DNA from: Spirochaeta thermophila DSM 6192
GTDB lineage: Bacteria > Spirochaetota > Spirochaetia > Winmispirales > Winmispiraceae
Direction: 5' to 3'
Assembly: GCF_000147075.1 (NCBI RefSeq)
Contig: NC_014484.1
Coordinates: 558,001-622,000, forward strand
Length of the DNA stretch: 64,000 bases
Of this stretch, positions 1-64,000 are shown piece after piece (position 1 is the stretch's first letter; each line of letters starts with the position of its first letter). Under the pieces are notes generated by a model. That model made no database searches, was not told the DNA's origin, and was given only the letters and a program-made list of their open reading frames with translations. The translations under genes and the position numbers were made by a program.

Positions 1-59
1 AACCACTCGGAAGGGTGTTCGGAATGTATGGAATGTACGTGCAGGTCTATGCGTTTCAT
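1..59 (-). CDS. PHP-domain phosphoesterase, N-terminus only
   Basis: Only the first 19 codons lie in the window; the gene continues off the left edge. The N-terminus reads MKRIDLHVHSIHSEHPSEW. The hydrophobic strand followed by the HxH pair (DLHVHS) is the metal-binding motif I of PHP-domain phosphoesterases, which use two or three metals to hydrolyse phosphoesters. A good ribosome site (GGGAGG, 65-70) sits 5 bases before the ATG at 59. The substrate cannot be inferred from this fragment. Confidence 0.75.
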   Translation of the reverse strand, partial: MKRIDLHVHSIHSEHPSEW

Positions 60-391
60 GGATACCTCCCGGTGAGTCTGTACCGTGAGGTGATGTGACG
101 GTGATGAGGGGAAGGTGAAAATTACATGAAAACCCTTCTCGCCTCTTGTGAGGTGTAAAGATCGTCGGGATCGTGGGTACTCCCTTGAGAGAGCCGTATG
201 AAGCGTGCTCAAGGCGAGAATCTTTCTTTAACAATATATGGGAATATAGCCCAAGAAATGGAGGAGCACCTTGTGACCGTGAAGCAGGGAATGTGGTGAC
301 TCCCCGTTCGATTTTCCCACTTTCCCCGGAAGCAGGATTCATCGTATAATGGTTATGTTCTATTAGGATACGTGCCGGGAAGGAGTGTGTG
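60..391. other. Intergenic region between divergent genes
   Basis: This 332-base stretch is less GC-rich than its surroundings and has no convincing gene. TATAAT at 345-350 is a good -10 box for the gene at 392; its -35 (TTTCCC, 321-326, 18-base gap) is poor. A 33-codon frame from ATG 198 to TGA 299 contains a second possible start (258), but no strong ribosome site precedes 198, so I do not call it. The ribosome site of the leftward PHP gene lies at 65-70. Confidence 0.5.
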
Positions 392-718
392 ATGCGTCAC
401 TCGGGTCCTTTGAGGATCGTTCCGGATTTCAGTTTTCCCTTCTCCAAGGTGGTGATATCCCCGCATGAGGGGGTGGATCTTGGGTACATCAGCGCCTGCT
501 ATTCCGTGAGGTTCTACGTGAACGTCTCCCTGGATGCGTTCGCGCGGGGGGAGGGAGACGGGATACAGGCCCAGCTCTTTCTGGATCATAACTGCAAGCA
601 GGGGACGGTGGAGATCTCCAGGGCTCTCTGGGAGAAACTCGGAAAACCGAGACAGGCGGTGCTGGTGGCGGACGATACGGGCCAGAAGGTCCTCTTCCTC
701 ACGAAAAAGCCTGAATAG
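392..718 (+). CDS. Small conserved-looking protein of unknown function
   Basis: I do not recognise this 108-residue protein. It has no signal peptide or membrane segment and is predicted cytosolic. The C-terminal third (EISRALWEKLGKPRQAVLVADDTGQKVLFLTKKPE region) alternates hydrophobic and charged residues as a small beta-rich domain would. The ATG at 392 was chosen over the overlapping GTG at 389 because GGAAGGAG (378-385) is well spaced for it. The gene precedes a c-di-GMP protein, but a separate promoter at 830 breaks any operon, so a shared role is not implied. Confidence 0.6.
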   Translation: MRHSGPLRIVPDFSFPFSKVVISPHEGVDLGYISACYSVRFYVNVSLDAFARGEGDGIQAQLFLDHNCKQGTVEISRALWEKLGKPRQAVLVADDTGQKVLFLTKKPE

Positions 719-829
719 GGGGCTCGTCCCGGCCGGAGACGGGTCGTTCGCTCTGCCGGGGGATCCGTTCGGGGAGCGATCCGGAGGGTGATCCTTGACG
801 GGTAACCTCTCTCCATCGGTTAGAGATAT

Positions 830-859
830 TTGACATTTTAGAGATTTTGGATATATACT
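830..859 (+). promoter_or_regulatory. Sigma-70 type promoter of the PAS-GGDEF-EAL gene
   Basis: TTGACA (830-835) is followed by TATATA (852-857, 16-base gap), which overlaps TATACT (854-859, 18-base gap). Transcription would begin near 865. This rules out a TTG at 847 as start codon, because it would lie inside the promoter, and supports the ATG at 904. Confidence 0.7.
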
Positions 860-903
860 CGCTATTAGAAAGGGGTTTCATAAGGGGGCCAGGAGCAGGT
901 GGT

Positions 904-2463
904 ATGGAGCCTGAGCTGTTTTCCGAGGTCCTCTCCTCTCTTCCCATGGAGGTGGCCATCACCGACGAGGGAGGAAGGATTCTGTGGGCGAACGAGGCTT
1001 TCTCACTCCTTACAGGATACGGTCGTACTTCCTCGTCCATGCTCATCCGACAGTTTCTCCTCATGTTCGCAGAGGATCGGCCCGAGGTGTTCGTGAAAGG
1101 GGCCGATGGTCAGCTCTCTCTCCGGATACTCACGCGCTGGTCCTTCCACGACGGGAAGAAAGTAGTCTGGTCCTTTGAACGTCTTGTCGCCGATCCGAAG
1201 GGGGTGCTCTCCTCTCGCGACAGTCTCACCGGACTCCTGGGGCGTGAATGGTTCTTCAGAGAGGCGGGTTCGCTCCTCGCGGGTGCGAGGTTCGAGGGGA
1301 CTTCCTTTGTCCTCATGGTGATCGATCTGGACGGTTTCAAGCGGATCAACGATCTCTATGGTCCGGAGGTGGGGGACGAGGTGCTGAGGATCGTGGCGAG
1401 GAGGATCACCGGTCACCTCAGGGCCGAGGACATGGTCTCCCGAACGGGGAGCGACGAGTTCGCCGTCCTCCTCCGCGACGTGGCGGATCCTGCAGGGATC
1501 GCCCGCCGGGTCCTCGCTTCGATCAGGGAGAGGATGGTGGTGGGAGGGCATGCCCTCTCCCTCTCCGCGAGCATCGGTGCCGGCGTGTTTCCACGGGACG
1601 GCCTCTCCCTCGAGGAGCTCGTGGCGGCCGCGGACGCCGCCCTTCTCACAGCCAAGGCACATAGGGATACCGTGTGGTTCTGTACTCCAGAGGTCCGGCG
1701 CAGAATAATGCACCGATGGGATATGGAGCGGCAGGTCCTCGATCAGGTTCGTGAGGGACGCATCCACCTCTTCTACCAGCCTATCGTCCGGGTGACTTCA
1801 GGGATGCTCGCAGGGGTGGAGGCCCTCTCCCGTCTCCGTGGAGAGGATGGGGCGCTGGTCCTCCCTGAGGAGTTCGTTCCCATCCTGGAGGAGGGGAAGG
1901 TGATCCATCTCCTGGGGAGGAAGGTGCTCGCTCTTGCCGTGCTCCAGGGGGAGCTCTGGAAGGCGAGGGGGCTCTTCGTCTCGGTGAATATCTCTCCTCA
2001 GGAGTTCCTCCATCCGGAGTTCGTGGACGTGGTACGGGAGGTCCTGGATGCATCGGGGTTTCCCCCGGAACTCCTCATGCTCGAGGTCACCGAGTCTTCC
2101 CTCGTGGGGGATGTGGACCGGACCGTGCAGGTCCTCTCCGCCTTGAGGGACGAGGGGATCCGCGTGGCGGTGGACGATTTCGGTACGGGGTACTCGTCGT
2201 TCGCGTCCCTCAAGCGGATGCCGGTGGATGTGATAAAGCTGGATCGGCGGTTCCTGCACGGGGTGGAGGAGTCGGAGCGGGATCGGGCGATCCTCGAGGG
2301 GATGACGCACATGGCGCACGGGCTCGGGTTGGAGGTGGTGGTGGAGGGGGTGGAACGGGAGGCGCAGCTCGAGATCCTGCGGGAGAGCGGGTGCGACTAT
2401 GTGCAGGGGTTTCTCCTGGGGCACCCGATGCGGGATGTTGCGATTTCGCACCTGGTGGGCTAG
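904..2463 (+). CDS. PAS-GGDEF-EAL protein, predicted c-di-GMP phosphodiesterase
   Basis: This 519-residue cytosolic protein has an N-terminal PAS-like sensor (about 10-90), a GGDEF domain (about 105-275) and an EAL domain (about 280-515). The signature of the GGDEF domain is GSDEF (182-186), so diguanylate cyclase activity is doubtful. The EAL motif is intact (E306-A-L), as are the downstream DDFGTGYSS and EGVE motifs, so c-di-GMP hydrolysis to pGpG is the likely activity. By analogy with CC3396-type proteins, a degenerate GGDEF domain may bind GTP and activate the EAL domain; that part is inference. The ATG at 904 is supported by AGGAG 8 bases upstream and by the promoter position. Confidence 0.9.
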   Translation: MEPELFSEVLSSLPMEVAITDEGGRILWANEAFSLLTGYGRTSSSMLIRQFLLMFAEDRPEVFVKGADGQLSLRILTRWSFHDGKKVVWSFERLVADPKGVLSSRDSLTGLLGREWFFREAGSLLAGARFEGTSFVLMVIDLDGFKRINDLYGPEVGDEVLRIVARRITGHLRAEDMVSRTGSDEFAVLLRDVADPAGIARRVLASIRERMVVGGHALSLSASIGAGVFPRDGLSLEELVAAADAALLTAKAHRDTVWFCTPEVRRRIMHRWDMERQVLDQVREGRIHLFYQPIVRVTSGMLAGVEALSRLRGEDGALVLPEEFVPILEEGKVIHLLGRKVLALAVLQGELWKARGLFVSVNISPQEFLHPEFVDVVREVLDASGFPPELLMLEVTESSLVGDVDRTVQVLSALRDEGIRVAVDDFGTGYSSFASLKRMPVDVIKLDRRFLHGVEESERDRAILEGMTHMAHGLGLEVVVEGVEREAQLEILRESGCDYVQGFLLGHPMRDVAISHLVG

Positions 2464-2466
2464 TCT

Positions 2467-3219
2467 TTGTTCGTGGTTTCTTCGGTAGAGAGGGATGTCT
2501 CGAGGCTCTGCGTTTTCGCGGCCGCTCGTGTGGTGTTCGCCTATGTGCACTGTCTCCGTGGTGAGGAGGGGCGTGAGTGGGAGTATGGGGTGCGGTTCCT
2601 GAGGGAGGCGCTCGTGGAGGAGGGTGAGGTGGGCGGGGAAGGGGTGGAAGGGGCCTTGGAGGGGGTGCGGGAGCGGGCGGCACGGAGGGCCTGGGAGCGT
2701 CAGTGTGGCTACCGGAGGCGGTTCACCACACCGGAGGTGATCGGGAGGGTGATCGAGGCGGCCCGGGATGTGAGGGAGGCGGAGGTGTGGACGACGGGGG
2801 CGGTGGGGTTCCGTGTGGGTGTGCAGCGTCTCGCTTCGGCGCTGCATCACGCAGGGGAGTGGGCGGAGGTGGGGGGGGATCGGCCGGGGATGGGGGTGCT
2901 GGGAGAGGTGCGGAGGGAGGTGGAGGCGGCGGGGAGGCGGTGGGGGGTCGTGTGGGGGGTGCGGTTCGAGGGGGAACGGCTCGCCTCGGCGCTCGCATCC
3001 ATGGTGGGGTTGGGGTTCGGGGTGGAGAGGGGGGATGTGGGGGAGGTGTGGGAGTGGGTGAGGGGGGTGGATGGGCGGCTGGGGGAGTGGTGGGGGGAGG
3101 GGGTGGGAGCGGAAGGGGAGGATGTGTGGGTGCGGGTGCTGGGGGTGGTGGTGGGGTGGGAGCGGAGGCTTCAGGGGGTGAGGGGGTGCGGTTCCCCCAC
3201 GAAGAATCCTTGTACGTAG
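2467..3219 (+). CDS. Putative Trp/Gly-rich protein of unknown function
   Basis: This 250-codon frame starts with TTG three bases after the upstream stop and could be translationally coupled to it. I recognise no family. The middle part (about residues 75-170) has a protein-like mix of charged and hydrophobic residues, and Trp, Gly, Val and Glu are very common. The DNA is extremely rich in G on this strand, so the frame could also be open by composition alone. The last 49 bases overlap the 3' end of the convergent gene. Expression is unproven and the start codon is uncertain. Confidence 0.4.
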   Translation: MFVVSSVERDVSRLCVFAAARVVFAYVHCLRGEEGREWEYGVRFLREALVEEGEVGGEGVEGALEGVRERAARRAWERQCGYRRRFTTPEVIGRVIEAARDVREAEVWTTGAVGFRVGVQRLASALHHAGEWAEVGGDRPGMGVLGEVRREVEAAGRRWGVVWGVRFEGERLASALASMVGLGFGVERGDVGEVWEWVRGVDGRLGEWWGEGVGAEGEDVWVRVLGVVVGWERRLQGVRGCGSPTKNPCT

Positions 3220-5291
3220 TCCACCGGTATGGTGGCGAGTTTCTCGTAGATCTCCCTGCTCGAGACGAACTCGGCGATGGTCTTCTTGCCCATTATCTTC
3301 CCCATGGTGTGGATGCTCTTCACGAGCTGGTAGTCCACCTCGTTCTCCACGATGGTCTGGACAAAGGAGCCGTCGATCTTGAGGAAGTCCACCGGAAGGT
3401 GTTTGAGGTAGGCGAACGAGGAAAACCCCATCCCGAAGTCGTCGAGGGCGAAGGAACAGCCCATCTCCCTGAACCGACGTATGAAAAGCGATGCCTTCCT
3501 GAAGTTCCGTATCGCGGTGGTCTCCGTGATTTCGAGACACAGCCGTGAGGGAGGGAATTGTGTCTCCTTCAGCCGTCTGAGGAAGAAGTCCGGAAATCCC
3601 TCGTCCAAGAGGGTGGCGCTCGAAAGATTGACCGCGAACACCGTGTCCCTGTGGTCCGGAGTGGAGGTGCCGTACTGGAGCACCGCCTCGATGATCCATC
3701 GGTCTATGAGGGGCATGAGGTTGTACCGCTCCGCCACCGGGATGAACTCGCCGGGGAGGATGAGGGTCTCCTCTTCCTTGAGCCTCACGAGTATCTCTTT
3801 CTTGGGGAATCCGTTGTGCGCTCCCAGGGGGATGATGTCCTGGGCGTAGAGGGTGAGCCGTTCCTCCCTGATGGCCTGCTGGAGTCGGGCGATCCAGTGG
3901 AGTTCGCCCAGGCGGTGCTGCACGTCGGTGTCCTCGGGGGAGACGATCCTGAGCCTGTTCCCTCCCTCTTCTTTGGCCACTGCACAGGCGGCGTCGGCCG
4001 CGGCGAGCACTCGGTAGATATCTCCATGGCGGGGGGTGATCGCCACCGCCCCTATGCTCACGGTGACGGGCAGGGTCTTGTCCTCCCAGATGAAAGATCT
4101 CCTCAGGGAGGTGACGAGCCGGCGCAGGATTCTCTCCGCATCGCCGCTCTTCACTCCCCTGAGGATGATGCCGAACTCGTCGTCTCCTATGCGGGCGATG
4201 GTGCTCTCATCCGGGAGCTTCTTCCTGAGGAGATCGGCGGTCTCCTTGAGGAGCACGTCTCCCCCTATGTGTCCGAACACGTCGTTGACCACCTTGAACT
4301 GGTCGATGTCGAGGAACGCGAAGGTATCGAGGGGGGTGTCCGGATCGGCCTGTCTCAGGGACTCCTGGAGAGAGGTGAGGAGCTGGGAGCGGTTGAGGAG
4401 GCCGGTGAGTGGGTCGTGGACGCTCTGGTACCGTACGATGGTGGAGAGCCGCCGCACCTCGGTGATGTTCCTGAGGACGAGGACGAAGCCCCCGCTCGAA
4501 ACCGAGGGGAAGGGGAGGGGGTAGGGGTGCTCTTCATCCTCGGTTCGTCCGCTTCCTCCTCGATTCCCTGTCTGGAGCCCTCCCGTGAGGTTGGAGATGG
4601 TCCCCTGGACGAAGATGCGCTCCCCTGTGGAGGTGAGGAGGTATATGTGATCGAAGATGATCCCCCCCTCTCGTCCTCGGCTCTCCTGGGCCAGGGAGAG
4701 AAAGGGGATCTCTTCCCCCGTATCCACATCGTAGAACCTGATGAACTCGACGAGTGGTTTCCCGACGGCTTCATTGGAGGTGGCGTCGATGAGCTCCTCG
4801 GCTCCCGGATTGAGGAAGAGGATCCCTCCATCTTCGTCGAGGAGGATGATGGCCTCCCCGATCGATGAGAAGAGCGAGGAAAGCCAGGTGCGCTGAATTT
4901 CCAGCTCCCTGTGGAGGTGATGTCGGAAGAGGCTGAGTTCTATGGTGACGGCCATCTCCCTCTCGTTGAAGGGTTTGAGGAGGTACCCGATGGCCCCCCG
5001 GACCTGTTTTATGCGTTCTACGGTAGTGGAGTCCGAGTAGGCGGTGAGGAATATGCTCGGAACGCCGTACTCATCGTAGATCCGCTGCGCAAGTACCAGC
5101 CCGTCCTGACCTTCTTCCAGGAGGATGTCCATGAGGACTACGTCGGGGTGGAGATTCCCTATTTTCTCGAGACACTCATCCGCGTTCTGGAACACTCCCT
5201 CCACCCGATACCCGAGGTCTTCCAGCCGTCGCTTGATGTCGAGCGCGATGACCGCCTCGTCTTCCACGATTACCACCGCCACCTGCTTCAC
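3171..5291 (-). CDS. Response regulator with PAS, GGDEF and EAL domains
   Basis: This 706-residue protein begins with a receiver domain (about 4-120) that keeps the acidic pocket (VEDE), a phosphoacceptor Asp near 55 and the Lys of LLKPF. A PAS-like region (about 140-280), a GGDEF domain (about 290-445) and an EAL domain (about 460-700) follow. The cyclase signature is GDDEF (369-373), so synthesis is doubtful. The EAL triplet reads EIL (499-501), with the metal-binding Glu kept, and LDDFGMGFSS is present. The likely output is phosphorylation-controlled c-di-GMP hydrolysis. The GTG at 5291 was chosen because CAGGAG lies 9 bases upstream and the promoter at 5330-5358 excludes a TTG at 5324. 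No cognate kinase is adjacent. Confidence 0.88.
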   Translation of the reverse strand: MKQVAVVIVEDEAVIALDIKRRLEDLGYRVEGVFQNADECLEKIGNLHPDVVLMDILLEEGQDGLVLAQRIYDEYGVPSIFLTAYSDSTTVERIKQVRGAIGYLLKPFNEREMAVTIELSLFRHHLHRELEIQRTWLSSLFSSIGEAIILLDEDGGILFLNPGAEELIDATSNEAVGKPLVEFIRFYDVDTGEEIPFLSLAQESRGREGGIIFDHIYLLTSTGERIFVQGTISNLTGGLQTGNRGGSGRTEDEEHPYPLPFPSVSSGGFVLVLRNITEVRRLSTIVRYQSVHDPLTGLLNRSQLLTSLQESLRQADPDTPLDTFAFLDIDQFKVVNDVFGHIGGDVLLKETADLLRKKLPDESTIARIGDDEFGIILRGVKSGDAERILRRLVTSLRRSFIWEDKTLPVTVSIGAVAITPRHGDIYRVLAAADAACAVAKEEGGNRLRIVSPEDTDVQHRLGELHWIARLQQAIREERLTLYAQDIIPLGAHNGFPKKEILVRLKEEETLILPGEFIPVAERYNLMPLIDRWIIEAVLQYGTSTPDHRDTVFAVNLSSATLLDEGFPDFFLRRLKETQFPPSRLCLEITETTAIRNFRKASLFIRRFREMGCSFALDDFGMGFSSFAYLKHLPVDFLKIDGSFVQTIVENEVDYQLVKSIHTMGKIMGKKTIAEFVSSREIYEKLATIPVDYVQGFFVGEPHPLTP

Positions 5292-5329
5292 TGCGGAATG
5301 CTCCTGTAGTAGAGTGGTGCTCAAGGTAG

Positions 5330-5358
5330 AGTATAATGGATGCGAAGGTAAAGTTCAA
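5330..5358 (-). promoter_or_regulatory. Leftward promoter inside the start of the divergent gene
   Basis: Read on the minus strand, TTGAAC (5358-5353) is followed after 17 bases by TATACT (5335-5330). This would serve the receiver-PAS-GGDEF-EAL gene. The elements overlap the first codons of the rightward gene at 5336. The plus strand reads TATAAT at 5332-5337 over the same bases, though without a recognisable -35. Confidence 0.6.
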
Positions 5359-6166
5359 AGAAACGCAGGACCTCCGCGGGCGCGACCTCTCCGAGTTTCT
5401 CGAGTCGCTCTATGCCGCCTACACGAAGGAGGACCTCCTCCCCACGGACCCAGTCTGGTGGGTCCACCGGTACCGGGACCGCGGGGAGCAGGAGGTGGCC
5501 GGATGGGTCGCGGCCTCGCTCGCGGTGGGGAAGGTGGAGGCCATACACAGGAGCCTGGGGATCCTCTTCGAGAGGATTCATCCCGGCGAGGTGACGCGCC
5601 TCTCGTACCGGGATGCCCTCAGGCGCCTCCGGGGCCTCTCTCACCGTTTCTTCTCCTCGGAGATGCTCGCCTCGTTCCTTGCGGCCACGGGTGAGATCCT
5701 CCGGGAGTGGGGCGACCTGGAGACCTGGGCGGCTTCGTGCCGTAACCGTGCGGAAGGGGACATGAGGAAGACCTTCCGGCTCATGAGCGCCTTGTTCCGG
5801 GAATGTGCGCCCGGGGATATCGGGATTCTCCTCCCCCTGCCCCGCAGCGGAGGGCCCTGGAAGCGGGTGTGTCTCTTCCTCCGCTGGATGGTGAGGCGTG
5901 ATGCGGTGGATCTGGGGCTGTGGTCCTCGTTCCCTCCGGAGTCGCTCCTCATGCCGGTGGACGTCCACATCCTCAGGGTCTCGCGGCGGCTCGGGGTGGC
6001 GGGGCTGTCTGCCTCCCCCTCGTTTCGTGCGGCAGAGCGGATCACTTCCTTCTTTCGGTCCCTCTCTCCTCGCGACCCCCTCAGGTACGACTTCGCCCTC
6101 ACCCGATGGAGCATGGGGGTGGAGGCGAGTTTTGTTCCCAAAACAGGGAGAAGCATATTACACTAA
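5336..6166 (+). CDS. TIGR02757 (DUF2400) family protein
   Basis: This 276-residue cytosolic protein matches the TIGR02757/DUF2400 family by its length and conserved blocks. These are DPVWWVHRYRDRGEQEVAGW near residue 38, the LAVGK segment, and the C-terminal LLMPVDVHILRVSRRLG and RYDFALTRWSMG blocks. The family has no established activity; its fold is thought to resemble helix-hairpin-helix DNA glycosylases. The ATG at 5336 is preceded by AAGG about 10 bases upstream. The gene diverges from the GGDEF-EAL gene and overlaps its promoter. Confidence 0.85.
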   Translation: MDAKVKFKETQDLRGRDLSEFLESLYAAYTKEDLLPTDPVWWVHRYRDRGEQEVAGWVAASLAVGKVEAIHRSLGILFERIHPGEVTRLSYRDALRRLRGLSHRFFSSEMLASFLAATGEILREWGDLETWAASCRNRAEGDMRKTFRLMSALFRECAPGDIGILLPLPRSGGPWKRVCLFLRWMVRRDAVDLGLWSSFPPESLLMPVDVHILRVSRRLGVAGLSASPSFRAAERITSFFRSLSPRDPLRYDFALTRWSMGVEASFVPKTGRSILH

Positions 6167-6214
6167 GTACATAGTGACACATCCTACACACTACAACCGA
6201 TTCCAGGAGGGTGT

Positions 6215-6790
6215 ATGAAAAGCGTGAGAGGAACCCGGACCGAGAAGAACCTGCTCATCGCCTTCGCCGGAGAGTCCCAGGCGAGGATGCGCTACACCTA
6301 CTTCGCGAGCCAGGCGAAGAAGGAGGGGTATGTGCAGATCGCCCTCATCTTCGAGGAGACGGCCAATCAGGAGAAGGAACACGCCAAGCGGTTCTTCTCC
6401 TTCCTCGAAGGGGGGGATCTCGAGATCACGGCCTCCTACCCCGCCGGCAGGATCGGGACCACTGCGGAGAACCTGAGGATGGCCGCCGAGGGAGAGCACC
6501 ACGAGTGGTCCTCCATGTACCCCGAGTTCGCCCGGGTGGCGCGTGAGGAGGGGTTCGAGGGTATCGCGAAGCTCTTCGAACACGTGAGCGTGGCCGAGAA
6601 GCAGCACGAGAAGCGCTACAGGGATCTGCTCGAGAACATCGAGAAGGGAAGGGTCTTCAAGAGGGAGAAGCCGGTGATGTGGCGGTGTATCAACTGCGGC
6701 TACATCGTGGAGGCCGAGGAGGCGCCGAAGCAGTGTCCCGCCTGTGCCCATCCCCAGGCCTACTTCGAGCTTCTGGGCGAGAACTGGTGA
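6215..6790 (+). CDS. rbr: Rubrerythrin
   Basis: Rubrerythrin reduces hydrogen peroxide to water in the cytosol of anaerobes, taking electrons from rubredoxin. The 191 residues show the four-helix ferritin-like diiron domain, with Glu/His ligands in GESQARMRY (19-27), EETANQEKEH (47-56) and EHVSVAEKQHEKRY (122-135). A C-terminal rubredoxin domain carries Cys158, 161, 174 and 177. CAGGAGG precedes the ATG. Upstream, CACTA (6161-6165) and TAGTG (6172-6176) form a small inverted repeat that could be an operator. A rubredoxin gene follows, fitting a peroxide reductase pair. Confidence 0.96.
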   Translation: MKSVRGTRTEKNLLIAFAGESQARMRYTYFASQAKKEGYVQIALIFEETANQEKEHAKRFFSFLEGGDLEITASYPAGRIGTTAENLRMAAEGEHHEWSSMYPEFARVAREEGFEGIAKLFEHVSVAEKQHEKRYRDLLENIEKGRVFKREKPVMWRCINCGYIVEAEEAPKQCPACAHPQAYFELLGENW

Positions 6791-6882
6791 GGAGGGGCTG
6801 GAAGCACGTTCCCGTATGGGCTAGGATTGAGGACAGGACGGCGTGCGATGCGCCGTGAAACTCTCCACCAAGGAGCGGTACG

Positions 6883-7047
6883 ATGAAGAAATACGTGTGC
6901 GATGTGTGCGGGTATATCTACGATCCCGCCGAAGGAGATCCGGACAACGGAGTGGATCCGGGAACCGCGTTCGAAGATCTCCCAGACGACTGGGTGTGCC
7001 CCATGTGTGGGGCGCCCAAGGAGGACTTCTCTCCCTACGAGGAGTGA
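6883..7047 (+). CDS. Rubredoxin
   Basis: This 54-residue protein is a full-length rubredoxin with two CxxCG knuckles ([14 protein letters not shown] near residue 6 and [11 protein letters not shown] near residue 39) that bind one iron. It is a one-electron carrier. Adjacent rubrerythrin and the nearby flavo-diiron protein, which lacks its own rubredoxin domain, are likely partners. AAGGAG lies about 8 bases before the ATG. It is probably co-transcribed with rubrerythrin and ends at the hairpin at 7058. Confidence 0.97.
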
Positions 7048-7057
7048 GCTAAGAAAA

Positions 7058-7087
7058 AAGAAGGGGCTGCGTACGCAGCCCCTTCTT
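7058..7087. terminator. Bidirectional terminator
   Basis: A perfect 30-base palindrome with core GGGGCTGCGTACGCAGCCCC has A residues on the left and TTCTT on the right. It can end transcription from rubredoxin (plus) and arsC (minus), whose stop codons flank it. Confidence 0.85.
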
Positions 7088-7093
7088 ATGGTC

Positions 7094-7552
7094 TTACGCT
7101 CCCTGGTCGGAGAGGCCCAGAAAGGCCGGCAGGGTGCGGGCGAACTCCCGTATCTCATCCCTCACCCTTCGGTAGACAGCAAGGCGCCTCTCCTCGTCGG
7201 TCTCGTCCCTGGTGAGGGAGGGGGGATCGTCGAATCCGCGATGGAGGACCTTCACCCGCGCCGGGAAATAGGGACACGCCTCCCTCGCATGGTCGCACAC
7301 CGTGATGACGTAGTCGAATTCCTTCACCGGGAGCTCGTCCATGGTCTTGCTCGTGTGTCCCGAAAGCGGGACCCCCGCCTCCTCCATCACCTTCACCGCA
7401 TAGGGGTTGAGCCCATGGGCCTCAATCCCGGCCGAGTGGACCGAGATGCGGTCCCCGTGGAAGTGGCGTATCCAGGCCTCCGCCATCTGGCTCCGGCAGG
7501 AGTTGCCGGTGCAGAGGACGAGGACGGAGAGCTTTCCTTCTTTCTCAGGCAT
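7094..7552 (-). CDS. arsC: Thioredoxin-coupled arsenate reductase
   Basis: This enzyme reduces arsenate to arsenite through a cysteine relay and is recycled by thioredoxin. It belongs to the low-molecular-weight phosphatase fold. The 152 residues show the P-loop CTGNSCRS with nucleophile Cys14 and Arg20. The relay cysteines are Cys86 and Cys93 in CDHAREACPYF, with the same spacing as in Staphylococcus ArsC. No ArsR or arsenite exporter gene is adjacent. A role as an ordinary tyrosine phosphatase is less likely because both relay cysteines are present. Confidence 0.93.
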   Translation of the reverse strand: MPEKEGKLSVLVLCTGNSCRSQMAEAWIRHFHGDRISVHSAGIEAHGLNPYAVKVMEEAGVPLSGHTSKTMDELPVKEFDYVITVCDHAREACPYFPARVKVLHRGFDDPPSLTRDETDEERRLAVYRRVRDEIREFARTLPAFLGLSDQGA

Positions 7553-7575
7553 GATTCCCCTCTCCTATGTTTTTT

Positions 7576-8550
7576 TCACAGAGATTCTCTCAGAAATGCG
7601 AGCTTCCTGTAAAGGTGGTGTTGCTGGCCGCCCTCGTGATCGTTGTAGGTGTACACCTCGATCTTCTTGGGACCTGCGTAACGGTTGTAGGCGGCGAAGA
7701 CCGTACTCGGTGGACAGATGGTGTCCATGAGGGCCACCGAGAAGTAGGCACGGGCCCTGGCGTGCGAGGCAAAGTGTATCCCATCGAAGTAGGAGAGGGT
7801 GGTGAGAACCTGCTCCTCGCGGTGGCGGTGCACCTTGAGGAAGTCCCTGATCTCGGAGTAAGGCTCCCGGTCGGTGATCGTGACGGCACGACGGTAGTGG
7901 CAGAGGAAGGGTACGTCGGGGAGGCAGAGGGCCACGCGTCGGGAGAGCCCGGCCGCGGCGAGGGCGAGGCCTCCGCCCTGGCTTCCCCCCGTGACGGCGA
8001 TTCTGTCCGGGTCGACCTCCTCGAGGCGGGCGGCCGCCTCCACTGCACACACGGCGTCGGTCATGAGCCTGCGGTAGTAGTAGGTCTCCCGCGAGAGGAT
8101 CCCCTGGGTCATGAATCCCGGGCGGGAGGGATTGCTACCCTCATCGGGAAGATCGGGTGTGTCCCCATGGATCCAGCTGCTCCCCTGTCCCCGGGTGTCC
8201 ATCACCAGGTAGGCGTACCCGGCGGAGGGAAAGGTGAGCCAGTGGTAGGGATACCCCCTTCCTCCGCCGTAGCCTATGTACTCCACCACGCAGGGGAGCC
8301 TCTTCCCCGCATCCCTGGGGAGGATGTACCAGGCCCTCACCGGCTGTCCCCCGTACCCCGAGAAGGCAAGGTCGAAGACGCGGAAGACCTGGAGGTGGAA
8401 GTCCGGTCGCTCCTCCAGGGAGAGGATCTTCCCGCCCTCGGGGGCCTTTTCCTCGAGGGTGGACTCCCAGAAGGCGAGGAAGTCCTCTGGTGCCTCTTCT
8501 CCTGGATCATAGGTGAGGAGCTGTTCGAGCGGAAGGTCGTAGAACGCCAT
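7576..8550 (-). CDS. CE7 acetyl xylan esterase / cephalosporin-C deacetylase
   Basis: This 324-residue alpha/beta hydrolase has the length and motifs of carbohydrate esterase family 7, such as the Thermotoga acetyl esterase TM0077. The nucleophile is Ser190 in GGSQGG, the acid is Asp276 in MDTICPP and the histidine is His305 in NDHEGG. RGQGSS (120-125) is the family oxyanion region. No signal peptide is seen, so it probably deacetylates imported acetylated xylo-oligosaccharides in the cytosol. AGGAGGC lies just before the ATG. It is followed closely by arsC on the same strand and may be co-transcribed with it. Confidence 0.93.
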   Translation of the reverse strand: MAFYDLPLEQLLTYDPGEEAPEDFLAFWESTLEEKAPEGGKILSLEERPDFHLQVFRVFDLAFSGYGGQPVRAWYILPRDAGKRLPCVVEYIGYGGGRGYPYHWLTFPSAGYAYLVMDTRGQGSSWIHGDTPDLPDEGSNPSRPGFMTQGILSRETYYYRRLMTDAVCAVEAAARLEEVDPDRIAVTGGSQGGGLALAAAGLSRRVALCLPDVPFLCHYRRAVTITDREPYSEIRDFLKVHRHREEQVLTTLSYFDGIHFASHARARAYFSVALMDTICPPSTVFAAYNRYAGPKKIEVYTYNDHEGGQQHHLYRKLAFLRESL

Positions 8551-8654
8551 AGCGCCTCCTTAGCTGGTGCATCTAGGAGAAGGATACCGCGTGAGGAGGA
8601 TTCTGTGTAGCGAGGGACCACGATCCCCGAGGCTCTCTGTTTCCACGGGAGGCA

Positions 8655-8677
8655 AGAAAAAGCCCCCTTTCGGGGGC
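8655..8677 (-). terminator. Terminator of the CAU tRNA transcript
   Basis: On the minus strand GCCCCC, a GAAA tetraloop and GGGGGC are followed by TTTTTC. It lies 16 bases beyond the tRNA 3' end, so the tRNA is probably a single-gene transcript. Confidence 0.85.
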
Positions 8678-8692
8678 CACGTGGGGAAGGGA

Positions 8693-8766
8693 TGGGCCCA
8701 GCAGGACTTGAACCTGCGACCCGCTGATTATGAGTCAGCTGCTCTAACCAACTGAGCTATAGGCCC
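8693..8766 (-). tRNA. tRNA with CAU anticodon (Met elongator or Ile2)
   Basis: The 74-base sequence folds into a complete cloverleaf. It has acceptor GGGCCTA/TGGGCCC, D arm GCTC...GAGC, anticodon stem GCTGA/TCAGC around loop CTCATAA, and T arm GCAGG/CCTGC with loop TTCAAGT. The discriminator is A and CCA is not encoded. A CAU anticodon is shared by elongator tRNA-Met and by the tRNA-Ile whose C34 becomes lysidine. The T arm resembles Ile2, but sequence alone does not settle the identity. It lacks initiator features. Confidence 0.93.
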
Positions 8767-8777
8767 GGAGCATGTAA

Positions 8778-8807
8778 AAGATGTGCGTAAAATCCCCTCT
8801 TTGTCAA
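8778..8807 (-). promoter_or_regulatory. Promoter of the CAU tRNA
   Basis: Minus-strand TTGACA (8807-8802) is followed after 18 bases by CATCTT (8783-8778), and then by ATGCTCC near the start site. The promoter of tRNA-Thr at 17761 shares TTGACAAAGA, TTTT, ATCTT and ATGCTCC with it. GC-rich discriminators are typical of growth-rate-controlled stable RNA promoters. Confidence 0.65.
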
Positions 8808-8822
8808 GACCGAGAGAAGACG

Positions 8823-8868
8823 TTGACAGCTATGGTGAATCGTACTATCTTTATCAAAAAGATAAAGA
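8823..8868 (+). promoter_or_regulatory. Promoter and overlapping operator of the flavo-diiron gene
   Basis: TTGACA (8823-8828), a 17-base gap and TATCTT (8846-8851) form a near-consensus promoter. A perfect 8-bp inverted repeat, TCTTTATC (8848-8855) and GATAAAGA (8861-8868) around AAAAA, covers the -10 and the start site. That placement suits a repressor. The regulator is not identified. Confidence 0.7.
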
Positions 8869-8882
8869 ATAAGGAGCCTGTC

Positions 8883-10118
8883 ATGAATGCCACCGAACTC
8901 TTCCCGGGAATCTGGCACCTCGGTGCCAACATATCCAAGGACAACCTCTTCGAGGGTATGTGGCCCATCCCCCATGGGGTCTCCCTCAACTCCTACCTCG
9001 TGGAGGGCAAGGACATCGCGCTCATCGATCTGGTGAGGGACTGGGAGGATGCCCCCGGTGAGATAGAGAAGCAGCTCGGCCAGCTGGGGGTGGATATCCA
9101 GAGGATCAGGTACCTGGTGCTCAACCACCTCGAGCCCGATCACACCGGATGGGTGCCCGGGTTCAAGCAGCGGAACCCGGGTGTGGAGATCGTGACCACC
9201 AAGAAGGGGGCGGAACTCGTCGATACCTTCTACCATATCACCGACAACGTGCGGGTGGTGAAGACCGGCGACTCGATCGACCTCGGAGGCGGCAAGGTCC
9301 TCCGGTTCTACGAGATCCCCAACGTCCACTGGCCCGAGACCATGGCCACCTATGAGGTTTCGAGCAAGGCCCTCTTCCCCTGCGATGCCTTCGGCTCGTT
9401 CGGGAAGATAGGCGATCGGATCTTCGACGATCAGCTCTCCGAGGAGGAACACGCCTTCTACGAGTTCGAGAGCCTCAGGTACTACGCCAATATCGTGGCG
9501 AGCTTCTCACCCTTCGTGGAGCGGGCGATCAAGGCCCTGGAAGGCCTCGAGATCTCGGCGATCTGTCCCTCGCACGGGATCATCTGGCGGCGCCACCCGG
9601 AGCGGATCGTGGAGCGGTATGCCCGCTATGCCTCGTACTACAAGGGTCCCGCCGAGCCCGAGGTGACGCTCATTTGGGGCTCCATGTACGACAACACCGC
9701 GGCGGCCACGGATGCGGTGCGTGAGGCCCTCCTCGAGAGCGGGATCACCTTCCACGAGTATCGGGTGCCGGAGCAGGACTTCTCCCACATCCTCGCCCAC
9801 GCGTGGAAGTCCCAGGGCCTCATCCTGGGGATGCCCACCTACGAGTACCACATGTTCCCGCCTATGGCCCACACCATCGACATCCTCGGCAGGAAGCACG
9901 TACGGGGCAGGACGGTCTTCTGGTACGGTTCGTTCGGATGGTCGGGCGGGGCCGAGCGCGAGTTCAACGAGCTCGCAGAGCGGCACAAGCTCGGCTGGGA
10001 GGTGGTGGGCAAGGCCGACTTCCGGGGTAATCCCACCGCCGAGGACCTCTCCCGCCTCAAGCGCGAGGTGGCCGCCTTCGTGGAGAAGGTGCGCGAGCGG
10101 GCGCGCACGTCGGCCTAG
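8883..10118 (+). CDS. Flavo-diiron protein (A-type flavoprotein, FprA-like)
   Basis: Flavo-diiron proteins reduce oxygen to water and/or nitric oxide to nitrous oxide in the cytosol. The 411-residue protein has an N-terminal beta-lactamase-like diiron domain and a flavodoxin domain (about 255-400) with a GMPTYEYHMFP loop near 320. Metal ligands are visible as His82-x-Glu84-x-Asp86-His87, His149, Asp168 and His231. It has no C-terminal rubredoxin or flavin reductase extension, so it is class A and needs a separate donor such as the rubredoxin at 6883. AAGGAG precedes the ATG at 8883. An in-frame upstream extension would cross the promoter and is rejected. Confidence 0.95.
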   Translation: MNATELFPGIWHLGANISKDNLFEGMWPIPHGVSLNSYLVEGKDIALIDLVRDWEDAPGEIEKQLGQLGVDIQRIRYLVLNHLEPDHTGWVPGFKQRNPGVEIVTTKKGAELVDTFYHITDNVRVVKTGDSIDLGGGKVLRFYEIPNVHWPETMATYEVSSKALFPCDAFGSFGKIGDRIFDDQLSEEEHAFYEFESLRYYANIVASFSPFVERAIKALEGLEISAICPSHGIIWRRHPERIVERYARYASYYKGPAEPEVTLIWGSMYDNTAAATDAVREALLESGITFHEYRVPEQDFSHILAHAWKSQGLILGMPTYEYHMFPPMAHTIDILGRKHVRGRTVFWYGSFGWSGGAEREFNELAERHKLGWEVVGKADFRGNPTAEDLSRLKREVAAFVEKVRERARTSA

Positions 10119-10136
10119 AGAAGGGATGATGCGGAT

Positions 10137-10165
10137 GCGGCGGCCGTGGAGGCCGCCGCTTTTTT
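10137..10165 (+). terminator. Terminator after the flavo-diiron gene
   Basis: GCGGCGGCC (10137-10145), loop GTGGA and GGCCGCCGC (10151-10159) are followed by six T residues. This strong intrinsic terminator lies 18 bases after the stop codon and faces the convergent asnS gene. Confidence 0.92.
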
Positions 10166-10209
10166 ACCGGAAGAGGCCCGAAGAAGGGGGTGCGGCGGGG
10201 GGTCGAGGC

Positions 10210-11583
10210 TCAGAAGGCCGCGTTTCCCGGCGTGCGGGGGAAGGGGATGACGTCGCGGATGTTCTGCATACCGCTCACGTACTGCACCAGCCGGTCGAAT
10301 CCGAGCCCGAAGCCCGCGTGCGGGGCTCCGCCGTACCGCCTGAGGTCGAGGTACCACTGGTAGGCCTCGATGCGCATCCCGAGCTCCTGCATGCGCGCGA
10401 GGAGCCGCTCGTAGTCGTCCTCCCTCTGGCTTCCGCCGATGATCTCGCCCAGCCTGGGCACGAGCACGTCCATGGCCCGCACCGTCCTGCCGTCGGGGTT
10501 CTGTTTCATGTAGAAGGCCTTGATCTCCTTCGGATAGTCGGTGACGATCACAGGCCCCTTCACCAGTTCCTCGGTGAGGTAGCGCTCGTGTTCGGTCTGG
10601 AGGTCCATGCCCCACTCCGGCGGGAAGGTGAAGGAGACCGGTGCCTTCCTGAGGTGTTCGACGGCCTCGGTGTAGGTCATGTGGGTGAAGGGGGTGTTCA
10701 CCACGGCCTCGAGCTGGTCCGTGATACCCGGTGCGATCCACTGTTCGAAGAAGGCCATCTCCTCGGGGTGGCGCTCCAGCACGGCCTTGAGGAGGTGGGT
10801 GATGAACTCCTGCGCGAGGTGCATGTCTCCCTCGAGGTCGCAGAAGGCCATCTCGGGTTCCACCATCCAGAACTCGGCGAGGTGGCGGGGGGTGTGGGAG
10901 TTCTCGGCCCTGAAGGTGGGGCCGAAGGTGTAGACGTTCACGAAGGCGAGGGCGTAGGCCTCTGCCTCGAGCTGGCCGCTCACCGTGAGGAAGGCCGGGG
11001 CGCCGAAGAAGTCCTCGGTCGGGTCGTAAGGCGCATCCGGGGGGAGGGTGGTCACCCGGAAGAGGGCGCCCGCTCCCTCGGCGTCGCCGGTGGTGATGAT
11101 GGGGGTGTGGACGTAGAGGAACCCACGTTCCTGGAAGAAGCGGTGGATCTCCCACGCGAGGGTGTTGCGTACGCGCATCACCGCCCCTATGGTGTTGGTG
11201 CGGGGGCGCAGGTGGGCGATCTCCCTGAGGAACTCGAAGCTGTGGCGCTTCTTCTGGAGGGGGTAGTCCTCGGGCGCAGGGCCGAGCACGGTGAGCGCCT
11301 CTGCGTGTACCTCGACCGGCTGCTTGGTCCCGGGCGAGGGCCGGAGGGTGCCTTCCACCTTTACCGCTGCGCCGGTCCGTAGCTCCTTCAGCACCGAGGC
11401 GAGGTCCGGTCGTTGGGTGTCCACCACCACCTGGAGGGGAGCGGTGGTGGATCCGTCGGAGAGATGGAGGAAGGCCACCTGCTTCGACTCGCGCACCGAG
11501 CGGATCCAGCCGTAGACCTCGAGCCGTTGGCCTTCCGGAGGGAGGCGAAAGAGATCCCGTATCCTCTGTCGTACGATGTCCAT
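10210..11583 (-). CDS. asnS: Asparaginyl-tRNA synthetase
   Basis: This class IIb enzyme charges tRNA-Asn with asparagine in the cytosol. The 457 residues show an N-terminal OB-fold anticodon-binding domain (about 15-105) and the catalytic core. Motif 2 reads [21 protein letters not shown], and motif 3 lies in the C-terminal [12 protein letters not shown]. The block [20 protein letters not shown] is characteristic of AsnRS rather than AspRS. The ATG at 11583 gives the standard length, and no clear ribosome site precedes it. An upstream in-frame extension has no family similarity. Confidence 0.95.
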
Positions 11584-11674
11584 GGGTGAGTGATACCACA
11601 AACGGGCCGGGAAGGGGAGGGGGGATGAGGGCGTCCTTTGATGATCTTTTTTCTCATAATTCCTTTTGTATCGA

Positions 11675-11703
11675 TTGACGTTTCCGTGCGTTACGGGTAC
11701 GTT
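11675..11703 (+). promoter_or_regulatory. Possible promoter of the binding-protein gene
   Basis: TTGACG (11675-11680), a 17-base gap and TACGTT (11698-11703). The -35 is good and the -10 is weak. The start codon lies 18 bases further on. Confidence 0.4.
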
Positions 11704-11720
11704 TTGAGGGGAGGTGTGTG

Positions 11721-12674
11721 ATGTGGAGACGAGGTGCCCTGGTCGTACTCGTAGGTGTCCTCGCTGCAGGGCTGCTTCCTGCGGGTGGGGCATCTGAACA
11801 TGAGGCGGTACCAGATGAGGTGCGCCTCACCCTTTTCCTGGGGCCGACCGCCTTGGGATTCATCCCCCTCCTTGAAGCAGGGGAGGTGGCGGGGGTGCCG
11901 CTCTCCTACGAGCTCGTGCCCCAGCCGGATGTGGCGGTCTCCCGCATACTCGCAGGCGAGACGGACGTGGCGGCGCTCCCGGTGAACCTCGCGGCGCGCC
12001 TCTACAACGGGGGAGCCGACTACCGCATGGCGGCGATGTACCTGTGGGGCCTCCTCTACCTGGTGGCGCCTGAGCCGGTCACCCTCGAGGGGCTCGCCGG
12101 CAGGCGGGTCTACGTGCCGGGTAAGGGAGCGACGCCCGATCTTGTGTTTCGGTTTCTGCTCGAGAAGCGGGGGGTAGAGGGGGTGGAGCTCGACTACAGC
12201 CTGCCACCTGCAGGGCTCGCCCAGGCAGTGGCGGCCGGCAAGGTGGACTATGCCCTCCTCCCCGAGCCGTTCGTGAGCAGGGTGCTCGCCCTGCGGGAGG
12301 ATCTCGTGGTGGCGTTCGATCTCCAGGCCGAGTGGGAGCGCGAGGTGGGAACCCCCCTCACCCAGACGTGCATCGTGGTGAAGGGCGAGTTCCTCCAGGA
12401 GTATCCCGTGTTCTGGAAGGAGGTGCGGCGCGCCATCGAGGAGTCGATCCACCAGGTGGTGGCAGACCCGGATGGGGCGACCTCCTCGCCGGTGGTGGAG
12501 AAGCTCGGACTCACCTCTGAGATTGCCAGGGCGGCGATCCCGCGGTGCAGGCTGAGCTTCGTGCCGGCACGGGAGGCCCGCCAGGCCGTGGAGGCCTACC
12601 TGGGGGTGCTCCTGGAGTACGCGCCCGGCTCGGTGGGTGGGGCGCTTCCCCCGGCGGAGTGGTACGTGGAGTGA
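11721..12674 (+). CDS. NMT1/SsuA-like ABC substrate-binding protein, orphan
   Basis: This 317-residue protein has an N-terminal signal peptide (about residues 1-25, ending near AGGASE). The mature part has the two-lobed periplasmic binding fold of the NMT1/THI5/TauA/SsuA group, with blocks such as VPGKGATPDLVFRFLLEKRG and a KVDYALLPEPF region. Such proteins deliver small organic solutes to ABC permeases. No permease or ATPase gene is adjacent, so the substrate is unknown. Possible ligands include sulfonates, pyrimidine precursors or flavins. The ATG at 11721 follows GGGGAGG at good spacing. Confidence 0.82.
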   Translation: MWRRGALVVLVGVLAAGLLPAGGASEHEAVPDEVRLTLFLGPTALGFIPLLEAGEVAGVPLSYELVPQPDVAVSRILAGETDVAALPVNLAARLYNGGADYRMAAMYLWGLLYLVAPEPVTLEGLAGRRVYVPGKGATPDLVFRFLLEKRGVEGVELDYSLPPAGLAQAVAAGKVDYALLPEPFVSRVLALREDLVVAFDLQAEWEREVGTPLTQTCIVVKGEFLQEYPVFWKEVRRAIEESIHQVVADPDGATSSPVVEKLGLTSEIARAAIPRCRLSFVPAREARQAVEAYLGVLLEYAPGSVGGALPPAEWYVE

Positions 12675-12752
12675 ACCAGGGGCGCCCTGCGCGCCGCCTG
12701 AGATGACGATACGTAGGTTTGGATAGATCATTGAGAGAGGAGTACACACGGT

Positions 12753-14414
<1,662 letters not shown>

Positions 14415-14475
14415 GGGAAAGTCCCCGATAGGATCCCATGCCTCATCGCCTGCATCTGGATGTTCTCTAAAGAAA

Positions 14476-14507
14476 AGAGGCCTCCTCGTCTTTCGAGGAG
14501 GCCTCTT
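14476..14507 (+). terminator. Terminator after gpmI
   Basis: AGAGGCCTCCTCG (14476-14488), loop TCTTT and CGAGGAGGCCTCT (14494-14506) make a 13-bp perfect stem. The T-run after it is weak (TGTCGATTT) and overlaps the next promoter. Confidence 0.75.
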
Positions 14508-14533
14508 GTCGATTTCCAATTGTGTGGTATAAT
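14506..14533 (+). promoter_or_regulatory. Extended -10 promoter of the first paralogous secreted protein
   Basis: TTGTCG (14506-14511), a 16-base gap and TATAAT (14528-14533), with TG at 14525-14526 forming an extended -10. The consensus -10 suggests strong expression. A perfect TAAGGAGGTG ribosome site follows at 14551-14560. Confidence 0.8.
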
Positions 14534-14564
14534 ACGTAAAGGCATCAGGATAAGGAGGTGTGAC

Positions 14565-15683
14565 ATGAAAGGAAACATCATATGGTGTGTGATCGTGTGC
14601 TCGATCGTCTTCCCCTTCTCCCTTGGGGCTTTCGACATCACGGTACATCCTCCGAAGGTTTCGGGGACGCCGGAAGACGGGGCTGTGAACGCTGAGCTCG
14701 AAACCCTCGTGGAGAGTATCGAAGCGGAGTTCGTTTCCGAACTCGAAGATGCCGATATCCAAGCGGTGTCGCTCGTGAAGGGGTTCGCCACGGCGAATGC
14801 CTTCGCCTCCCACGCCGGGAGCATCCGATCGGTGCTCGACTATGGGTTCATGCAGGTGAGCCTCGGCGCATCGTTCGGGTTCCAGAATCCCACAAGTGTG
14901 CCCTTCAATATAGGAAGCCTCTACGAGGCGGCCGAGGAGACGTTCGACGTCCTCGCAGGGGGAGGTATCCAGCTCGGGGCCCAGGTGGGGATCAATCTCT
15001 CGTTTCTCCTTCCTGGGCTGCACGGCGCGATAAGACTGGGGAAGTTCGCGGTCTCCGTACCGCTCGCAGAGAGTGTCTCTCTCGATCATGATCTCACCAT
15101 GGTAGGGCTCGTCTTCTCTTATCCGATACTCAAAGGGGTGGAAACCGCCGGTACAGGATGGTCGGGTGTCTCCATAGGTGCAGGGGCGATATACGAGAGC
15201 CTCTCGAGTGTGTATTCACGGGATTTCAGGTACTACTATGAACCGAGTTCCTTTTCCGGAGACTATGTAACGATAGAAAGTCTGGAAGCGAGACCTTCAG
15301 TGCATCTTGAGATGGAAAGCTCGCAGGTGGTTGTGCCTCTGGAAGTGATCACAGGAGTAAAAGCAGTGTTCATGCACGTCTATGGCGGGTTGGGGATGGA
15401 TCTGGCCTTTGGCTCCTCCGAACTCCGGCTCTCTGCTGATCCCAATTTTGAAGTAAAAGGATACATAGATGCAACGGGAGAGGACCTCTCCTCGTTCGTC
15501 GCTTCAGAGGGCAGCGTGGAGGTGAAGGGTTCGGTGACCACGGCTCCGGTGACCCTCAATCCCAAGCTCATCATGGGCACGGGGTGGTTTTTGGGGCCGG
15601 TGGTACTGGAAACCAGTCTCCTTCTCTACTTCAATGAGGGGAGCGGTTTTTCCGGCGGTATCACGATCGCGACGATGTTCTGA
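14565..15683 (+). CDS. Secreted, probably outer-membrane protein, paralogue A
   Basis: This 372-residue protein begins with a signal peptide (about 1-22). The rest is rich in alternating hydrophobic and polar stretches and Gly/Ser, and the protein ends with Phe, as many outer-membrane beta-barrels do. I do not recognise a named family. It is clearly paralogous to the next gene: shared blocks include FASHxGxxRS, YGFxQV, the FGSS segment and the end GSGFxxGIT. The strong promoter and ribosome site suggest an abundant envelope protein. The DNA around 15200-15500 is less GC-rich than the rest of the gene. Confidence 0.75.
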   Translation: MKGNIIWCVIVCSIVFPFSLGAFDITVHPPKVSGTPEDGAVNAELETLVESIEAEFVSELEDADIQAVSLVKGFATANAFASHAGSIRSVLDYGFMQVSLGASFGFQNPTSVPFNIGSLYEAAEETFDVLAGGGIQLGAQVGINLSFLLPGLHGAIRLGKFAVSVPLAESVSLDHDLTMVGLVFSYPILKGVETAGTGWSGVSIGAGAIYESLSSVYSRDFRYYYEPSSFSGDYVTIESLEARPSVHLEMESSQVVVPLEVITGVKAVFMHVYGGLGMDLAFGSSELRLSADPNFEVKGYIDATGEDLSSFVASEGSVEVKGSVTTAPVTLNPKLIMGTGWFLGPVVLETSLLLYFNEGSGFSGGITIATMF

Positions 15684-15700
15684 TGGACATCCGGGAGAGA

Positions 15701-15728
15701 AACCGCCCTCTCACGAGGGCGGTTTTTT
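15701..15728 (+). terminator. Terminator between the two paralogues
   Basis: AACCGCCCTC (15701-15710), loop TCAC and GAGGGCGGTT (15715-15724) run into six T residues. It separates transcription of the two paralogous genes. Confidence 0.92.
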
Positions 15729-15806
15729 CATGGAAAAAGTGGAAGCGCAGGGGAGGATGGGCTATACTGATAGAACAGAGAAATTTTATTTATTATGGAG
15801 GCATGC

Positions 15807-16979
15807 ATGCGAAGGATACTGGCAATCTGCACGGCTCTGCTCTTTGTGGCGGGAGCAGCCGTGGGGGCAGAGGTGAAGATCACACCGCCGACCGTGGATT
15901 TCGGCTCGAACTCCTCGTATGATCTCATTGACGCCTATGTGAACGGTGTGCTTAAAGCCCTTGCTCAGCAGGCGGAGTCACAACTCAACGAGGAGATCGG
16001 GGCCTTTGAGCAGCCCTCGTTCGTAGAAGGCATGGCGAACGCCGGCATCTTCGCCTCGCATGTGGGCGTGATGCGCTCGCGGTTCGAGTATGGCTTCCTC
16101 CAGGTAGGGGCGGGGATCGCGATAGGGTTCCAGTCACCCACGGCCAATCCCTTCGATGTCGAAGGTATAGGCCAGGCCATGGCTGAAGGAGGGGATGTGT
16201 TCGCTGGTGTGGGGGTTCAGGCGGGCGGGCAGGTGGGCCTTAACGCCTCGTTCCTCAAGGAGGGGCTCTTTCTCGGGCTGCGCTTCGGCCGCATGGACCT
16301 CACCTCCCTCGCCGAGAGCATGGGGGACGCCCTCCCCGAGGGGCTCTCGGGCTCTCTCTCGGTGGTAGGTGTGCTCGCCAGCTATCAGCTCGTGAAGCCG
16401 GTAGATCTGATGCTCATCCGATGGAGGGGCGTGAACATCGGCTCAGGCCTTGTGTACCAGGGCCTTGAGGTGAGGTACAAGGCCGATGTGGACCCCGTGT
16501 CGTATGAACAAGAGATAAATAAAGACATCGATAATGGGGGTTACCTCGAGACAGGCACCGTGACCCTCACCGCTGTCCCGACAGTGGAGGTGGGGGTTCA
16601 GACCGGTACCGTGGCCATCCCGTTGGAGGTGTCCACCGGGATGAGGGTGCTCATCCTCAATGTGAGCGGTGGGCTCGGGGCCGATCTCGCCTTCGGCTCG
16701 AGCAAGCTCCTCTTCGATGCGGATGCACGCATAGAGGCGTCCGGCTCCATTACCCATGGAGAGACGGGAACGAAGCTATATATCAATAATGGAACTATCA
16801 CCCCCGGGTCCGCAGTCCTGGATGCGGGCACGGAGGGAGGCCCCACGTTCCTCAACCCCAAGGTCTTCGCGAGTGTAGGGCTGCTCCTGGGGCCGATATC
16901 CCTCGAGATACCTTTCACCTACTACATCAACGAGGGTTCCGGGTTCAATGCAGGGATCACGCTCGGCCTCACGTTCTAA
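15807..16979 (+). CDS. Secreted, probably outer-membrane protein, paralogue B
   Basis: This 390-residue protein has a signal peptide (MRRILAICTALLFVAGAAVGA, 1-21) and resembles the preceding protein along its whole length. Shared parts are the NAGIFASHVG region, the YGFLQVGAG region, the GGLGADLAFGSS block, and the C-terminal INEGSGFNAGIT ending in Phe. It is probably a beta-barrel or barrel-associated envelope protein of unknown function. The ATG at 15807 follows GGAGG with a 5-base gap and gives a normal signal peptide; the ATG at 15795 would overlap that site. TATACT at 15763 is a possible -10. Confidence 0.75.
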   Translation: MRRILAICTALLFVAGAAVGAEVKITPPTVDFGSNSSYDLIDAYVNGVLKALAQQAESQLNEEIGAFEQPSFVEGMANAGIFASHVGVMRSRFEYGFLQVGAGIAIGFQSPTANPFDVEGIGQAMAEGGDVFAGVGVQAGGQVGLNASFLKEGLFLGLRFGRMDLTSLAESMGDALPEGLSGSLSVVGVLASYQLVKPVDLMLIRWRGVNIGSGLVYQGLEVRYKADVDPVSYEQEINKDIDNGGYLETGTVTLTAVPTVEVGVQTGTVAIPLEVSTGMRVLILNVSGGLGADLAFGSSKLLFDADARIEASGSITHGETGTKLYINNGTITPGSAVLDAGTEGGPTFLNPKVFASVGLLLGPISLEIPFTYYINEGSGFNAGITLGLTF

Positions 16980-17001
16980 TAGAGAGGGGGAGGCACAGCC
17001 C

Positions 17002-17025
17002 AGGCGCCCTCCGGGGCGCCTCTTT
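17002..17025 (+). terminator. Terminator after paralogue B
   Basis: AGGCGCCC (17002-17009), loop TCCG and GGGCGCCT (17014-17021) are followed by CTTTC. It lies between convergent genes, just before the end of pgl. Confidence 0.8.
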
Positions 17026-17028
17026 CTG

Positions 17029-17715
17029 TTATCCGAGATCCGTGGCCACGGCGAGCCGGTCCACCTCGAAGGCGAGCTTCGCAGGGCAGTCGGCGAGGGG
17101 GAGCTCCGGGTCGAGGAAGCGGCGGTAGGCCTCTCGCTTCCCCTCCCCCATGAAGAGGAGGAGGCAGGCCTCCGAGCTCTCGAGGAGGGTCTTGCTCGCA
17201 CTTATCCTCCGGGGTGGGGGTTTGGGCGCCTCCTCCACCCGTATGTAGAAGGGGCTGTCGTCCCAGATGGAAGGATGCCGCGGAAAGAGCGAGGCCACGT
17301 GCCCGTCCTCCCCTGCTCCAAGCACCACCAGGTGGAAGGCCTCCCGGTAGCCTCTGAGGGCGCGCTCGTAGGCCTCGAGCCCCCAGTCCTCCGCCTCCCC
17401 GCGGTACTCGTAGGGGTGCACCTGGTCCCGGGTGATCCACCGCTTCTCCACGAGGGGCCTGAAGAAGACCCGCTCGAGGAGGGCATCGTTCCTCTCCGGG
17501 CTTCCCGGGGGCACGCACCGCTCGTCCACCAGGAAGAAGACGCACCGGTCCCACGGGAGGTCGTCCCTCTCTCTCAAGGCCTCGAGCACGGGTACCACCG
17601 ACCGCCCGCCGGGAAGCCCCACCACGAGGTGCGGCTCATCCCTGTAGAGGCCGAGCACCCCGGCGATCCACTCCACCGCCGGCGCCACCCCTGTCCGAAG
17701 GTCGAGGCGTTCCAT
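17029..17715 (-). CDS. pgl: 6-phosphogluconolactonase
   Basis: This enzyme hydrolyses 6-phosphogluconolactone in the oxidative pentose phosphate pathway. The 228 residues match the DevB/NagB-fold family. They show the phosphate loop VVGLPGGRSVVPVLEAL (31-47), FFLVDERCVPPGSPERN near 60-76 and the signature VVLGAGEDGHVASLFP near 129-144. The gene stands alone and is divergent from tRNA-Thr; glucose-6-phosphate dehydrogenase is not in the window. Confidence 0.93.
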   Translation of the reverse strand: MERLDLRTGVAPAVEWIAGVLGLYRDEPHLVVGLPGGRSVVPVLEALRERDDLPWDRCVFFLVDERCVPPGSPERNDALLERVFFRPLVEKRWITRDQVHPYEYRGEAEDWGLEAYERALRGYREAFHLVVLGAGEDGHVASLFPRHPSIWDDSPFYIRVEEAPKPPPRRISASKTLLESSEACLLLFMGEGKREAYRRFLDPELPLADCPAKLAFEVDRLAVATDLG

Positions 17716-17760
17716 GGAGCACAGTATATGCCGCCGACCCCGAAAAGTGAAGAGGATGCG

Positions 17761-17789
17761 TTGACAAAGACGCGCAGTTTTGCTATCTT
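17761..17789 (+). promoter_or_regulatory. Promoter of tRNA-Thr and the rpmG-secE-nusG operon
   Basis: TTGACA (17761-17766), a 17-base gap and TATCTT (17784-17789), followed by ATGCTCC. It starts 17 bases before tRNA-Thr and probably drives the following tRNA, rpmG, secE and nusG genes. Confidence 0.85.
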
Positions 17790-17805
17790 ATGCTCCACGC
17801 TGGAT

Positions 17806-17878
17806 GCCTCTGTAGCTCAGTCGGTAGAGCACATCCATGGTAAGGATGGGGTCACCGGTTCAAGTCCGGTCGGAGGCT
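17806..17878 (+). tRNA. tRNA-Thr (GGU anticodon)
   Basis: The 73-base cloverleaf has acceptor GCCTCTG/CGGAGGC, anticodon stem CATCC/GGATG around ATGGTAA (anticodon GGT) and T arm ACCGG/CCGGT. The discriminator is T and CCA is not encoded. It lies 31 bases upstream of rpmG, an arrangement common in bacteria. Confidence 0.96.
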
Positions 17879-17909
17879 CTTTCGTCATTGGTGAAAGGAG
17901 CGCGTATAA

Positions 17910-18080
17910 ATGGCAAAGAAGGGAAAGGCAGTCGAGATCATCGCCCTCGCATGTTCCGAGTGCAACCGACGCAACTACACCACCAAGAAGAACAGAAGGC
18001 TCCAGGGCAAGCTCCAGCTGAGAAAGTACTGTCCGTTCGACAGGAAACACACCCTTCATGTGGAGACAAGGGTCAAATAG
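17910..18080 (+). CDS. rpmG: 50S ribosomal protein L33
   Basis: The 56-residue protein matches L33 by length, by NYTTKKN, and by the [18 protein letters not shown] end. It has the first CxxC knuckle (CSEC, near residue 15) and the third cysteine (KYC), but the fourth position of the zinc ribbon is Asp (CPFD). It therefore looks intermediate between the zinc-binding and zinc-free forms. AAAGGAG precedes the ATG. Confidence 0.95.
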
Positions 18081-18093
18081 CTGTCGTGTAGAT

Positions 18094-18167
18094 AGGCCAG
18101 TAGCTCCAATTGGTAGAGCGCCGGTCTCCAAAACCGGATGTTGCAGGTTCGAGTCCTGCCTGGCCTG
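18094..18167 (+). tRNA. tRNA-Trp (CCA anticodon)
   Basis: The 74-base cloverleaf has acceptor AGGCCAG/CTGGCCT, anticodon stem CCGGT/ACCGG around CTCCAAA (anticodon CCA), T arm GCAGG/CCTGC and discriminator G as expected for Trp. Its position between rpmG and secE is a common bacterial arrangement. Confidence 0.96.
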
Positions 18168-18190
18168 CATATTTTTTTAGGAGTGCCGGG

Positions 18191-18370
18191 ATGCGAAAGA
18201 TCATACAGTTCTTCAAGGACGTGTGGGCGGAGATGAAGCGGGTCACCTGGCCCTCGTGGGAGGATGTGCAGGGGTCCACGCAGGTGGTCATCGTGTCGGT
18301 GGCGATCTTCGCCCTGGTGCTCGGGGCGGTGGACCTCTTGCTCCTGTTTCTGCTTGACGTGATATTCTAG
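18191..18370 (+). CDS. secE: Preprotein translocase subunit SecE
   Basis: SecE clamps SecY in the inner-membrane protein channel. This is the short one-helix form of 59 residues. It has the amphipathic KDVWAEMKRVTWPSWEDV region (9-26) with the conserved KRVTWP motif, and one membrane segment (about 32-56). It starts 23 bases after tRNA-Trp and lies 15 bases before nusG. Confidence 0.96.
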   Translation: MRKIIQFFKDVWAEMKRVTWPSWEDVQGSTQVVIVSVAIFALVLGAVDLLLLFLLDVIF

Positions 18371-18385
18371 GGAAAGGCGGGTTCG

Positions 18386-18940
18386 ATGGCACGGGGATGG
18401 TATGTCCTCCATACGTATACCGGGTATGAGAACAGGGTCGAGAAGACGCTGCGGAAGCTGATGGAGGAAGAGCCATATTCCCGGTACATCCTCGACGTGA
18501 AGGTTCCGGAAGAAGAGGTCGTCGAGGTGAAGGACGGCAAGCGTAAGGTCACGACCCGGAAGTTTCTCCCGGGCTACGTCCTCGTCGAACTGGACCTTCC
18601 CGATATCGGTTGGCGGGATGTGTGTGCCCAGATCCGTCGCATCAACGGGGTGACGGGGTTTGTAGGAACCACGGGGCAGAGCAAGCCGCACCCCATCTCC
18701 CAGGAGGAGCTCAGGCAGATCCTCCAGAAGACCGGGGAGCTCAAGGGTGAGCGGCATCTCCGTTTCGGCGAGACCTTCTCCGTGGGTGAGACGGTGCGCA
18801 TCGTGGAAGGGCCGTTTGAGTCCTTCACCGGAACCATCGAGGAAGTGAACGAGGAGCGGAGAAAGCTCCGTGTCCTGGTGGGAATCTTCGGGCGGGCGAC
18901 GCCCATCGAGGTGGATTTCCTCCAGGTGGAGAAGATATAG
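18386..18940 (+). CDS. nusG: Transcription antitermination factor NusG
   Basis: NusG binds RNA polymerase, increases processivity and links it to Rho or the ribosome. The 184 residues show the NGN domain ([18 protein letters not shown] at the start, GYVLVELDL near 64) and a C-terminal KOW domain ([17 protein letters not shown], then [10 protein letters not shown]). Length is typical and no insert is present. Confidence 0.96.
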
Positions 18941-19008
18941 GGAGAGAGTCTCTCTCCGGACTACTGGGAGCCCCTCGCCGGGGCGATCGTACCAGAAGGA
19001 GCAGACTG

Positions 19009-19440
19009 ATGGCGAAGAAAGAGGTGACCGCAGTCCTCAAGTTGCAGCTGCCGGCGCAGCAGGCCACTCCCGCCCCTCCCGTCGGGCCGGCCCTCGGCCC
19101 TCACGGGGTGAGTGCGCCGCAGTTCGTGCAGCAGTTCAACGACGCCACCAAGAACGTCGAGCCGGGGCTCATCGTTCCGGTGGTGATCACCATCTACAAG
19201 GATCGCACCTTCACGTTCGAGCTCAAGACTCCGCCTGCCGCGGTGCTCATCAAGAAGGCCCTCGGTATCGAGAAGGGGTCGGCAGAACCTCACAAGGTGA
19301 AGGTGGGAAAGCTCACCAAGGAGCAGCTGCGCGCGATCGCGGAGCAGAAGATGCCGGATCTCAACGCCAACGATATCGAGGCGGCCATGAGGATCATCAA
19401 GGGGACCGCCCGCAGCATGGGTGTGGAAGTGGAGGGCTAG
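19009..19440 (+). CDS. rplK: 50S ribosomal protein L11
   Basis: L11 forms the GTPase-associated centre with 23S rRNA. The 143 residues carry the proline-rich thiostrepton-binding N-terminus ([11 protein letters not shown] near 25) and the RNA-binding C-terminal domain. It follows nusG after 68 bases and heads the rplKAJL-rpoBC order. Confidence 0.97.
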
Positions 19441-19441
19441 T

Positions 19442-20122
19442 ATGGCGCGACACGGAAAGAAGTACCTGGAGGCGGTGAAGAAGTATGCCCGGCAGGAGCG
19501 GTATCCGCTCGAGCGGGCGGTCGAGCTCGTGAAGGAGCTCTCCTATGCGAACTTCGACGAGACCGTGGAGCTCTCGGTCAAGGTGAACCTCAAGAAGGGA
19601 CAGACGGTGCGCGGCACCGTGACCCTGCCGCACAGATTCGGTCAGGAGAAGCGCATCCTCGTCTTCGCGAGGGGCGACAAGGCCGAAGAGGCTCGTGAGG
19701 CGGGTGCGACCTATGTGGGTGATACCGATCTCGTCGAGAAGATACAGCAGGGGTGGCTCGACTTCGATGTGGCGGTGGCCACTCCCGACATGATGAAGGA
19801 AGTGGGAAAGCTCGGGCCCATCCTCGGGCGCCGCGGGCTCATGCCCAATCCCAAGGTGGGAACCGTGACCATGGACATAAAGGGAGCGGTGGAGAACCTC
19901 AAGCAGGGCCAGGTGGAGTTCCGTGCCGACAAGACGGGGGTCGTCCACCTCGCGGTGGGGAAGGTCTCCATGGAGCCCGAGAAGATCGTGGAGAATGTGA
20001 ACGCGGCCCTCGATGAGATGCGGCACCGGCGCCCGGCCGATACGAAGGGGGCGTTCATCAAGTCCGTGACCCTCTCGTCCACCATGGGGCCGGGAGTCAA
20101 AGTTAAGTGGGACGAGCGATAA
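19442..20122 (+). CDS. rplA: 50S ribosomal protein L1
   Basis: L1 forms the mobile stalk at the E site and in many bacteria represses its own operon. The 226 residues start MARHGKKY and include GRRGLMPNPKVGTV near 137. The ATG lies one base after the rplK stop, so the two are probably translationally coupled. Confidence 0.97.
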   Translation: MARHGKKYLEAVKKYARQERYPLERAVELVKELSYANFDETVELSVKVNLKKGQTVRGTVTLPHRFGQEKRILVFARGDKAEEAREAGATYVGDTDLVEKIQQGWLDFDVAVATPDMMKEVGKLGPILGRRGLMPNPKVGTVTMDIKGAVENLKQGQVEFRADKTGVVHLAVGKVSMEPEKIVENVNAALDEMRHRRPADTKGAFIKSVTLSSTMGPGVKVKWDER

Positions 20123-20132
20123 GGAGACGGCC

Positions 20133-20663
20133 ATGTATACCACACGAGTGACCGAGAAGAAGCGCGCGCGCGTGGAAGAGATAAAGAAGATCCTCGAGGA
20201 AGGGAAGGGGTATATCTTTGCAGATTACCGGGGCCTTACGGTGGAGCAGATCACCAGGCTCAGGAACGAGCTGCGCCAGCAGCAGGCCATCCTCAAGGTG
20301 GTGAAGAATCGCTTTGCGAAGCTCGCCTTCTCCGAGCTCGAGATAACGGGTCTGGACGAGGTCCTGCTGGGGCCCACGGTCGTGGCGGTGGCCAAGGAAG
20401 ATCCCGCGGTGGTGGCGAAGACCATCTTCAAGTACGTGAACGAGACGCCCATCAAGGTGAAGGCGGGATACATCGACGGCCAGCTCTACGGTGCGCAGCA
20501 GGTGGAGGCCATCTCCAAGCTACCGTCGAGGGCCGAGCTCCTGGCCACACTCATGGGGACCATGAATGCGCCGCTCCAGAACCTGGTGTACGCGCTCAAC
20601 GGGGTGACCACCAAGTTGGTGAGGACCCTCAAGGCGCTCGCCGACAAGATGGAACAGGGGTGA
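20133..20663 (+). CDS. rplJ: 50S ribosomal protein L10
   Basis: L10 is the base of the L7/L12 stalk. The 176 residues show the RNA-binding N-terminal domain (FADYRGLTVEQITRLR, 30-45; VVKNRF) and a C-terminal helix for L12 dimers. AAGGAG lies 7 bases before the ATG. Confidence 0.97.
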   Translation: MYTTRVTEKKRARVEEIKKILEEGKGYIFADYRGLTVEQITRLRNELRQQQAILKVVKNRFAKLAFSELEITGLDEVLLGPTVVAVAKEDPAVVAKTIFKYVNETPIKVKAGYIDGQLYGAQQVEAISKLPSRAELLATLMGTMNAPLQNLVYALNGVTTKLVRTLKALADKMEQG

Positions 20664-20667
20664 TATC

Positions 20668-20709
20668 CATCAGCGTTAGTCTTCATGTCTTGCCATGCTA
20701 TCGCTGATG
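20668..20709 (+). other. Hairpin in the rplJ-rplL spacer
   Basis: CATCAGCG (20668-20675) can pair with CGCTGATG (20702-20709) across a 26-base loop. There is no T-run, so it is not a terminator. Its position before rplL suggests mRNA processing or translation enhancement, since L12 is needed in several copies per ribosome. This role is inferred. Confidence 0.45.
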
Positions 20710-20744
20710 AATCAAACAATACTACATTGAGAGGAGAAGATAAT

Positions 20745-21131
20745 ATGGCAAAGCTCAGTACCGAAGAGATCCTGGACGCGATTTCGCAGATGACCGTGCT
20801 CGAAGTGGCCGAGCTCGTCAAGGCCATGGAGGAGAAGTTCGGTGTGACCGCGGCGGCCCCCGTGGCGGTGGCGGCGGCTCCCGCTGCCGGTGCAGCAGCT
20901 CCCCAGGAGGAGGAGAAGAGCGAGTTCGACGTGATCCTCAAGGGGGTGGCCGACGGCAAGAAGATCCCGGTCATCAAAGTGGTCCGGGAAGTCATGGGCC
21001 TCGGTCTCAAGGAGGCCAAGGACTTCGTGGAGGCTCCGGGTAAGGCCGTCAAGGAAGGGGTCTCCAAACAGGAAGCCGAAGAGCTCAAGAAAAAACTCGA
21101 AGAAGCAGGTGCCGTTGTCGAGATTAAATAA
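20745..21131 (+). CDS. rplL: 50S ribosomal protein L7/L12
   Basis: L7/L12 dimers form the stalk that recruits translational GTPases. The 128 residues show the N-terminal dimerisation helices, an Ala/Pro-rich hinge (about 38-56) and the C-terminal domain with [20 protein letters not shown]. The ATG at 20745 follows GAGAGGAGAAG. Confidence 0.97.
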
Positions 21132-21162
21132 GGATGCACTATACAACCTGCAGTGCGATTCT

Positions 21163-21196
21163 CACACCACCAGACGCGGGTCTGGTGGTGTGTTTT
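21163..21196 (+). terminator. Attenuator between rplL and rpoB
   Basis: A 12-bp perfect stem, CACACCACCAGA (21163-21174) and TCTGGTGGTGTG (21181-21192) around CGCGGG, is followed by TTTT. A partial terminator here would lower rpoBC relative to ribosomal protein expression, as known in E. coli. No internal promoter stands out before rpoB. Confidence 0.8.
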
Positions 21197-21255
21197 CTCA
21201 TGATCACCCAGGTCTGCTTCTTGTGTAAACCCATTACTCTGTAGGGGGAAGCCTG

Positions 21256-24200
21256 ATGTTTAGCAGAGACACCGAGGTAACACGCCAGCTCCTCACCACC
21301 GGCCGTCCGGAGGTGATGGATCTGCCGAATCTTCTCGAAGTCCAGTTTAGTTCATACGAGAAGTTTCTGCAAGCCGAAAAGATAAGGAAAGGGGAACCTC
21401 TCGCGGTCCAGGGCCTGGAGGAGGTCTTCCGGTCCTCCTTCCCCATAGAGAGTCCCAACGGCGACATGCGTCTCGAGTATGACTTCTACACCCTGGATTT
21501 CGAGGCCATCAAGTACTCCGAAGAGGAGTGCAAAAGGAAGGGGTTGACCTACGCGGTGCCGCTCAAGGCGCAGATCAACCTCATCTTTCTCGAAACCGGC
21601 GAGATTCGTCAGAAGATGATCTATCTCGGTGATATCCCCCTCATGACCGACAGGGGGACGTTCATCATCAACGGAGCTGAGCGCGTGGTGGTGAGCCAGA
21701 TTCATCGATCGCCGGGCGTCATCTTCTCCCACGAGAAGGGTGTCTATGGAGCCCGTATCATCCCCTACAGAGGCTCGTGGCTGGAGTTCGAGGTCGACGC
21801 CAAGAAGGACCTCATCTATGCGAAAATAGATAGAAAGAAACGGATACTCGGGACCCTCTTCCTCCGTGCCCTCGGGTTCGATACGAGGGAGAAGATCATC
21901 TCGGCCTTCTACGAGACGAAGGAGGTGGCGGTCTCCCCGGAGACGAAGGATGCGGTCGTGGGGAGGGTGCTCGCCAGGGACGTGTGCACGGGCGAAGGCC
22001 CCGATCAGAAGAAGCTCCTCCGTGCTGGAGCGAAGATCCACCCCCACGAGATGGACGAGCTCCTCCATGCCGGCGTGGAGCGCGTGTGGGTCATCGACGA
22101 CGAACATCCGGATTCCCTCCATTCGGAGGTGATCCTCAACTGTTTCGACCGCGAGGAGGCCAAATACACCCGGGAGGAGGAGGGGATCGACGAGCCCACC
22201 AAGGAGGATGCCATCATCGCCGTGTATTCGGCCATCATGCCCGGGGATCCCATCACCATAGAGAACGCGGAGAAGGACCTCCAGGCCATGTTCTTCTCCG
22301 AGCGCCGCTACGACCTCGGCGACGTGGGGCGCTACAAGCTGAACAAGAAGTTCGACTATGATCCGCCTCTCTCGACCACGGTGCTCACGCTCGACGACAT
22401 CGTGAACACCATGCGCCACCTCATCAAGGTGTACATCGGCGAGGAACCGGTGGACGATATCGACCACCTCGGGAACCGGCGTGTGAGATCGGTGGGAGAG
22501 CTCCTCACCGCCGAGCTCAAGACCGCCTTCTCCCGTATGGAGCGTATCGCAAAGGAACGCATGTCGCTCAAGGAGAGCGATACGATAAAGCCCCAGGACC
22601 TCATCTCCATAAAGCCCATCGTGGCGGCCATCAAGGAGTTCTTCGGATCGAGCCAGCTCTCGCAGTTCATGGATCAGGTGAACCCGCTCTCCGAGCTCAC
22701 CCACAAGCGACGGCTCAACGCCCTCGGGCCCGGAGGGCTCTCCCGGGAACGGGCGGGATTCGAGGTGCGGGACGTGCACTACACCCACTACGGGAGGATG
22801 TGTCCCATCGAGACCCCGGAAGGTCCGAACATCGGACTCATCCTCTCGCTCGCACTCTACGCGCGGGTGAACGAGTACGGGTTCCTCGAGGCCCCCTACC
22901 GCAAGGTGAAGGACGGCCGCGTCACGAACGAGATCGAGTATCTCACGGCCATGGACGAGGAGAAGTATTTCATCGCCCAGGCGAATGCGCCCATCGACGA
23001 GAAGGGCCGGTTCCTCACGGACCAGGTCTCGGTGAGGAAGGGGGGCGACTACACCACCCGGCCGCCCGAGGCGATCCAGTACATGGATGTCTCGCCGCGG
23101 CAGATCGTGTCCGCATCGGCCTCGCTCATCCCCTTCCTCGAGCACGACGACGCGAACCGGGCCCTCATGGGGTCGAACATGCAGCGCCAGGCCGTGCCCC
23201 TCATCTTCCCGGAGCCCCCCAGGGTGGGGACCGGCATGGAGCGACGGTGCGCCTACGACTCCGGTGTGGTGGTGAAGGCGAGGCGTGCCGGGGTGGTGGA
23301 ATACGTCTCTTCCACCAAGGTGGTGATCAAGCCGGACGGGGTCACCGACGAGAGGGAGCGGGACATCTACTTCCTCCAGAAGTACCAGCGGACCAACCAG
23401 GATACGTGCTTCAACCAACGCCCCATCGTGAACAAGGGGCAGCGGGTGGAGAAGGGGGACGTGCTCGCGGACGGACCCTCCACGTTCAAGGGCGAGCTCG
23501 CCCTGGGACGGAACGTGCTCGTGGCCTTCGTCCCCTGGTACGGGTACAACTTCGAGGACGCCATCCTCATCTCGGAGCGACTCCTCAAGCAGGATGTGTT
23601 CACCTCCATACATATCAAGGAGTTCTCGATAGAGGTGCGGGAGACGAAGCTGGGGCCGGAGAAGATCACCCGTGACATCCCGAACGTGAGCGAGAAACAC
23701 CTCGAGCACCTCGACGAAGAGGGAATCGTGAGGATCGGGGCCAAGGTGAAGTCGGGTTCGATCCTGGTGGGAAAGATCACTCCAAAGTCCGACGCCGAGC
23801 TCACGCCGGAATTCAAGCTCCTCAATTCGATCTTCGGAGAAAAGGCAAAGGACGTGCGGGACACCTCCCTCAGGGTGCCGCACGGCGCCGAGGGGACGGT
23901 GATCGACGTGCAGCGCCTCCGCAGGTCCGAGGGTGACGAGCTTCCTCCGGGTGTGGAGGAGGTGGTGAAGGTCCTTGTGGCCTCCAAGCGGAAGCTCCAG
24001 GAAGGTGACAAGATGGCGGGACGTCACGGGAACAAGGGTGTCATCTCCCGGGTCCTCCCGGAGGAGGACATGCCCTTCCTCGCGGACGGCACCCCGGTGG
24101 ACATCTGCCTCAATCCCCTGGGCGTGCCCTCCCGAATGAACCTGGGCCAGATACTCGAGACCGAGTTGGGATGGGCTGCCGTGGCCCTCGACGAGTGGTA

Positions 24201-24750
24201 CGCCACGCCGGTCTTCGAATCGGCGAGTCCCGAGATGATCGAGGAGAAGCTGAGGGAGGCGGGTCTCCCCGAGACCTCCAAGACCACCCTGTACGACGGA
24301 CGAACGGGGGAGGCCTTCCATCAGCCGGTGATGGTGGGCTACATGTACATGCTCAAGCTCAACCACCTGGTGGACGACAAGATGCACGCCCGTTCCACCG
24401 GTCCTTACTCCCTCGTGACGCAGCAGCCGCTCGGAGGAAAGGCCCAGTTCGGCGGTCAGCGTCTCGGGGAGATGGAGGTATGGGCTCTGGAGGCCTACGG
24501 CGCGGCGAATACCCTCCAGGAGCTGCTCACCATAAAGTCCGACGACATGGAAGGACGCACCAAGATCTACGAGAGCATCGTCAAGGGCGAGCCCTCGACC
24601 TCTCCGGGGATCCCGGAGTCCTTCAATGTGCTCGTCCAGGAGCTGAGAGGCCTTGCCCTCGATATCACGGTGCAGGACACGAAGGGTAAGCCCGTTCCGC
24701 TCACCGAGCGGGACGAAGAACTCCTCACCCGCCAGGGTGAAAAATTCTAG
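21256..24750 (+). CDS. rpoB: RNA polymerase beta subunit
   Basis: The beta subunit forms half of the polymerase active-site cleft. The 1164 residues are shorter than E. coli beta (1342) because lineage-specific inserts are missing. The rifampicin cluster I reads [20 protein letters not shown]; Asp, His and Arg positions are standard, but E. coli Ser531 is Asn488 here. Other landmarks are NIGLILSLA, the [13 protein letters not shown] block and [15 protein letters not shown]. The gene is followed after 11 bases by rpoC. Confidence 0.98.
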
Positions 24751-24761
24751 GAGGCCCGGGC

Positions 24762-27700
24762 ATGAAGAACATGCAGGAGTTTGCTGCAATCAGGATAATG
24801 CTCGCTTCCCCGGAACTCATCAGGGCTCGCAGTTACGGGGAGGTGAAGAAGCCGGAGACCATCAACTACCGCACCCTCAGGCCGGAGCGCGACGGTCTTT
24901 TCTGTGAGCGGATCTTCGGTACCACCAAGGAGTGGGAGTGTTACTGTGGGAAGTTCAAGTCCATCCGATACAAGGGGGTGGTCTGTGACCGGTGCGGCGT
25001 CGAGGTGACCCACTTCAAGGTGAGGAGGGAGCGGATGGGGCATATCGAGCTCGCCGCCCCTGTCTCCCACATATGGTTCTACCGCTCCGTGCCCTCCCGC
25101 ATGGGGCTCCTCCTCGACCTGAGTGTCTCGGCCCTCCGGTCGGTGCTCTACTACGAGCAGTACATCGTGATCGATCCGGGTGACACGGATCTCAAGAAGA
25201 TGGAGCTCCTCACCGAGGAGGAGTACCTCGAGGCCCGCGAGCGGTACGGCATGTCGTTCACCGCGGGGATAGGGGCCGAGGCGATCCGGACCCTCCTCAA
25301 GAACCTGGATCTGGACGCCCTCGCCGCGGAGCTCCGGGCCAAGATGTTGGAGAAGGGGCCCAAGGCGGACAAGCGTCTCCTCAAGCGGCTCGAGCTCGTG
25401 GAGCAGTTCAGGGACTCGGGCAACAGGCCTGAGTGGATGATCCTCGACGTGATCCCGGTGATCCCGCCCGAGCTCAGGCCCATGGTACAGCTCGACGGCG
25501 GGAGGTTCGCCACCTCGGATCTCAACGACCTCTACCGGAGGGTCATCAACCGCAACAACAGGCTCAAGCGGCTCATGGCCCTCAATGCCCCTGACATCAT
25601 CATCCGGAACGAGAAGCGCATGCTCCAGGAGGCGGTGGACGCCCTCTTCGACAACTCCAAGAAGCGACGGGCGGTGAAAGGCGCCTCCAACCGCCCCCTC
25701 AAGTCGCTCTCGGACATCCTCAGGGGCAAGCAGGGGCGATTCCGCCAGAACCTGCTCGGGAAACGCGTCGACTACTCCGGACGGTCGGTCATCGTGGTGG
25801 GACCCGAGCTCAAGATGCACCAGTGCGGGCTGCCAGTGAAGATGGCCCTCGAGCTCTTCAAGCCCTTCATCATGCGCAAGCTCGTGGAGCGAGAGGTGGT
25901 CTACAACATCAAGCGGGCCAAGACCCTCGTGGAGCAGGAGGCCGACGAGGTCTGGGCCGTGCTCGACGAGGTGATCCAGGAGCACCCCGTGCTCCTCAAC
26001 CGGGCGCCCACCCTCCACCGACTGGGGATCCAGGCCTTCGAGCCGGTGCTCGTGGAGGGGAAGGCGATCAAGCTCCATCCCCTCGTGTGTCACGCCTACA
26101 ACGCGGACTTCGACGGCGACCAGATGGCGGTGCACGTGCCGCTCACCCAGGCCGCCCAGACCGAGTGCTGGACCCTCATGCTCTCCTCGCGGAACCTCCT
26201 CAATCCCGCGAACGGTAAACCCATCGTCTTCCCTTCACAGGACATGGTCCTCGGCATCTACTACCTCACCCAGGTGAAGAAGGGGGCGAAGGGCGAGGGG
26301 CGGTACTTCGCCTCGGAGGACGAGCTCGTGTACGCGGCCGAGTGCGGGGCGGTGGACTACCACGCCCTGGTGAAGGTGCGCGTCTCCAAGGCCCCCCACA
26401 ACGGTGCGTTCGTGGAGACCAGCGCGGGCCGGGTGATCTTCAACCAGGCCCTCCCGCCCGAGTTGGAGTTCGTGAACCAGGTGTTCACCGACAAGGAGCT
26501 CAGGCAGTTCGTGGGGCGCGTGTACCAGGAGAAGGGACGGGGGGTTGCCGTCCGTCTCCTCGATGCGATGAAGGAGATCGGCTTCAAGTATGCGACCCTC
26601 TCCGGTACCACCTTCTCGCTGGCCGATGTGGTGGTTCCCGAGGACAAGAAGGCGATGATAGAGGAGGCGAACCAGAAGGTCGCCGCCATCCAGGAGCAGT
26701 ACCTCTCAGGGCACATCACGAACGAGGAACGATACAACCGCGTGATCGAGGTGTGGAGCAAGACGAACGAAGACCTCACCAACGTGATGATGAAGGTCCT
26801 CAGGGAGGATCGCGATGGGTTCAACCCGCTCTACATGATGGCCCACTCGGGGGCCCGTGGAAGCCGGAGCCAGATCAGGCAGCTTGCGGCGATGCGCGGT
26901 CTCATGGCGAAACCGTCGGGAGAGATCATCGAGCTGCCCATCAGGGCGAACTTCAAGGAAGGGCTCTCGGTGATCGAGTACTTCATCTCCACGAACGGTG
27001 CGCGTAAGGGGCTCGCCGACACGGCCCTCAAGACCGCGGACGCCGGCTATCTCACGAGACGGCTCGTGGATATCGCCCAGGACGTGGTGGTGAACGAAGA
27101 GGACTGCGGTACCATCAACGGGATCGAGATGCGCGCCCTCAAGGACGGTGAGGAGATCGTGGAGAACCTGGCCGACAGGATCAAGGGACGGTTCACCATC
27201 GAACGGGTGAAGCATCCCATCACCGGCGAGATCATCGTGGACGTGGACCAGGAGATCACCGACGAGAAGGCGCGTGAGATCGAGGAGGCCGGTATAGAGG
27301 CGGTGCGGGTGCGGAGCGTGCTCACCTGTGAGGCACGGCACGGTGTGTGTCAGAAGTGTTACGGCCGTAACCTGGCGACCAACCGCCTCGTGGAGATAGG
27401 GGAAGCGGTGGGCATCGTCGCTGCGCAGTCGATCGGCCAGCCGGGTACCCAGCTCACCATGCGTACCTTCCACATCGGGGGTACTGCCACCAGGGTGGTG
27501 GAGGAGAACCGCGTGTATCTCAAGTACCCGGTGCTCGTGGAATCGCTGGAGGGCAATGTCGTGGAGCTGGAGACGGGTATACGCCTCTTCACCCGTCGCG
27601 GGAAAGTGAAGGCCCGGAGGATCCTCGAGACGCACGCCCTCGACGAGAAGGACGAGGTGCTCGTAGAGGATGATCAGAAGGTGATGACGGGGCAGCCCCT

Positions 27701-28970
27701 CCTCAGGCGTGCATCGGGTGAGGAGATCTTCTCCGGCCACAACGCCATCGTCCGCCTGAAGGGGGACAGGCTCCTCCTCGTGGCCCAGGAACAGTCGGTG
27801 GAGATCAGAAACGGATCGGAGATCTTCGTCCATCCGGGCGACGTGCTCGATGCGGGAGAGACCATCGCGGTCTTCGACCCCTTCAGTGAGCCCATCATCG
27901 CGGAACAGAGCGGTGTGGTGAAGTACCACGACATGGTACTGGGCACGACCCTCCGGGAGGAGGTGAACGAGGATACCGGGAAGATAGAGAAGAAGATCAC
28001 CGAGCACCAGCTCGAACGTCTCCAGCCCAGGATCGTGATAGAGGACGACGAGGGCAACGAGCTCGGCGTGTACTACCTCCCGGGCGGTGCCTATGTGAAC
28101 GTGGAAGACGGGGAGCGCATCACCGCTGGTCGTACCCTCGCGCGGATGCTCAGGGAGAGCGTCCGAACCATGGACATCACCGGTGGTCTGCCCCGGGTGG
28201 GTGAGCTCTTCGAGGCCCGCAAGGCCAAGAACGCCGCGGTCCTCGCCCAGGTGAGCGGCACGGTGCACTTCCATGGTATCGTGAAGGGCAAGCGGGTGAT
28301 CGTGGTGGAGGACGAGTTCGGTCGGGAATACAAGCACCTCATCCCCATGGGACGCCACCTCCTCGTCCGGGAAGGCGACCACGTGGAGGCGGGCGAGAAA
28401 CTCTGTGAGGGCCCCGTGAGCCCCCACGAGGTCCTCCGGATTCTGGGAGAAAACGCGCTTCAGGCATTCCTCCTCAACGAGATACAGGAGGTGTACCGGC
28501 TCCAGGGGGTGGAGATCAACGACAAGCACATCGCCATCATCATCAGGCAGATGATGAAGAAGGTGGAGATCGTCGAGGTGGGAGACACCAAGTTCATCTA
28601 CGGCCAACAGGTCGACAGACGGGAGTTCTTCGAGGAGAACGAGCGTGTGCGACGGCAGGGCGGACAACCCGCCGTGGCTCGGCCTCTGCTCCTCGGTATC
28701 ACCAAGGCTTCCCTCAGCATCGATTCCTTCATCGCTGCGGCCTCCTTCCAGGAGACCACCAGGGTGCTCACCAATGCCGCGATCGCAGGATCGGTGGACT
28801 ACCTGCGAGGGCTCAAGGAGAACGTGATCATCGGTCACCTCATCCCTGCCGGGACGGGGGTCCAGCGGTATCGAGAGATCAAGCTCTACGACGAACACAA
28901 GCAGGATCTCGACCTCAAGGTGAGGGAGCTGCTCGAGGCGCGATCCCAGGAGGAGACCCTCGAGATCTAG
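24762..28970 (+). CDS. rpoC: RNA polymerase beta' subunit
   Basis: The beta' subunit carries the catalytic magnesium. The 1402 residues show the N-terminal zinc ribbon ([20 protein letters not shown], near 66-85), the catalytic [12 protein letters not shown] loop near 446, and the trigger-loop region. The second zinc site is C...CQKCYGRNL, near 855-870. An AGGAGG ribosome site precedes the ATG. It ends two bases before the str promoter. Confidence 0.98.
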
Positions 28971-28972
28971 AC

Positions 28973-29017
28973 TTGACATTTTGCCCCTGAGCTGGTAGAG
29001 TCCTGCTACCCTCAGGG
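28973..29017 (+). promoter_or_regulatory. Promoter and leader hairpin of rpsL-rpsG
   Basis: TTGACA (28973-28978), a 17-base gap and TAGAGT (28996-29001) form a strong promoter directly after rpoC. The same stretch can fold as CCCTGAG (28985-28991)/CTCAGGG (29011-29017) with inner GGTAG/CTACC. Only the 3' arm would be in transcripts from this promoter, while read-through rpoC mRNA would carry the whole hairpin. Confidence 0.8.
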
Positions 29018-29043
29018 AGTATGAGTAAGGAGAGAGAGCGGAT

Positions 29044-29418
29044 ATGCCTACGATAAATCAGCTTATCCGGTTCGGAAGGAAGAAGGCGAAGAACAAGAGC
29101 AAGTCTCCGGCGCTTCAGTCGTGCCCGCAGAAGCGGGGGGTGTGCACCCGTGTGATGACGGTGACGCCGAAGAAGCCGAACTCGGCCCTCCGTAAGGTCG
29201 CTCGTGTCCGTCTCTCGAACGGGATCGAGGTGACCGCGTACATCCCGGGGATAGGACACAACCTTCAGGAGCACTCGGTGGTGCTCGTGAGGGGTGGACG
29301 TGTGAAGGACCTCCCCGGTGTCCGTTATCACATCATCCGTGGTGCCAAGGATGCCCTGGGGGTTGAGGATCGGCGACGGGGTCGGTCGAAGTACGGGGCC
29401 AAGCGGCCCAAGGCGTAA
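29044..29418 (+). CDS. rpsL: 30S ribosomal protein S12
   Basis: S12 lies at the decoding centre. The 124 residues include [17 protein letters not shown] near 40 and [10 protein letters not shown] near 85, with both lysines linked to streptomycin sensitivity in their wild-type form. It is the first gene of a short str operon. Confidence 0.98.
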
Positions 29419-29428
29419 GGAGCGCGCG

Positions 29429-29899
29429 ATGTCCAGGAGAAAGAAGGCGATCGCCCGGCACATCATGCCGGATCCCAAGTATAACAGCCGCGAGGTGATG
29501 AAGTTCATCAATCGCCTCATGTGGGACGGGAAGAAGTCCATCGCCATGAGCGTCGTGTACAAGGCGATTGGGATCCTGGAGGAGCGTACCGGAAAGCCGG
29601 GGCTCGAGGTGTTTCTCAGGGCGGTGGACAACGTGAAGCCGGTGGTCGAGGTTCGTTCCCGTCGTGTGGGCGGTGCGACCTACCAGGTTCCCGTGGAGGT
29701 CCGTGAGACCCGACGGGAAGCCCTCGCGATGCGCTGGATCATCGATGCCGCCAGGGGAAGGGAGGGCAAGCCGATGGAATACCGGCTTGCCGACGAACTC
29801 CTGGATGCGTACAATTCCACCGGTGTCGCTTTCAAGAAGCGAGAGGATACGCACAGGATGGCGGAGGCCAACAAGGCCTTTGCTCACTATAGATGGTAG
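29429..29899 (+). CDS. rpsG: 30S ribosomal protein S7
   Basis: S7 nucleates the 30S head and contacts mRNA at the exit site. The 156 residues start [15 protein letters not shown] and end [12 protein letters not shown], the standard form. It starts 10 bases after rpsL. fusA, which usually follows in the str operon, is not here. Confidence 0.98.
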
Positions 29900-29944
29900 G
29901 GTGACGGCTCTTCTCTGGTAGGTTTATCGGAGATGGCCAAACCG

Positions 29945-29996
29945 ACCGCCTGCCTTCGCGGCCGTCGGCCTTCGAGGAAGGCGAATGAGAGGCGGT
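29945..29996 (+). other. Structured region between rpsG and tuf
   Basis: ACCGCCT (29945-29951) pairs with AGGCGGT (29990-29996), and GCCTTC (29952-29957) with GAAGGC (29977-29982), giving a branched or two-part hairpin. TTTTCTCTT follows further on. It may end the rpsLG transcript before the tuf promoter at 30032. Its length and the interrupted stem make a plain intrinsic terminator uncertain. Confidence 0.4.
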
Positions 29997-30031
29997 GAGG
30001 TGGTTTTCTCTTGGTTCTTTGTCTTTCCCGC

Positions 30032-30060
30032 TTGACAAAGGGGAAACCCCTCACTACAAT
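30032..30060 (+). promoter_or_regulatory. Promoter of tuf
   Basis: TTGACA (30032-30037), a 17-base gap and TACAAT (30055-30060) are close to the sigma-70 consensus. The leader runs about 70 bases to the tuf start. The following S10 cluster is probably read partly from here, through the hairpin at 31346. Confidence 0.88.
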
Positions 30061-30139
30061 ACAGGCCTCGCAGTATGCGCCATCTGCAGGTGCAGATGAG
30101 ATAGTGTGTATGTAATCAGATTTTTTCAGGAGGAATGGA

Positions 30140-31330
30140 ATGGCGAAGGAGAAGTTTGAAAGGACGAAGCCGCATATAAACGTCGGAACCATCGGCCACG
30201 TCGACCATGGTAAGACCACGCTCACTGCGGCTATCTCTGGGTTCTGTGCGCGTAACTACGGTACCAAGGCCTTCAGCTATGACGACATCGACAACGCGCC
30301 GGAGGAGAAGGCTCGAGGTATCACCATCAATGCCCGGCACATCGAGTATCAGACCGACAAGCGCCACTATGCGCACGTGGACTGTCCGGGGCATGCCGAC
30401 TATATCAAGAACATGATCACCGGTGCAGCCCAGATGGACGGTGCGATCCTCGTGGTGGCGGCCGACGACGGCGTGATGGCGCAGACCAGGGAGCACGTGC
30501 TCCTCGCCCGGCAGGTGGGCGTGCCTGCGATCGTGGTGTTCCTCAACAAGATCGATCTCGTCGACGATCCCGAGCTCATCGAGCTCGTGGAGATGGACAT
30601 CAGGGAGCTCCTCAACAAATACGAGTTCCCCGGGGACGATACGCCGATCATCAAGGGTTCCGCCTACAAGGCGATGACCAACCCCGACGATGCGGAGGCC
30701 ACTGCCTGCATCAAGGAGCTCCTCGAGACGATGGACGAGTACATTCCGCTCCCGCAGAGGGCGGTGGACAAGCCCTTCCTCATGTCGATCGAGGACGTCT
30801 TCTCCATCCAGGGGCGTGGTACGGTGGTCACCGGTCGTATCGATCAGGGTGTGATCCGTCCCGGTGACGAGGTCGAGATCGTGGGCTTCGGCGAGACCAA
30901 GAAGACCGTCGTCACCAGTGTCGAGATGTTCAATAAGATCCTCGACGAGGGGCAGGCCGGTGACAATGTCGGGTGTCTCCTCAGGGGTATCGACAAGGAC
31001 GAGGTGGAGCGCGGCCAAGTGCTCGCGAAGCCCGGTTCCATCACCCCGCACAAGAAGTTCAAGGCTGCGATCTACTGTCTCACCAAGGAGGAGGGTGGGC
31101 GTCATACCCCCTTCTTCTCCGGGTACAGGCCGCAGTTCTACTTCAGGACCACCGATGTGACCGGTTCGGTCTACCTCCCGGACGACAAGCAGATGGTGAT
31201 GCCCGGTGACAATGCCGAGATCACCGTCGAGCTCATCACCCCTGTTGCCATGGACAAGGGGCTCAGGTTCGCCATTCGTGAGGGAGGGCGCACCGTCGCG
31301 AGCGGGCAGGTGATCGAGGTCATTGAGTAA
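30140..31330 (+). CDS. tuf: Elongation factor Tu
   Basis: EF-Tu brings aminoacyl-tRNA to the ribosome as a GTP complex. The 396 residues show the P-loop [10 protein letters not shown] (19-28), DCPGHADY near 81, [11 protein letters not shown] near 136, and domains 2 and 3 to the end. A CAGGAGG ribosome site precedes the ATG. It is the only tuf in the window. Confidence 0.98.
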
Positions 31331-31345
31331 CGAGACGAAGAGGCA

Positions 31346-31384
31346 GCGGGCCTTACTGCCGGAAGGTGGTAAGGCTCGCATTTT
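31346..31384 (+). terminator. Attenuator-like hairpin between tuf and rpsJ
   Basis: GCGGGCCTTAC (31346-31356) pairs with GTAAGGCTCGC (31369-31379), an 11-bp stem with one G-U pair and a 12-base loop, followed by ATTTT. The short T-run suggests partial termination, setting EF-Tu above ribosomal protein expression. The T-run ends just before the GGAGG ribosome site of rpsJ. Confidence 0.65.
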
Positions 31385-31393
31385 GGAGGAACG

Positions 31394-31702
31394 ATGGCAG
31401 GCGAGAAGATTCGAGTCAGGTTGAAAGGGTTCGATACGGAACTCGTAGATCAGAGTGCCCAGGCGATCGTGCAGGCGGCTCAGAAGGCTGGGGCGAAGGT
31501 TTCCGGTCCGGTGCCCCTTCCTACGCACATTCGTAAGTATACGGTTCTTCGTTCGCCTCATGTGAACAAGGAGTCGCGGGAGCAGTTCGAGATGAGGATC
31601 CATAAGCGGCTCGTCGATATCCTCAATCCCACCCCGGCGGTCATGGATGCGCTCATGAAGCTCGAGTTGCCGGCAGGGGTGGATGTCGAGATCAAGCAGT
31701 GA
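31394..31702 (+). CDS. rpsJ: 30S ribosomal protein S10 / NusE
   Basis: S10 sits in the 30S head and also acts as NusE in antitermination. The 102 residues start [14 protein letters not shown] and contain the [19 protein letters not shown] block. It is the first gene of a 28-gene S10-spc-alpha cluster running to rplQ. Confidence 0.98.
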
Positions 31703-31712
31703 GAGTGGAGCC

Positions 31713-32339
31713 ATGGTGGGAGTAATCGGTAGGAAGCTGGGGATGACCCAGGTGTTTGACGCCAATGGATACGTGGTCCCGGTGACGGTGATCAAGGTGG
31801 AGAAGAATACCGTGGTCGATGTGCGCACACCCGAGCGACACGGTTACCGGGCGCTCGTCCTTGGGGCCTTCCCCCTCAAGGCATCGAGGGCTGTGAAGCC
31901 CTATCTCGGTCAGTTCCAGAAGCGGGGGCTCGAGCCCAAGAAGGTGCTCCGCGAGATCAGGGATTTCGAGGGTGACTACAAGCCGGGCGACGAGATAGGG
32001 GTGGAGATCTTCGAGGGAGTGCGGTTCGTGGATGTCCGCGGGCTCTCGAAGGGTAAGGGCTATCAGGGGGTGATGAAGAGGCACGGGTTCAGCGGCGGTC
32101 CGGCGTCGCACGGTTCCAAGTTCCACAGGGCCCATGGTTCCACGGGTCAGTCCGCCTATCCCTCCAAGGTGCTCAAGGGTACGAAGATGGCCGGAAGGAT
32201 GGGCGGTGTGCAGGTCTGTGTGCAGAACCTGCGGATCGTGGAGGTGGACAAGGAGCGAGGGTGTCTCCTTGTGGAGGGGGCGGTGCCCGGTCCGAGGAAA
32301 GGGGTGGTGATCGTCACCCGGGCGAAAAAGAAGCGATAG
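31713..32339 (+). CDS. rplC: 50S ribosomal protein L3
   Basis: L3 nucleates 50S assembly near the peptidyl transferase centre. The 208 residues start [15 protein letters not shown] and include the [16 protein letters not shown] loop near 130. The ATG at 31713 follows GTGGAG. Confidence 0.98.
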
Positions 32340-32351
32340 CGAGGTTTGTCG

Positions 32352-32978
32352 ATGGAAACGCAGGTGTATTCGCTCAAGGGCGAGCCCATAAAGACGATAG
32401 AGCTCAACGACAGGGTGTTCGCCTGTGAGGTGAGCCACGGGAGCATCTATCACGCGATCAGGAACGAGCTGGCGAATATGCGCGTGGGGACCGCCTCCAC
32501 CAAGACGAGGGCCGAGGTGTCCGGCAGCGGTCGGAAGCCTTGGCGCCAGAAAGGGACGGGGCGGGCGAGGGCGGGCGAGCGGCGTTCCCCTCTTTGGGTC
32601 GGGGGTGGCGTGGTCTTCGGGCCCAAGCCGCGGGAGTACGGGTACAAGCTCCCGAGGAAGGTGAAGCGGCTCGCCTACAGGTCTGTTCTCAGTCTCAAGC
32701 TGAGGGAGAATGCGTTCAGGGTCGTCGAGGATTTCGTCGTGGAATCCGGGAAGACGAAGGACATGGTGAAGGCCCTTCAGGCCCTCAATCCGGAGGGGCG
32801 GCGGGTGTTGCTCGTCATCGGGGAAGAGAGTGCGCTCACGAAACGCGCCGGCAGGAACATCCCGTGGCTTCTCGTCCATACGTACGACAAGCTCAGGGTT
32901 CACGACGTCTTCTATGCGGATCAGGTGCTGGTCCAGGAATCCGCAGCCGTGAAACTCAATACCTTTTTGGATCGATAG
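32352..32978 (+). CDS. rplD: 50S ribosomal protein L4
   Basis: L4 lines the exit tunnel and, in E. coli, regulates the S10 operon. The 208 residues show the tunnel-loop block [19 protein letters not shown] near 60. The ATG at 32352 follows GAGG, and an in-frame TTG six bases upstream is less likely. Confidence 0.97.
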
Positions 32979-32988
32979 GAGATGAGGT

Positions 32989-33276
32989 ATGGATCCGCAT
33001 GAGGTGATTATTGCGCCCGTGCTCACCGAGAAGGCCAATATCCTCAGGGAGAAGGAGAACAAGTACGTGTTCAGGGTGGATGCGCGGGCCAATAAGCTCG
33101 AGATAAAGCAGGCCATCAGGGAGCTCTTTTCGGTGGAGCCTGTCGCGTGCAATGTGATCAGGGTGAAGGGCAAGCCGAAGAGGATGCGCAGACAGCCGGG
33201 GAGGACCTCCTCCTGGAAGAAGGCGGTCATCACGCTTCCTCCCGGGCAGACCATCGATATCTTTGAGTCCGCGTGA
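32989..33276 (+). CDS. rplW: 50S ribosomal protein L23
   Basis: L23 lies at the tunnel exit and docks trigger factor and SRP. The 95 residues include [10 protein letters not shown] near 7 and [18 protein letters not shown]. The N-terminus starts MDPHEVI, a normal length. Confidence 0.97.
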
Positions 33277-33290
33277 GACAGGAGGGCGGT

Positions 33291-34115
33291 GTGGCACTCA
33301 AGCAGTACAAACCGATAACGCCGGGATTGAGATTTAAGACGAGCCTCGATTTTAGTGCCCTCGACAAGGTCGAGCCCGAGAAGTCGCTGGTCGAAGGGCT
33401 CCCGTTCAAGGCGGGACGTGGCGCCGGGGGGAGGGTGTCTGTCAGGCGGAGGGGTGGACGGCACAAGAGGCTCTATCGGATCATCGACTTCAAAAGGGAC
33501 AAGCATGGTGTTCCGGGTGTGGTGAAGACCATCGAGTATGACCCCAACCGGAGTGCCGTCATCTGTCTGGTGGCGTATGCCGACGGCGAGAAGCGGTACA
33601 TCCTCGCTCCAAAGGGTATCGAGCGGGGGGCGGTGGTCCAGAGCGGCGAGGATGCGCCGATAGCGGTGGGAAATGCCCTCCCTCTCGAGAGGATTCCGTT
33701 GGGTACCGCGGTCCACAACGTGGAGCTCTATCCTGGCAAGGGCGGACAGATGGTCCGTTCCGCCGGGACAGGGGCCGTGGTGATGGCGAAGGAGGGGGAT
33801 TACGTGACCCTCAAGCTCCCCTCCGGTGAGATGCGGATGGTCTTCAAGAAGTGCTACGCCACGGTGGGTGAGGTCGGGAACGAGGACCATATGAACGTGG
33901 TGCTGGGAAAGGCCGGCCGGTCGAGGTGGCTCGGGCGCAGGCCGAAGGTGAGGGGTACTGCCATGAACCCTGTTGATCACCCCCATGGTGGAGGTGAAGG
34001 ACGGAGCAAGGGCGGTCGGCATCCCGTGTCCCCCACCGGCATCCCGACCAAGGGGTACAAGACCCGCAAGAGGCGGAAGCCTTCCGACAAGTTCATTGTA
34101 AAACGAAGGAAATAG
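33291..34115 (+). CDS. rplB: 50S ribosomal protein L2
   Basis: L2 supports subunit association and the peptidyl transferase centre. The 274 residues include [29 protein letters not shown] in segments near 205-233, with the conserved His. The start is a GTG at 33291, preceded by AGGAGG, rather than an upstream ATG-like codon. Confidence 0.97.
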
Positions 34116-34124
34116 GAGCGGGCT

Positions 34125-34403
34125 GTGGCACGATCAGTAAAGAAGGGACCCTATGTCGAAAAGAGCCTCTACAAGAAGGTGCTCGCCATGGCAAAGGGCG
34201 GCGAGAAGCGGATGATCAAGACCTTCTCGCGGGCGTCTACCATCATTCCGGAGATGGTGGGTTTGACGATCTCCGTGTACAACGGGAAGACCTGGGTTCC
34301 GGTGTACATCACCGAGGATCTCGTCGGTCACAAGCTGGGAGAGTTTGCCCCTACGCGGATCTTTCGGGGGCATGCGGGTTCCGACAAAAAGGCTTCGAAG
34401 TAA
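34125..34403 (+). CDS. rpsS: 30S ribosomal protein S19
   Basis: S19 is in the 30S head beside S13. The 92 residues begin [19 protein letters not shown] and contain [16 protein letters not shown] near 70. The start codon is GTG, with TAGGAG upstream. Confidence 0.98.
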
Positions 34404-34415
34404 CGGGTGGAAGGT

Positions 34416-34775
34416 ATGAAAGAGAAGTCAGGATACAGGGCTCGGGCGCGATACCTGCTCGTGTCTCCCAAGAAGGTGAGACCCGTGGCTGACCTCGTAC
34501 GGGGGAAGCGTTATCCCGAGGCGGTTGCCATCCTGGAGCACATGCCCCAGAAAGGGGCCAGGTTGATCAAGAAGGTGATCGACTCGGCGGCGGCGAACGC
34601 GCTCTATCTCAACAAGAACCTCGACGAAGACATGCTCTATGTGAAGGAGCTCAGGGTGGACGACGGACCTCGTCTCAAGCGGCTGTGGCCGCGGAGCCAT
34701 GGGAGGGCTGACATCCTCCTCAAGCGGATGAGTCACATCACCGTCGTAGTGGATGAGCTACCACAAAAAGGATAA
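34416..34775 (+). CDS. rplV: 50S ribosomal protein L22
   Basis: L22 reaches into the exit tunnel. The 119 residues include RYLLVSPKKVRPVADLVRGK near 11-30 and the beta-hairpin ending RSHGRADILLKRMSHITVVV. The ATG at 34416 follows GGAAGG at short spacing. Confidence 0.97.
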   Translation: MKEKSGYRARARYLLVSPKKVRPVADLVRGKRYPEAVAILEHMPQKGARLIKKVIDSAAANALYLNKNLDEDMLYVKELRVDDGPRLKRLWPRSHGRADILLKRMSHITVVVDELPQKG

Positions 34776-34787
34776 TGGGGGCAGACC

Positions 34788-35492
34788 GTGGGCCAGAAAG
34801 TCAATCCTTACGGACTGAGACTGGGTATCAATAAGACGTGGAAATCGAAGTGGTTCGTGGATCTCAAGGACTATGCCAAAGTCCTCCATGAGGACCTCCT
34901 CCTCAGGAAGCGTCTTCTCGCTCTCCCCGAGGCGAAGGCGGCGAACGTGGGCGATGTGGAGATCATACGACATCCGCAGCGTGTCATGCTGGTGGTCCAC
35001 ACGCCGAGGCCCGGTGTCCTCATAGGTGCGAAGGGGGCGACGATAGAGCGCATCGGGGCCGAGTTGCAGAAGATGGTCTCGAAGAAGCTCCAGATCAAGA
35101 TAAAGGAGATAAAGCGCCCGGAGGCCCATGCGCAGGTGGTGGCTCAGAACATCGCTGCCCAACTCGAACATCGGGCCTCTTTCAGGCGGGTGATGAAGCT
35201 CGCCGTGGCCAACGCCATGAAGGCCGGGGTGCAGGGCATCAAGGTGCGGGTGTCGGGGCGTCTGGGAGGAGCCGAGATCGCGCGGTCGGAGGTGCAGATG
35301 GCGGGGAGGGTCCCGCTTCATACCCTGCGGGCCGACATCGACTACGGGTTTGCCGAGGCACGAACCACCTACGGCGTGATAGGGGTCAAGGTGTGGATCT
35401 TCCATGGCGAGACCTTGGGTAAGGCTGTGAAACAGGATGCGGGGACCATCGTGACGCCCCGTCGTGAAAATCGCTCCAGGAGAAGGAGTTAG
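34788..35492 (+). CDS. rpsC: 30S ribosomal protein S3
   Basis: S3 is part of the mRNA entry helicase site. The 234 residues start [14 protein letters not shown] from a GTG codon and carry the KH domain [15 protein letters not shown] near 76-90. A basic tail ends the protein. Confidence 0.98.
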
Positions 35493-35494
35493 CT

Positions 35495-35917
35495 ATGCTG
35501 AGTCCCAAGAGGGTCAAATATAGGAAACAGCAGCGTCAGGTGGGGTTGCTCAGGCGAAAGGCCTCCCGTGGAAATACCGTGGCCTTCGGTGAGTTCGGTC
35601 TCATGGCTCTTGAGCCCGAGTGGGTCACGAGCCGTCAGATCGAGGCCGCCCGTGTGGCGCTCACGAGGAAGATCCGCCGAGGAGGAAAGGTGTGGATCCG
35701 TATCTTCCCCGACAAGCCCTACACGAAGAAGCCCGCCGAAACCCGTATGGGGAAGGGGAAGGGGAGTCCCGAGGCCTGGGTCGCCGTGGTGCAGAGAGGA
35801 AGAGTCCTTTTCGAAGTCGCAGGGGTTGACAGGGACCTCGCCATGGAGGCTCTCCGTCTTGCGGGGACGAAGCTTCCCATCAAGACCAAGATCGTAGAAC
35901 GATTGCATGCGGAGTGA
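35495..35917 (+). CDS. rplP: 50S ribosomal protein L16
   Basis: L16 helps position A-site tRNA. The 140 residues include [14 protein letters not shown] at the start and [16 protein letters not shown] near 83, close to the arginine that is hydroxylated in E. coli L16. It starts two bases after rpsC. Confidence 0.98.
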
Positions 35918-35922
35918 GGGCC

Positions 35923-36111
35923 ATGAGGAACAGCTTTAAGGATTTGAGCTACAGGGAACTTCTCGCGAAGCGGGAGGAGCTCGTGAAGCGTTACCAGGAA
36001 CTCCGCTTCCAGAAGGTGGTGGGACACCTTGACAATCCGCTCGAGGTGCGTACGCTGCGGCGGAACATAGCGAGACTCAATTTCCTCATTCATAATCACA
36101 GAGAGGCGTAG
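35923..36111 (+). CDS. rpmC: 50S ribosomal protein L29
   Basis: L29 lies near the tunnel exit beside L23. The 62 residues start MRNSFKDLSYREL and end ARLNFLIHNHREA. The ATG at 35923 was chosen over one 9 bases upstream, which would overlap the rplP stop. Confidence 0.96.
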   Translation: MRNSFKDLSYRELLAKREELVKRYQELRFQKVVGHLDNPLEVRTLRRNIARLNFLIHNHREA

Positions 36112-36117
36112 GAAAGT

Positions 36118-36417
36118 ATGACGCCGAAGGAGACTGCTGTGGAAGGTAACGTGAAGAAGCCAATAAGGACAGAGAGAAAGCGGATTCTTGTCGGTGAGGT
36201 GGTCTCCGATAAGATGGACAAGACGATCGTTGTGGCGGTGCGAAGGAGGAAGCTCCATCCTCTGTACAAGAAATACGTGACCCGGACCAAGAAGGTCAAG
36301 GCCCACGATGAGCTCAACGAGGCCCGAGTGGGTGATGTCGTCCGGGTGGTCGAGTCCCGCCCCATCAGTAAGGAGAAACGGTGGCGGCTCCTTGAGATCG
36401 TGGAAAGAGCTCAGTAG
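36118..36417 (+). CDS. rpsQ: 30S ribosomal protein S17
   Basis: S17 is an early 30S assembly protein. The 99 residues show [23 protein letters not shown] in segments near 26-48. The N-terminus is about 15 residues longer than usual; in-frame GTG codons at about 36139 and 36151 are alternative starts. Confidence 0.95.
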
Positions 36418-36434
36418 AGAGACGGGGGTGAGGT

Positions 36435-36806
36435 ATGATCCAGGTGCAAACGTATCTCAATGTGGCAGACAACAGTGGTGCCAAGAAGGTGCAGTGTATC
36501 AAGGTGCTCGGCGGTACGAGGAAGAAGTATGCCACCCTGGGGGACCTCATCGTGGTCTCCGTGAAGGAGGCGCTCCCCGATGCTCCGGTGAAGAAGGGTA
36601 CTGTCCAGCGGGCGGTGGTGGTGCGCACGAAGAAGGAAGTGCGTCGTCCGGACGGGACATATATCCGTTTCGATGACAACGCCTGTGTCATCGTGGACAA
36701 CCACAACAATCCGAGGGGCCGACGGGTGTTCGGTCCTGTGGCGCGAGAGCTCAGGGAGAACGCCGAGTTCATGAAGATCCTCTCGCTCGCCCCTGAAGTG
36801 GTGTAG
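36435..36806 (+). CDS. rplN: 50S ribosomal protein L14
   Basis: L14 sits at the subunit interface. The 123 residues start [18 protein letters not shown] and end [13 protein letters not shown], the standard length. GGGGTGAGG precedes the ATG. Confidence 0.98.
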
Positions 36807-36817
36807 GAGGTCGTCGC

Positions 36818-37153
36818 ATGGCGATACAGAGGAAGAAGACTGCCGTGAAGTACAAGCTGAAGAAGAACGATCCTGTGATGGTGATCGCCGGGAAGGACAA
36901 GGGGAAGACCGGCCGTATATTGAGTGTGGATCGGGAGCGGGGACGAGTCGTGGTGGAGGGGGTGAATCTGGTCAAGAAGGCCGTGCGCAGGCGGAGTGCG
37001 AACGAGCCCGGTGGGTTCGTCGAGGTGGAAGCCCCCATCCATATTTCCAACGTGATGTACCTTGCGAAGGATGGAAAACCCACCCGTCTCGGCTATAAGT
37101 TCGTCGACGGGAAGAAGGTAAGATACGCAAAACGAACTGGAGAAGTGGTGTGA
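36818..37153 (+). CDS. rplX: 50S ribosomal protein L24
   Basis: L24 initiates 50S assembly through a KOW domain. The 111 residues show [20 protein letters not shown] near 20-39 and end in a basic KRTGEVV tail. Its stop overlaps the rplE start by one base. Confidence 0.97.
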
Positions 37154-37713
37154 TGGCAGAGGTAAAGGTTCCCATTCTGAAGACACTGTATGAGGAACGG
37201 GTGAAGCAGGAGCTCATGGAAGAGATGGGTTACAGGAATGTCATGCAGGTCCCCCGACTGGAGAAGATCGTGCTCAGCATGGGTGTGGGGGAGGCGATCC
37301 AGAACAAACGCCTGCTCGACCTAGCGGTGGAGGAGCTCACGCTCATCGCCGGCCAGCGGGCGATCAAGAGAAAGGCTCGGAAGTCCATCGCGGGCTTCAA
37401 GGTGCGGAAAGGAATGGAGGTGGGGGCCATGGTGACGCTTCGTGGGCTCCGCATGTATGAGTTCCTCTATCGGCTCATCCATGTGGCGATTCCCCGGATC
37501 AAGGACTTCAGAGGCCTCAACCCCAACTCCTTCGACGGGCATGGGAATTACTCTCTGGGTATCACGGAGCAGATCATATTCCCGGAGATCGACTATGATT
37601 CGGTGGAACGCGTCACGGGGTTCAATGTGACCATCGTGACCACCGCGAAGACCGATAGAGAGGCCTTCAGCCTCCTTCAAAAACTTGGAATGCCGTTCAG
37701 AAAGGCGTCCTGA
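37153..37713 (+). CDS. rplE: 50S ribosomal protein L5
   Basis: L5 contacts 5S rRNA and P-site tRNA. The 186 residues include [21 protein letters not shown] near 97 and [18 protein letters not shown] near 131. The ATG overlaps the rplX stop (TGATG), which suggests coupling. Confidence 0.97.
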
Positions 37714-37723
37714 GGGGAGAGAT

Positions 37724-37909
37724 ATGGCTCGTAAAGCATTGATTATCAAGTCGCAGCGCGAACCCAAGTACAGGGTGAGGAAACATAACAGATGCAAGAT
37801 CTGCGGCCGACCTCGCGGGTATATGAGGGATTTTGAGATGTGCAGGGTGTGCTTCAGGAAGCTCGCGAGCGAGGGACTTATCCCTGGTGTGACGAAATCA
37901 AGCTGGTAG
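37724..37909 (+). CDS. rpsN: 30S ribosomal protein S14, zinc-binding type Z
   Basis: The 61 residues are the short S14 form with two CxxC knuckles ([20 protein letters not shown], near 24-43) that bind zinc. It starts at the ATG at 37724; the upstream in-frame stretch overlaps rplE and is not S14-like. Confidence 0.97.
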
Positions 37910-37918
37910 GAGAGGGGT

Positions 37919-38317
37919 ATGAGCGTATCGGATCCCATTGCAGATATGCTGACGAAGATCAGAAATGCCTCGCTGGCGCGGCATGAGAAGGTGGATATCG
38001 TGCCCTCGAAGCTCAAGCTCGAGATCATCAAGATCCTCAAGAACGAGGGGTACATCAAGAACTTCAAAAAGGTCGTGGTGAGTGAGAAGCCCTTCATCAG
38101 GATCTTCTTGAAGTACGATGAGCAGCAGAGGCCCGTGATCCATGAGCTCTCGAGGATCTCCAAGCCGGGGCGGCGCATCTATTCCGGCTACAAGGAGATG
38201 CCTCGTATAAAGAACGGGTATGGAACGCTCATCGTGTCCACCTCCGAGGGCGTCATCACCGATAAGAAGGCGCGGGAGCGCAGGGTCGGTGGCGAGCTGA
38301 TATGTTCAATCTGGTAG
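37919..38317 (+). CDS. rpsH: 30S ribosomal protein S8
   Basis: S8 binds 16S rRNA early in assembly and represses the spc operon in E. coli. The 132 residues start [17 protein letters not shown] and end [10 protein letters not shown], the standard form. Confidence 0.98.
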
Positions 38318-38327
38318 GAGGCTAGGT

Positions 38328-38873
38328 ATGTCCAGGCTGGGTCGATTGCCTGTGGTCATCCCTCAGGGGGTACAGGTACAGGTGGACTCCGAGGAGAGGC
38401 GGGTCGAGGTGAAAGGGCCGAAGGGCGTGCTCTCGATGGAGTATCGCCCCGAGGTAGAGGTGAAAGTGGAAGAGGGTGTGTGCAGGGTGGAGCGGAAGAA
38501 CGATACCAAGAAGGCTCGTTCCTTTCATGGGCTCTATAGACAGCTCATACACAACATGGTGAAGGGCGTCTCCGAGGGATTCGAGAAGGTCCTCCTCATC
38601 AACGGGATCGGTTACCGTGCCGAGGTGAGGGGGAATGTCGTGGTCCTCTCCCTCGGCTTTTCCATGCCGATCGAGTATCTCATCCCCGAGGGGATCACGG
38701 TCACCGTCGAGGAGAATACCCGTATCAGGGTCTCCGGGATCGACAAGGCCCTGGTGGGTAAGGTGGCTGCGGAAATCCGTTCCCTCCGGCCGGTGGAGCC
38801 CTACAAGGGCAAGGGGATCAGATACGAGAACGAGATGGTCCGCCGCAAGGTCGGTAAAGCTGGAGTGAAGTAG
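38328..38873 (+). CDS. rplF: 50S ribosomal protein L6
   Basis: L6 lies near the factor-binding site. The 181 residues begin [15 protein letters not shown] and end with [20 protein letters not shown] near 155-174. It has two repeated domains, as in the family. Confidence 0.98.
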
Positions 38874-38884
38874 GTGGTAGGCGT

Positions 38885-39253
38885 ATGAAAACGGAAAAGC
38901 TCATCAAGGAGAAACGGAGAAAGCGACTCAAGAGAAAACTGAGGGTGCGGAAGAACGTCTACGGTACTCCTGAGCGACCCCGTATGACGGTCTTCAAGAG
39001 CAACAGGCACCTCTACGTACAGGTGATCGACGACTCGAAGGGACACACCCTCGTCGCGGCTTCCACCCTTGAGAAGGATCTCTCGTCGCTCAGGAAGTGT
39101 GTGGCCGACGCGGAGAAACTGGGCGAGGTGATCGGGAAACGTGCACTCGAGAAAGGGATCAAGAGGATCGCCTTCGATAGAAACGGGTATCCCTATCACG
39201 GTATCGTGAAGGCGATAGCAGAAGGTGCCCGGAAAGCCGGTCTGGAGTTCTAG
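38885..39253 (+). CDS. rplR: 50S ribosomal protein L18
   Basis: L18 binds 5S rRNA. The 122 residues show [20 protein letters not shown] near 32-51 and the C-terminal [20 protein letters not shown]. Length and ends are typical. Confidence 0.97.
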
Positions 39254-39261
39254 GAGGAATC

Positions 39262-39750
39262 ATGGATCAGGATAGAGAGTTTATCGAAACGCTGGTCAGT
39301 CTCAACCGTGTCTCGAAGGTGGTGAAGGGTGGACGGCGCTTCTCGTTCACCGCACTGAGCGTCGTGGGGGATGGAAAGGGGTCGGTGGGATACGGCTACG
39401 GGAAGGCGAACGATGTGACCGAAGCGATCAGGAAGAGCATCCAGAAGGCGAAACAGAGCATGGTGACCGTGCCCATGCAGCATGGGACGCTTCCTCATGA
39501 GATACAGGTGAAGTTCAAGAGTACGAGGGTGCTCCTCAAGCCCGCTGCTCCGGGTACCGGGGTGATCGCGGGTGGACCTGTACGCGCCGTGCTGGAGGCG
39601 GCGGGATACAGTGACGTGCTCACCAAGGTGATGGGATCGAGGAACAGCACGAACGTGGTGCAGGCGGTCTTCAGGGGACTTCAGAGCCTGCTCGTCCCCG
39701 GTCAGGTGGCGAAGAACCGGGGTAAGAGTCTTTCGGAGATCTGGAGCTAG
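39262..39750 (+). CDS. rpsE: 30S ribosomal protein S5
   Basis: S5 takes part in decoding accuracy. The 162 residues include [20 protein letters not shown] near 15-34 and [16 protein letters not shown] near 129. AGGAGGA precedes the ATG. Confidence 0.98.
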
Positions 39751-39752
39751 TC

Positions 39753-39950
39753 ATGGCGAAGAAGGCAAAGAAGGTGAGGATCAAGCTGGTCCGGAGTACC
39801 ATCGGTAGGAAGCCGGATCAGCGCAAGACCGTGGCTGCGCTGGGCCTGCGCAAGCTCAACGCAGTGGTGGAGAAGGAGCTTACTCCTTCCATCGAAGGTA
39901 TGATCAGAAAGGTTGCACACCTTGTTCAGATTGAGGAGATAGAGGGATGA
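39753..39950 (+). CDS. rpmD: 50S ribosomal protein L30
   Basis: The 65 residues show the L30 core [20 protein letters not shown]. It starts two bases after rpsE and overlaps rplO by four bases (ATGA). Confidence 0.96.
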
Positions 39951-40423
39951 GCGCAAAGGAGATTATCGTACCGTCCGGAGCAGCGAAGGCATCCAGGCGA
40001 GTGGGGCGGGGCCCTGGATCCGGGAAGGGCAAGACCTCCGGCAAGGGGCACAAGGGGCAGAACGCCCGCTCCGGGGGAGGCGTGAGACCCGGGTTTGAAG
40101 GTGGACAGATGCCGCTCTACAGGCGCCTTCCTCGACGTGGGTTCAACAACGGGGCGTTCCGGAAGGAATACGCGGTCTTGAATCTGGAGATCCTCAACGA
40201 GAAGTTCAACGACAACGAGGTGGTGAACCTGGAGACCTTGAAGCAGAAGAGGATCATCAGACGTTCGGTGGAGAGCGTGAAGATACTAGGGAACGGCCGT
40301 ATCACGAAGAAGCTCACGGTGGAAGTGCCGGCGATCTCCGCGAGCGCCAAGCTCCAGATCGAGAGCGCGGGCGGAAAGGTCGTGCTCGTAACCCCCTCGC
40401 AGGTGGAGAACAATGGCCAGTAA
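39947..40423 (+). CDS. rplO: 50S ribosomal protein L15
   Basis: The 158 residues have the Gly-rich basic N-terminal extension ([20 protein letters not shown] near 20-39) and [18 protein letters not shown]. It overlaps rpmD by 4 bases and secY by 11. Confidence 0.97.
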
Positions 40424-41735
40424 TCCGATTTCGCAGGTGTTCAGGATACCCGAGCTCAGGAGGCGTGTCCTCTTCACGCTGGCAGTCCTTATCGTGTTCA
40501 GGATAGGGGCCGCGCTTCCCATCCCCGGGATCAACATCACCGCACTCAAGCAGTATTATCTCCAGCAGCAGACCGAGGGTCTCACTTCGATAACCGACTA
40601 CATCGACTTCTTCGCCGGTGGAGCGTTCAAGAACTTCTCCATCTTCATGCTCGGCGTGATGCCCTACATCACGGCGAGCATCATCATGCAGCTCCTTCTC
40701 GTGATGTTCCCCTCACTCAAGGCCATCGCGGAGGAGGAGGGTGGAAGGAAGAAGATCCAGCGGTATACCCGGTACGGGACGGTGTTGGTGAGTCTCATCC
40801 AGTCGTTCATCGTGGCCCAGTATGCGGACGCCATCCCCGATGCGGTGGTGCTTCCCAAGCTTTCGTTCGTGTTGCTCGGCATGCTCACCGTGACGACGGG
40901 GAGTCTGTTCCTCATGTGGCTCGGCGAGCAGGTGAACCAGCGGGGGATCGGGAACGGTATCTCCCTCATCATCTTTGCGGGGATCGTGGCGAGGCTTCCG
41001 CAGGCCTTCATCCAGCTCGTCGAACAGATACAGCTGGGTGAATTGAATCCCGTGGTGGCCCTCCTCGTGCTCGTGCTGTTCGTCGCGGTGATCATACTGG
41101 TGATCTACGAGCAGCAGGGCCAGCGGAAGATCCCGGTGCACTACGCAAAGCGGGTGGTGGGCAGGAGGGTCTACGGTGTGCAGAACACCTATATCCCCAT
41201 GAGGCTCAATCCCTCGGGGGTGATCCCTGTGATCTTCGCTTCCTCGGTACTCCTCTTCCCCCTCCAGATCGCCCAGATGCTCGGAACGAGGGTGGGATGG
41301 TTGGCCGACGTGGCCTACTGGCTCAGGCCGGGTGGGGTATGGTACCTCGTGCTCTACACCCTCCTCATCATCTTCTTCGCCTATTTCTACACCCAGGTGA
41401 CCCTCAATCCCATGGAGCTGGCGAAGAATATCCGTGAGCACGGAGGGTCGGTGCCGGGCGTGCGGGCGGAGAAACTCGAGGAGTACTTTACAAACATCCT
41501 CAATAGGATTATCCTTCCGGGTGCACTGTTTCTGGCGTTCATCGCCATCATCCCCACGCTCGTGCAGCAGGTGTTTCATTTTCCGTCGAGGCTCGCCTAC
41601 CTGATGGGAGGTACGTCGCTCCTCATCATGGTGGGGGTGGACCTGGATACGATGTCCCAGATAGAGGGACACCTCAAGATGCATCATCAGGATGGGCTCG
41701 TGCGGCGCGGTAAGCTCCGTGCGAGAAATCTGTAG
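40413..41735 (+). CDS. secY: Preprotein translocase subunit SecY
   Basis: SecY is the protein-conducting channel of the inner membrane. The 440 residues have ten predicted membrane helices. They start [15 protein letters not shown] and include [12 protein letters not shown] near 85, [11 protein letters not shown] near 178 and the C-terminal loop [20 protein letters not shown]. The ATG overlaps the last 11 bases of rplO, implying translational coupling. Confidence 0.98.
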
Positions 41736-41746
41736 GAGAGTGTGTC

Positions 41747-41860
41747 ATGAAAGTGCGAGTGAGCGTAAAGAAGATGTGTGAAAAGTGCAAGATCATAAAG
41801 CGGCGAGGGGTGGTCCGCGTGGTCTGTGAAAACCCTAAACACAAGCAGAGGCAGAGGTAA
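41747..41860 (+). CDS. rpmJ: 50S ribosomal protein L36
   Basis: The 37 residues start [15 protein letters not shown] and carry a complete zinc site: Cys11, Cys14, Cys27 and His32. TAGGAGAG precedes the ATG. In many bacteria adk, map and infA lie between secY and rpmJ; here there are only 11 bases. Confidence 0.97.
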
Positions 41861-41869
41861 GGAGGCCCA

Positions 41870-42235
41870 ATGGCTCGTATAGCGGGAGTCGATCTGCCGA
41901 ACAAACAGATCCAGATAGCTCTCACCTATATCTATGGGATCGGTCGAGCGTCTGCGCGGAAGATCTGCGAGAAAACCGGCATCCCCTATGAGACCAAGGT
42001 GAGCGAACTCACGTCGGATCAGGTCCAGAAGCTCAGGCAGGTGATCGAGAACGAGTACACCGTCGAGGGACGACTCAGGACGCAAGTGGCGCTCAACATC
42101 AAGCGCCTCATGGACATAGGCTGTTACCGCGGCTTGCGGCACAGGAAAGGACTGCCCGTACGGGGGCAGCGTACCCGGACCAATGCACGGACCCGCAAAG
42201 GAAAGCGGAAGACCGTGGCCAACAAGAAGAAGTGA
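41870..42235 (+). CDS. rpsM: 30S ribosomal protein S13
   Basis: S13 bridges 30S head and 50S. The 121 residues start [20 protein letters not shown] and contain [19 protein letters not shown] near 85, then a basic tail. TAAGGAGG precedes the ATG. Confidence 0.98.
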
Positions 42236-42247
42236 TGGGGGTGAGCT

Positions 42248-42619
42248 TTGGCCAAGAAAAAGGAAAAGCGGACCGTTTACGAAGGAAAGGTATACATCCA
42301 GGCGACGTTCAATAATACGATCGTCACGGTGACCGATATGAACGGCAACTGTGTCTCGTGGGCGAGTGCGGGGGCCCTCGGTTTCAGGGGTGCCAAGAAG
42401 TCCACGCCTTACGCCGCTCAGGTGACCGCCGAGACCGCAGTGAAAAAGGCGATGGATCACGGACTCCAGGAGGCGCATGTCTACGTGAAGGGGCCCGGTG
42501 TGGGGCGGGAGGCTGCGATCCGGGCCATCGATGCGCTCGGCGTGAGAGTAAGGTCGCTCCACGACATCACACCCATTCCCCACAACGGGTGCAGACCTCG
42601 GAAGGCACGAAGGGTATAA
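42248..42619 (+). CDS. rpsK: 30S ribosomal protein S11
   Basis: S11 forms the platform of the 30S subunit. The 123 residues include [20 protein letters not shown] near 19 and [18 protein letters not shown] at the end. The start is a TTG at 42248, preceded by GGGGGTGAG; no in-frame ATG or GTG is nearby. Confidence 0.97.
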
Positions 42620-42631
42620 GGGAGAACGTGT

Positions 42632-43267
42632 ATGGGACGCTACATCGGACCACAGTGCAGATTGTGCAGGGCTGAAGGACGTAAGCTCTTCCTCAAGGGA
42701 GAGCGATGCTATACACCGAAGTGTGCGATGGCGAAGAACCGGCCCAAACCGGGGAAGGCACAGTATGCCCGCATGAGGAAACCATCCAACTATGCGATTC
42801 AGCTCCGGGAGAAGCAGAAGCTCAAGAGGCTCTACAACATGAGCGAGGCCCAGTTCCGGCGGTTCTTCCACATGGCCGAGAAGATGCCGGGGAAGACCGG
42901 TGACAACCTCATCATCCTCCTGGAGCGGAGGCTCGACAACATCGTGTACCGGATGCACTTCGCCTCCTCGAGGAAACAGGCCCGGCAGATCGTGGGCCAC
43001 GGGCACGTGCTGGTGAACGGGAGGAAGGTGAACATCCCCTCGTACCTCGTCCGCGAAGGTGACAGGGTGGAGATCCGAGAGAAGAGCAAGAAGCTTCTCG
43101 TTTTCAAGGAGAGCCTCAAGGAGTACACGCGGTCGGGAGTGATGTCCTGGCTTGAGGTGGATCCCGACAATCTTGTGGGTACCGTGAAGATGATCCCGAT
43201 GAGAAGCGATATCACCGACCTTGCCGATATCAAGGAGAACCTCATCGTCGAGTTGTATTCTAAGTAA
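42632..43267 (+). CDS. rpsD: 30S ribosomal protein S4, zinc-binding form
   Basis: S4 starts 30S assembly and, in E. coli, represses the alpha operon. The 211 residues have an N-terminal zinc knuckle (CRLCRAEG, then CYTPKCAMA) and an S4 RNA-binding domain (RLDNIVYRM near 98; GHVLVNGRKVNIPSYLV near 124). Confidence 0.98.
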   Translation: MGRYIGPQCRLCRAEGRKLFLKGERCYTPKCAMAKNRPKPGKAQYARMRKPSNYAIQLREKQKLKRLYNMSEAQFRRFFHMAEKMPGKTGDNLIILLERRLDNIVYRMHFASSRKQARQIVGHGHVLVNGRKVNIPSYLVREGDRVEIREKSKKLLVFKESLKEYTRSGVMSWLEVDPDNLVGTVKMIPMRSDITDLADIKENLIVELYSK

Positions 43268-43276
43268 GGAGTGTGA

Positions 43277-44368
43277 ATGGCACGTAAGAACCTCCTTAAG
43301 GGATTTGTGCTACCCACGAGTATCACGGTGGAGCATCTCGATACGAACGCCCATTACGGCAAGTTCGCCGCGTATCCTTTCGAGAGGGGTTACGGTGTGA
43401 CCATCGGGAACACACTCCGGCGGATACTCCTCTCATCGATACAGGGATATGCGATCTCCGCGGTACGTATCACGTGGTACGACGACCAGGGCACGGCCCA
43501 CGTGCTCTCGAGCGAGTACGAGCAGATTCCGGGTGTGGTGGAGGATACCCTGGAGTTGTTCGCCAACCTGAAGCTTCTGAGGGTCCAGTTGCCTGACGAG
43601 ATGGAGCAGAAGACGGTGATGGTGGAGTTCAAGGGGCCGAAGGAGGTGACCGGGGCGGACTTCGAGGTGGATCAGCTCGAGGTGATGAACAAGGACTTCA
43701 GGGTGATGACCCTCATGGAGGATGCGCACTTCGAGATGGAGATGCAGGTGGATCTCGGACGTGGGTACGTACCGGCCGAGGTCCAGAAGAACTATATCGA
43801 GGTCGTGGGGACGATCCCGCTCGATGCGCTCTACTCGCCGATCCAGCGTGTGCGTTTCGATGTGGAGAACACGCGTGTGGGCCACAGGTCGGATTACGAC
43901 AAGCTCATTCTGGAGGTCTGGACGGACGGCTCCATCTCACCGGAGGATGCGCTGGGCGAAGCGGCGAAGCTGGCGAAGGAGCACTTCACGGTCTTCATCA
44001 ACTTCGATGAGGATGCGATCTCCCACGTGCGTCAGCTCGATCACGAGGAGGAACAGATCCGGAGGCTCCTGGAGACCCCGATCGAGGAGCTCGAGCTCTC
44101 GGTGAGGTCGAGCAATTGTCTCAAGAATGCGAATATCCGGACGATCGGAGATCTGGTCTCCAAGAGTGAGGAGGAGCTCTCCAAGACGCGCAACTTCGGG
44201 AAGAAGTCCCTTCTCGAGATAAAGGAGAAGCTCAAGGAGTGGAACCTCTCCCTTGGTATGAGGGACCCCTCTGCATACAAGGCGGCCCTTGAGCGGGTGC
44301 GGCTGCCCGAGAGTCAGGAGAGCGAGTCGACTACAGAGGAAGAGGAGAACGATGAAACACAGGATTAG
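43277..44368 (+). CDS. rpoA: RNA polymerase alpha subunit
   Basis: Alpha dimerises to start polymerase assembly, and its C-terminal domain binds UP elements and activators. The 363 residues show [17 protein letters not shown] near 37 and the C-terminal [20 protein letters not shown] near 282-301. The protein ends with an acidic tail (about 345-363), longer than in E. coli. Its last 17 bases overlap rplQ. Confidence 0.98.
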
Positions 44369-44795
44369 CTTCAACAGGCTTGGTCGTAAGTCGTCTCACA
44401 GGAAGGCCCTTATACGGAACATGGTGACTTCCCTCTTCCGCCACGAGCGGATCAGGACCACCGAGGTGAAGGCCAAGGAGGTGAGGCGGTATGCCGAACG
44501 GCTCATCACCAGAGCCAAGGTGGATTCGGTGCACAACAGGCGGATGGTGGCGCGCTTCGTACAGGACAAGGCGGTGCTTGCCAAGTTGTTCACGGATATC
44601 GCCCCGCGCTTCGTCTCCCGGCCCGGAGGGTATACCCGGGTCTTGAAGCTCGGAGAGCGGAGGGGAGATGCCGCCAGTATGGTGATCCTCGAGCTGGTGG
44701 AGCGGAAGGTCGAGGCGAAGCCCGAGAAGAAGAAGCGTGAGGAAAAGAAGGCCGAGTCGGGCTCCAAGGAAGAGGAAACTGCTGCTCAGGAATAG
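44352..44795 (+). CDS. rplQ: 50S ribosomal protein L17
   Basis: L17 is placed near the tunnel exit. The 147 residues start [20 protein letters not shown] and carry a C-terminal extension rich in Lys and Glu (about 120-147) not found in E. coli L17. GAGGAG precedes the ATG inside the rpoA end. It is the last gene of the cluster. Confidence 0.97.
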
Positions 44796-44819
44796 TGTGG
44801 GTGATCAGCGCCGTATGGA

Positions 44820-44842
44820 GGGGCCGGTGGGCCCCTTTTTTT
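44820..44842 (+). terminator. Terminator of the ribosomal protein cluster
   Basis: GGGGCC (44820-44825), loop GGTG and GGCCCC (44830-44835) are followed by seven T residues. Confidence 0.93.
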
Positions 44843-44852
44843 CGTCCTGGCT

Positions 44853-44881
44853 TTGACATGGCCGCGGCGGAGGGCTATGTT
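44853..44881 (+). promoter_or_regulatory. Promoter of the repeat-protein operon
   Basis: TTGACA (44853-44858), a 17-base gap and TATGTT (44876-44881). It lies directly after the terminator of the ribosomal cluster and about 60 bases before the next start codon. Confidence 0.8.
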
Positions 44882-44942
44882 TTGAAGGGGTAAGTATCCG
44901 GTGTGTTCCTGCCGATGTTGAAGGGGGAGATCAGGTGGTGGT

Positions 44943-47462
44943 ATGAGGAGTGTGCAGAAACTCGGAGTGAGCCTGTTCGTCTCGGTAGTCACGGTGGCCC
45001 TCGTCGTGCTTGCCGGCACCCTGGGGGGGATCCGGGAGGTGGAGGTGCGCCTCCTGCGGCCGCTGGTGACCGAGCACGCCGTGGATCGGCTCGTGGCGGT
45101 GGACGGGCTCATACGCTCGAGGATGGAGGGGTGGAGAGAGTACCTTTCGGGGCTCGCAGCGGATCCTGCGTTCCAGAGGGTCTTCCGGACGAGTCAGTCG
45201 GAAGAGGATGTGCAGAGGCGTTTCGACTTGGTCGCGGAGCTCTCAGCGCGGTTTCCGGAGCTCGGTTTCGTCCGCGTGGTGGGTCTCGACGGGAGGAGGA
45301 TACATTTCAGCACCAGGGCGGAGGATGTACGGGAGCGGTCGGCATCGAGGATCGTGTACCGGAACTGGGACGAGGTGGCCCGGCGGGAGGGGCTGGGCTT
45401 CCGTGAGGGACGGTTCGATGATCGTGATGTCCACCTGGATCCCGCATCACAGGAGGTGGTGGTACGGATCCCCGTGCGTGACGAGCTGGGCGAGGTGGCG
45501 GGGATGCTCTATGCGCACATGCGGGTGGGTGATCTGGGGCTCCTGCTCGCGAAGGAGGGGCTCCTCGCCCCATCGGAACGTCTCCATGTCCTCGATGAGG
45601 GTTCCCTGGTGGTGAGCGGCTCGCTCTCCGCGGAGGAACTTCGCGCCGTGGGTGGGGGGGCGCTCAGGGTGGAGCGGGGGGGAGAGGTGTGGGTGGGGGT
45701 GGAGTATGAGGGGACGGTGGGGCGTCTCGTGGCCTTCCTTCCCGAGGCGGCGTTCAGCCTCTCTCCGTTGCTCATGGCCCTCCTCTTGGGGGTAGTGGGG
45801 ACATCGGTCTTCCTCCTGGTGTTCTTTCTGCTCAATCTGCGTCGGGATCCGGTGGTGGAGGCCTTGAGGCGGCTTCGTAGACTGGAGCGTGAGGTGGTGG
45901 GGGAGGTGCTCGAGGGGAGGGAGGATCTGGAGTGGACGAGGAAGCGGAAGGAGCTCGAAGCGAGGAAGGGGGAGATACGGAGCAGGGTCCTCGAGGGGCT
46001 CAGGGTACCTCCCGATCGGCTTCCGGAGGTGGAGCGGTTCCTCGACAGGGTGTGGGACGAGGTGCTCAGGGTGGCCGAGGCGGTGGTGGGGGAGGGGCCG
46101 CGGCTCCGGCGACTCGAGGAGCTCCTGGAGGATCTGGTGCGACGTTTGGAGGAGGGGGTCGCGGTGAAGGGGGTGCTGCCCGCCGGCGGGGGTGTGGGGG
46201 ATGTGGGGGTGAGGGAGGGAGCGGTTGGCGTGGCGGACGAAGAGGAGGAGATCGGGGAGGTGGAGGAGGTCGGGGAGGTGGAGGAGATCGGGGAGGTGGA
46301 GGAGGTCGGGGAGGTGGAGGAAGTCGGGGAGGTGGAGGAAGTCGGGGAAGTGGAGGAGATCGGGGAGGTGGAGGAGGTCGGGGAAGTGGAGGAAGTCGGG
46401 GAGGTGGAGGAGGTCGGGGAGGTGGAGGAGATTGGGGAGGTGGAGGAGATCGGGGAGGTGGAGGAGGTCGGAGAGGTGGAGGAGATCGGGGAGGTGGAGG
46501 AGATCGGGGAAGTGGAGGAGATCGGGGAAGTGGAGGAGATCGGGGAGGTGGAGGAGGTGTCCATCCCGCAGGGGGCCCTCCCCCCCGAGGACGAAGGGGA
46601 ATTGGTGGCGGTTCTGGAGGAATTCGAACATCTCATCGAGGAGAAGCAGGAGGATGTCGACCGGGAGGTGGGAGGGACTGTGGTCGAGGAGGATGTCGTG
46701 GAGCCCGAGCCTCTTCCCGTGAAAGTGGGGAGTCTCTCCTCCGCGCTCTTCTCCTTCAGACCCGAGTATCGTAGGATCTCTTCCCAGGTGGAGACGGTGG
46801 GGATCCCTCCGGAGCGGAAGGCCCTGTATGAGCGTCTCCTGAGGGAAGAGAAGGTCCGGGTTTTTCCTCTCTCTGTCCTCAGAAGCGGTGGGTTCGTGCA
46901 GCCTCCTGTCGAGGAGGAGAACGGGATCTACAGGATCCGGGAGGAGGTCTATAGGAGAGTGGCTCGGGCACGTGTGGAGGCGCCGCAGGAAGGGCATGGA
47001 GGAGGTCGCAGGCCGGAGCGCCTTCCCCTCGGAGAGGACGGGCTCGAGTACGATCCCTATCTCTCCCGGTTCTCCCGTTCACAGGTGGGGATGCTGAAAT
47101 CGCTCATGGAACTCACCCGCTCAGTGGGTGCGGTCTGTGGAGGTCTCTTCGTGCGGCAGGAGGAGGGGTTCGTGGTGCGCCAGGCCCTGGGGCTCGATGC
47201 GGCGTGGGCGAAGAGGATGCGAATCACCGGTGATGATCCCCTCTGGTCCGAGCTCGCCCAACGGAAGGTGGTGTGGCTAGGCGTACCACTCGAGGAGATC
47301 CCCTGGTACGCTCCGTTCCTCTCTCCCACGGATGCGGCGATGACGCGGCGGAGTCTCTGGCTCCCAGTGTGGCTGGAGGGGAAGGAGGGGTATCTCTTCC
47401 TCGGATACAAGGAAGAGATTGACAGTGTGGAGGAGTATTTGAAATACTTCCTCCACGAATGA
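44943..47462 (+). CDS. Two-TM sensor-like protein with acidic hexapeptide repeats
   Basis: I do not recognise a named family for this 839-residue protein. A membrane helix (about 8-28) is followed by an extracytoplasmic region (about 30-270) that resembles a Cache-type sensor in size and in motifs such as FVRVVGLDGRRIHF. A second helix (274-297) and a charged, probably coiled-coil stretch (300-405) come next. Residues 437-538 are 17 perfect copies of (I/V)GEVEE. The C-terminal part (about 600-839) is globular, and its last 140 residues resemble a GAF-like fold. No kinase, cyclase or methyl-accepting motif is seen. The methyltransferase start overlaps its stop by four bases. A signalling role is inferred from layout only. 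Confidence 0.8.
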   Translation: MRSVQKLGVSLFVSVVTVALVVLAGTLGGIREVEVRLLRPLVTEHAVDRLVAVDGLIRSRMEGWREYLSGLAADPAFQRVFRTSQSEEDVQRRFDLVAELSARFPELGFVRVVGLDGRRIHFSTRAEDVRERSASRIVYRNWDEVARREGLGFREGRFDDRDVHLDPASQEVVVRIPVRDELGEVAGMLYAHMRVGDLGLLLAKEGLLAPSERLHVLDEGSLVVSGSLSAEELRAVGGGALRVERGGEVWVGVEYEGTVGRLVAFLPEAAFSLSPLLMALLLGVVGTSVFLLVFFLLNLRRDPVVEALRRLRRLEREVVGEVLEGREDLEWTRKRKELEARKGEIRSRVLEGLRVPPDRLPEVERFLDRVWDEVLRVAEAVVGEGPRLRRLEELLEDLVRRLEEGVAVKGVLPAGGGVGDVGVREGAVGVADEEEEIGEVEEVGEVEEIGEVEEVGEVEEVGEVEEVGEVEEIGEVEEVGEVEEVGEVEEVGEVEEIGEVEEIGEVEEVGEVEEIGEVEEIGEVEEIGEVEEIGEVEEVSIPQGALPPEDEGELVAVLEEFEHLIEEKQEDVDREVGGTVVEEDVVEPEPLPVKVGSLSSALFSFRPEYRRISSQVETVGIPPERKALYERLLREEKVRVFPLSVLRSGGFVQPPVEEENGIYRIREEVYRRVARARVEAPQEGHGGGRRPERLPLGEDGLEYDPYLSRFSRSQVGMLKSLMELTRSVGAVCGGLFVRQEEGFVVRQALGLDAAWAKRMRITGDDPLWSELAQRKVVWLGVPLEEIPWYAPFLSPTDAAMTRRSLWLPVWLEGKEGYLFLGYKEEIDSVEEYLKYFLHE
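46251..46556 (+). repeat. Tandem 18-bp repeat, 17 copies, in-frame
   Basis: The unit is GAG GA(G/A) (A/G)TC GGG GA(G/A) GTG in rotation, coding (I/V)GEVEE. Copies differ only by I/V at the first residue and by GAG/GAA wobble. Eight units begin with Ile and nine with Val. The near-identity of DNA between copies points to recent expansion by slippage or unequal recombination. Copy-number changes would keep the reading frame. Each copy adds three net negative charges. Confidence 0.97.
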
Positions 47463-48082
47463 GGGAGTTCTTCGATCGTATCCAGGGTTACTATGTCGAA
47501 CGGCTGAAGGAGTTCTCGCGTTCACCCCGGGAACGACATCTGGCGGTGGGCTGGGAGAGCAGGGAGGCCCAGGAACGTCGATTCAGGGTGCTCCTCGATC
47601 ATGTCCCTCTCGAAGGGGGTTCGCTCCTGGATGTGGGGTGCGGTCTGGGGGATCTCTATGGGTTTCTCAAGAGGGAGGGCGTCGCGTGCGACTACACCGG
47701 AGTGGACATCCTCCCTGCAATGGTGGAACAGGCGAGGACTTCCTGGCCGGAGGGGCGCTTCATGGTGGGGGATGTCTGTAGTGAGGATCTCTTTCCCCCG
47801 CACTCCTTCGACGTGGTGTATGCCTCGGGGATGTTCAACCTGAGGGTAGAGGACAACTATGCCTTCCTCGGGCGGGCCCTGGGGGTGTTCCGTTCCCTCG
47901 CCCGGCGGGCGGTGGTGTGTAGTATGCTATCGGTGAAGTCTCCGTTTCCGGAGCCCGAGTACTTCTACTACGAGGTGGATCGGGTGCGTCGGTTGGCGGA
48001 AGCAGGCCCGTGGCGGGTGGAGGTGATGGAGCACTACATGGACAACGATCTTACACTGGTGTGCCGAAAGGGGGGGCTGTGA
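47459..48082 (+). CDS. Class I SAM-dependent methyltransferase
   Basis: This 207-residue protein has the Rossmann methyltransferase core. Motif I is LLDVGCGLGDLYGFL (57-71), the acidic strand end is YTGVDIL near 80, and motif II/III is GRFMVGDVCSEDLF near 100. FDVVYASGMFNLR follows near 117. The N-terminal YYVERLKEFSRSPRERHLAVGW segment may bind the substrate. The target (protein, small molecule or RNA) is unknown. The ATG overlaps the stop of the repeat protein (ATGA) and its stop overlaps rnhA (GTGA), so translation of all three is probably coupled. Confidence 0.85.
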   Translation: MREFFDRIQGYYVERLKEFSRSPRERHLAVGWESREAQERRFRVLLDHVPLEGGSLLDVGCGLGDLYGFLKREGVACDYTGVDILPAMVEQARTSWPEGRFMVGDVCSEDLFPPHSFDVVYASGMFNLRVEDNYAFLGRALGVFRSLARRAVVCSMLSVKSPFPEPEYFYYEVDRVRRLAEAGPWRVEVMEHYMDNDLTLVCRKGGL

Positions 48083-48510
48083 TAGAGGTGTATACCGACG
48101 GTGCGTGCAAGGGGAATCCCGGTCCGGGTGGATGGGCCTACGTGGTGGTGAGGGACGGTGAGGGTGAGGGGGCGTTCGGGGGTGAGAGGATGACGACCAA
48201 CAACCGGATGGAGCTCCTTGCGGTGATCAAGGCCTTGGAGCGGGTGGATGCGGGGGGGAGGGTGCGGGTGTATACCGATTCGGAGTACGTACGGCGCGGG
48301 ATCACCGAGTGGATCGACAGGTGGCTCGCGAACGGATGGAAGACGAGGGACAGGAGGGATGTGAAGAACCGCGACCTGTGGGAGCGGCTGTGGCGGCTCG
48401 CCGCGGAGGTGGAGCTCGAGTGGGTCTGGGTGCAGGGGCATGCGGGGGTGGGGTGGAACGAGGTGTGCGACCGGATGGCCCATCTGGCGGCGCTCAAGGC
48501 AGGAGGATGA
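48079..48510 (+). CDS. rnhA: Ribonuclease HI
   Basis: RNase HI cuts RNA in RNA-DNA hybrids, removing R-loops and primers. The 143 residues show the active site Asp7, Glu45, Asp67 and Asp131, plus His121 in GHAG. The WxxxGWKTRDRRDVKNRDLW basic handle region is near 82-101. The start is a GTG at 48079 that overlaps the methyltransferase stop. Confidence 0.95.
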   Translation: MIEVYTDGACKGNPGPGGWAYVVVRDGEGEGAFGGERMTTNNRMELLAVIKALERVDAGGRVRVYTDSEYVRRGITEWIDRWLANGWKTRDRRDVKNRDLWERLWRLAAEVELEWVWVQGHAGVGWNEVCDRMAHLAALKAGG

Positions 48511-48553
48511 AGCGGGGCGTGCGGTGCGGATGTCAGAGGGGGTGGGAGGTGCC

Positions 48554-50086
48554 ATGCAGGTGGTGAGTTTCCTTCCCTGGGGATATGAGGGGATCGTGGT
48601 ACGGGTGGAGGTGGATATCAGGAAGGGGATACCGGGGGTCGAGGTGGTGGGGTTCGCCGGAACGGCGGTGAAGGAGGCGCGGGAGAGGATCAGGGTGGCG
48701 CTCAAGAACAGTGGCTTCTCCTTTCCTCAGAAGCGCGTACTCATCAATCTCGCACCGGCGGGGTTACCCAAGAAGGGGGCCTGGTACGATCTGGCGATCG
48801 CGCTCGCCCTCCTCGCGGCTTCGGGGCAGGTGGAGGCCGCGGAGGGGGTGGTCCTGGTGATGGGCGAGTTGCGTCTTTCGGGCGAGGTCCTGCCGGTGGA
48901 AGGGGTACTGTCCAGCCTGATCGCGGCGAGGAGGGAGGGGGTGCGGGTGGCGGTTGTGCCGGCGGCGAACGTGGCCGAGGCCACGGTGGTGAAGGGGGTG
49001 CGGGTCTTCGGGGTGGGATCGCTGGAGGAGGCGGTGGAGGTGGTGGAGGCCGGGTTCCCGGAGGACCGGGAGGAGAAGGGGACGGGGGTCGGAGTCGAGG
49101 AGGAATGGGAGCACGATTTCTCCTCCTTCAAGGGACAGACCTATCTGCGTCGCGCCCTCGAGGTGGCGGCGGCCGGGGGACACCACGTCTTCCTCTTCGG
49201 GCCTCCCGGTTCGGGCAAGACCATGGGGGCCTACACCTTCCCCTCGATCCTCCCTCCCCTTTCGGAGGAGGAGCGCCTCGAGGTGCTCCAGGTCTACTCG
49301 CTCGCCGGTGAGCTCCAGAACGGCTCACGGAGGACCTACTCGAATCGGCGCCCCTTCCGAGCCCCCCACCACTCCGCCACGGTGGAGGGCATGGTGGGAG
49401 GGGGGAAGGAGGTACGTCCCGGAGAGATCTCGCTCGCTCATCAGGGTGTGCTCTTCATGGACGAGGCGCCGGAGTTTCGCGCCTCCATCCTCCAGAGTCT
49501 CCGAGAACCCATAGAGACGGGCCGCATCACCCTCTCCCGGGCCGGACACTCCTTCTGGTATCCTGCGCGTTTCCAGCTCATCCTCGCCGCCAACCCCTGC
49601 CCATGCGGCAACCTGGGGAGGGAGGGCGCGGTCTGCGCCTGCAGTGTGCAGGAGATAAAGCGCTACTGGCGGAAGATCGGGGCACCGCTCCTCGACCGCA
49701 TCGACATCCGATTCCCCGTGAGCCCGGAGTCACCCGAGGTCCTCCTCTCCGATCGTCCTGAGCCGAGCGCTGCGGTGAGGGAGCGGGTGGAGCGCGCCTG
49801 GGCCATCCAGCGGGAGCGGTTCGCAGGGAGAGAGTATTCAAGGAACGCCTCGATGACTCCGGAGGAGGTGGAGACCCACTGCCGCCTGGGAGACGAGGAG
49901 CAACGCCTGCTCCTCAAGGCGGTGGAACAGCTCTCCCTCTCCTCCCGGGCCTGCGCCTCGATCCTCAAGCTCGCACGGACCATCGCCGATCTCGAGGGGT
50001 CCGAGCGTATCCAGAAGGATCATCTCCTCGAGGCGGTGCACTACAGACGATACGGCGACATGGACTTTTTCTGGTCGGAGCTCTGA
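48554..50086 (+). CDS. comM: ComM/YifB-type AAA+ ATPase (magnesium chelatase-like)
   Basis: ComM-family proteins are hexameric branch-migration helicases that extend heteroduplex during natural transformation. The 510 residues comprise an N-terminal Lon-like domain (about 1-170, GIPGVEVVGFAGTAVKEARERI), an AAA+ core with Walker A GPPGSGKTMG near 216 and Walker B LFMDEAPEF near 305, a Cys-rich NPCPCGNLG loop near 346, and a C-terminal chelatase-like domain. The ATG at 48554 follows GGGAGG; an ATG at 48530 is an alternative. No other competence gene is in the window. Confidence 0.93.
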   Translation: MQVVSFLPWGYEGIVVRVEVDIRKGIPGVEVVGFAGTAVKEARERIRVALKNSGFSFPQKRVLINLAPAGLPKKGAWYDLAIALALLAASGQVEAAEGVVLVMGELRLSGEVLPVEGVLSSLIAARREGVRVAVVPAANVAEATVVKGVRVFGVGSLEEAVEVVEAGFPEDREEKGTGVGVEEEWEHDFSSFKGQTYLRRALEVAAAGGHHVFLFGPPGSGKTMGAYTFPSILPPLSEEERLEVLQVYSLAGELQNGSRRTYSNRRPFRAPHHSATVEGMVGGGKEVRPGEISLAHQGVLFMDEAPEFRASILQSLREPIETGRITLSRAGHSFWYPARFQLILAANPCPCGNLGREGAVCACSVQEIKRYWRKIGAPLLDRIDIRFPVSPESPEVLLSDRPEPSAAVRERVERAWAIQRERFAGREYSRNASMTPEEVETHCRLGDEEQRLLLKAVEQLSLSSRACASILKLARTIADLEGSERIQKDHLLEAVHYRRYGDMDFFWSEL

Positions 50087-50094
50087 GCGTACGC

Positions 50095-50124
50095 TTGGCA
50101 ACCCCTCGTCCTTCCCGTTATATT
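50095..50124 (+). promoter_or_regulatory. Promoter of the HtrA protease gene
   Basis: TTGGCA (50095-50100), an 18-base gap and TATATT (50119-50124). It starts 30 bases before the ATG and directly after comM. Confidence 0.65.
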
Positions 50125-50153
50125 GTAGGAGGACCACACACGAGGGAAGGCGG

Positions 50154-51371
50154 ATGATGCGCACGTTCTGGACCCGTACACTCGTCGTGATCGGAGCTGT
50201 TGGGCTCTTCCTCTTTGCGCTCGGTCTGGGGCTGGGGGTGGGGCGTTCGATGGGGGGGCGGGATGCCTCTGGGCAGTCCGAGGCGGTGCTGCCGGAGATC
50301 CCCGTGGATACCGGGGCCGAGGCGCTCATCCCCGTGGCCGAGGGGGCGGGTCGATACAGCGAGGACGAACTCGAGAACATCCGCGTGTACGAGACGAGGA
50401 ACCGCGGGGTGGTCAACATCACCACTGAGACCCTCGCCTACAACTGGTTCCTCGAGCCGGTTCCCCAGGAGGGGGTGACCGGGAGCGGGTCCATCATCGA
50501 CGCGCGGGGCTACGTGCTCACGAATTACCACGTGGTCAAGGGTGCCTACAAGGTCTTCATCTCCCTTGCCGATGGGAGTCAGTACGAGGGTGAGGTGGTG
50601 GGGGTGGATCCAGAGAACGATCTTGCGGTCCTCAAGTTCGATCCTCGAGATAAGGACCTCGTGGTGATCCCTATGGGAAGCTCCTCAGACCTCAAGGTGG
50701 GCCAGAAGGTGCTCGCCATAGGAAACCCGTTCGGACTCGAACGTACCCTCACCGTGGGGGTGGTGTCGGCCCTGGGGAGGCCCGTCAGGACCGAGGACGG
50801 CCTCATCATACAGGACATGATCCAGACCGACACCTCCATCAATCCGGGCAACTCCGGGGGGCCTCTCCTCGACTCCCGCGGCTACATGATCGGGATCAAT
50901 ACCATGATCTATTCTCCCTCGGGTGGATCGGTGGGCGTGGGGTTCGCGGTGCCGGTGGACACGGCGAAGCGGGTGGTTCCTGAGCTCATCGCCCACGGGT
51001 ACGTGGAGCGCGGGTGGATCGATATCGTCCCCGTGCAGCTCTTCCCTGCATTGGTGCGCTACGCCGATCTGTCCGTCTCGAGAGGGATTCTCGTCTCCAA
51101 GGTGGAACCGGGAAGCCCTGCGGCCGAGGCGGGTCTGAAGGGCGGTTCTCCGGACAAGGCCGTGCGCTACGGGCGGAGCATCATCTACCTGGGAGGGGAT
51201 ATCATCGTGGAGGTGGACGGCCGGGCGGTGGGGAGCCTCGCCGACCTCTACGCCGCGCTCGAGGACAACAAGCCGGGTGAGACGGTGGAGGTGAAGGTGG
51301 TACGCGATGGGAAGGTGGTGACGCTTTCCATCCCGCTCTCCAAACGACCTGAGCGTTTCAACTGGAACTAG
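50154..51371 (+). CDS. HtrA/DegP-family periplasmic serine protease
   Basis: These proteases degrade or refold damaged envelope proteins. The 405 residues start with a signal anchor (about 7-30). The trypsin-like domain has His126 (TNYHVV), Asp156 (ENDLAVL) and Ser234 (NPGNSGGPL), a complete triad. One PDZ domain follows (about 290-395, [20 protein letters not shown]). The single PDZ and N-terminal anchor are closer to DegS/HtrA-type than to DegP. uvrB starts 8 bases downstream and may be co-transcribed. Confidence 0.94.
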
Positions 51372-51379
51372 GAGGCGGC

Positions 51380-53365
51380 ATGAGCGGTTTCAGGGTGGAG
51401 GCCCCGTTCGGGCCAGCGGGTGATCAGGGGAAGGCGATCGCCCTCCTGTCGGAGGGGGTGAAGAAGGGCTACAGGTATCAGACACTCAAAGGAGTGACGG
51501 GGTCCGGGAAGACCTTCACCATGGCGAAGATCGTGGAGGAGGTGCAACTCCCCACCCTGGTGATCTCCCACAACAAGACCCTCGCCGCCCAGCTCTACCG
51601 TGAATTCAAGGAATTCTTCCCTCACAACGCCGTGGAGTACTTCGTCTCCTACTACGACTACTACCAGCCCGAGGCCTACGTGGCCTCCAAGGATCTCTAC
51701 ATCGAGAAGGACGCCTCTATTAACGAAGAGATCGACAGGCTCAGGCTCTCGGCCACCGCGAGTCTCATGGAACGGCCCGACGTCATCGTGGTGGCGACCG
51801 TTTCGTGCATCTACGGACTGGGAAATCCCGAGCACTTCAGGGAGATGCGCGTGAGGATCGATGTGGGGCAGCACCTCGATCTGGGGATGCTCAAGCAGCA
51901 GCTCGTGAGCCTCCAGTACGAGCGAAACGATGCGGTGCTCACGCGCGGCACCTTCAGGGTGCGGGGAGAGGTCGTGGACATCTACCCCGCCTATCTCGAG
52001 CATGTCTACAGGGTGGAACTCGACTGGGACGAAGTGGTCTCCATAAAGGTGGTCCATCCCCTCACCCTGGAGGTGCTCGACGAGAGGAAGAGCCTTTTCG
52101 TCTATCCGGCGAAGCACTTCGTCCTCCCCGAGGAGCAGATCCGTAGTGCCATCCAGGGCATCCGGGAGGAGCTTGAGGAACGTTACCGGGAGCTCCTCTC
52201 CCAGAACAAGCTCGTGGAGGCCCAGCGCCTCAAGGCACGGACCGAGTACGACCTCGAGATGCTCGAGGAGATGGGCTATTGCTCCGGGATAGAGAACTAC
52301 TCGCGTCACCTTTCCGGCCGGAAGCCGGGGCAGCGTCCCGCGGTCTTGCTCGACTACTTCCCCGACAGGTTCCTCGTCTTCATCGACGAGTCGCACGTGA
52401 CCCTACCCCAGCTCAAGGCCATGTACGAGGGCGACCGCTCGAGGAAGCTCTCCCTGGTGGAGTACGGCTTCAGGCTCCCTTCGGCTCTTGATAACAGGCC
52501 CCTCAGGTACGAGGAGTTCGAGGCGATCGTGCCACAGGTGATCTATGTGTCGGCCACCCCCGAGGAGGAGGAACTCTCCAAGTCATCCCAGGTGGTGGAG
52601 CAGATCATCCGTCCCACCGGGCTCCTGGACCCGGAGGTGGAGGTGCGACCCACTGAAGGGCAGATCGACGATCTGTATGCCGAGATCAGGAAGCGGGTCG
52701 AGAAGGGCCAGCGGGTGCTGGTGACCACCCTCACCAAGAAGATGGCCGAGGATCTCACCGACTACCTGCAGTCCCTGGGGCTCAGGGTGCGGTACCTCCA
52801 TGCCGAGGTGGAGACCATAGAGCGGGTGGAGCTCCTGCGCGACCTGCGGGCAGGCGAGTTCGACGTACTGGTGGGGATCAACCTCCTCCGGGAGGGGCTC
52901 GATCTTCCTGAGGTGGCGCTGGTTGCGATCCTCGATGCCGACAAGATAGGGTTTCTGCGGTCGGCGACCTCGCTCATCCAGATCATGGGTCGGGCGGCGA
53001 GGAACGCCGAGGGCAAGGTCATCATGTACGCCGATCGGGTGACCGATGCGATGCGGGAGGCCATAGAGGAGACGAGGAGGCGTCGAACCATCCAGGAGGC
53101 CTACAACAGGGAACACGGCATCACCCCACAGACCATCCAGAAGTCGGTGCGCGACATCCTCGAGCGCAAGATGAAGGTCAAGGAAGAGGTGGAACGGAAG
53201 GAGATCGAAGTCTTGGTCCACGGATACAACATCCTCGTCCCCTCCGAGCGGAAGAAGCTCATCCAGCGCCTCGAGAAGGAGATGCTGGAGCGCGCCAAGA
53301 ACCTGGAGTTCGAGATGGCCGCGGTGATCCGGGACGAGATCGCCCGCCTCAAGGAGATGGCATGA
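51380..53365 (+). CDS. uvrB: Excinuclease ABC subunit B
   Basis: UvrB is the damage-verifying helicase-like subunit of nucleotide excision repair. The 661 residues show Walker [14 protein letters not shown] near 37, the beta-hairpin [11 protein letters not shown] near 93, the DEAD-like [10 protein letters not shown] near 335, helicase motif [11 protein letters not shown] near 538 and a C-terminal UVR motif that binds UvrC. Its stop overlaps the next start (ATGA). Confidence 0.98.
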
Positions 53366-53715
53366 GAGGGCGGGTCTTCCTCTTGGCGTGTGCCGCGCTC
53401 ATCCTCTTCTCGGGCTGCAGGGAGGACCGTGCCCTTCCGCTCGAGGTCCCGGCTTCTCCCCCTCTGAGCGAGGAGCTCCGCTGGGCCGTGGTGCAGGACG
53501 CCTATGCAAGGCTGTGGGACGCGCCTCCTCCGGGCGGTTCTGTGGTCGGTATCCTCAGGAGGGGGGACATGCTGGAGATCGTGGAAGAGGAAGGAGCGTG
53601 GTGCAGAGTGGTGAGGGGTACGGAGGAGGGCTGGGTGGGTGAAGGCCATCTCTTGCGCTACAGGATCAGACTCCAGGCCGAGACCGCTTCCCGTCGCCTC
53701 ATCGAGCGCTTTTAA
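53362..53715 (+). CDS. Small SH3-domain lipoprotein
   Basis: This 117-residue protein has a lipoprotein signal (hydrophobic stretch then LFSGC, Cys19), so it is probably membrane-anchored in the envelope. A bacterial SH3 domain follows (about 45-95). It is seen in [18 protein letters not shown], the [16 protein letters not shown] stretch and [11 protein letters not shown]3b domains often bind peptidoglycan. The ATG overlaps the uvrB stop by four bases. Function is unknown. Confidence 0.82.
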
Positions 53716-53749
53716 CACTCTTTGATTCCCGTCTTACACGAATTTAACA
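53711..53749 (+). promoter_or_regulatory. Candidate Pho box upstream of pstS
   Basis: Direct repeats TTAACA (53712), TTGATT (53722), CTTACA (53733) and TTAACA (53744) recur every 10-11 bases, the geometry of PhoB/PhoP-family sites. CATAGT (53762-53767) or TATATT (53774-53779) could be the -10. No good -35 is present, as expected for an activator-dependent promoter. The assignment rests on geometry and on the genes served. Confidence 0.55.
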
Positions 53750-53797
53750 TTCGAGCAGGATCATAGTACCAGATATATTTCTGACAGGAGGAACGAT

Positions 53798-54730
53798 ATG
53801 AGACGTGTTCTGTCTTTGCTTGCAGGGATCGTCCTGGCCTCCGGTTTCGTGTGGGCGGGAGGTCAGGGAGAGTCGGGGGATCTCTCCGGCACCATACGTA
53901 TTGCAGGGAGCAGCACGGTCTATCCCATCACCGTGGCGATGGCCGAGGAGTTCAACCGGATCCAGCCCGGCGTCCAGATCGCGGTGCAGTCCACCGGGAC
54001 CGGAGGAGGGTTCACGAACTTCTTCATCCCGGGGAAGACCGAGATCAACGATGCGAGCCGCCCCATCAAGGAGAGCGAGCTCGAACAGGTGCGGGCGCAG
54101 GGTGACGACGCCCTTGAGTTCCAGGTGGCGATCGATGCGGTGACCGTGGTGGTCAACCCACATGCCGACTGGGTCGACGATGTCACCATCGAGCAGCTCC
54201 GGCACATCTGGCGGCCCGATGATCCTGCCCAAAAGTGGAGCGACGTGGATCCCTCGTGGCCGGATGAGCCCTTCGAGCTCTATGGTCCCACGAGTGCCTC
54301 GGGCACCTTCGACTTCTTCACCGAGAAGGTGATGGGGGAGGAGGACCTCTCCCGGAGCGACTACCAGGGCACCGAGGAGGACAACACCATCGTCCAGGCG
54401 GTCTCCGGCTCGAAGTACGCCCTCGGGTACTTCGGTATGGCCTACTACCTGGAGAACACGAACAGGGTGAAGGCCCTCAAGGTGAACGGTGTGGCCCCTT
54501 CTCTCGAGACGGCCCGTACGTATGAGTATCCGCTCTCGAGACCCATCTTCATCTATGTGAGGAAGAGCGCCCTCGCACGGCCTGAGGTGGCGGCCTTCGT
54601 CAGGTTCTACATCGAGCGGACGAACTCCAGCCTCATAAGCGAGATAGGCTACGTGCCTGTGACCGACGAGGTGGTGAAGGAGAACCTCGCGAAGCTCGAA
54701 AAGGCCATCGCCGAGGTCTCGAAGAAGTAG
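53798..54730 (+). CDS. pstS: Phosphate ABC transporter, substrate-binding protein
   Basis: PstS binds phosphate in the periplasm and delivers it to PstCA. The 310 residues begin with a signal peptide (about 1-20, ending VWA). The phosphate loops GSSTVYP near 35, STGTGGGFTNF near 66 and GPTSASGTFDFF near 163 are visible. GACAGGAGG precedes the ATG. A GC-rich hairpin separates it from pstC. Confidence 0.96.
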   Translation: MRRVLSLLAGIVLASGFVWAGGQGESGDLSGTIRIAGSSTVYPITVAMAEEFNRIQPGVQIAVQSTGTGGGFTNFFIPGKTEINDASRPIKESELEQVRAQGDDALEFQVAIDAVTVVVNPHADWVDDVTIEQLRHIWRPDDPAQKWSDVDPSWPDEPFELYGPTSASGTFDFFTEKVMGEEDLSRSDYQGTEEDNTIVQAVSGSKYALGYFGMAYYLENTNRVKALKVNGVAPSLETARTYEYPLSRPIFIYVRKSALARPEVAAFVRFYIERTNSSLISEIGYVPVTDEVVKENLAKLEKAIAEVSKK

Positions 54731-54753
54731 TCACGCTGCGTACGAACGCCAAC

Positions 54754-54776
54754 AGGGGCGGGTGCTGCCCGCCCCT
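54754..54776 (+). other. Hairpin between pstS and pstC
   Basis: AGGGGCGGG (54754-54762), loop TGCTG and CCCGCCCCT (54768-54776) form a 9-bp stem without a T-run. It may stabilise the pstS part of the message and so raise binding protein above permease levels. This role is inferred from similar arrangements in other binding-protein operons. Confidence 0.55.
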
Positions 54777-54838
54777 ATTGATATCCCCTTCGAAATACAG
54801 TAAGAGAGAAAGAAGCGTGCATGGTTGTGTGAGGTGAT

Positions 54839-55765
54839 ATGAGTGAGATGAACTCCCCTTCCCCCCCTCCCCACAGAACCGAGCGGTGGGTGCAGAGGGT
54901 GCTCCTCTTCATGGCGGGCATGTCCGTGCTCATCACCGCAGGGATCGTCCTGGTGCTGCTCGTCGATTCCCTCTCGTTCTTCAGAGAGGTCTCTCCCCTC
55001 CACTTTCTTACCTCCACGAGGTGGAGCCCGACCATCCAGCCCTACTCCTTCGGCGTCCTGCCGCTCCTCTCGGGCACCCTCGCCTTCACCCTGTGCACCG
55101 CCCTCATCGCCCTTCCCATCGGCCTGCTCACCGCGATCTTCCTGGCCGAATACGCGCCGGAGGGCCTCAGGGCCGTGCTCAAACCTGCCCTCGAGGTGCT
55201 CGCAGGCATCCCCACGGTGGTGTACGGGTACTTCGCCCTGGTCTATGTGACTCCCTTCCTCAAGACGTACCTCTTCCCCGAGATCTCCACGTTCAATACC
55301 TTGAGCGCATCGATTGTGGTGGCCATCATGATCATCCCCACGGTGAGCAGCATAAGCGAGGACGCGATGCGCGCCGTGCCCCGTTCGCTCAGGTATGCCG
55401 CCTATGCCCTGGGGACCACCAAGTTCCAGACCGTGAGGACCGTGGTACTCCCCTCGGCCCTCTCCGGCATCGTCTCGTCGTTCATCCTGGGGATCTCGCG
55501 GGTGATAGGGGAGACCATGGCCGTGACCATCGCGGCGGGCAACCTTTCCCGGATGGTGAATATCTTCGATCCTGCCGAGGCCTTCCTGAGGCCCATCCAG
55601 ACCATGACCGCTGCAATGGTGGAGGTGGGGATAAGCGACGTGACGGGTGAGAGCATGGCCTACAAGAGCCTCTATGCGGTGGGGCTCGTGCTCTTCCTCT
55701 TCACGCTTGGGCTCAACCTCATCGCCGGCAGGATACGCAGGCGTTTCAGGGAGAAGTACCAATGA
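54839..55765 (+). CDS. pstC: Phosphate ABC transporter permease PstC
   Basis: PstC forms the inner-membrane channel with PstA. The 308 residues have six predicted membrane helices and the EAA-type loop RAVPRSLRYAAYALGTTKFQT near 180-200, which contacts PstB. EVLAGIPTVVYGYFAL near 119 is characteristic of Pst permeases. The stop overlaps the pstA start by four bases. Confidence 0.96.
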   Translation: MSEMNSPSPPPHRTERWVQRVLLFMAGMSVLITAGIVLVLLVDSLSFFREVSPLHFLTSTRWSPTIQPYSFGVLPLLSGTLAFTLCTALIALPIGLLTAIFLAEYAPEGLRAVLKPALEVLAGIPTVVYGYFALVYVTPFLKTYLFPEISTFNTLSASIVVAIMIIPTVSSISEDAMRAVPRSLRYAAYALGTTKFQTVRTVVLPSALSGIVSSFILGISRVIGETMAVTIAAGNLSRMVNIFDPAEAFLRPIQTMTAAMVEVGISDVTGESMAYKSLYAVGLVLFLFTLGLNLIAGRIRRRFREKYQ

Positions 55766-56664
55766 GAGAGACCACGGGGCGTGCTCCTCACACTCCCACG
55801 CTGTGGCACAGCGTGGGGGCTGAGCGGATCAAGGACAGGATCTTCCTTGGAGTGGCCTTCCTCGCCACGGTGTGGGGACTCCTCTCGCTCGCGGGGCTCC
55901 TGGTCTACGTGTTCTCGGATGCTATAGGGTGGCTCGACTGGCAGTTCCTCACGAGTCCGCCGTCGCGCTTCCCCGAGAAGGCGGGGGTGGGGCCGGTCCT
56001 CGCAGGCTCGTTCTACCTTATCGTCCTGGTGGGGGTTATGGTCTTCCCGTTCGGCGTGGGGGCTGCGATCTACCTGGAGGAATACGCCAGGGAGGGGAGG
56101 CTCACGCGCCTCATCGAGACGAACATCGCGAACCTGGCGGGGGTGCCCTCCATCGTGTACGGGCTCCTCGGTCTGGGGGTGTTCGTGGGTGTGATGCACC
56201 TGCCCATCGGGTGCCTGCTCGTGGCGGGCCTCACCCTCATGTTGAGGGTGCTCCCCATCGTGATCGTCTCGGCCCAGGAGGCGATCAGGGCGGTGCCCGA
56301 CTCGCACCGTTTCGCCTCGCTCGGCATGGGGACCACGCGGTGGCAGATGATCACCTCGGTGGTGCTGCCGGAGGCCTTCCCCGGGATCATGACCGGGATC
56401 ATCCTCGCCCTGGCGAACGCCATGGGTGAGACCGCACCCCTCATCATGGTGGGTGTGGCCCATTCGATCTTCACGCCTCCGAGGGGCCTGCTCTCTGCCT
56501 TTGGGGCCCTTCCGCTCCAGATCTTCGCCTGGTCCGACTATCCCAAGCCGGAGTTCCAGCACGGGGTGGTGCCGGCGGCGATCGTCGTGCTCCTGGTGAC
56601 GCTCATGTTGCTCAACGGTATTGCCGTGTATCTGCGGCACAGATTCTCCAAGCGACGGTGGTAG
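55762..56664 (+). CDS. pstA: Phosphate ABC transporter permease PstA
   Basis: This is the second Pst permease subunit. The 300 residues show six predicted membrane helices, [19 protein letters not shown] near 124 and the PstB-contact loop [20 protein letters not shown] near 174-193. The ATG overlaps pstC (ATGA), and the stop is 8 bases before pstB. Confidence 0.96.
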
Positions 56665-56672
56665 GAGGTCGT

Positions 56673-57509
56673 ATGGATCGCGAGGTGCAGTTTCAGGTGG
56701 CGGACGGCCGGTTCCGATCCGTCCCGGAGGGCAAGGAAGAGGTGATCATCGAGACCCGTGGGCTCTCGGTGTACTACGGGTATCACATGGCGCTCTACGA
56801 TATCAATCTTCCGATATATAAGAACAGGATTACGGCCTTCATCGGTCCGTCCGGGTGCGGCAAGTCGACCCTCCTTCGGTGCTTCAACCGGATGAACGAG
56901 GTGGTGGCGGACGTGCGGATCGAGGGGGAGGTTCTCTTCCACGGGAAGAATGTGTATGATCCCGATGTGGACCCCGTGCTCCTCCGCCGCAGGATCGGGA
57001 TGGTCTTCCAGCAGCCGAACCCCTTTCCCAAGAGCATCTACGACAACGTGGCCTACGGTCCCCGGATGTACGGGATAAAGGACAAGGCCACGCTCGACGA
57101 GATCGTGGAGGAGAGCCTGCGGGCGGCGGCCCTGTGGGACGAGGTGAAGGACGTGCTGGGTAAGAGTGCGCTCGCCCTCTCGGGCGGCCAGCAGCAGCGC
57201 CTCTGTATCGCCCGGACGATCGCGGTGAAGCCCGAGGTGATCCTCATGGACGAGCCGGCCTCGGCCCTGGATCCGATCTCCACGGCGAGGATCGAGGAGC
57301 TCATGCAGGAGCTCGCCCGACAGTACACCATCGTGATCGTCACGCACAACATGCAGCAGGCGGCGCGTGTCTCGGATTACACGGCTTTCATGTACCTGCA
57401 CGAGGACTGGGGGGCAGGGTATATCGAGGAGTTCGGTCCCACGCGGGAACTTTTCCTCAATCCGAAGAAGAAGCGCACCGAGGACTACATCTCGGGGAAG
57501 TTCGGATGA
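56673..57509 (+). CDS. pstB: Phosphate ABC transporter ATPase PstB
   Basis: PstB powers phosphate import. The 278 residues show Walker [10 protein letters not shown] (58-66), the Q-loop in FQQPNPFP near 110, the ABC signature LSGGQQQRL (167-175) and Walker B ILMDEP (188-193) followed by ALDP. The ATG at 56673 follows TAGGAGG. phoU does not follow it here but lies 5 kb away on the other strand. Confidence 0.97.
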
Positions 57510-57633
57510 GGGGGAGGCGCTGTAGAGGAAGGTGCAGGAGAAATGAAGTAAGATGGAGACCGTTTCTTTCAGATGGGAGCATCCGTTCCACTTCCCATTT
57601 CAAAGGCCAAATCCATCGAAAGGAGAGCATACT

Positions 57634-57978
57634 ATGCATGTGCATTATGTGGAGATCGTGAGCACCTCTGTGGAGGCACAGTGTAGCTTCCTGAAGCAGG
57701 TGTATGGGCTTTCATGTGATACCATGGTGGAAGATCTCGGAAACGCCCGAGTGGCAACTATGCCGAATGGGGTACTGGTAGGTGTCCGATCTCCCCTGGG
57801 GGACCATGAGCAACCCATCGTGCGCACCTACTTCGAGGTAAGTGATATCATGGCGGCAGTGAGGAGGGCCGAGGCGGCCGGAGCGCTGATTGCATACCCT
57901 CCTACGAAACAGGGAGAGACGGGCACGTGGGCGATATGTATCCTCGACGGGATCCAGTACGGGCTGTGGCAGAAGTGA
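57634..57978 (+). CDS. VOC-family (glyoxalase-like) protein
   Basis: This 114-residue protein has the paired beta-alpha-beta-beta-beta pattern of the vicinal oxygen chelate superfamily. It starts with HVHYVEIVSTSVEAQCSFLK (first metal-side His and Glu) and contains VRTYFEVSDIMAAVRRAEAAG near 67 and DGIQYGLWQ at the end. Members include glyoxalases and antibiotic-binding proteins; the substrate is unknown. GAAAGGAGAG precedes the ATG at 57634, chosen over a frame extension that has no VOC similarity. It is separated from pstB by 124 bases. Confidence 0.8.
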   Translation: MHVHYVEIVSTSVEAQCSFLKQVYGLSCDTMVEDLGNARVATMPNGVLVGVRSPLGDHEQPIVRTYFEVSDIMAAVRRAEAAGALIAYPPTKQGETGTWAICILDGIQYGLWQK

Positions 57979-58314
57979 GCGAGAATATCTCCGCGCACTG
58001 GTCCTCATCAACGGATATACGGAGCGGCAATTCGAGCGATAGGAGTTGATATCCTCGTCTTGTGTTTGGATTGTTCTCCACTACAGAAGATTCCTGTCAC
58101 GTTCGGATACTCGGGCTCTACGCGAGGAGGCCTGCAGATCGGGGAGTGGGTGTGCGGACGGTTCTGTCTGAGACGTAATATGGACGAAGCGAAGGGGTGT
58201 CGCGTCTCTCTTGACTGGGAGTTATGGGAGCCACACCTGCTTTGTTCAGAGATATCTATCACGAGCTTGACCGAAATACAGGGATGTTACGCAGAAGGAC
58301 AGCACAGTTTTTCG
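57979..58314. other. Intergenic region without a supported gene
   Basis: This stretch is near 50% GC, lower than the flanks. A 93-codon frame (58060-58341) begins with TTG, has AGGAG only 14 bases upstream and runs into the next promoter. An antisense frame (58008-58262) is equally unconvincing. Neither resembles a known family. Degenerate remains of a former gene are possible. Confidence 0.4.
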
Positions 58315-58344
58315 TTGACAGGAGGGAAAAGAGTAAGGTAGAAT
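58315..58344 (+). promoter_or_regulatory. Promoter of the GH64 gene
   Basis: TTGACA (58315-58320), an 18-base gap and TAGAAT (58339-58344). Transcription would begin near 58351, leaving a leader of about 110 bases. Confidence 0.75.
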
Positions 58345-58352
58345 TATCTTAA

Positions 58353-58366
58353 TGATAACGCTAACA
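58353..58366 (+). promoter_or_regulatory. LacI/GalR-type operator
   Basis: The 14 bases TGATAACGCTAACA fit the LacI-family pattern TGNNANCGNTNNCA at every fixed position, with the central CG at 58359-58360. Placement directly after the -10 suits sugar-responsive repression of the glucanase gene. The regulator is not in the window. Confidence 0.65.
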
Positions 58367-58379
58367 AGCATAGCAAAAG

Positions 58380-58437
58380 AAGAGGATCCAGGCCGCCACC
58401 CGGATCCTCTTGTCCATGGCCTCCCGTCGGGAGGTCC
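58380..58437 (+). other. Two hairpins in the GH64 leader
   Basis: AAGAGGATCC (58380-58389) pairs with GGATCCTCTT (58402-58411), and CCTCCC (58420-58425) with GGGAGG (58429-58434). Neither has a T-run. They may protect the mRNA 5' end or regulate translation; the second hairpin ends about 25 bases before the start codon. Confidence 0.5.
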
Positions 58438-58462
58438 ATACCTTTGATATGAGAGGAAGGAG

Positions 58463-60382
58463 ATGAGACGCTATCTTCCGTACCTTGCCCCCCTCATGCT
58501 CGTACTTATGCTGCTTATAGCATGTGAAGGGGGGATCGTCAACCTGAGTGGAGACCTGGTCTCCCGTGCCGCCTTTGAGAGTGGGTGCGACTATGTGGAC
58601 GCCGACACTGCTCGGATCTGGCTCACTGCTGCGGATGCAGGATGGGCCGACGTCCATTACAAGGTGAACGGTGGAGGACAGCTCAACGTCCGCATGAACC
58701 GGGATGGCACCTACTTCTGGTACGAGGTGAATGGGCTCTCCGAGGGTGATGTGATCGACTACTGGTTCACCATCGGGTTCAACGCGGGTGCGCAGGATAC
58801 GGGGTGGTACTCCTACACGCACACCGCGGGTGGGAGCACTCCCACACCCACGCCCACGCCTGCGGGGAGCACCACGTTTGTGATCGAGGCCGAGGACTAT
58901 GCGGCGATGAGCGGGGTGCAGACGGAGTCGTGTGTTGAGGGCGGGCTCAACGTGGGCTGGATCGATGCGGGTGATTGGATGGCGTATGCGAGCCGGTACT
59001 TCGAGGGAGGGGAGTACCTCATCGAGTACCGCGTGGCGAGCCTCAACGGGGGAGGCCAGCTGAGCGCCGATCTGGATGCGGGGTCGATCGTGCTTGGGTC
59101 GGTGAGCATCCCCTCGACGGGTGGGTGGCAGAACTGGACCACGGTGTCCCACACAGTGACGATTCCTGCGGGGAACCATGCCTTTGGGATCTATGCGGTC
59201 TCCGGAGGGTGGAACATCAACTGGATCCGGTTCACCTACCTGGGTGGTAGCGGAAGCACCCCTACACCCACGCCATCATCGTCTCCTTCGTTTATACCTC
59301 TTTCTCCTGGGATGGAACTGACGATACAGTTCCTCAACAAGACAGGTGGCCGTGTAGATGACAGTCGAATCTATGCAGCAATCATTGGACGGGATGGGGG
59401 GAATAGATGGTGTTATCTTACCCCCGAGGGAACTGCCAAGGTGATTGAAGCAGGAGATACGAGTGACCAGTGGTTCTTCAGATTGGATACTATCGCTGGT
59501 TTTCAGGTGCCACCGGTCTTTACCTCGGCAAGGCTTTACATGAGTATGGATTCTCCACTGGTCATGAGTGCTGTGGTCGATGCGACAGGAAGTGTGGGGA
59601 TTGTACAGCCCGATCTTGGTAATCCGTCTGATCCGAATCAAGAAATCATCTTCGATTGGGCGGAGTTCACCGTGCATAGTGGCACGTTTTGGGGCAATAC
59701 CACCCAGGTCGATCAGTTCGGTTTCCCGTATACGCTTGCGGTGTATTCCGATGGGGGGACACTCGTCAAGAAAGTGGGAATCGATCGTCCAAGGGATGAG
59801 GTCTTTTCCCTCTTCGATAGCTACGTGCCTTCTGAGTTCAGGAGCCTGAATCACTATCCTTACCGAATCCTTGCACCTGCGAAGGAAAGTTTCGGGGAAG
59901 GGAAACCCAACGCCTCATACTTCGACGCATATGTGGATACGGTGTGGAATCAGTATAGGAATCAGACGCTTACCATAACGCACCCATTAGGAACCTTCCA
60001 GGGAAGAGTCCTTTCGGATCACAGAATGGAGTTTACTCGTTTGGAGGATGGTCAGAAGTTCTACATTCAGAGACGACCGAACGATACCGAGATACTTGAG
60101 GGTTCTGGGGTGCTCGCTTCCGGCAATACGGTTGAGCTCGCATTGGAAGCGTGGATATGTGCTGCATTCAATCGTCACGTGGTTCACTATCCGGATTCTT
60201 CCTATTGGAATGATCCCGCCTACTACTATCTGGACTCGCCCGCCAATTGGTACGCTGCCTTCTGGCATGAGATAAGTCTGGGAGGGCTTGCATATGGGTT
60301 CTGCTACGATGACGTGAACGATCAGAGCACACTTATCGAGGCCCCGAACGTGAGGGCTGTGGTGATAGAGCTGTATTGGTAG
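58463..60382 (+). CDS. Secreted CBM-CBM6-GH64 beta-1,3-glucanase lipoprotein
   Basis: This 639-residue protein probably cleaves beta-1,3-glucan (curdlan, laminarin, yeast wall) at the cell surface. A lipobox (LLIAC, Cys21) implies a lipid anchor. Residues about 35-120 (VHYKVNGGGQLNVRMN) resemble CBM56. After a Thr-Pro linker (about 125-135) comes a CBM6 (about 137-265, GDWMAYASRYFEGGEY). A second Thr-Pro linker leads to a GH64 thaumatin-like catalytic domain (about 276-639), with catalytic Glu401 (DWAEFT) and Asp417 (TTQVDQFGFP). The 16-residue gap matches the characterised laminaripentaose-producing enzyme. GAAGGAG precedes the ATG. The catalytic half is visibly lower in GC than the CBM half. 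Confidence 0.9.
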   Translation: MRRYLPYLAPLMLVLMLLIACEGGIVNLSGDLVSRAAFESGCDYVDADTARIWLTAADAGWADVHYKVNGGGQLNVRMNRDGTYFWYEVNGLSEGDVIDYWFTIGFNAGAQDTGWYSYTHTAGGSTPTPTPTPAGSTTFVIEAEDYAAMSGVQTESCVEGGLNVGWIDAGDWMAYASRYFEGGEYLIEYRVASLNGGGQLSADLDAGSIVLGSVSIPSTGGWQNWTTVSHTVTIPAGNHAFGIYAVSGGWNINWIRFTYLGGSGSTPTPTPSSSPSFIPLSPGMELTIQFLNKTGGRVDDSRIYAAIIGRDGGNRWCYLTPEGTAKVIEAGDTSDQWFFRLDTIAGFQVPPVFTSARLYMSMDSPLVMSAVVDATGSVGIVQPDLGNPSDPNQEIIFDWAEFTVHSGTFWGNTTQVDQFGFPYTLAVYSDGGTLVKKVGIDRPRDEVFSLFDSYVPSEFRSLNHYPYRILAPAKESFGEGKPNASYFDAYVDTVWNQYRNQTLTITHPLGTFQGRVLSDHRMEFTRLEDGQKFYIQRRPNDTEILEGSGVLASGNTVELALEAWICAAFNRHVVHYPDSSYWNDPAYYYLDSPANWYAAFWHEISLGGLAYGFCYDDVNDQSTLIEAPNVRAVVIELYW

Positions 60383-60431
60383 GTAGATTGAGGGTGGATC
60401 CGGGCCTGCTTCGATACTTGGGTTTTTGGTA

Positions 60432-60461
60432 AGGAGAGGCAATGGTGCCTCTCCTTTTTTT
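60432..60461 (+). terminator. Terminator after the GH64 gene
   Basis: AGGAGAGGCA (60432-60441), loop ATGG and TGCCTCTCCT (60446-60455) run into a T7 tract. It faces the convergent phoR gene. Confidence 0.93.
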
Positions 60462-60535
60462 ACGGGGGACGAGTTGAAGATGCTGGTGTTCAGAGAGATA
60501 TCGACCTTCGCACGGGTGCGCAGCTGAAGAACGAC

Positions 60536-61927
60536 TCACCCCGGGAGGCGTATGGTGAAGGTGGTGCCGTGCCCGGGGGTGCTGTGCACGTCGATGGTAC
60601 CTTTGTGTGCCTGGACGATGTGCTTGACGATGGAGAGGCCGAGGCCGGTGCCGCCGGTGGCGCGCGATCTGGAGGTGTCCACCCGGTAGAATCGTTCGAA
60701 GATGCGGGGGAGGGCCTCGGGTGGGATGCCGGGGCCGCGGTCCTCCACCTGGATGAGGACGGATGAGCCGGTGCTTCTCCACCGTACCACCACGGGGGTG
60801 CCGGGTGGGGTGTGGGTGAGGGCGTTGTGGATGAGATTGTAGAGGGCCTGGACCATGAGGCCGGGGTTGAGGGGGAGCGCGAGGTCCTCCGGGCCTTCGA
60901 GGGTGAGGGGATGGGTCTCGCCTCTGGCTTGCCGTACGAGCTCCACGGCCCTCCGGATGAGTGGGGCGAGGGGTGCGCGTTCGAGGGGTACGGGGGCCTC
61001 CGCCTGCTCGATGCGGGAGAGGAGCAGGAGGTCTTCGATGATCTGGTGGAGGCGGTGGGTGTGTGAGAGGGCGGTCTCGAGGAAGCGCGTGCGGGTGGCC
61101 TCGTCGTCCGGGGGGAGGTCTTTGAGGGTCTCGAGGTAGCCGAGGACGGTGGTGATGGGGGTCTTGAGTTCGTGGGAGACGCTGGAGACGAAGTCGCGGC
61201 GGATCTGCTCGAGCCGTTCGAGGCGGGTGATGTCGCTCGCCACGAGGAGGAGGCGCTCCGAGGGGGAGGGGGGGAGGGGGATGAGGTGGAGTCGGATGGT
61301 TCTGGAGGAGGGGGGTGGGGTGGTGAGGGTGTGGGTGAGGGGGGTGCCTGAGGAGAGGGTCCTGTGGATGTGCTCGAGGAGGGAGGTGGAGCGGAGGAAT
61401 TGGGGGAGGGGTTTCAGGCGGTGCTCGGGGGGGAGGGAGAGGATCTCGAGGGCGCGTGGGTTGGCGTAGGTGATGCGGAGGCGGCCGTCCGTGACCACGA
61501 TCCCCTCTTCCATGTGGGTGAGCACGGTGTGGTAGAGGTGGCTCTCGGCGGTGAGGTCTTGGAGGCGGGTGTGGGTCTGGCCGAGGGTGTGGAGCAGGGC
61601 CTCCTCGAGGGGCTGAAGGGCCCGGGAGAAGGGGTTGGTGAGGGTTCTGGTGTGGGGGAGGAGGGGGGGAGGGGTGGTGAGGAGGCGGCGCTTGAGGGTG
61701 CGGAGGGTGCGGCGGAGGTGGAGGGCGTGGTGGAGGAGGAGGGAGGCGATGAGGAGGGTCTGGAGGAGGAGGGCGAGGAGGGGTGGGGTGAGGGGAAGCG
61801 CGAGGGGGAGGAGCGAGAGGGCGAGGATGGGGAGGAGGGGGAGGAGGAGGCGGACCGGCCAGAGCGGGTCAGACCGGCTGGAGGCGGTAGCCGACTCCCC
61901 GGACGGTCTGGATGTAGTCTCGTGCAT
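60536..61927 (-). CDS. phoR: Phosphate sensor histidine kinase PhoR
   Basis: This 463-residue kinase has two membrane segments in a Leu/Pro-rich stretch (about 27-66), a PAS domain (about 130-235), a HisKA domain with phosphoacceptor His252 in SVSHELKTP, and a HATPase domain (N box NLIHNALTH, G1 DRGPGIPP, G2 GGTGLGLSI). No large periplasmic domain is present, as in PhoR. The only suitable start, ATG 61927 with AGGAAG upstream, overlaps phoB by 59 bases. Codon use is strikingly C-rich (Leu CTC, Pro, Thr, His). Identity as PhoR rests on the phoU-phoB context. Confidence 0.92.
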   Translation of the reverse strand: MHETTSRPSGESATASSRSDPLWPVRLLLPLLPILALSLLPLALPLTPPLLALLLQTLLIASLLLHHALHLRRTLRTLKRRLLTTPPPLLPHTRTLTNPFSRALQPLEEALLHTLGQTHTRLQDLTAESHLYHTVLTHMEEGIVVTDGRLRITYANPRALEILSLPPEHRLKPLPQFLRSTSLLEHIHRTLSSGTPLTHTLTTPPPSSRTIRLHLIPLPPSPSERLLLVASDITRLERLEQIRRDFVSSVSHELKTPITTVLGYLETLKDLPPDDEATRTRFLETALSHTHRLHQIIEDLLLLSRIEQAEAPVPLERAPLAPLIRRAVELVRQARGETHPLTLEGPEDLALPLNPGLMVQALYNLIHNALTHTPPGTPVVVRWRSTGSSVLIQVEDRGPGIPPEALPRIFERFYRVDTSRSRATGGTGLGLSIVKHIVQAHKGTIDVHSTPGHGTTFTIRLPG

Positions 61928-62549
61928 CGCCGAGCTTCTTCCTTATGCTGAGGATCTGGACGTCCACGGCGCGTTCCGTGACCGGGTAGTCCTCGCCCTT
62001 CACCGCGTCGATGATCTGCTGCCTGGAGAAGACCCACCCGGGGTTCCGGGCGAGGAAGCTGAGTATGGCGAACTCCGTGGCCGAGAGGATGATCTCTCGT
62101 CCCCGTACGCGGACGGAATAACGATGAGGGTCTATGACGAGCTCGCCCACCACGATGGGTTCGTCGCTCCTTCCTTCCGGGGGGCGGGTGCGTTTGAGCA
62201 CGGCCTTGAGGCGGGCGAGGAGTATGCGGGGGCTGAAGGGTTTGGTGATGTAGTCGTCGGCCCCGAGCTCCAGGCCCACCACCACGTCGGTCTCCTCGCT
62301 CTTTGCGGTGAGCATGAGGATGGGGATGTGGGAGGTCCTGTCCTGCTGCCTGAGGAGCCTGCACACCTCGAGCCCGCTCATACCGGGAAGCATGAGGTCG
62401 AGGATGATGGCGTCGGGAAGCAGGTTCCGTGCCTTCTCGAGCGCGTCCCTCCCCTCCCCTGTGCTCACCACGTCGTAGCCCTCCCGTTCGAGGTGGAAGC
62501 GGACGAGCTCCACGATGTCGGGTTCGTCGTCGACCACCAGGATGGTCAT
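61869..62549 (-). CDS. phoB: Phosphate response regulator PhoB
   Basis: PhoB activates pst and pho genes when phosphorylated by PhoR. The 226 residues show a receiver domain with VVDDEPD at the start, phosphoacceptor Asp51 and the LTAK switch, then an OmpR-type winged helix (about 130-226) ending TVRGVGYRLQPV. TAGGAGG precedes the ATG at 62549. It lies 8 bases after phoU. Confidence 0.95.
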   Translation of the reverse strand: MTILVVDDEPDIVELVRFHLEREGYDVVSTGEGRDALEKARNLLPDAIILDLMLPGMSGLEVCRLLRQQDRTSHIPILMLTAKSEETDVVVGLELGADDYITKPFSPRILLARLKAVLKRTRPPEGRSDEPIVVGELVIDPHRYSVRVRGREIILSATEFAILSFLARNPGWVFSRQQIIDAVKGEDYPVTERAVDVQILSIRKKLGDARDYIQTVRGVGYRLQPV

Positions 62550-62557
62550 GGGGCCTC

Positions 62558-63211
62558 CTACTGGTTGAGCTCTTCGTGGACTCCCGTGGTGCTGAAGACG
62601 ACCCACTCGCAGATGTTGGTGACGTGGTCACCGAGGCGTTCGAGGAACCGATTGAGGAAGAGGAGCGAGGTGAAGTCCTCGGGTTGGTCGGGGTGTTCCT
62701 TGATGAGCCGGAAGAGGTGCTGGAGTATCTGGCCGTGCATCTCATCGATGCGGCTGTCGCGTGAGGCCACCTCCCTGGCCTTCTCTGCGTCGCGTTCGAT
62801 GTAAGCGGTGAGGGCGTCGTGGAACATGGAGATGCCCTCTTCCGCCATGGAGAAGAACTGGGAGAGGTCTCTGAGCACCTCGCGGTTCCTGAGCCGCATG
62901 AGGGCCTTGGCGAAGTGGACGGCGTGGTCCCCGATGCGCTCTATGTTGGCGATGATCTTGAAGGAGGTGAGGATCTCCCTGAGGTCGCCTGCCACCGGGT
63001 GTTCGGTGGCGAGGATCTCGGCACAGCGGTGCTCGAGGGTGTGCTGGAGCCGGTTGATCTCCTCTTCGTCTTCGAAGACCTCCTGCGCGAGGTCCGTGTT
63101 CTGCTCCTTGAGGGCCCTGTAGGCCTTGTGGAGGGTCTCTTCCACGAGGATGCCCATGGAGAAGATGTTGTTCCTGAGGTCGGTAATCTCGTCTTCGAGA
63201 TGGTGTCTCAT
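62558..63211 (-). CDS. phoU: Phosphate signalling regulator PhoU
   Basis: PhoU couples PstB and PhoR and represses the Pho response when phosphate is plentiful. The 217 residues form two repeated three-helix bundles, each with the metal-binding ExxxD type motif (IANIERIGDHAVHFAK near 88; FLERLGDHVTNICEW near 190). AAAGGAG precedes the ATG at 63211. It is the first gene of phoU-phoB-phoR and far from pstB. Confidence 0.96.
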   Translation of the reverse strand: MRHHLEDEITDLRNNIFSMGILVEETLHKAYRALKEQNTDLAQEVFEDEEEINRLQHTLEHRCAEILATEHPVAGDLREILTSFKIIANIERIGDHAVHFAKALMRLRNREVLRDLSQFFSMAEEGISMFHDALTAYIERDAEKAREVASRDSRIDEMHGQILQHLFRLIKEHPDQPEDFTSLLFLNRFLERLGDHVTNICEWVVFSTTGVHEELNQ

Positions 63212-63231
63212 CACATGCTCCTTTTCGAGAT

Positions 63232-63283
63232 AGTATAAAGAGTCTGTGAGGAATCGGTAAGGGGGATGTGAGAAGATGGTAAA
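63232..63283 (-). promoter_or_regulatory. Pho box and promoter of phoU-phoB-phoR
   Basis: Read on the minus strand, TTTACCA, CTCACAT, CTTACCG and CTCACAG start exactly 11 bases apart (plus-strand positions 63277-63283, 63266-63272, 63255-63261 and 63244-63250). TATACT (63237-63232) follows the last repeat after 6 bases and no -35 is seen. The arrangement fits an activator-type PhoB promoter and therefore autoregulation. Confidence 0.65.
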
Positions 63284-63295
63284 GTGTCCTTCCGG

Positions 63296-64000
63296 CTATG
63301 GCCTTAAGGGGAGTTGGCTCTGGAACCAGTTCTTGAGGGCCACGATACGGTTGTAGAAGCTCGCGTAGCGCTTCTCCATGCCGAAGAAGCGGATGGTGCG
63401 GACGCCGCAGATGCCGTAGAACATGAGCTCCTCCCCGCGGGGCACGATCACGAGGTGGGTGCGGAGGCCGCCGGGCGAGACGAGGGGGATGAGGCCCATG
63501 TAGGCGAGGGTGTCCAGGTTCTCCATGGAGAGGAGGATGAACGAGCCTTCCACCCGGTAGGTGATCCGGTAGAGGTTTTTCCCGAAGCTGGAGTCGTCCT
63601 GGAAGATGGTGATGGAGACGGGCTCGTGCGGGAGTTCGGTGAAGGTGAGGTCGGGGACCGGCTCCCGCGCTTCGGGCGAGGCGATGCGGTAGGCGTCGTG
63701 GAACATGGTGCGCATCCTGCCCCTGCTGGCCGAGTAGTACTGGATGCCCTTCATGGTGCTCACCCGGTGGAGTATGTTGTAGAGGTCGAGTATGGGATCG
63801 GAGCCTTCGCGGAGAGAGGACGGCATGGGGAGGCGGAAGAGGGATTCCACGCCGATGGTGGGGGAGAGGTCCTCCAGGTCGGTGCGGATGAGCGGGGAGA
63901 GGGGGCCGTGGTAGAGGATGCGCTCGGGTGTGCCGTCGAAGTAGATGGTGAGCTCACCGGTGGTCTCGAGGGTCTCTTCCTGCTGAGGGGAGAGAGGGAA
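63296..64000 (-). CDS. Protein of unknown function, 5' end outside the window
   Basis: The last 234 codons are present and the frame is open to the right edge. I see no signal or membrane segment in this part. Conserved-looking blocks are DLYNILHRVSTMKGIQYYSA, MFHDAYRIASP, SIIFQDDSSFGKNLYRI-like segments and FFGMEKRYASFYNRIVALKN near the end. It may belong to a spirochaetal domain-of-unknown-function family (DUF6675 is my tentative recollection). It ends just upstream of the phoU Pho box and is not part of that operon. Confidence 0.7.
   Translation of the reverse strand, partial: FPLSPQQEETLETTGELTIYFDGTPERILYHGPLSPLIRTDLEDLSPTIGVESLFRLPMPSSLREGSDPILDLYNILHRVSTMKGIQYYSASRGRMRTMFHDAYRIASPEAREPVPDLTFTELPHEPVSITIFQDDSSFGKNLYRITYRVEGSFILLSMENLDTLAYMGLIPLVSPGGLRTHLVIVPRGEELMFYGICGVRTIRFFGMEKRYASFYNRIVALKNWFQSQLPLRP

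Follow-up and report, generated by a model that had tools for sequence, protein, structure and literature searches.

A spirochaete sensor family with a probable disordered acidic tether built on a three-residue rhythm

Introduction

Several described systems resemble parts of the protein considered here. In dCache receptors (the sensor domains of PscC, PctA, Mlp24 and KinD), an extracytoplasmic two-lobed fold is set between two transmembrane (TM) helices, an arrangement predicted for our protein as well. GAF domains, such as those of PtsP (3trc) and Lcd1 (5w10), have their fold in common with its modelled residues ~696–838. Arp (tp0433) and TP0470 of Treponema pallidum are spirochaete proteins with acidic or charged tandem repeats of variable copy number, a combination likewise found in the sensor array described below (PMC9531955). 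With regard to acidic chains in general, fully ionised poly-L-glutamate is described as locally polyproline II (PMC4192670).

Here we describe a membrane sensor-like protein encoded in a 64,000-nucleotide stretch of Spirochaeta thermophila DSM 6192 DNA (the whole stretch analysed, hereafter the window). We argue that the repeat array of this protein is probably one local version of a feature long established in spirochaetes, namely a disordered, extended, acidic cytoplasmic tether in which acidity and a hydrophobic (phi) rhythm would be under selection and length would vary by slippage.

Results

A single-copy gene family downstream of rplQ

The sensor gene directly follows rplQ (called from its Pfam match) in the order rpoA–rplQ–sensor gene–methyltransferase–rnhA–comM (window positions 43277–50086, contig C1 of genome G000). 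The core of this arrangement, rpoA–rplQ–gene–rnhA, recurs in several families or deep lineages of the class; in Treponema-like genomes, the gene is located elsewhere, not between rpoA–rplQ and rnhA–comM. Of 158 genomes sampled from the class, 93 yielded orthologs in a broad profile search, nearly always single-copy, and a few genomes of other classes within the phylum carry the family too. The gene was absent from most sampled genomes of one genus with Borrelia-like genome sizes (g7); the members of family f11 that were sampled lack it as well.

Searched against its own genome, the full-length protein matched itself and no other copy. An EE-phi pattern (12 protein letters not shown) had zero matches in that genome, the array included, which it misses because of the array's glycine; Treponema putidum was the only named relative in the pattern scans. 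No Pfam or NCBIfam model covers the family (window protein plus 33 members), phage families gave no match, and a literature search found no paper on it. From its position beside TP0594, the adjacent gene on the opposite strand, the ortholog in a T. pallidum-size genome (G050) is probably TP0593, of which a search under the likely T. pallidum locus numbers found no mention.

FliG_N was present in all 20 gene-positive genomes tested versus 15 of 23 gene-negative ones, counts confounded by genome choice and shared descent, so that a link to flagella is suggestive only. In genus g7, FliG is present and the sensor gene absent.

Table 1. Features of the sensor gene and its product, in window coordinates
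Feature	Coordinates	Strand	Basis
Gene for 839-aa membrane sensor-like protein	44943..47462	+	ORF; orthologs; conserved neighbours
First TM helix, start of long N-terminal helix (approximate)	44949..45020	+	Hydrophobic stretch; AF2 helix from residue 3
Extracytoplasmic double-Cache-like sensor domain (predicted), ~residues 36–276	45048..45770	+	AF2 pLDDT mostly 80–95; Foldseek; VIA
Second TM helix, residues 275–300, ends NLRRDP	45765..45842	+	AF2; sequence; conserved in family alignment
Juxtamembrane helical stalk, ~residues 301–405, W371 nearly invariant	45843..46157	+	Conservation; AF2
17 tandem (I/V)GEVEE units, probable acidic unfolded tether	46251..46556	+	TRF; sister comparison; AF2; cross-family array comparison
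Rest of acidic linker, non-repetitive	46557..46808	+	Sequence; mostly low pLDDT
Short conserved motif E-x-NG-I-Y-x-I ...	46908..46980	+	Sequence comparison
C-terminal GAF-like domain (predicted), ~residues 696–839	47028..47459	+	AF2 pLDDT about 90; Foldseek; VIA

Predicted architecture of the sensor protein

The window protein was modelled with AlphaFold2 (AF2) on 33 relatives, yielding the order TM helix, double-Cache fold, TM helix, conserved helical stalk, acidic linker, and short conserved motif and/or GAF-like domain (Table 1). The sensor domain matched 6mni in Foldseek (E 4.6e-5) and dCache domains including 2p7j, 3lid and 6mni in VIA (Z 11–11.7). Pfam dCache_1 scored 11.7 bits against the window protein versus a gathering score of 45, and reached E 0.01 or better in 2 of 33 relatives; the dCache resemblance is one of predicted fold only. 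For the C-terminal domain, 3trc was found by Foldseek (E 4.6e-4) and VIA (Z 9.4), and Pfam GAF had no match in the window protein. A PDB sequence search returned a single match (E 0.017), over the helical stretch, which we take as chance.

By the positive-inside rule, the sequence NLRRDP after the second TM helix would put the stalk, the array and the GAF-like domain on the cytoplasmic side. As Pfam and NCBIfam detected no kinase, chemoreceptor, cyclase/GGDEF or catalytic output domain in 33 members, signal output would be through protein–protein contact. The short motif near the C-terminus corresponds to an xDGVFxI ... DxxFKxLVDSVL tail in relatives lacking the GAF-like domain. In a separate AF2 model of a Treponema relative, which has the same plan without GAF, this conserved tail forms a small hairpin (strand pair) and a helix.

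Residues 402–621 are unfolded in the window model, with pLDDT about 30 across the array, and the array of EELDEVEEAEAV repeats in the Treponema relative is likewise unfolded; low pLDDT is a prediction and does not prove disorder in the cell. An earlier note on this DNA had proposed a sensor-like membrane protein with an extended acidic segment between a coiled coil and a C-terminal domain, and had called for a structure prediction of the array; the double-Cache fold between two TM helices, the unfolded stretch between stalk and C-terminal domain, and the lack of a stable predicted fold for the array all agree with it.

One could imagine that the linker folds back onto its own basic juxtamembrane stalk as an electrostatic clamp that is released on signalling, and the stalk does contain locally basic patches (RRLRRLEREV, RKRKELEARK). 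However, over its ~115 residues the stalk carries a family-average net charge of only +1.9, and that of the window protein carries none, leaving such a clamp very improbable in our judgement.

A 17-unit array that turns over as whole units

The array consists of 17 unbroken 18-base units, translated as IGEVEE (9) or VGEVEE (8) and amounting to 102 amino acids (residues 437–538). TRF reported it at 46244–46556 (period 18, 17.4 copies, 92% matches) with a score of 507, as compared to a maximum of 60 in shuffled windows. Its composition (E51 V25 G17 I9) results in a charge of −51 over 102 residues. Both the uninterrupted run of perfect repeats and the charge of −3 per unit had been read correctly in the earlier note. 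Other ORFs spanning the array, on either strand, are due to repeat composition. The second-strongest tandem-repeat signal of the window (61702–61854, score 125) falls on the strand opposite a PhoR-like histidine kinase gene (60536–61927, minus strand), where that gene encodes its leucine-rich N-terminal membrane part, and resembles the product of ordinary codon bias.

So high a charge, together with dense acidic residues in nearly all relatives, would suit a divalent-cation or polyamine sensor, in which the array contracts or folds on Ca2+/Mg2+ and relays this to the GAF-like domain or the stalk. Yet neither a ligating geometry nor an Asp/Gly motif is conserved, the number of sites is not fixed, and units and copy numbers vary widely; we consider this reading improbable.

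Array copies differ by 1.46 per 18 bases on average (maximum 4), at unit positions 1, 3, 6, 9 and 18, and these differences are silent except for the I/V toggle. In a sister genome (2,560,222 bases; the window's genome comprises 2,472,645 bases in a single contig), the same protein carries 11 units, one of them IEEVEE, with flanking DNA identical to the window at 92.5% (5′) and 95.8% (3′). The two genomes share only part of their unit variants: GAA at base 9 is found in the window only, and GGA at base 6 in 5 of 11 sister units versus 1 of 17 window units. Therefore, both arrays have turned over since the strains split. The variable repeat number foreseen in the earlier note, and proposed there as a check across strains, is thus seen as 17 versus 11 units and in assembly breaks at the site. 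Its view of a young array of near-identical copies holds for the turnover and the private variants, but calling the array very young is too strong, since divergence between copies is on a par with that between the two genomes (mean pairwise difference 8% within the array, versus 4–7% in the flanks).

In a third genome of the same family, the gene is divided between two contig ends precisely at the array site. Class-wide, 8 of 37 minus-strand matches run off their contig within ~500 bases past the stalk, compared to 1 of 42 plus-strand matches running off on the upstream side (Fisher p 0.008), as expected if repeats past the stalk defeat short-read assembly. One assembly (L045, G252) has a run of N within its array. 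In this locus and in L109 (G017), the frame apparently shifts or breaks right after the array, by assembly error or a real frameshift.

Acidity and a three-residue rhythm are kept across the phylum

Linker net charge per residue was below −0.1 in all 59 orthologs measured and in 19 of 20 further genomes (78/79 in total); in the lone exception (+0.07), the frame seems to have shifted directly after the array. When acidic residues were compared with shuffles of the same segment, a significant periodicity of three residues was found in 45 of the 59 orthologs and 18 of the 20 further genomes (63/79), leaving 14 of the 59 without significant rhythm. As orthologs share descent, all these counts are of non-independent samples. 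The order is hydrophobic, acidic, acidic, even as the units themselves are unlike between lineages (GEVEE, LEEAEE, AEAEEL, EELDEVEEAEAV, VEELDSADE, EELDEV, DLEEVE). In 24 of 25 arrays with a clear repeat unit, the number of residues per unit was divisible by three, a count that is partly built in, for slippage on an existing 9-base rhythm tends to produce it. Acidity and a hydrophobic residue at every third position are kept across the phylum at the same site of the protein.

This rhythm bears on whether the array folds, be it as an acidic coiled coil, a single alpha helix or a repeat solenoid serving as rigid rod or length ruler. Helix-forming Glu, Ala and Leu are abundant in many units, and one relative (L071) does show a 3.5-residue rhythm. 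In the window array, by contrast, power was 14.1 at 3.0 residues versus 0.1 at 3.5 and 0.2 at 3.6, with no heptad or hendecad hydrophobic rhythm of the coiled-coil type, and the same contrast holds in most relatives. An amphipathic alpha helix or a coiled coil would call for a rhythm of 3.5–3.6 rather than 3.0, and in two dissimilar arrays AF2 placed neither helix nor strand. The left-handed beta-helix hexapeptide [LIV]-[GAED]-X2-[STAV]-X, with its hydrophobic and small residues two apart, does not describe I-G-E-V-E-E, which in either register has Glu or Gly at the [STAV] position. A difference between 17 and 11 units would be incompatible with a ruler, and the free variation in length argues against one more generally. 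Taken together, a folded array appears quite improbable. The earlier note had held the glycine at every sixth residue to argue against a simple long helix; this glycine is a local feature of Spirochaeta thermophila that most relatives lack.

Some relatives depart from the common pattern. The acidic linker of L071 (G285, residues ~439–593) has a heptad rhythm in place of 3.0 and may be a real acidic coiled coil substituting for the usual array. In L053, L056, L076 and L077, all of one Treponema-like subgroup, the triplet array is lost and longer ETNTEIVNAATETEEAFFEN-type repeats occupy the same linker. In the T. pallidum-size genome, the linker (L073, residues 450–603) is short, degraded and acidic, with the array almost absent. 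Given the short or weakly acidic linkers in this genome and in G258 and G261, the array is not indispensable.

At the DNA level, mismatches between copies numbered 475, 446 and 1215 at codon positions 1, 2 and 3 (57% third position), pointing to selection on the amino acids. The DNA word itself is not conserved, as GAA usage within arrays varied between 13% and 100%, and the same amino-acid pattern is kept in genomes of 25–69% coding GC. These data weigh against a role of the repeat as DNA (a purine-rich tract, non-B structure or recombination site) rather than as protein. Such a role would fit the purine-rich plus strand of the 18-base repeat and the breaks of assemblies at the array, but AT-rich relatives use GAA and other DNA words with frame and protein pattern kept, and mismatches are concentrated at silent positions. 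We regard it as extremely improbable.

Measured linkers span 55 to 920 residues. Between close relatives, linker length and sequence change much more quickly than the N-terminal part does (in one pair, 75% versus 96% identity). Free variation in length is what an entropic spacer would predict, for which any soluble unfolded linker suffices and acidic repeats are the slippage product of a GA-rich seed; some relatives also have weakly repetitive, less acidic linkers. Against it, acidity and rhythm are retained in the proportions given above despite rapid turnover, between-copy changes are in excess at third positions, and the amino-acid pattern stays constant over the whole range of coding GC. 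A purely entropic spacer is an unlikely alternative to a selected acidic tether.

Discussion

In the selected-tether reading that we favour, the tether would run from the membrane-bound double-Cache sensor, with its helical stalk, to the short conserved docking motif and, in the Spirochaeta thermophila lineage, on to the GAF-like domain. Charge repulsion would hold the chain extended. A polyproline-II-like extended chain has three residues per turn; on geometric grounds, it is only in such a chain that the three-residue rhythm would put hydrophobic side chains on one face. This hydrophobic stripe, combined with the negative charge, could allow weak binding of a partner at many sites. Exact length would then be immaterial, and copy number would shift by slippage or unequal recombination with frame and rhythm always kept. 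A bolder version, to which we give rather little credence, is that sensors throughout the spirochaetes signal via a self-renewing phi-E-E array, an amphipathic polyproline-II-like polyelectrolyte offering many weak docking sites, with rhythm and charge selected and length and units free.

One odd repeat has led to a pattern seen class-wide, in which a single-copy sensor family without a catalogue entry retains a charged three-residue rhythm at one site, where the units are repeatedly replaced. The family offers a clean test case for selection on disordered regions that cannot be aligned letter by letter, and represents an unexplored signalling protein common to treponemes and free-living spirochaetes.

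As for known systems, the ChePep, SclA and LED-repeat profiles gave weak scores that reflect low-complexity acidic or Gly-rich composition only (ChePep, LED repeat and Scl profiles at 12–23 bits in the window protein versus cut-offs of 59–650). Unlike the dCache receptors whose fold it is predicted to share, the window protein is without a histidine kinase, chemoreceptor signalling or GGDEF output domain, and its GAF-like domain is missing from the Treponema relatives of the sensor. By their published descriptions, Arp and TP0470 have repeat units unlike those of the sensor array; in the T. pallidum-size genome, the sensor-family gene is found at another locus than these two and is almost devoid of an array.
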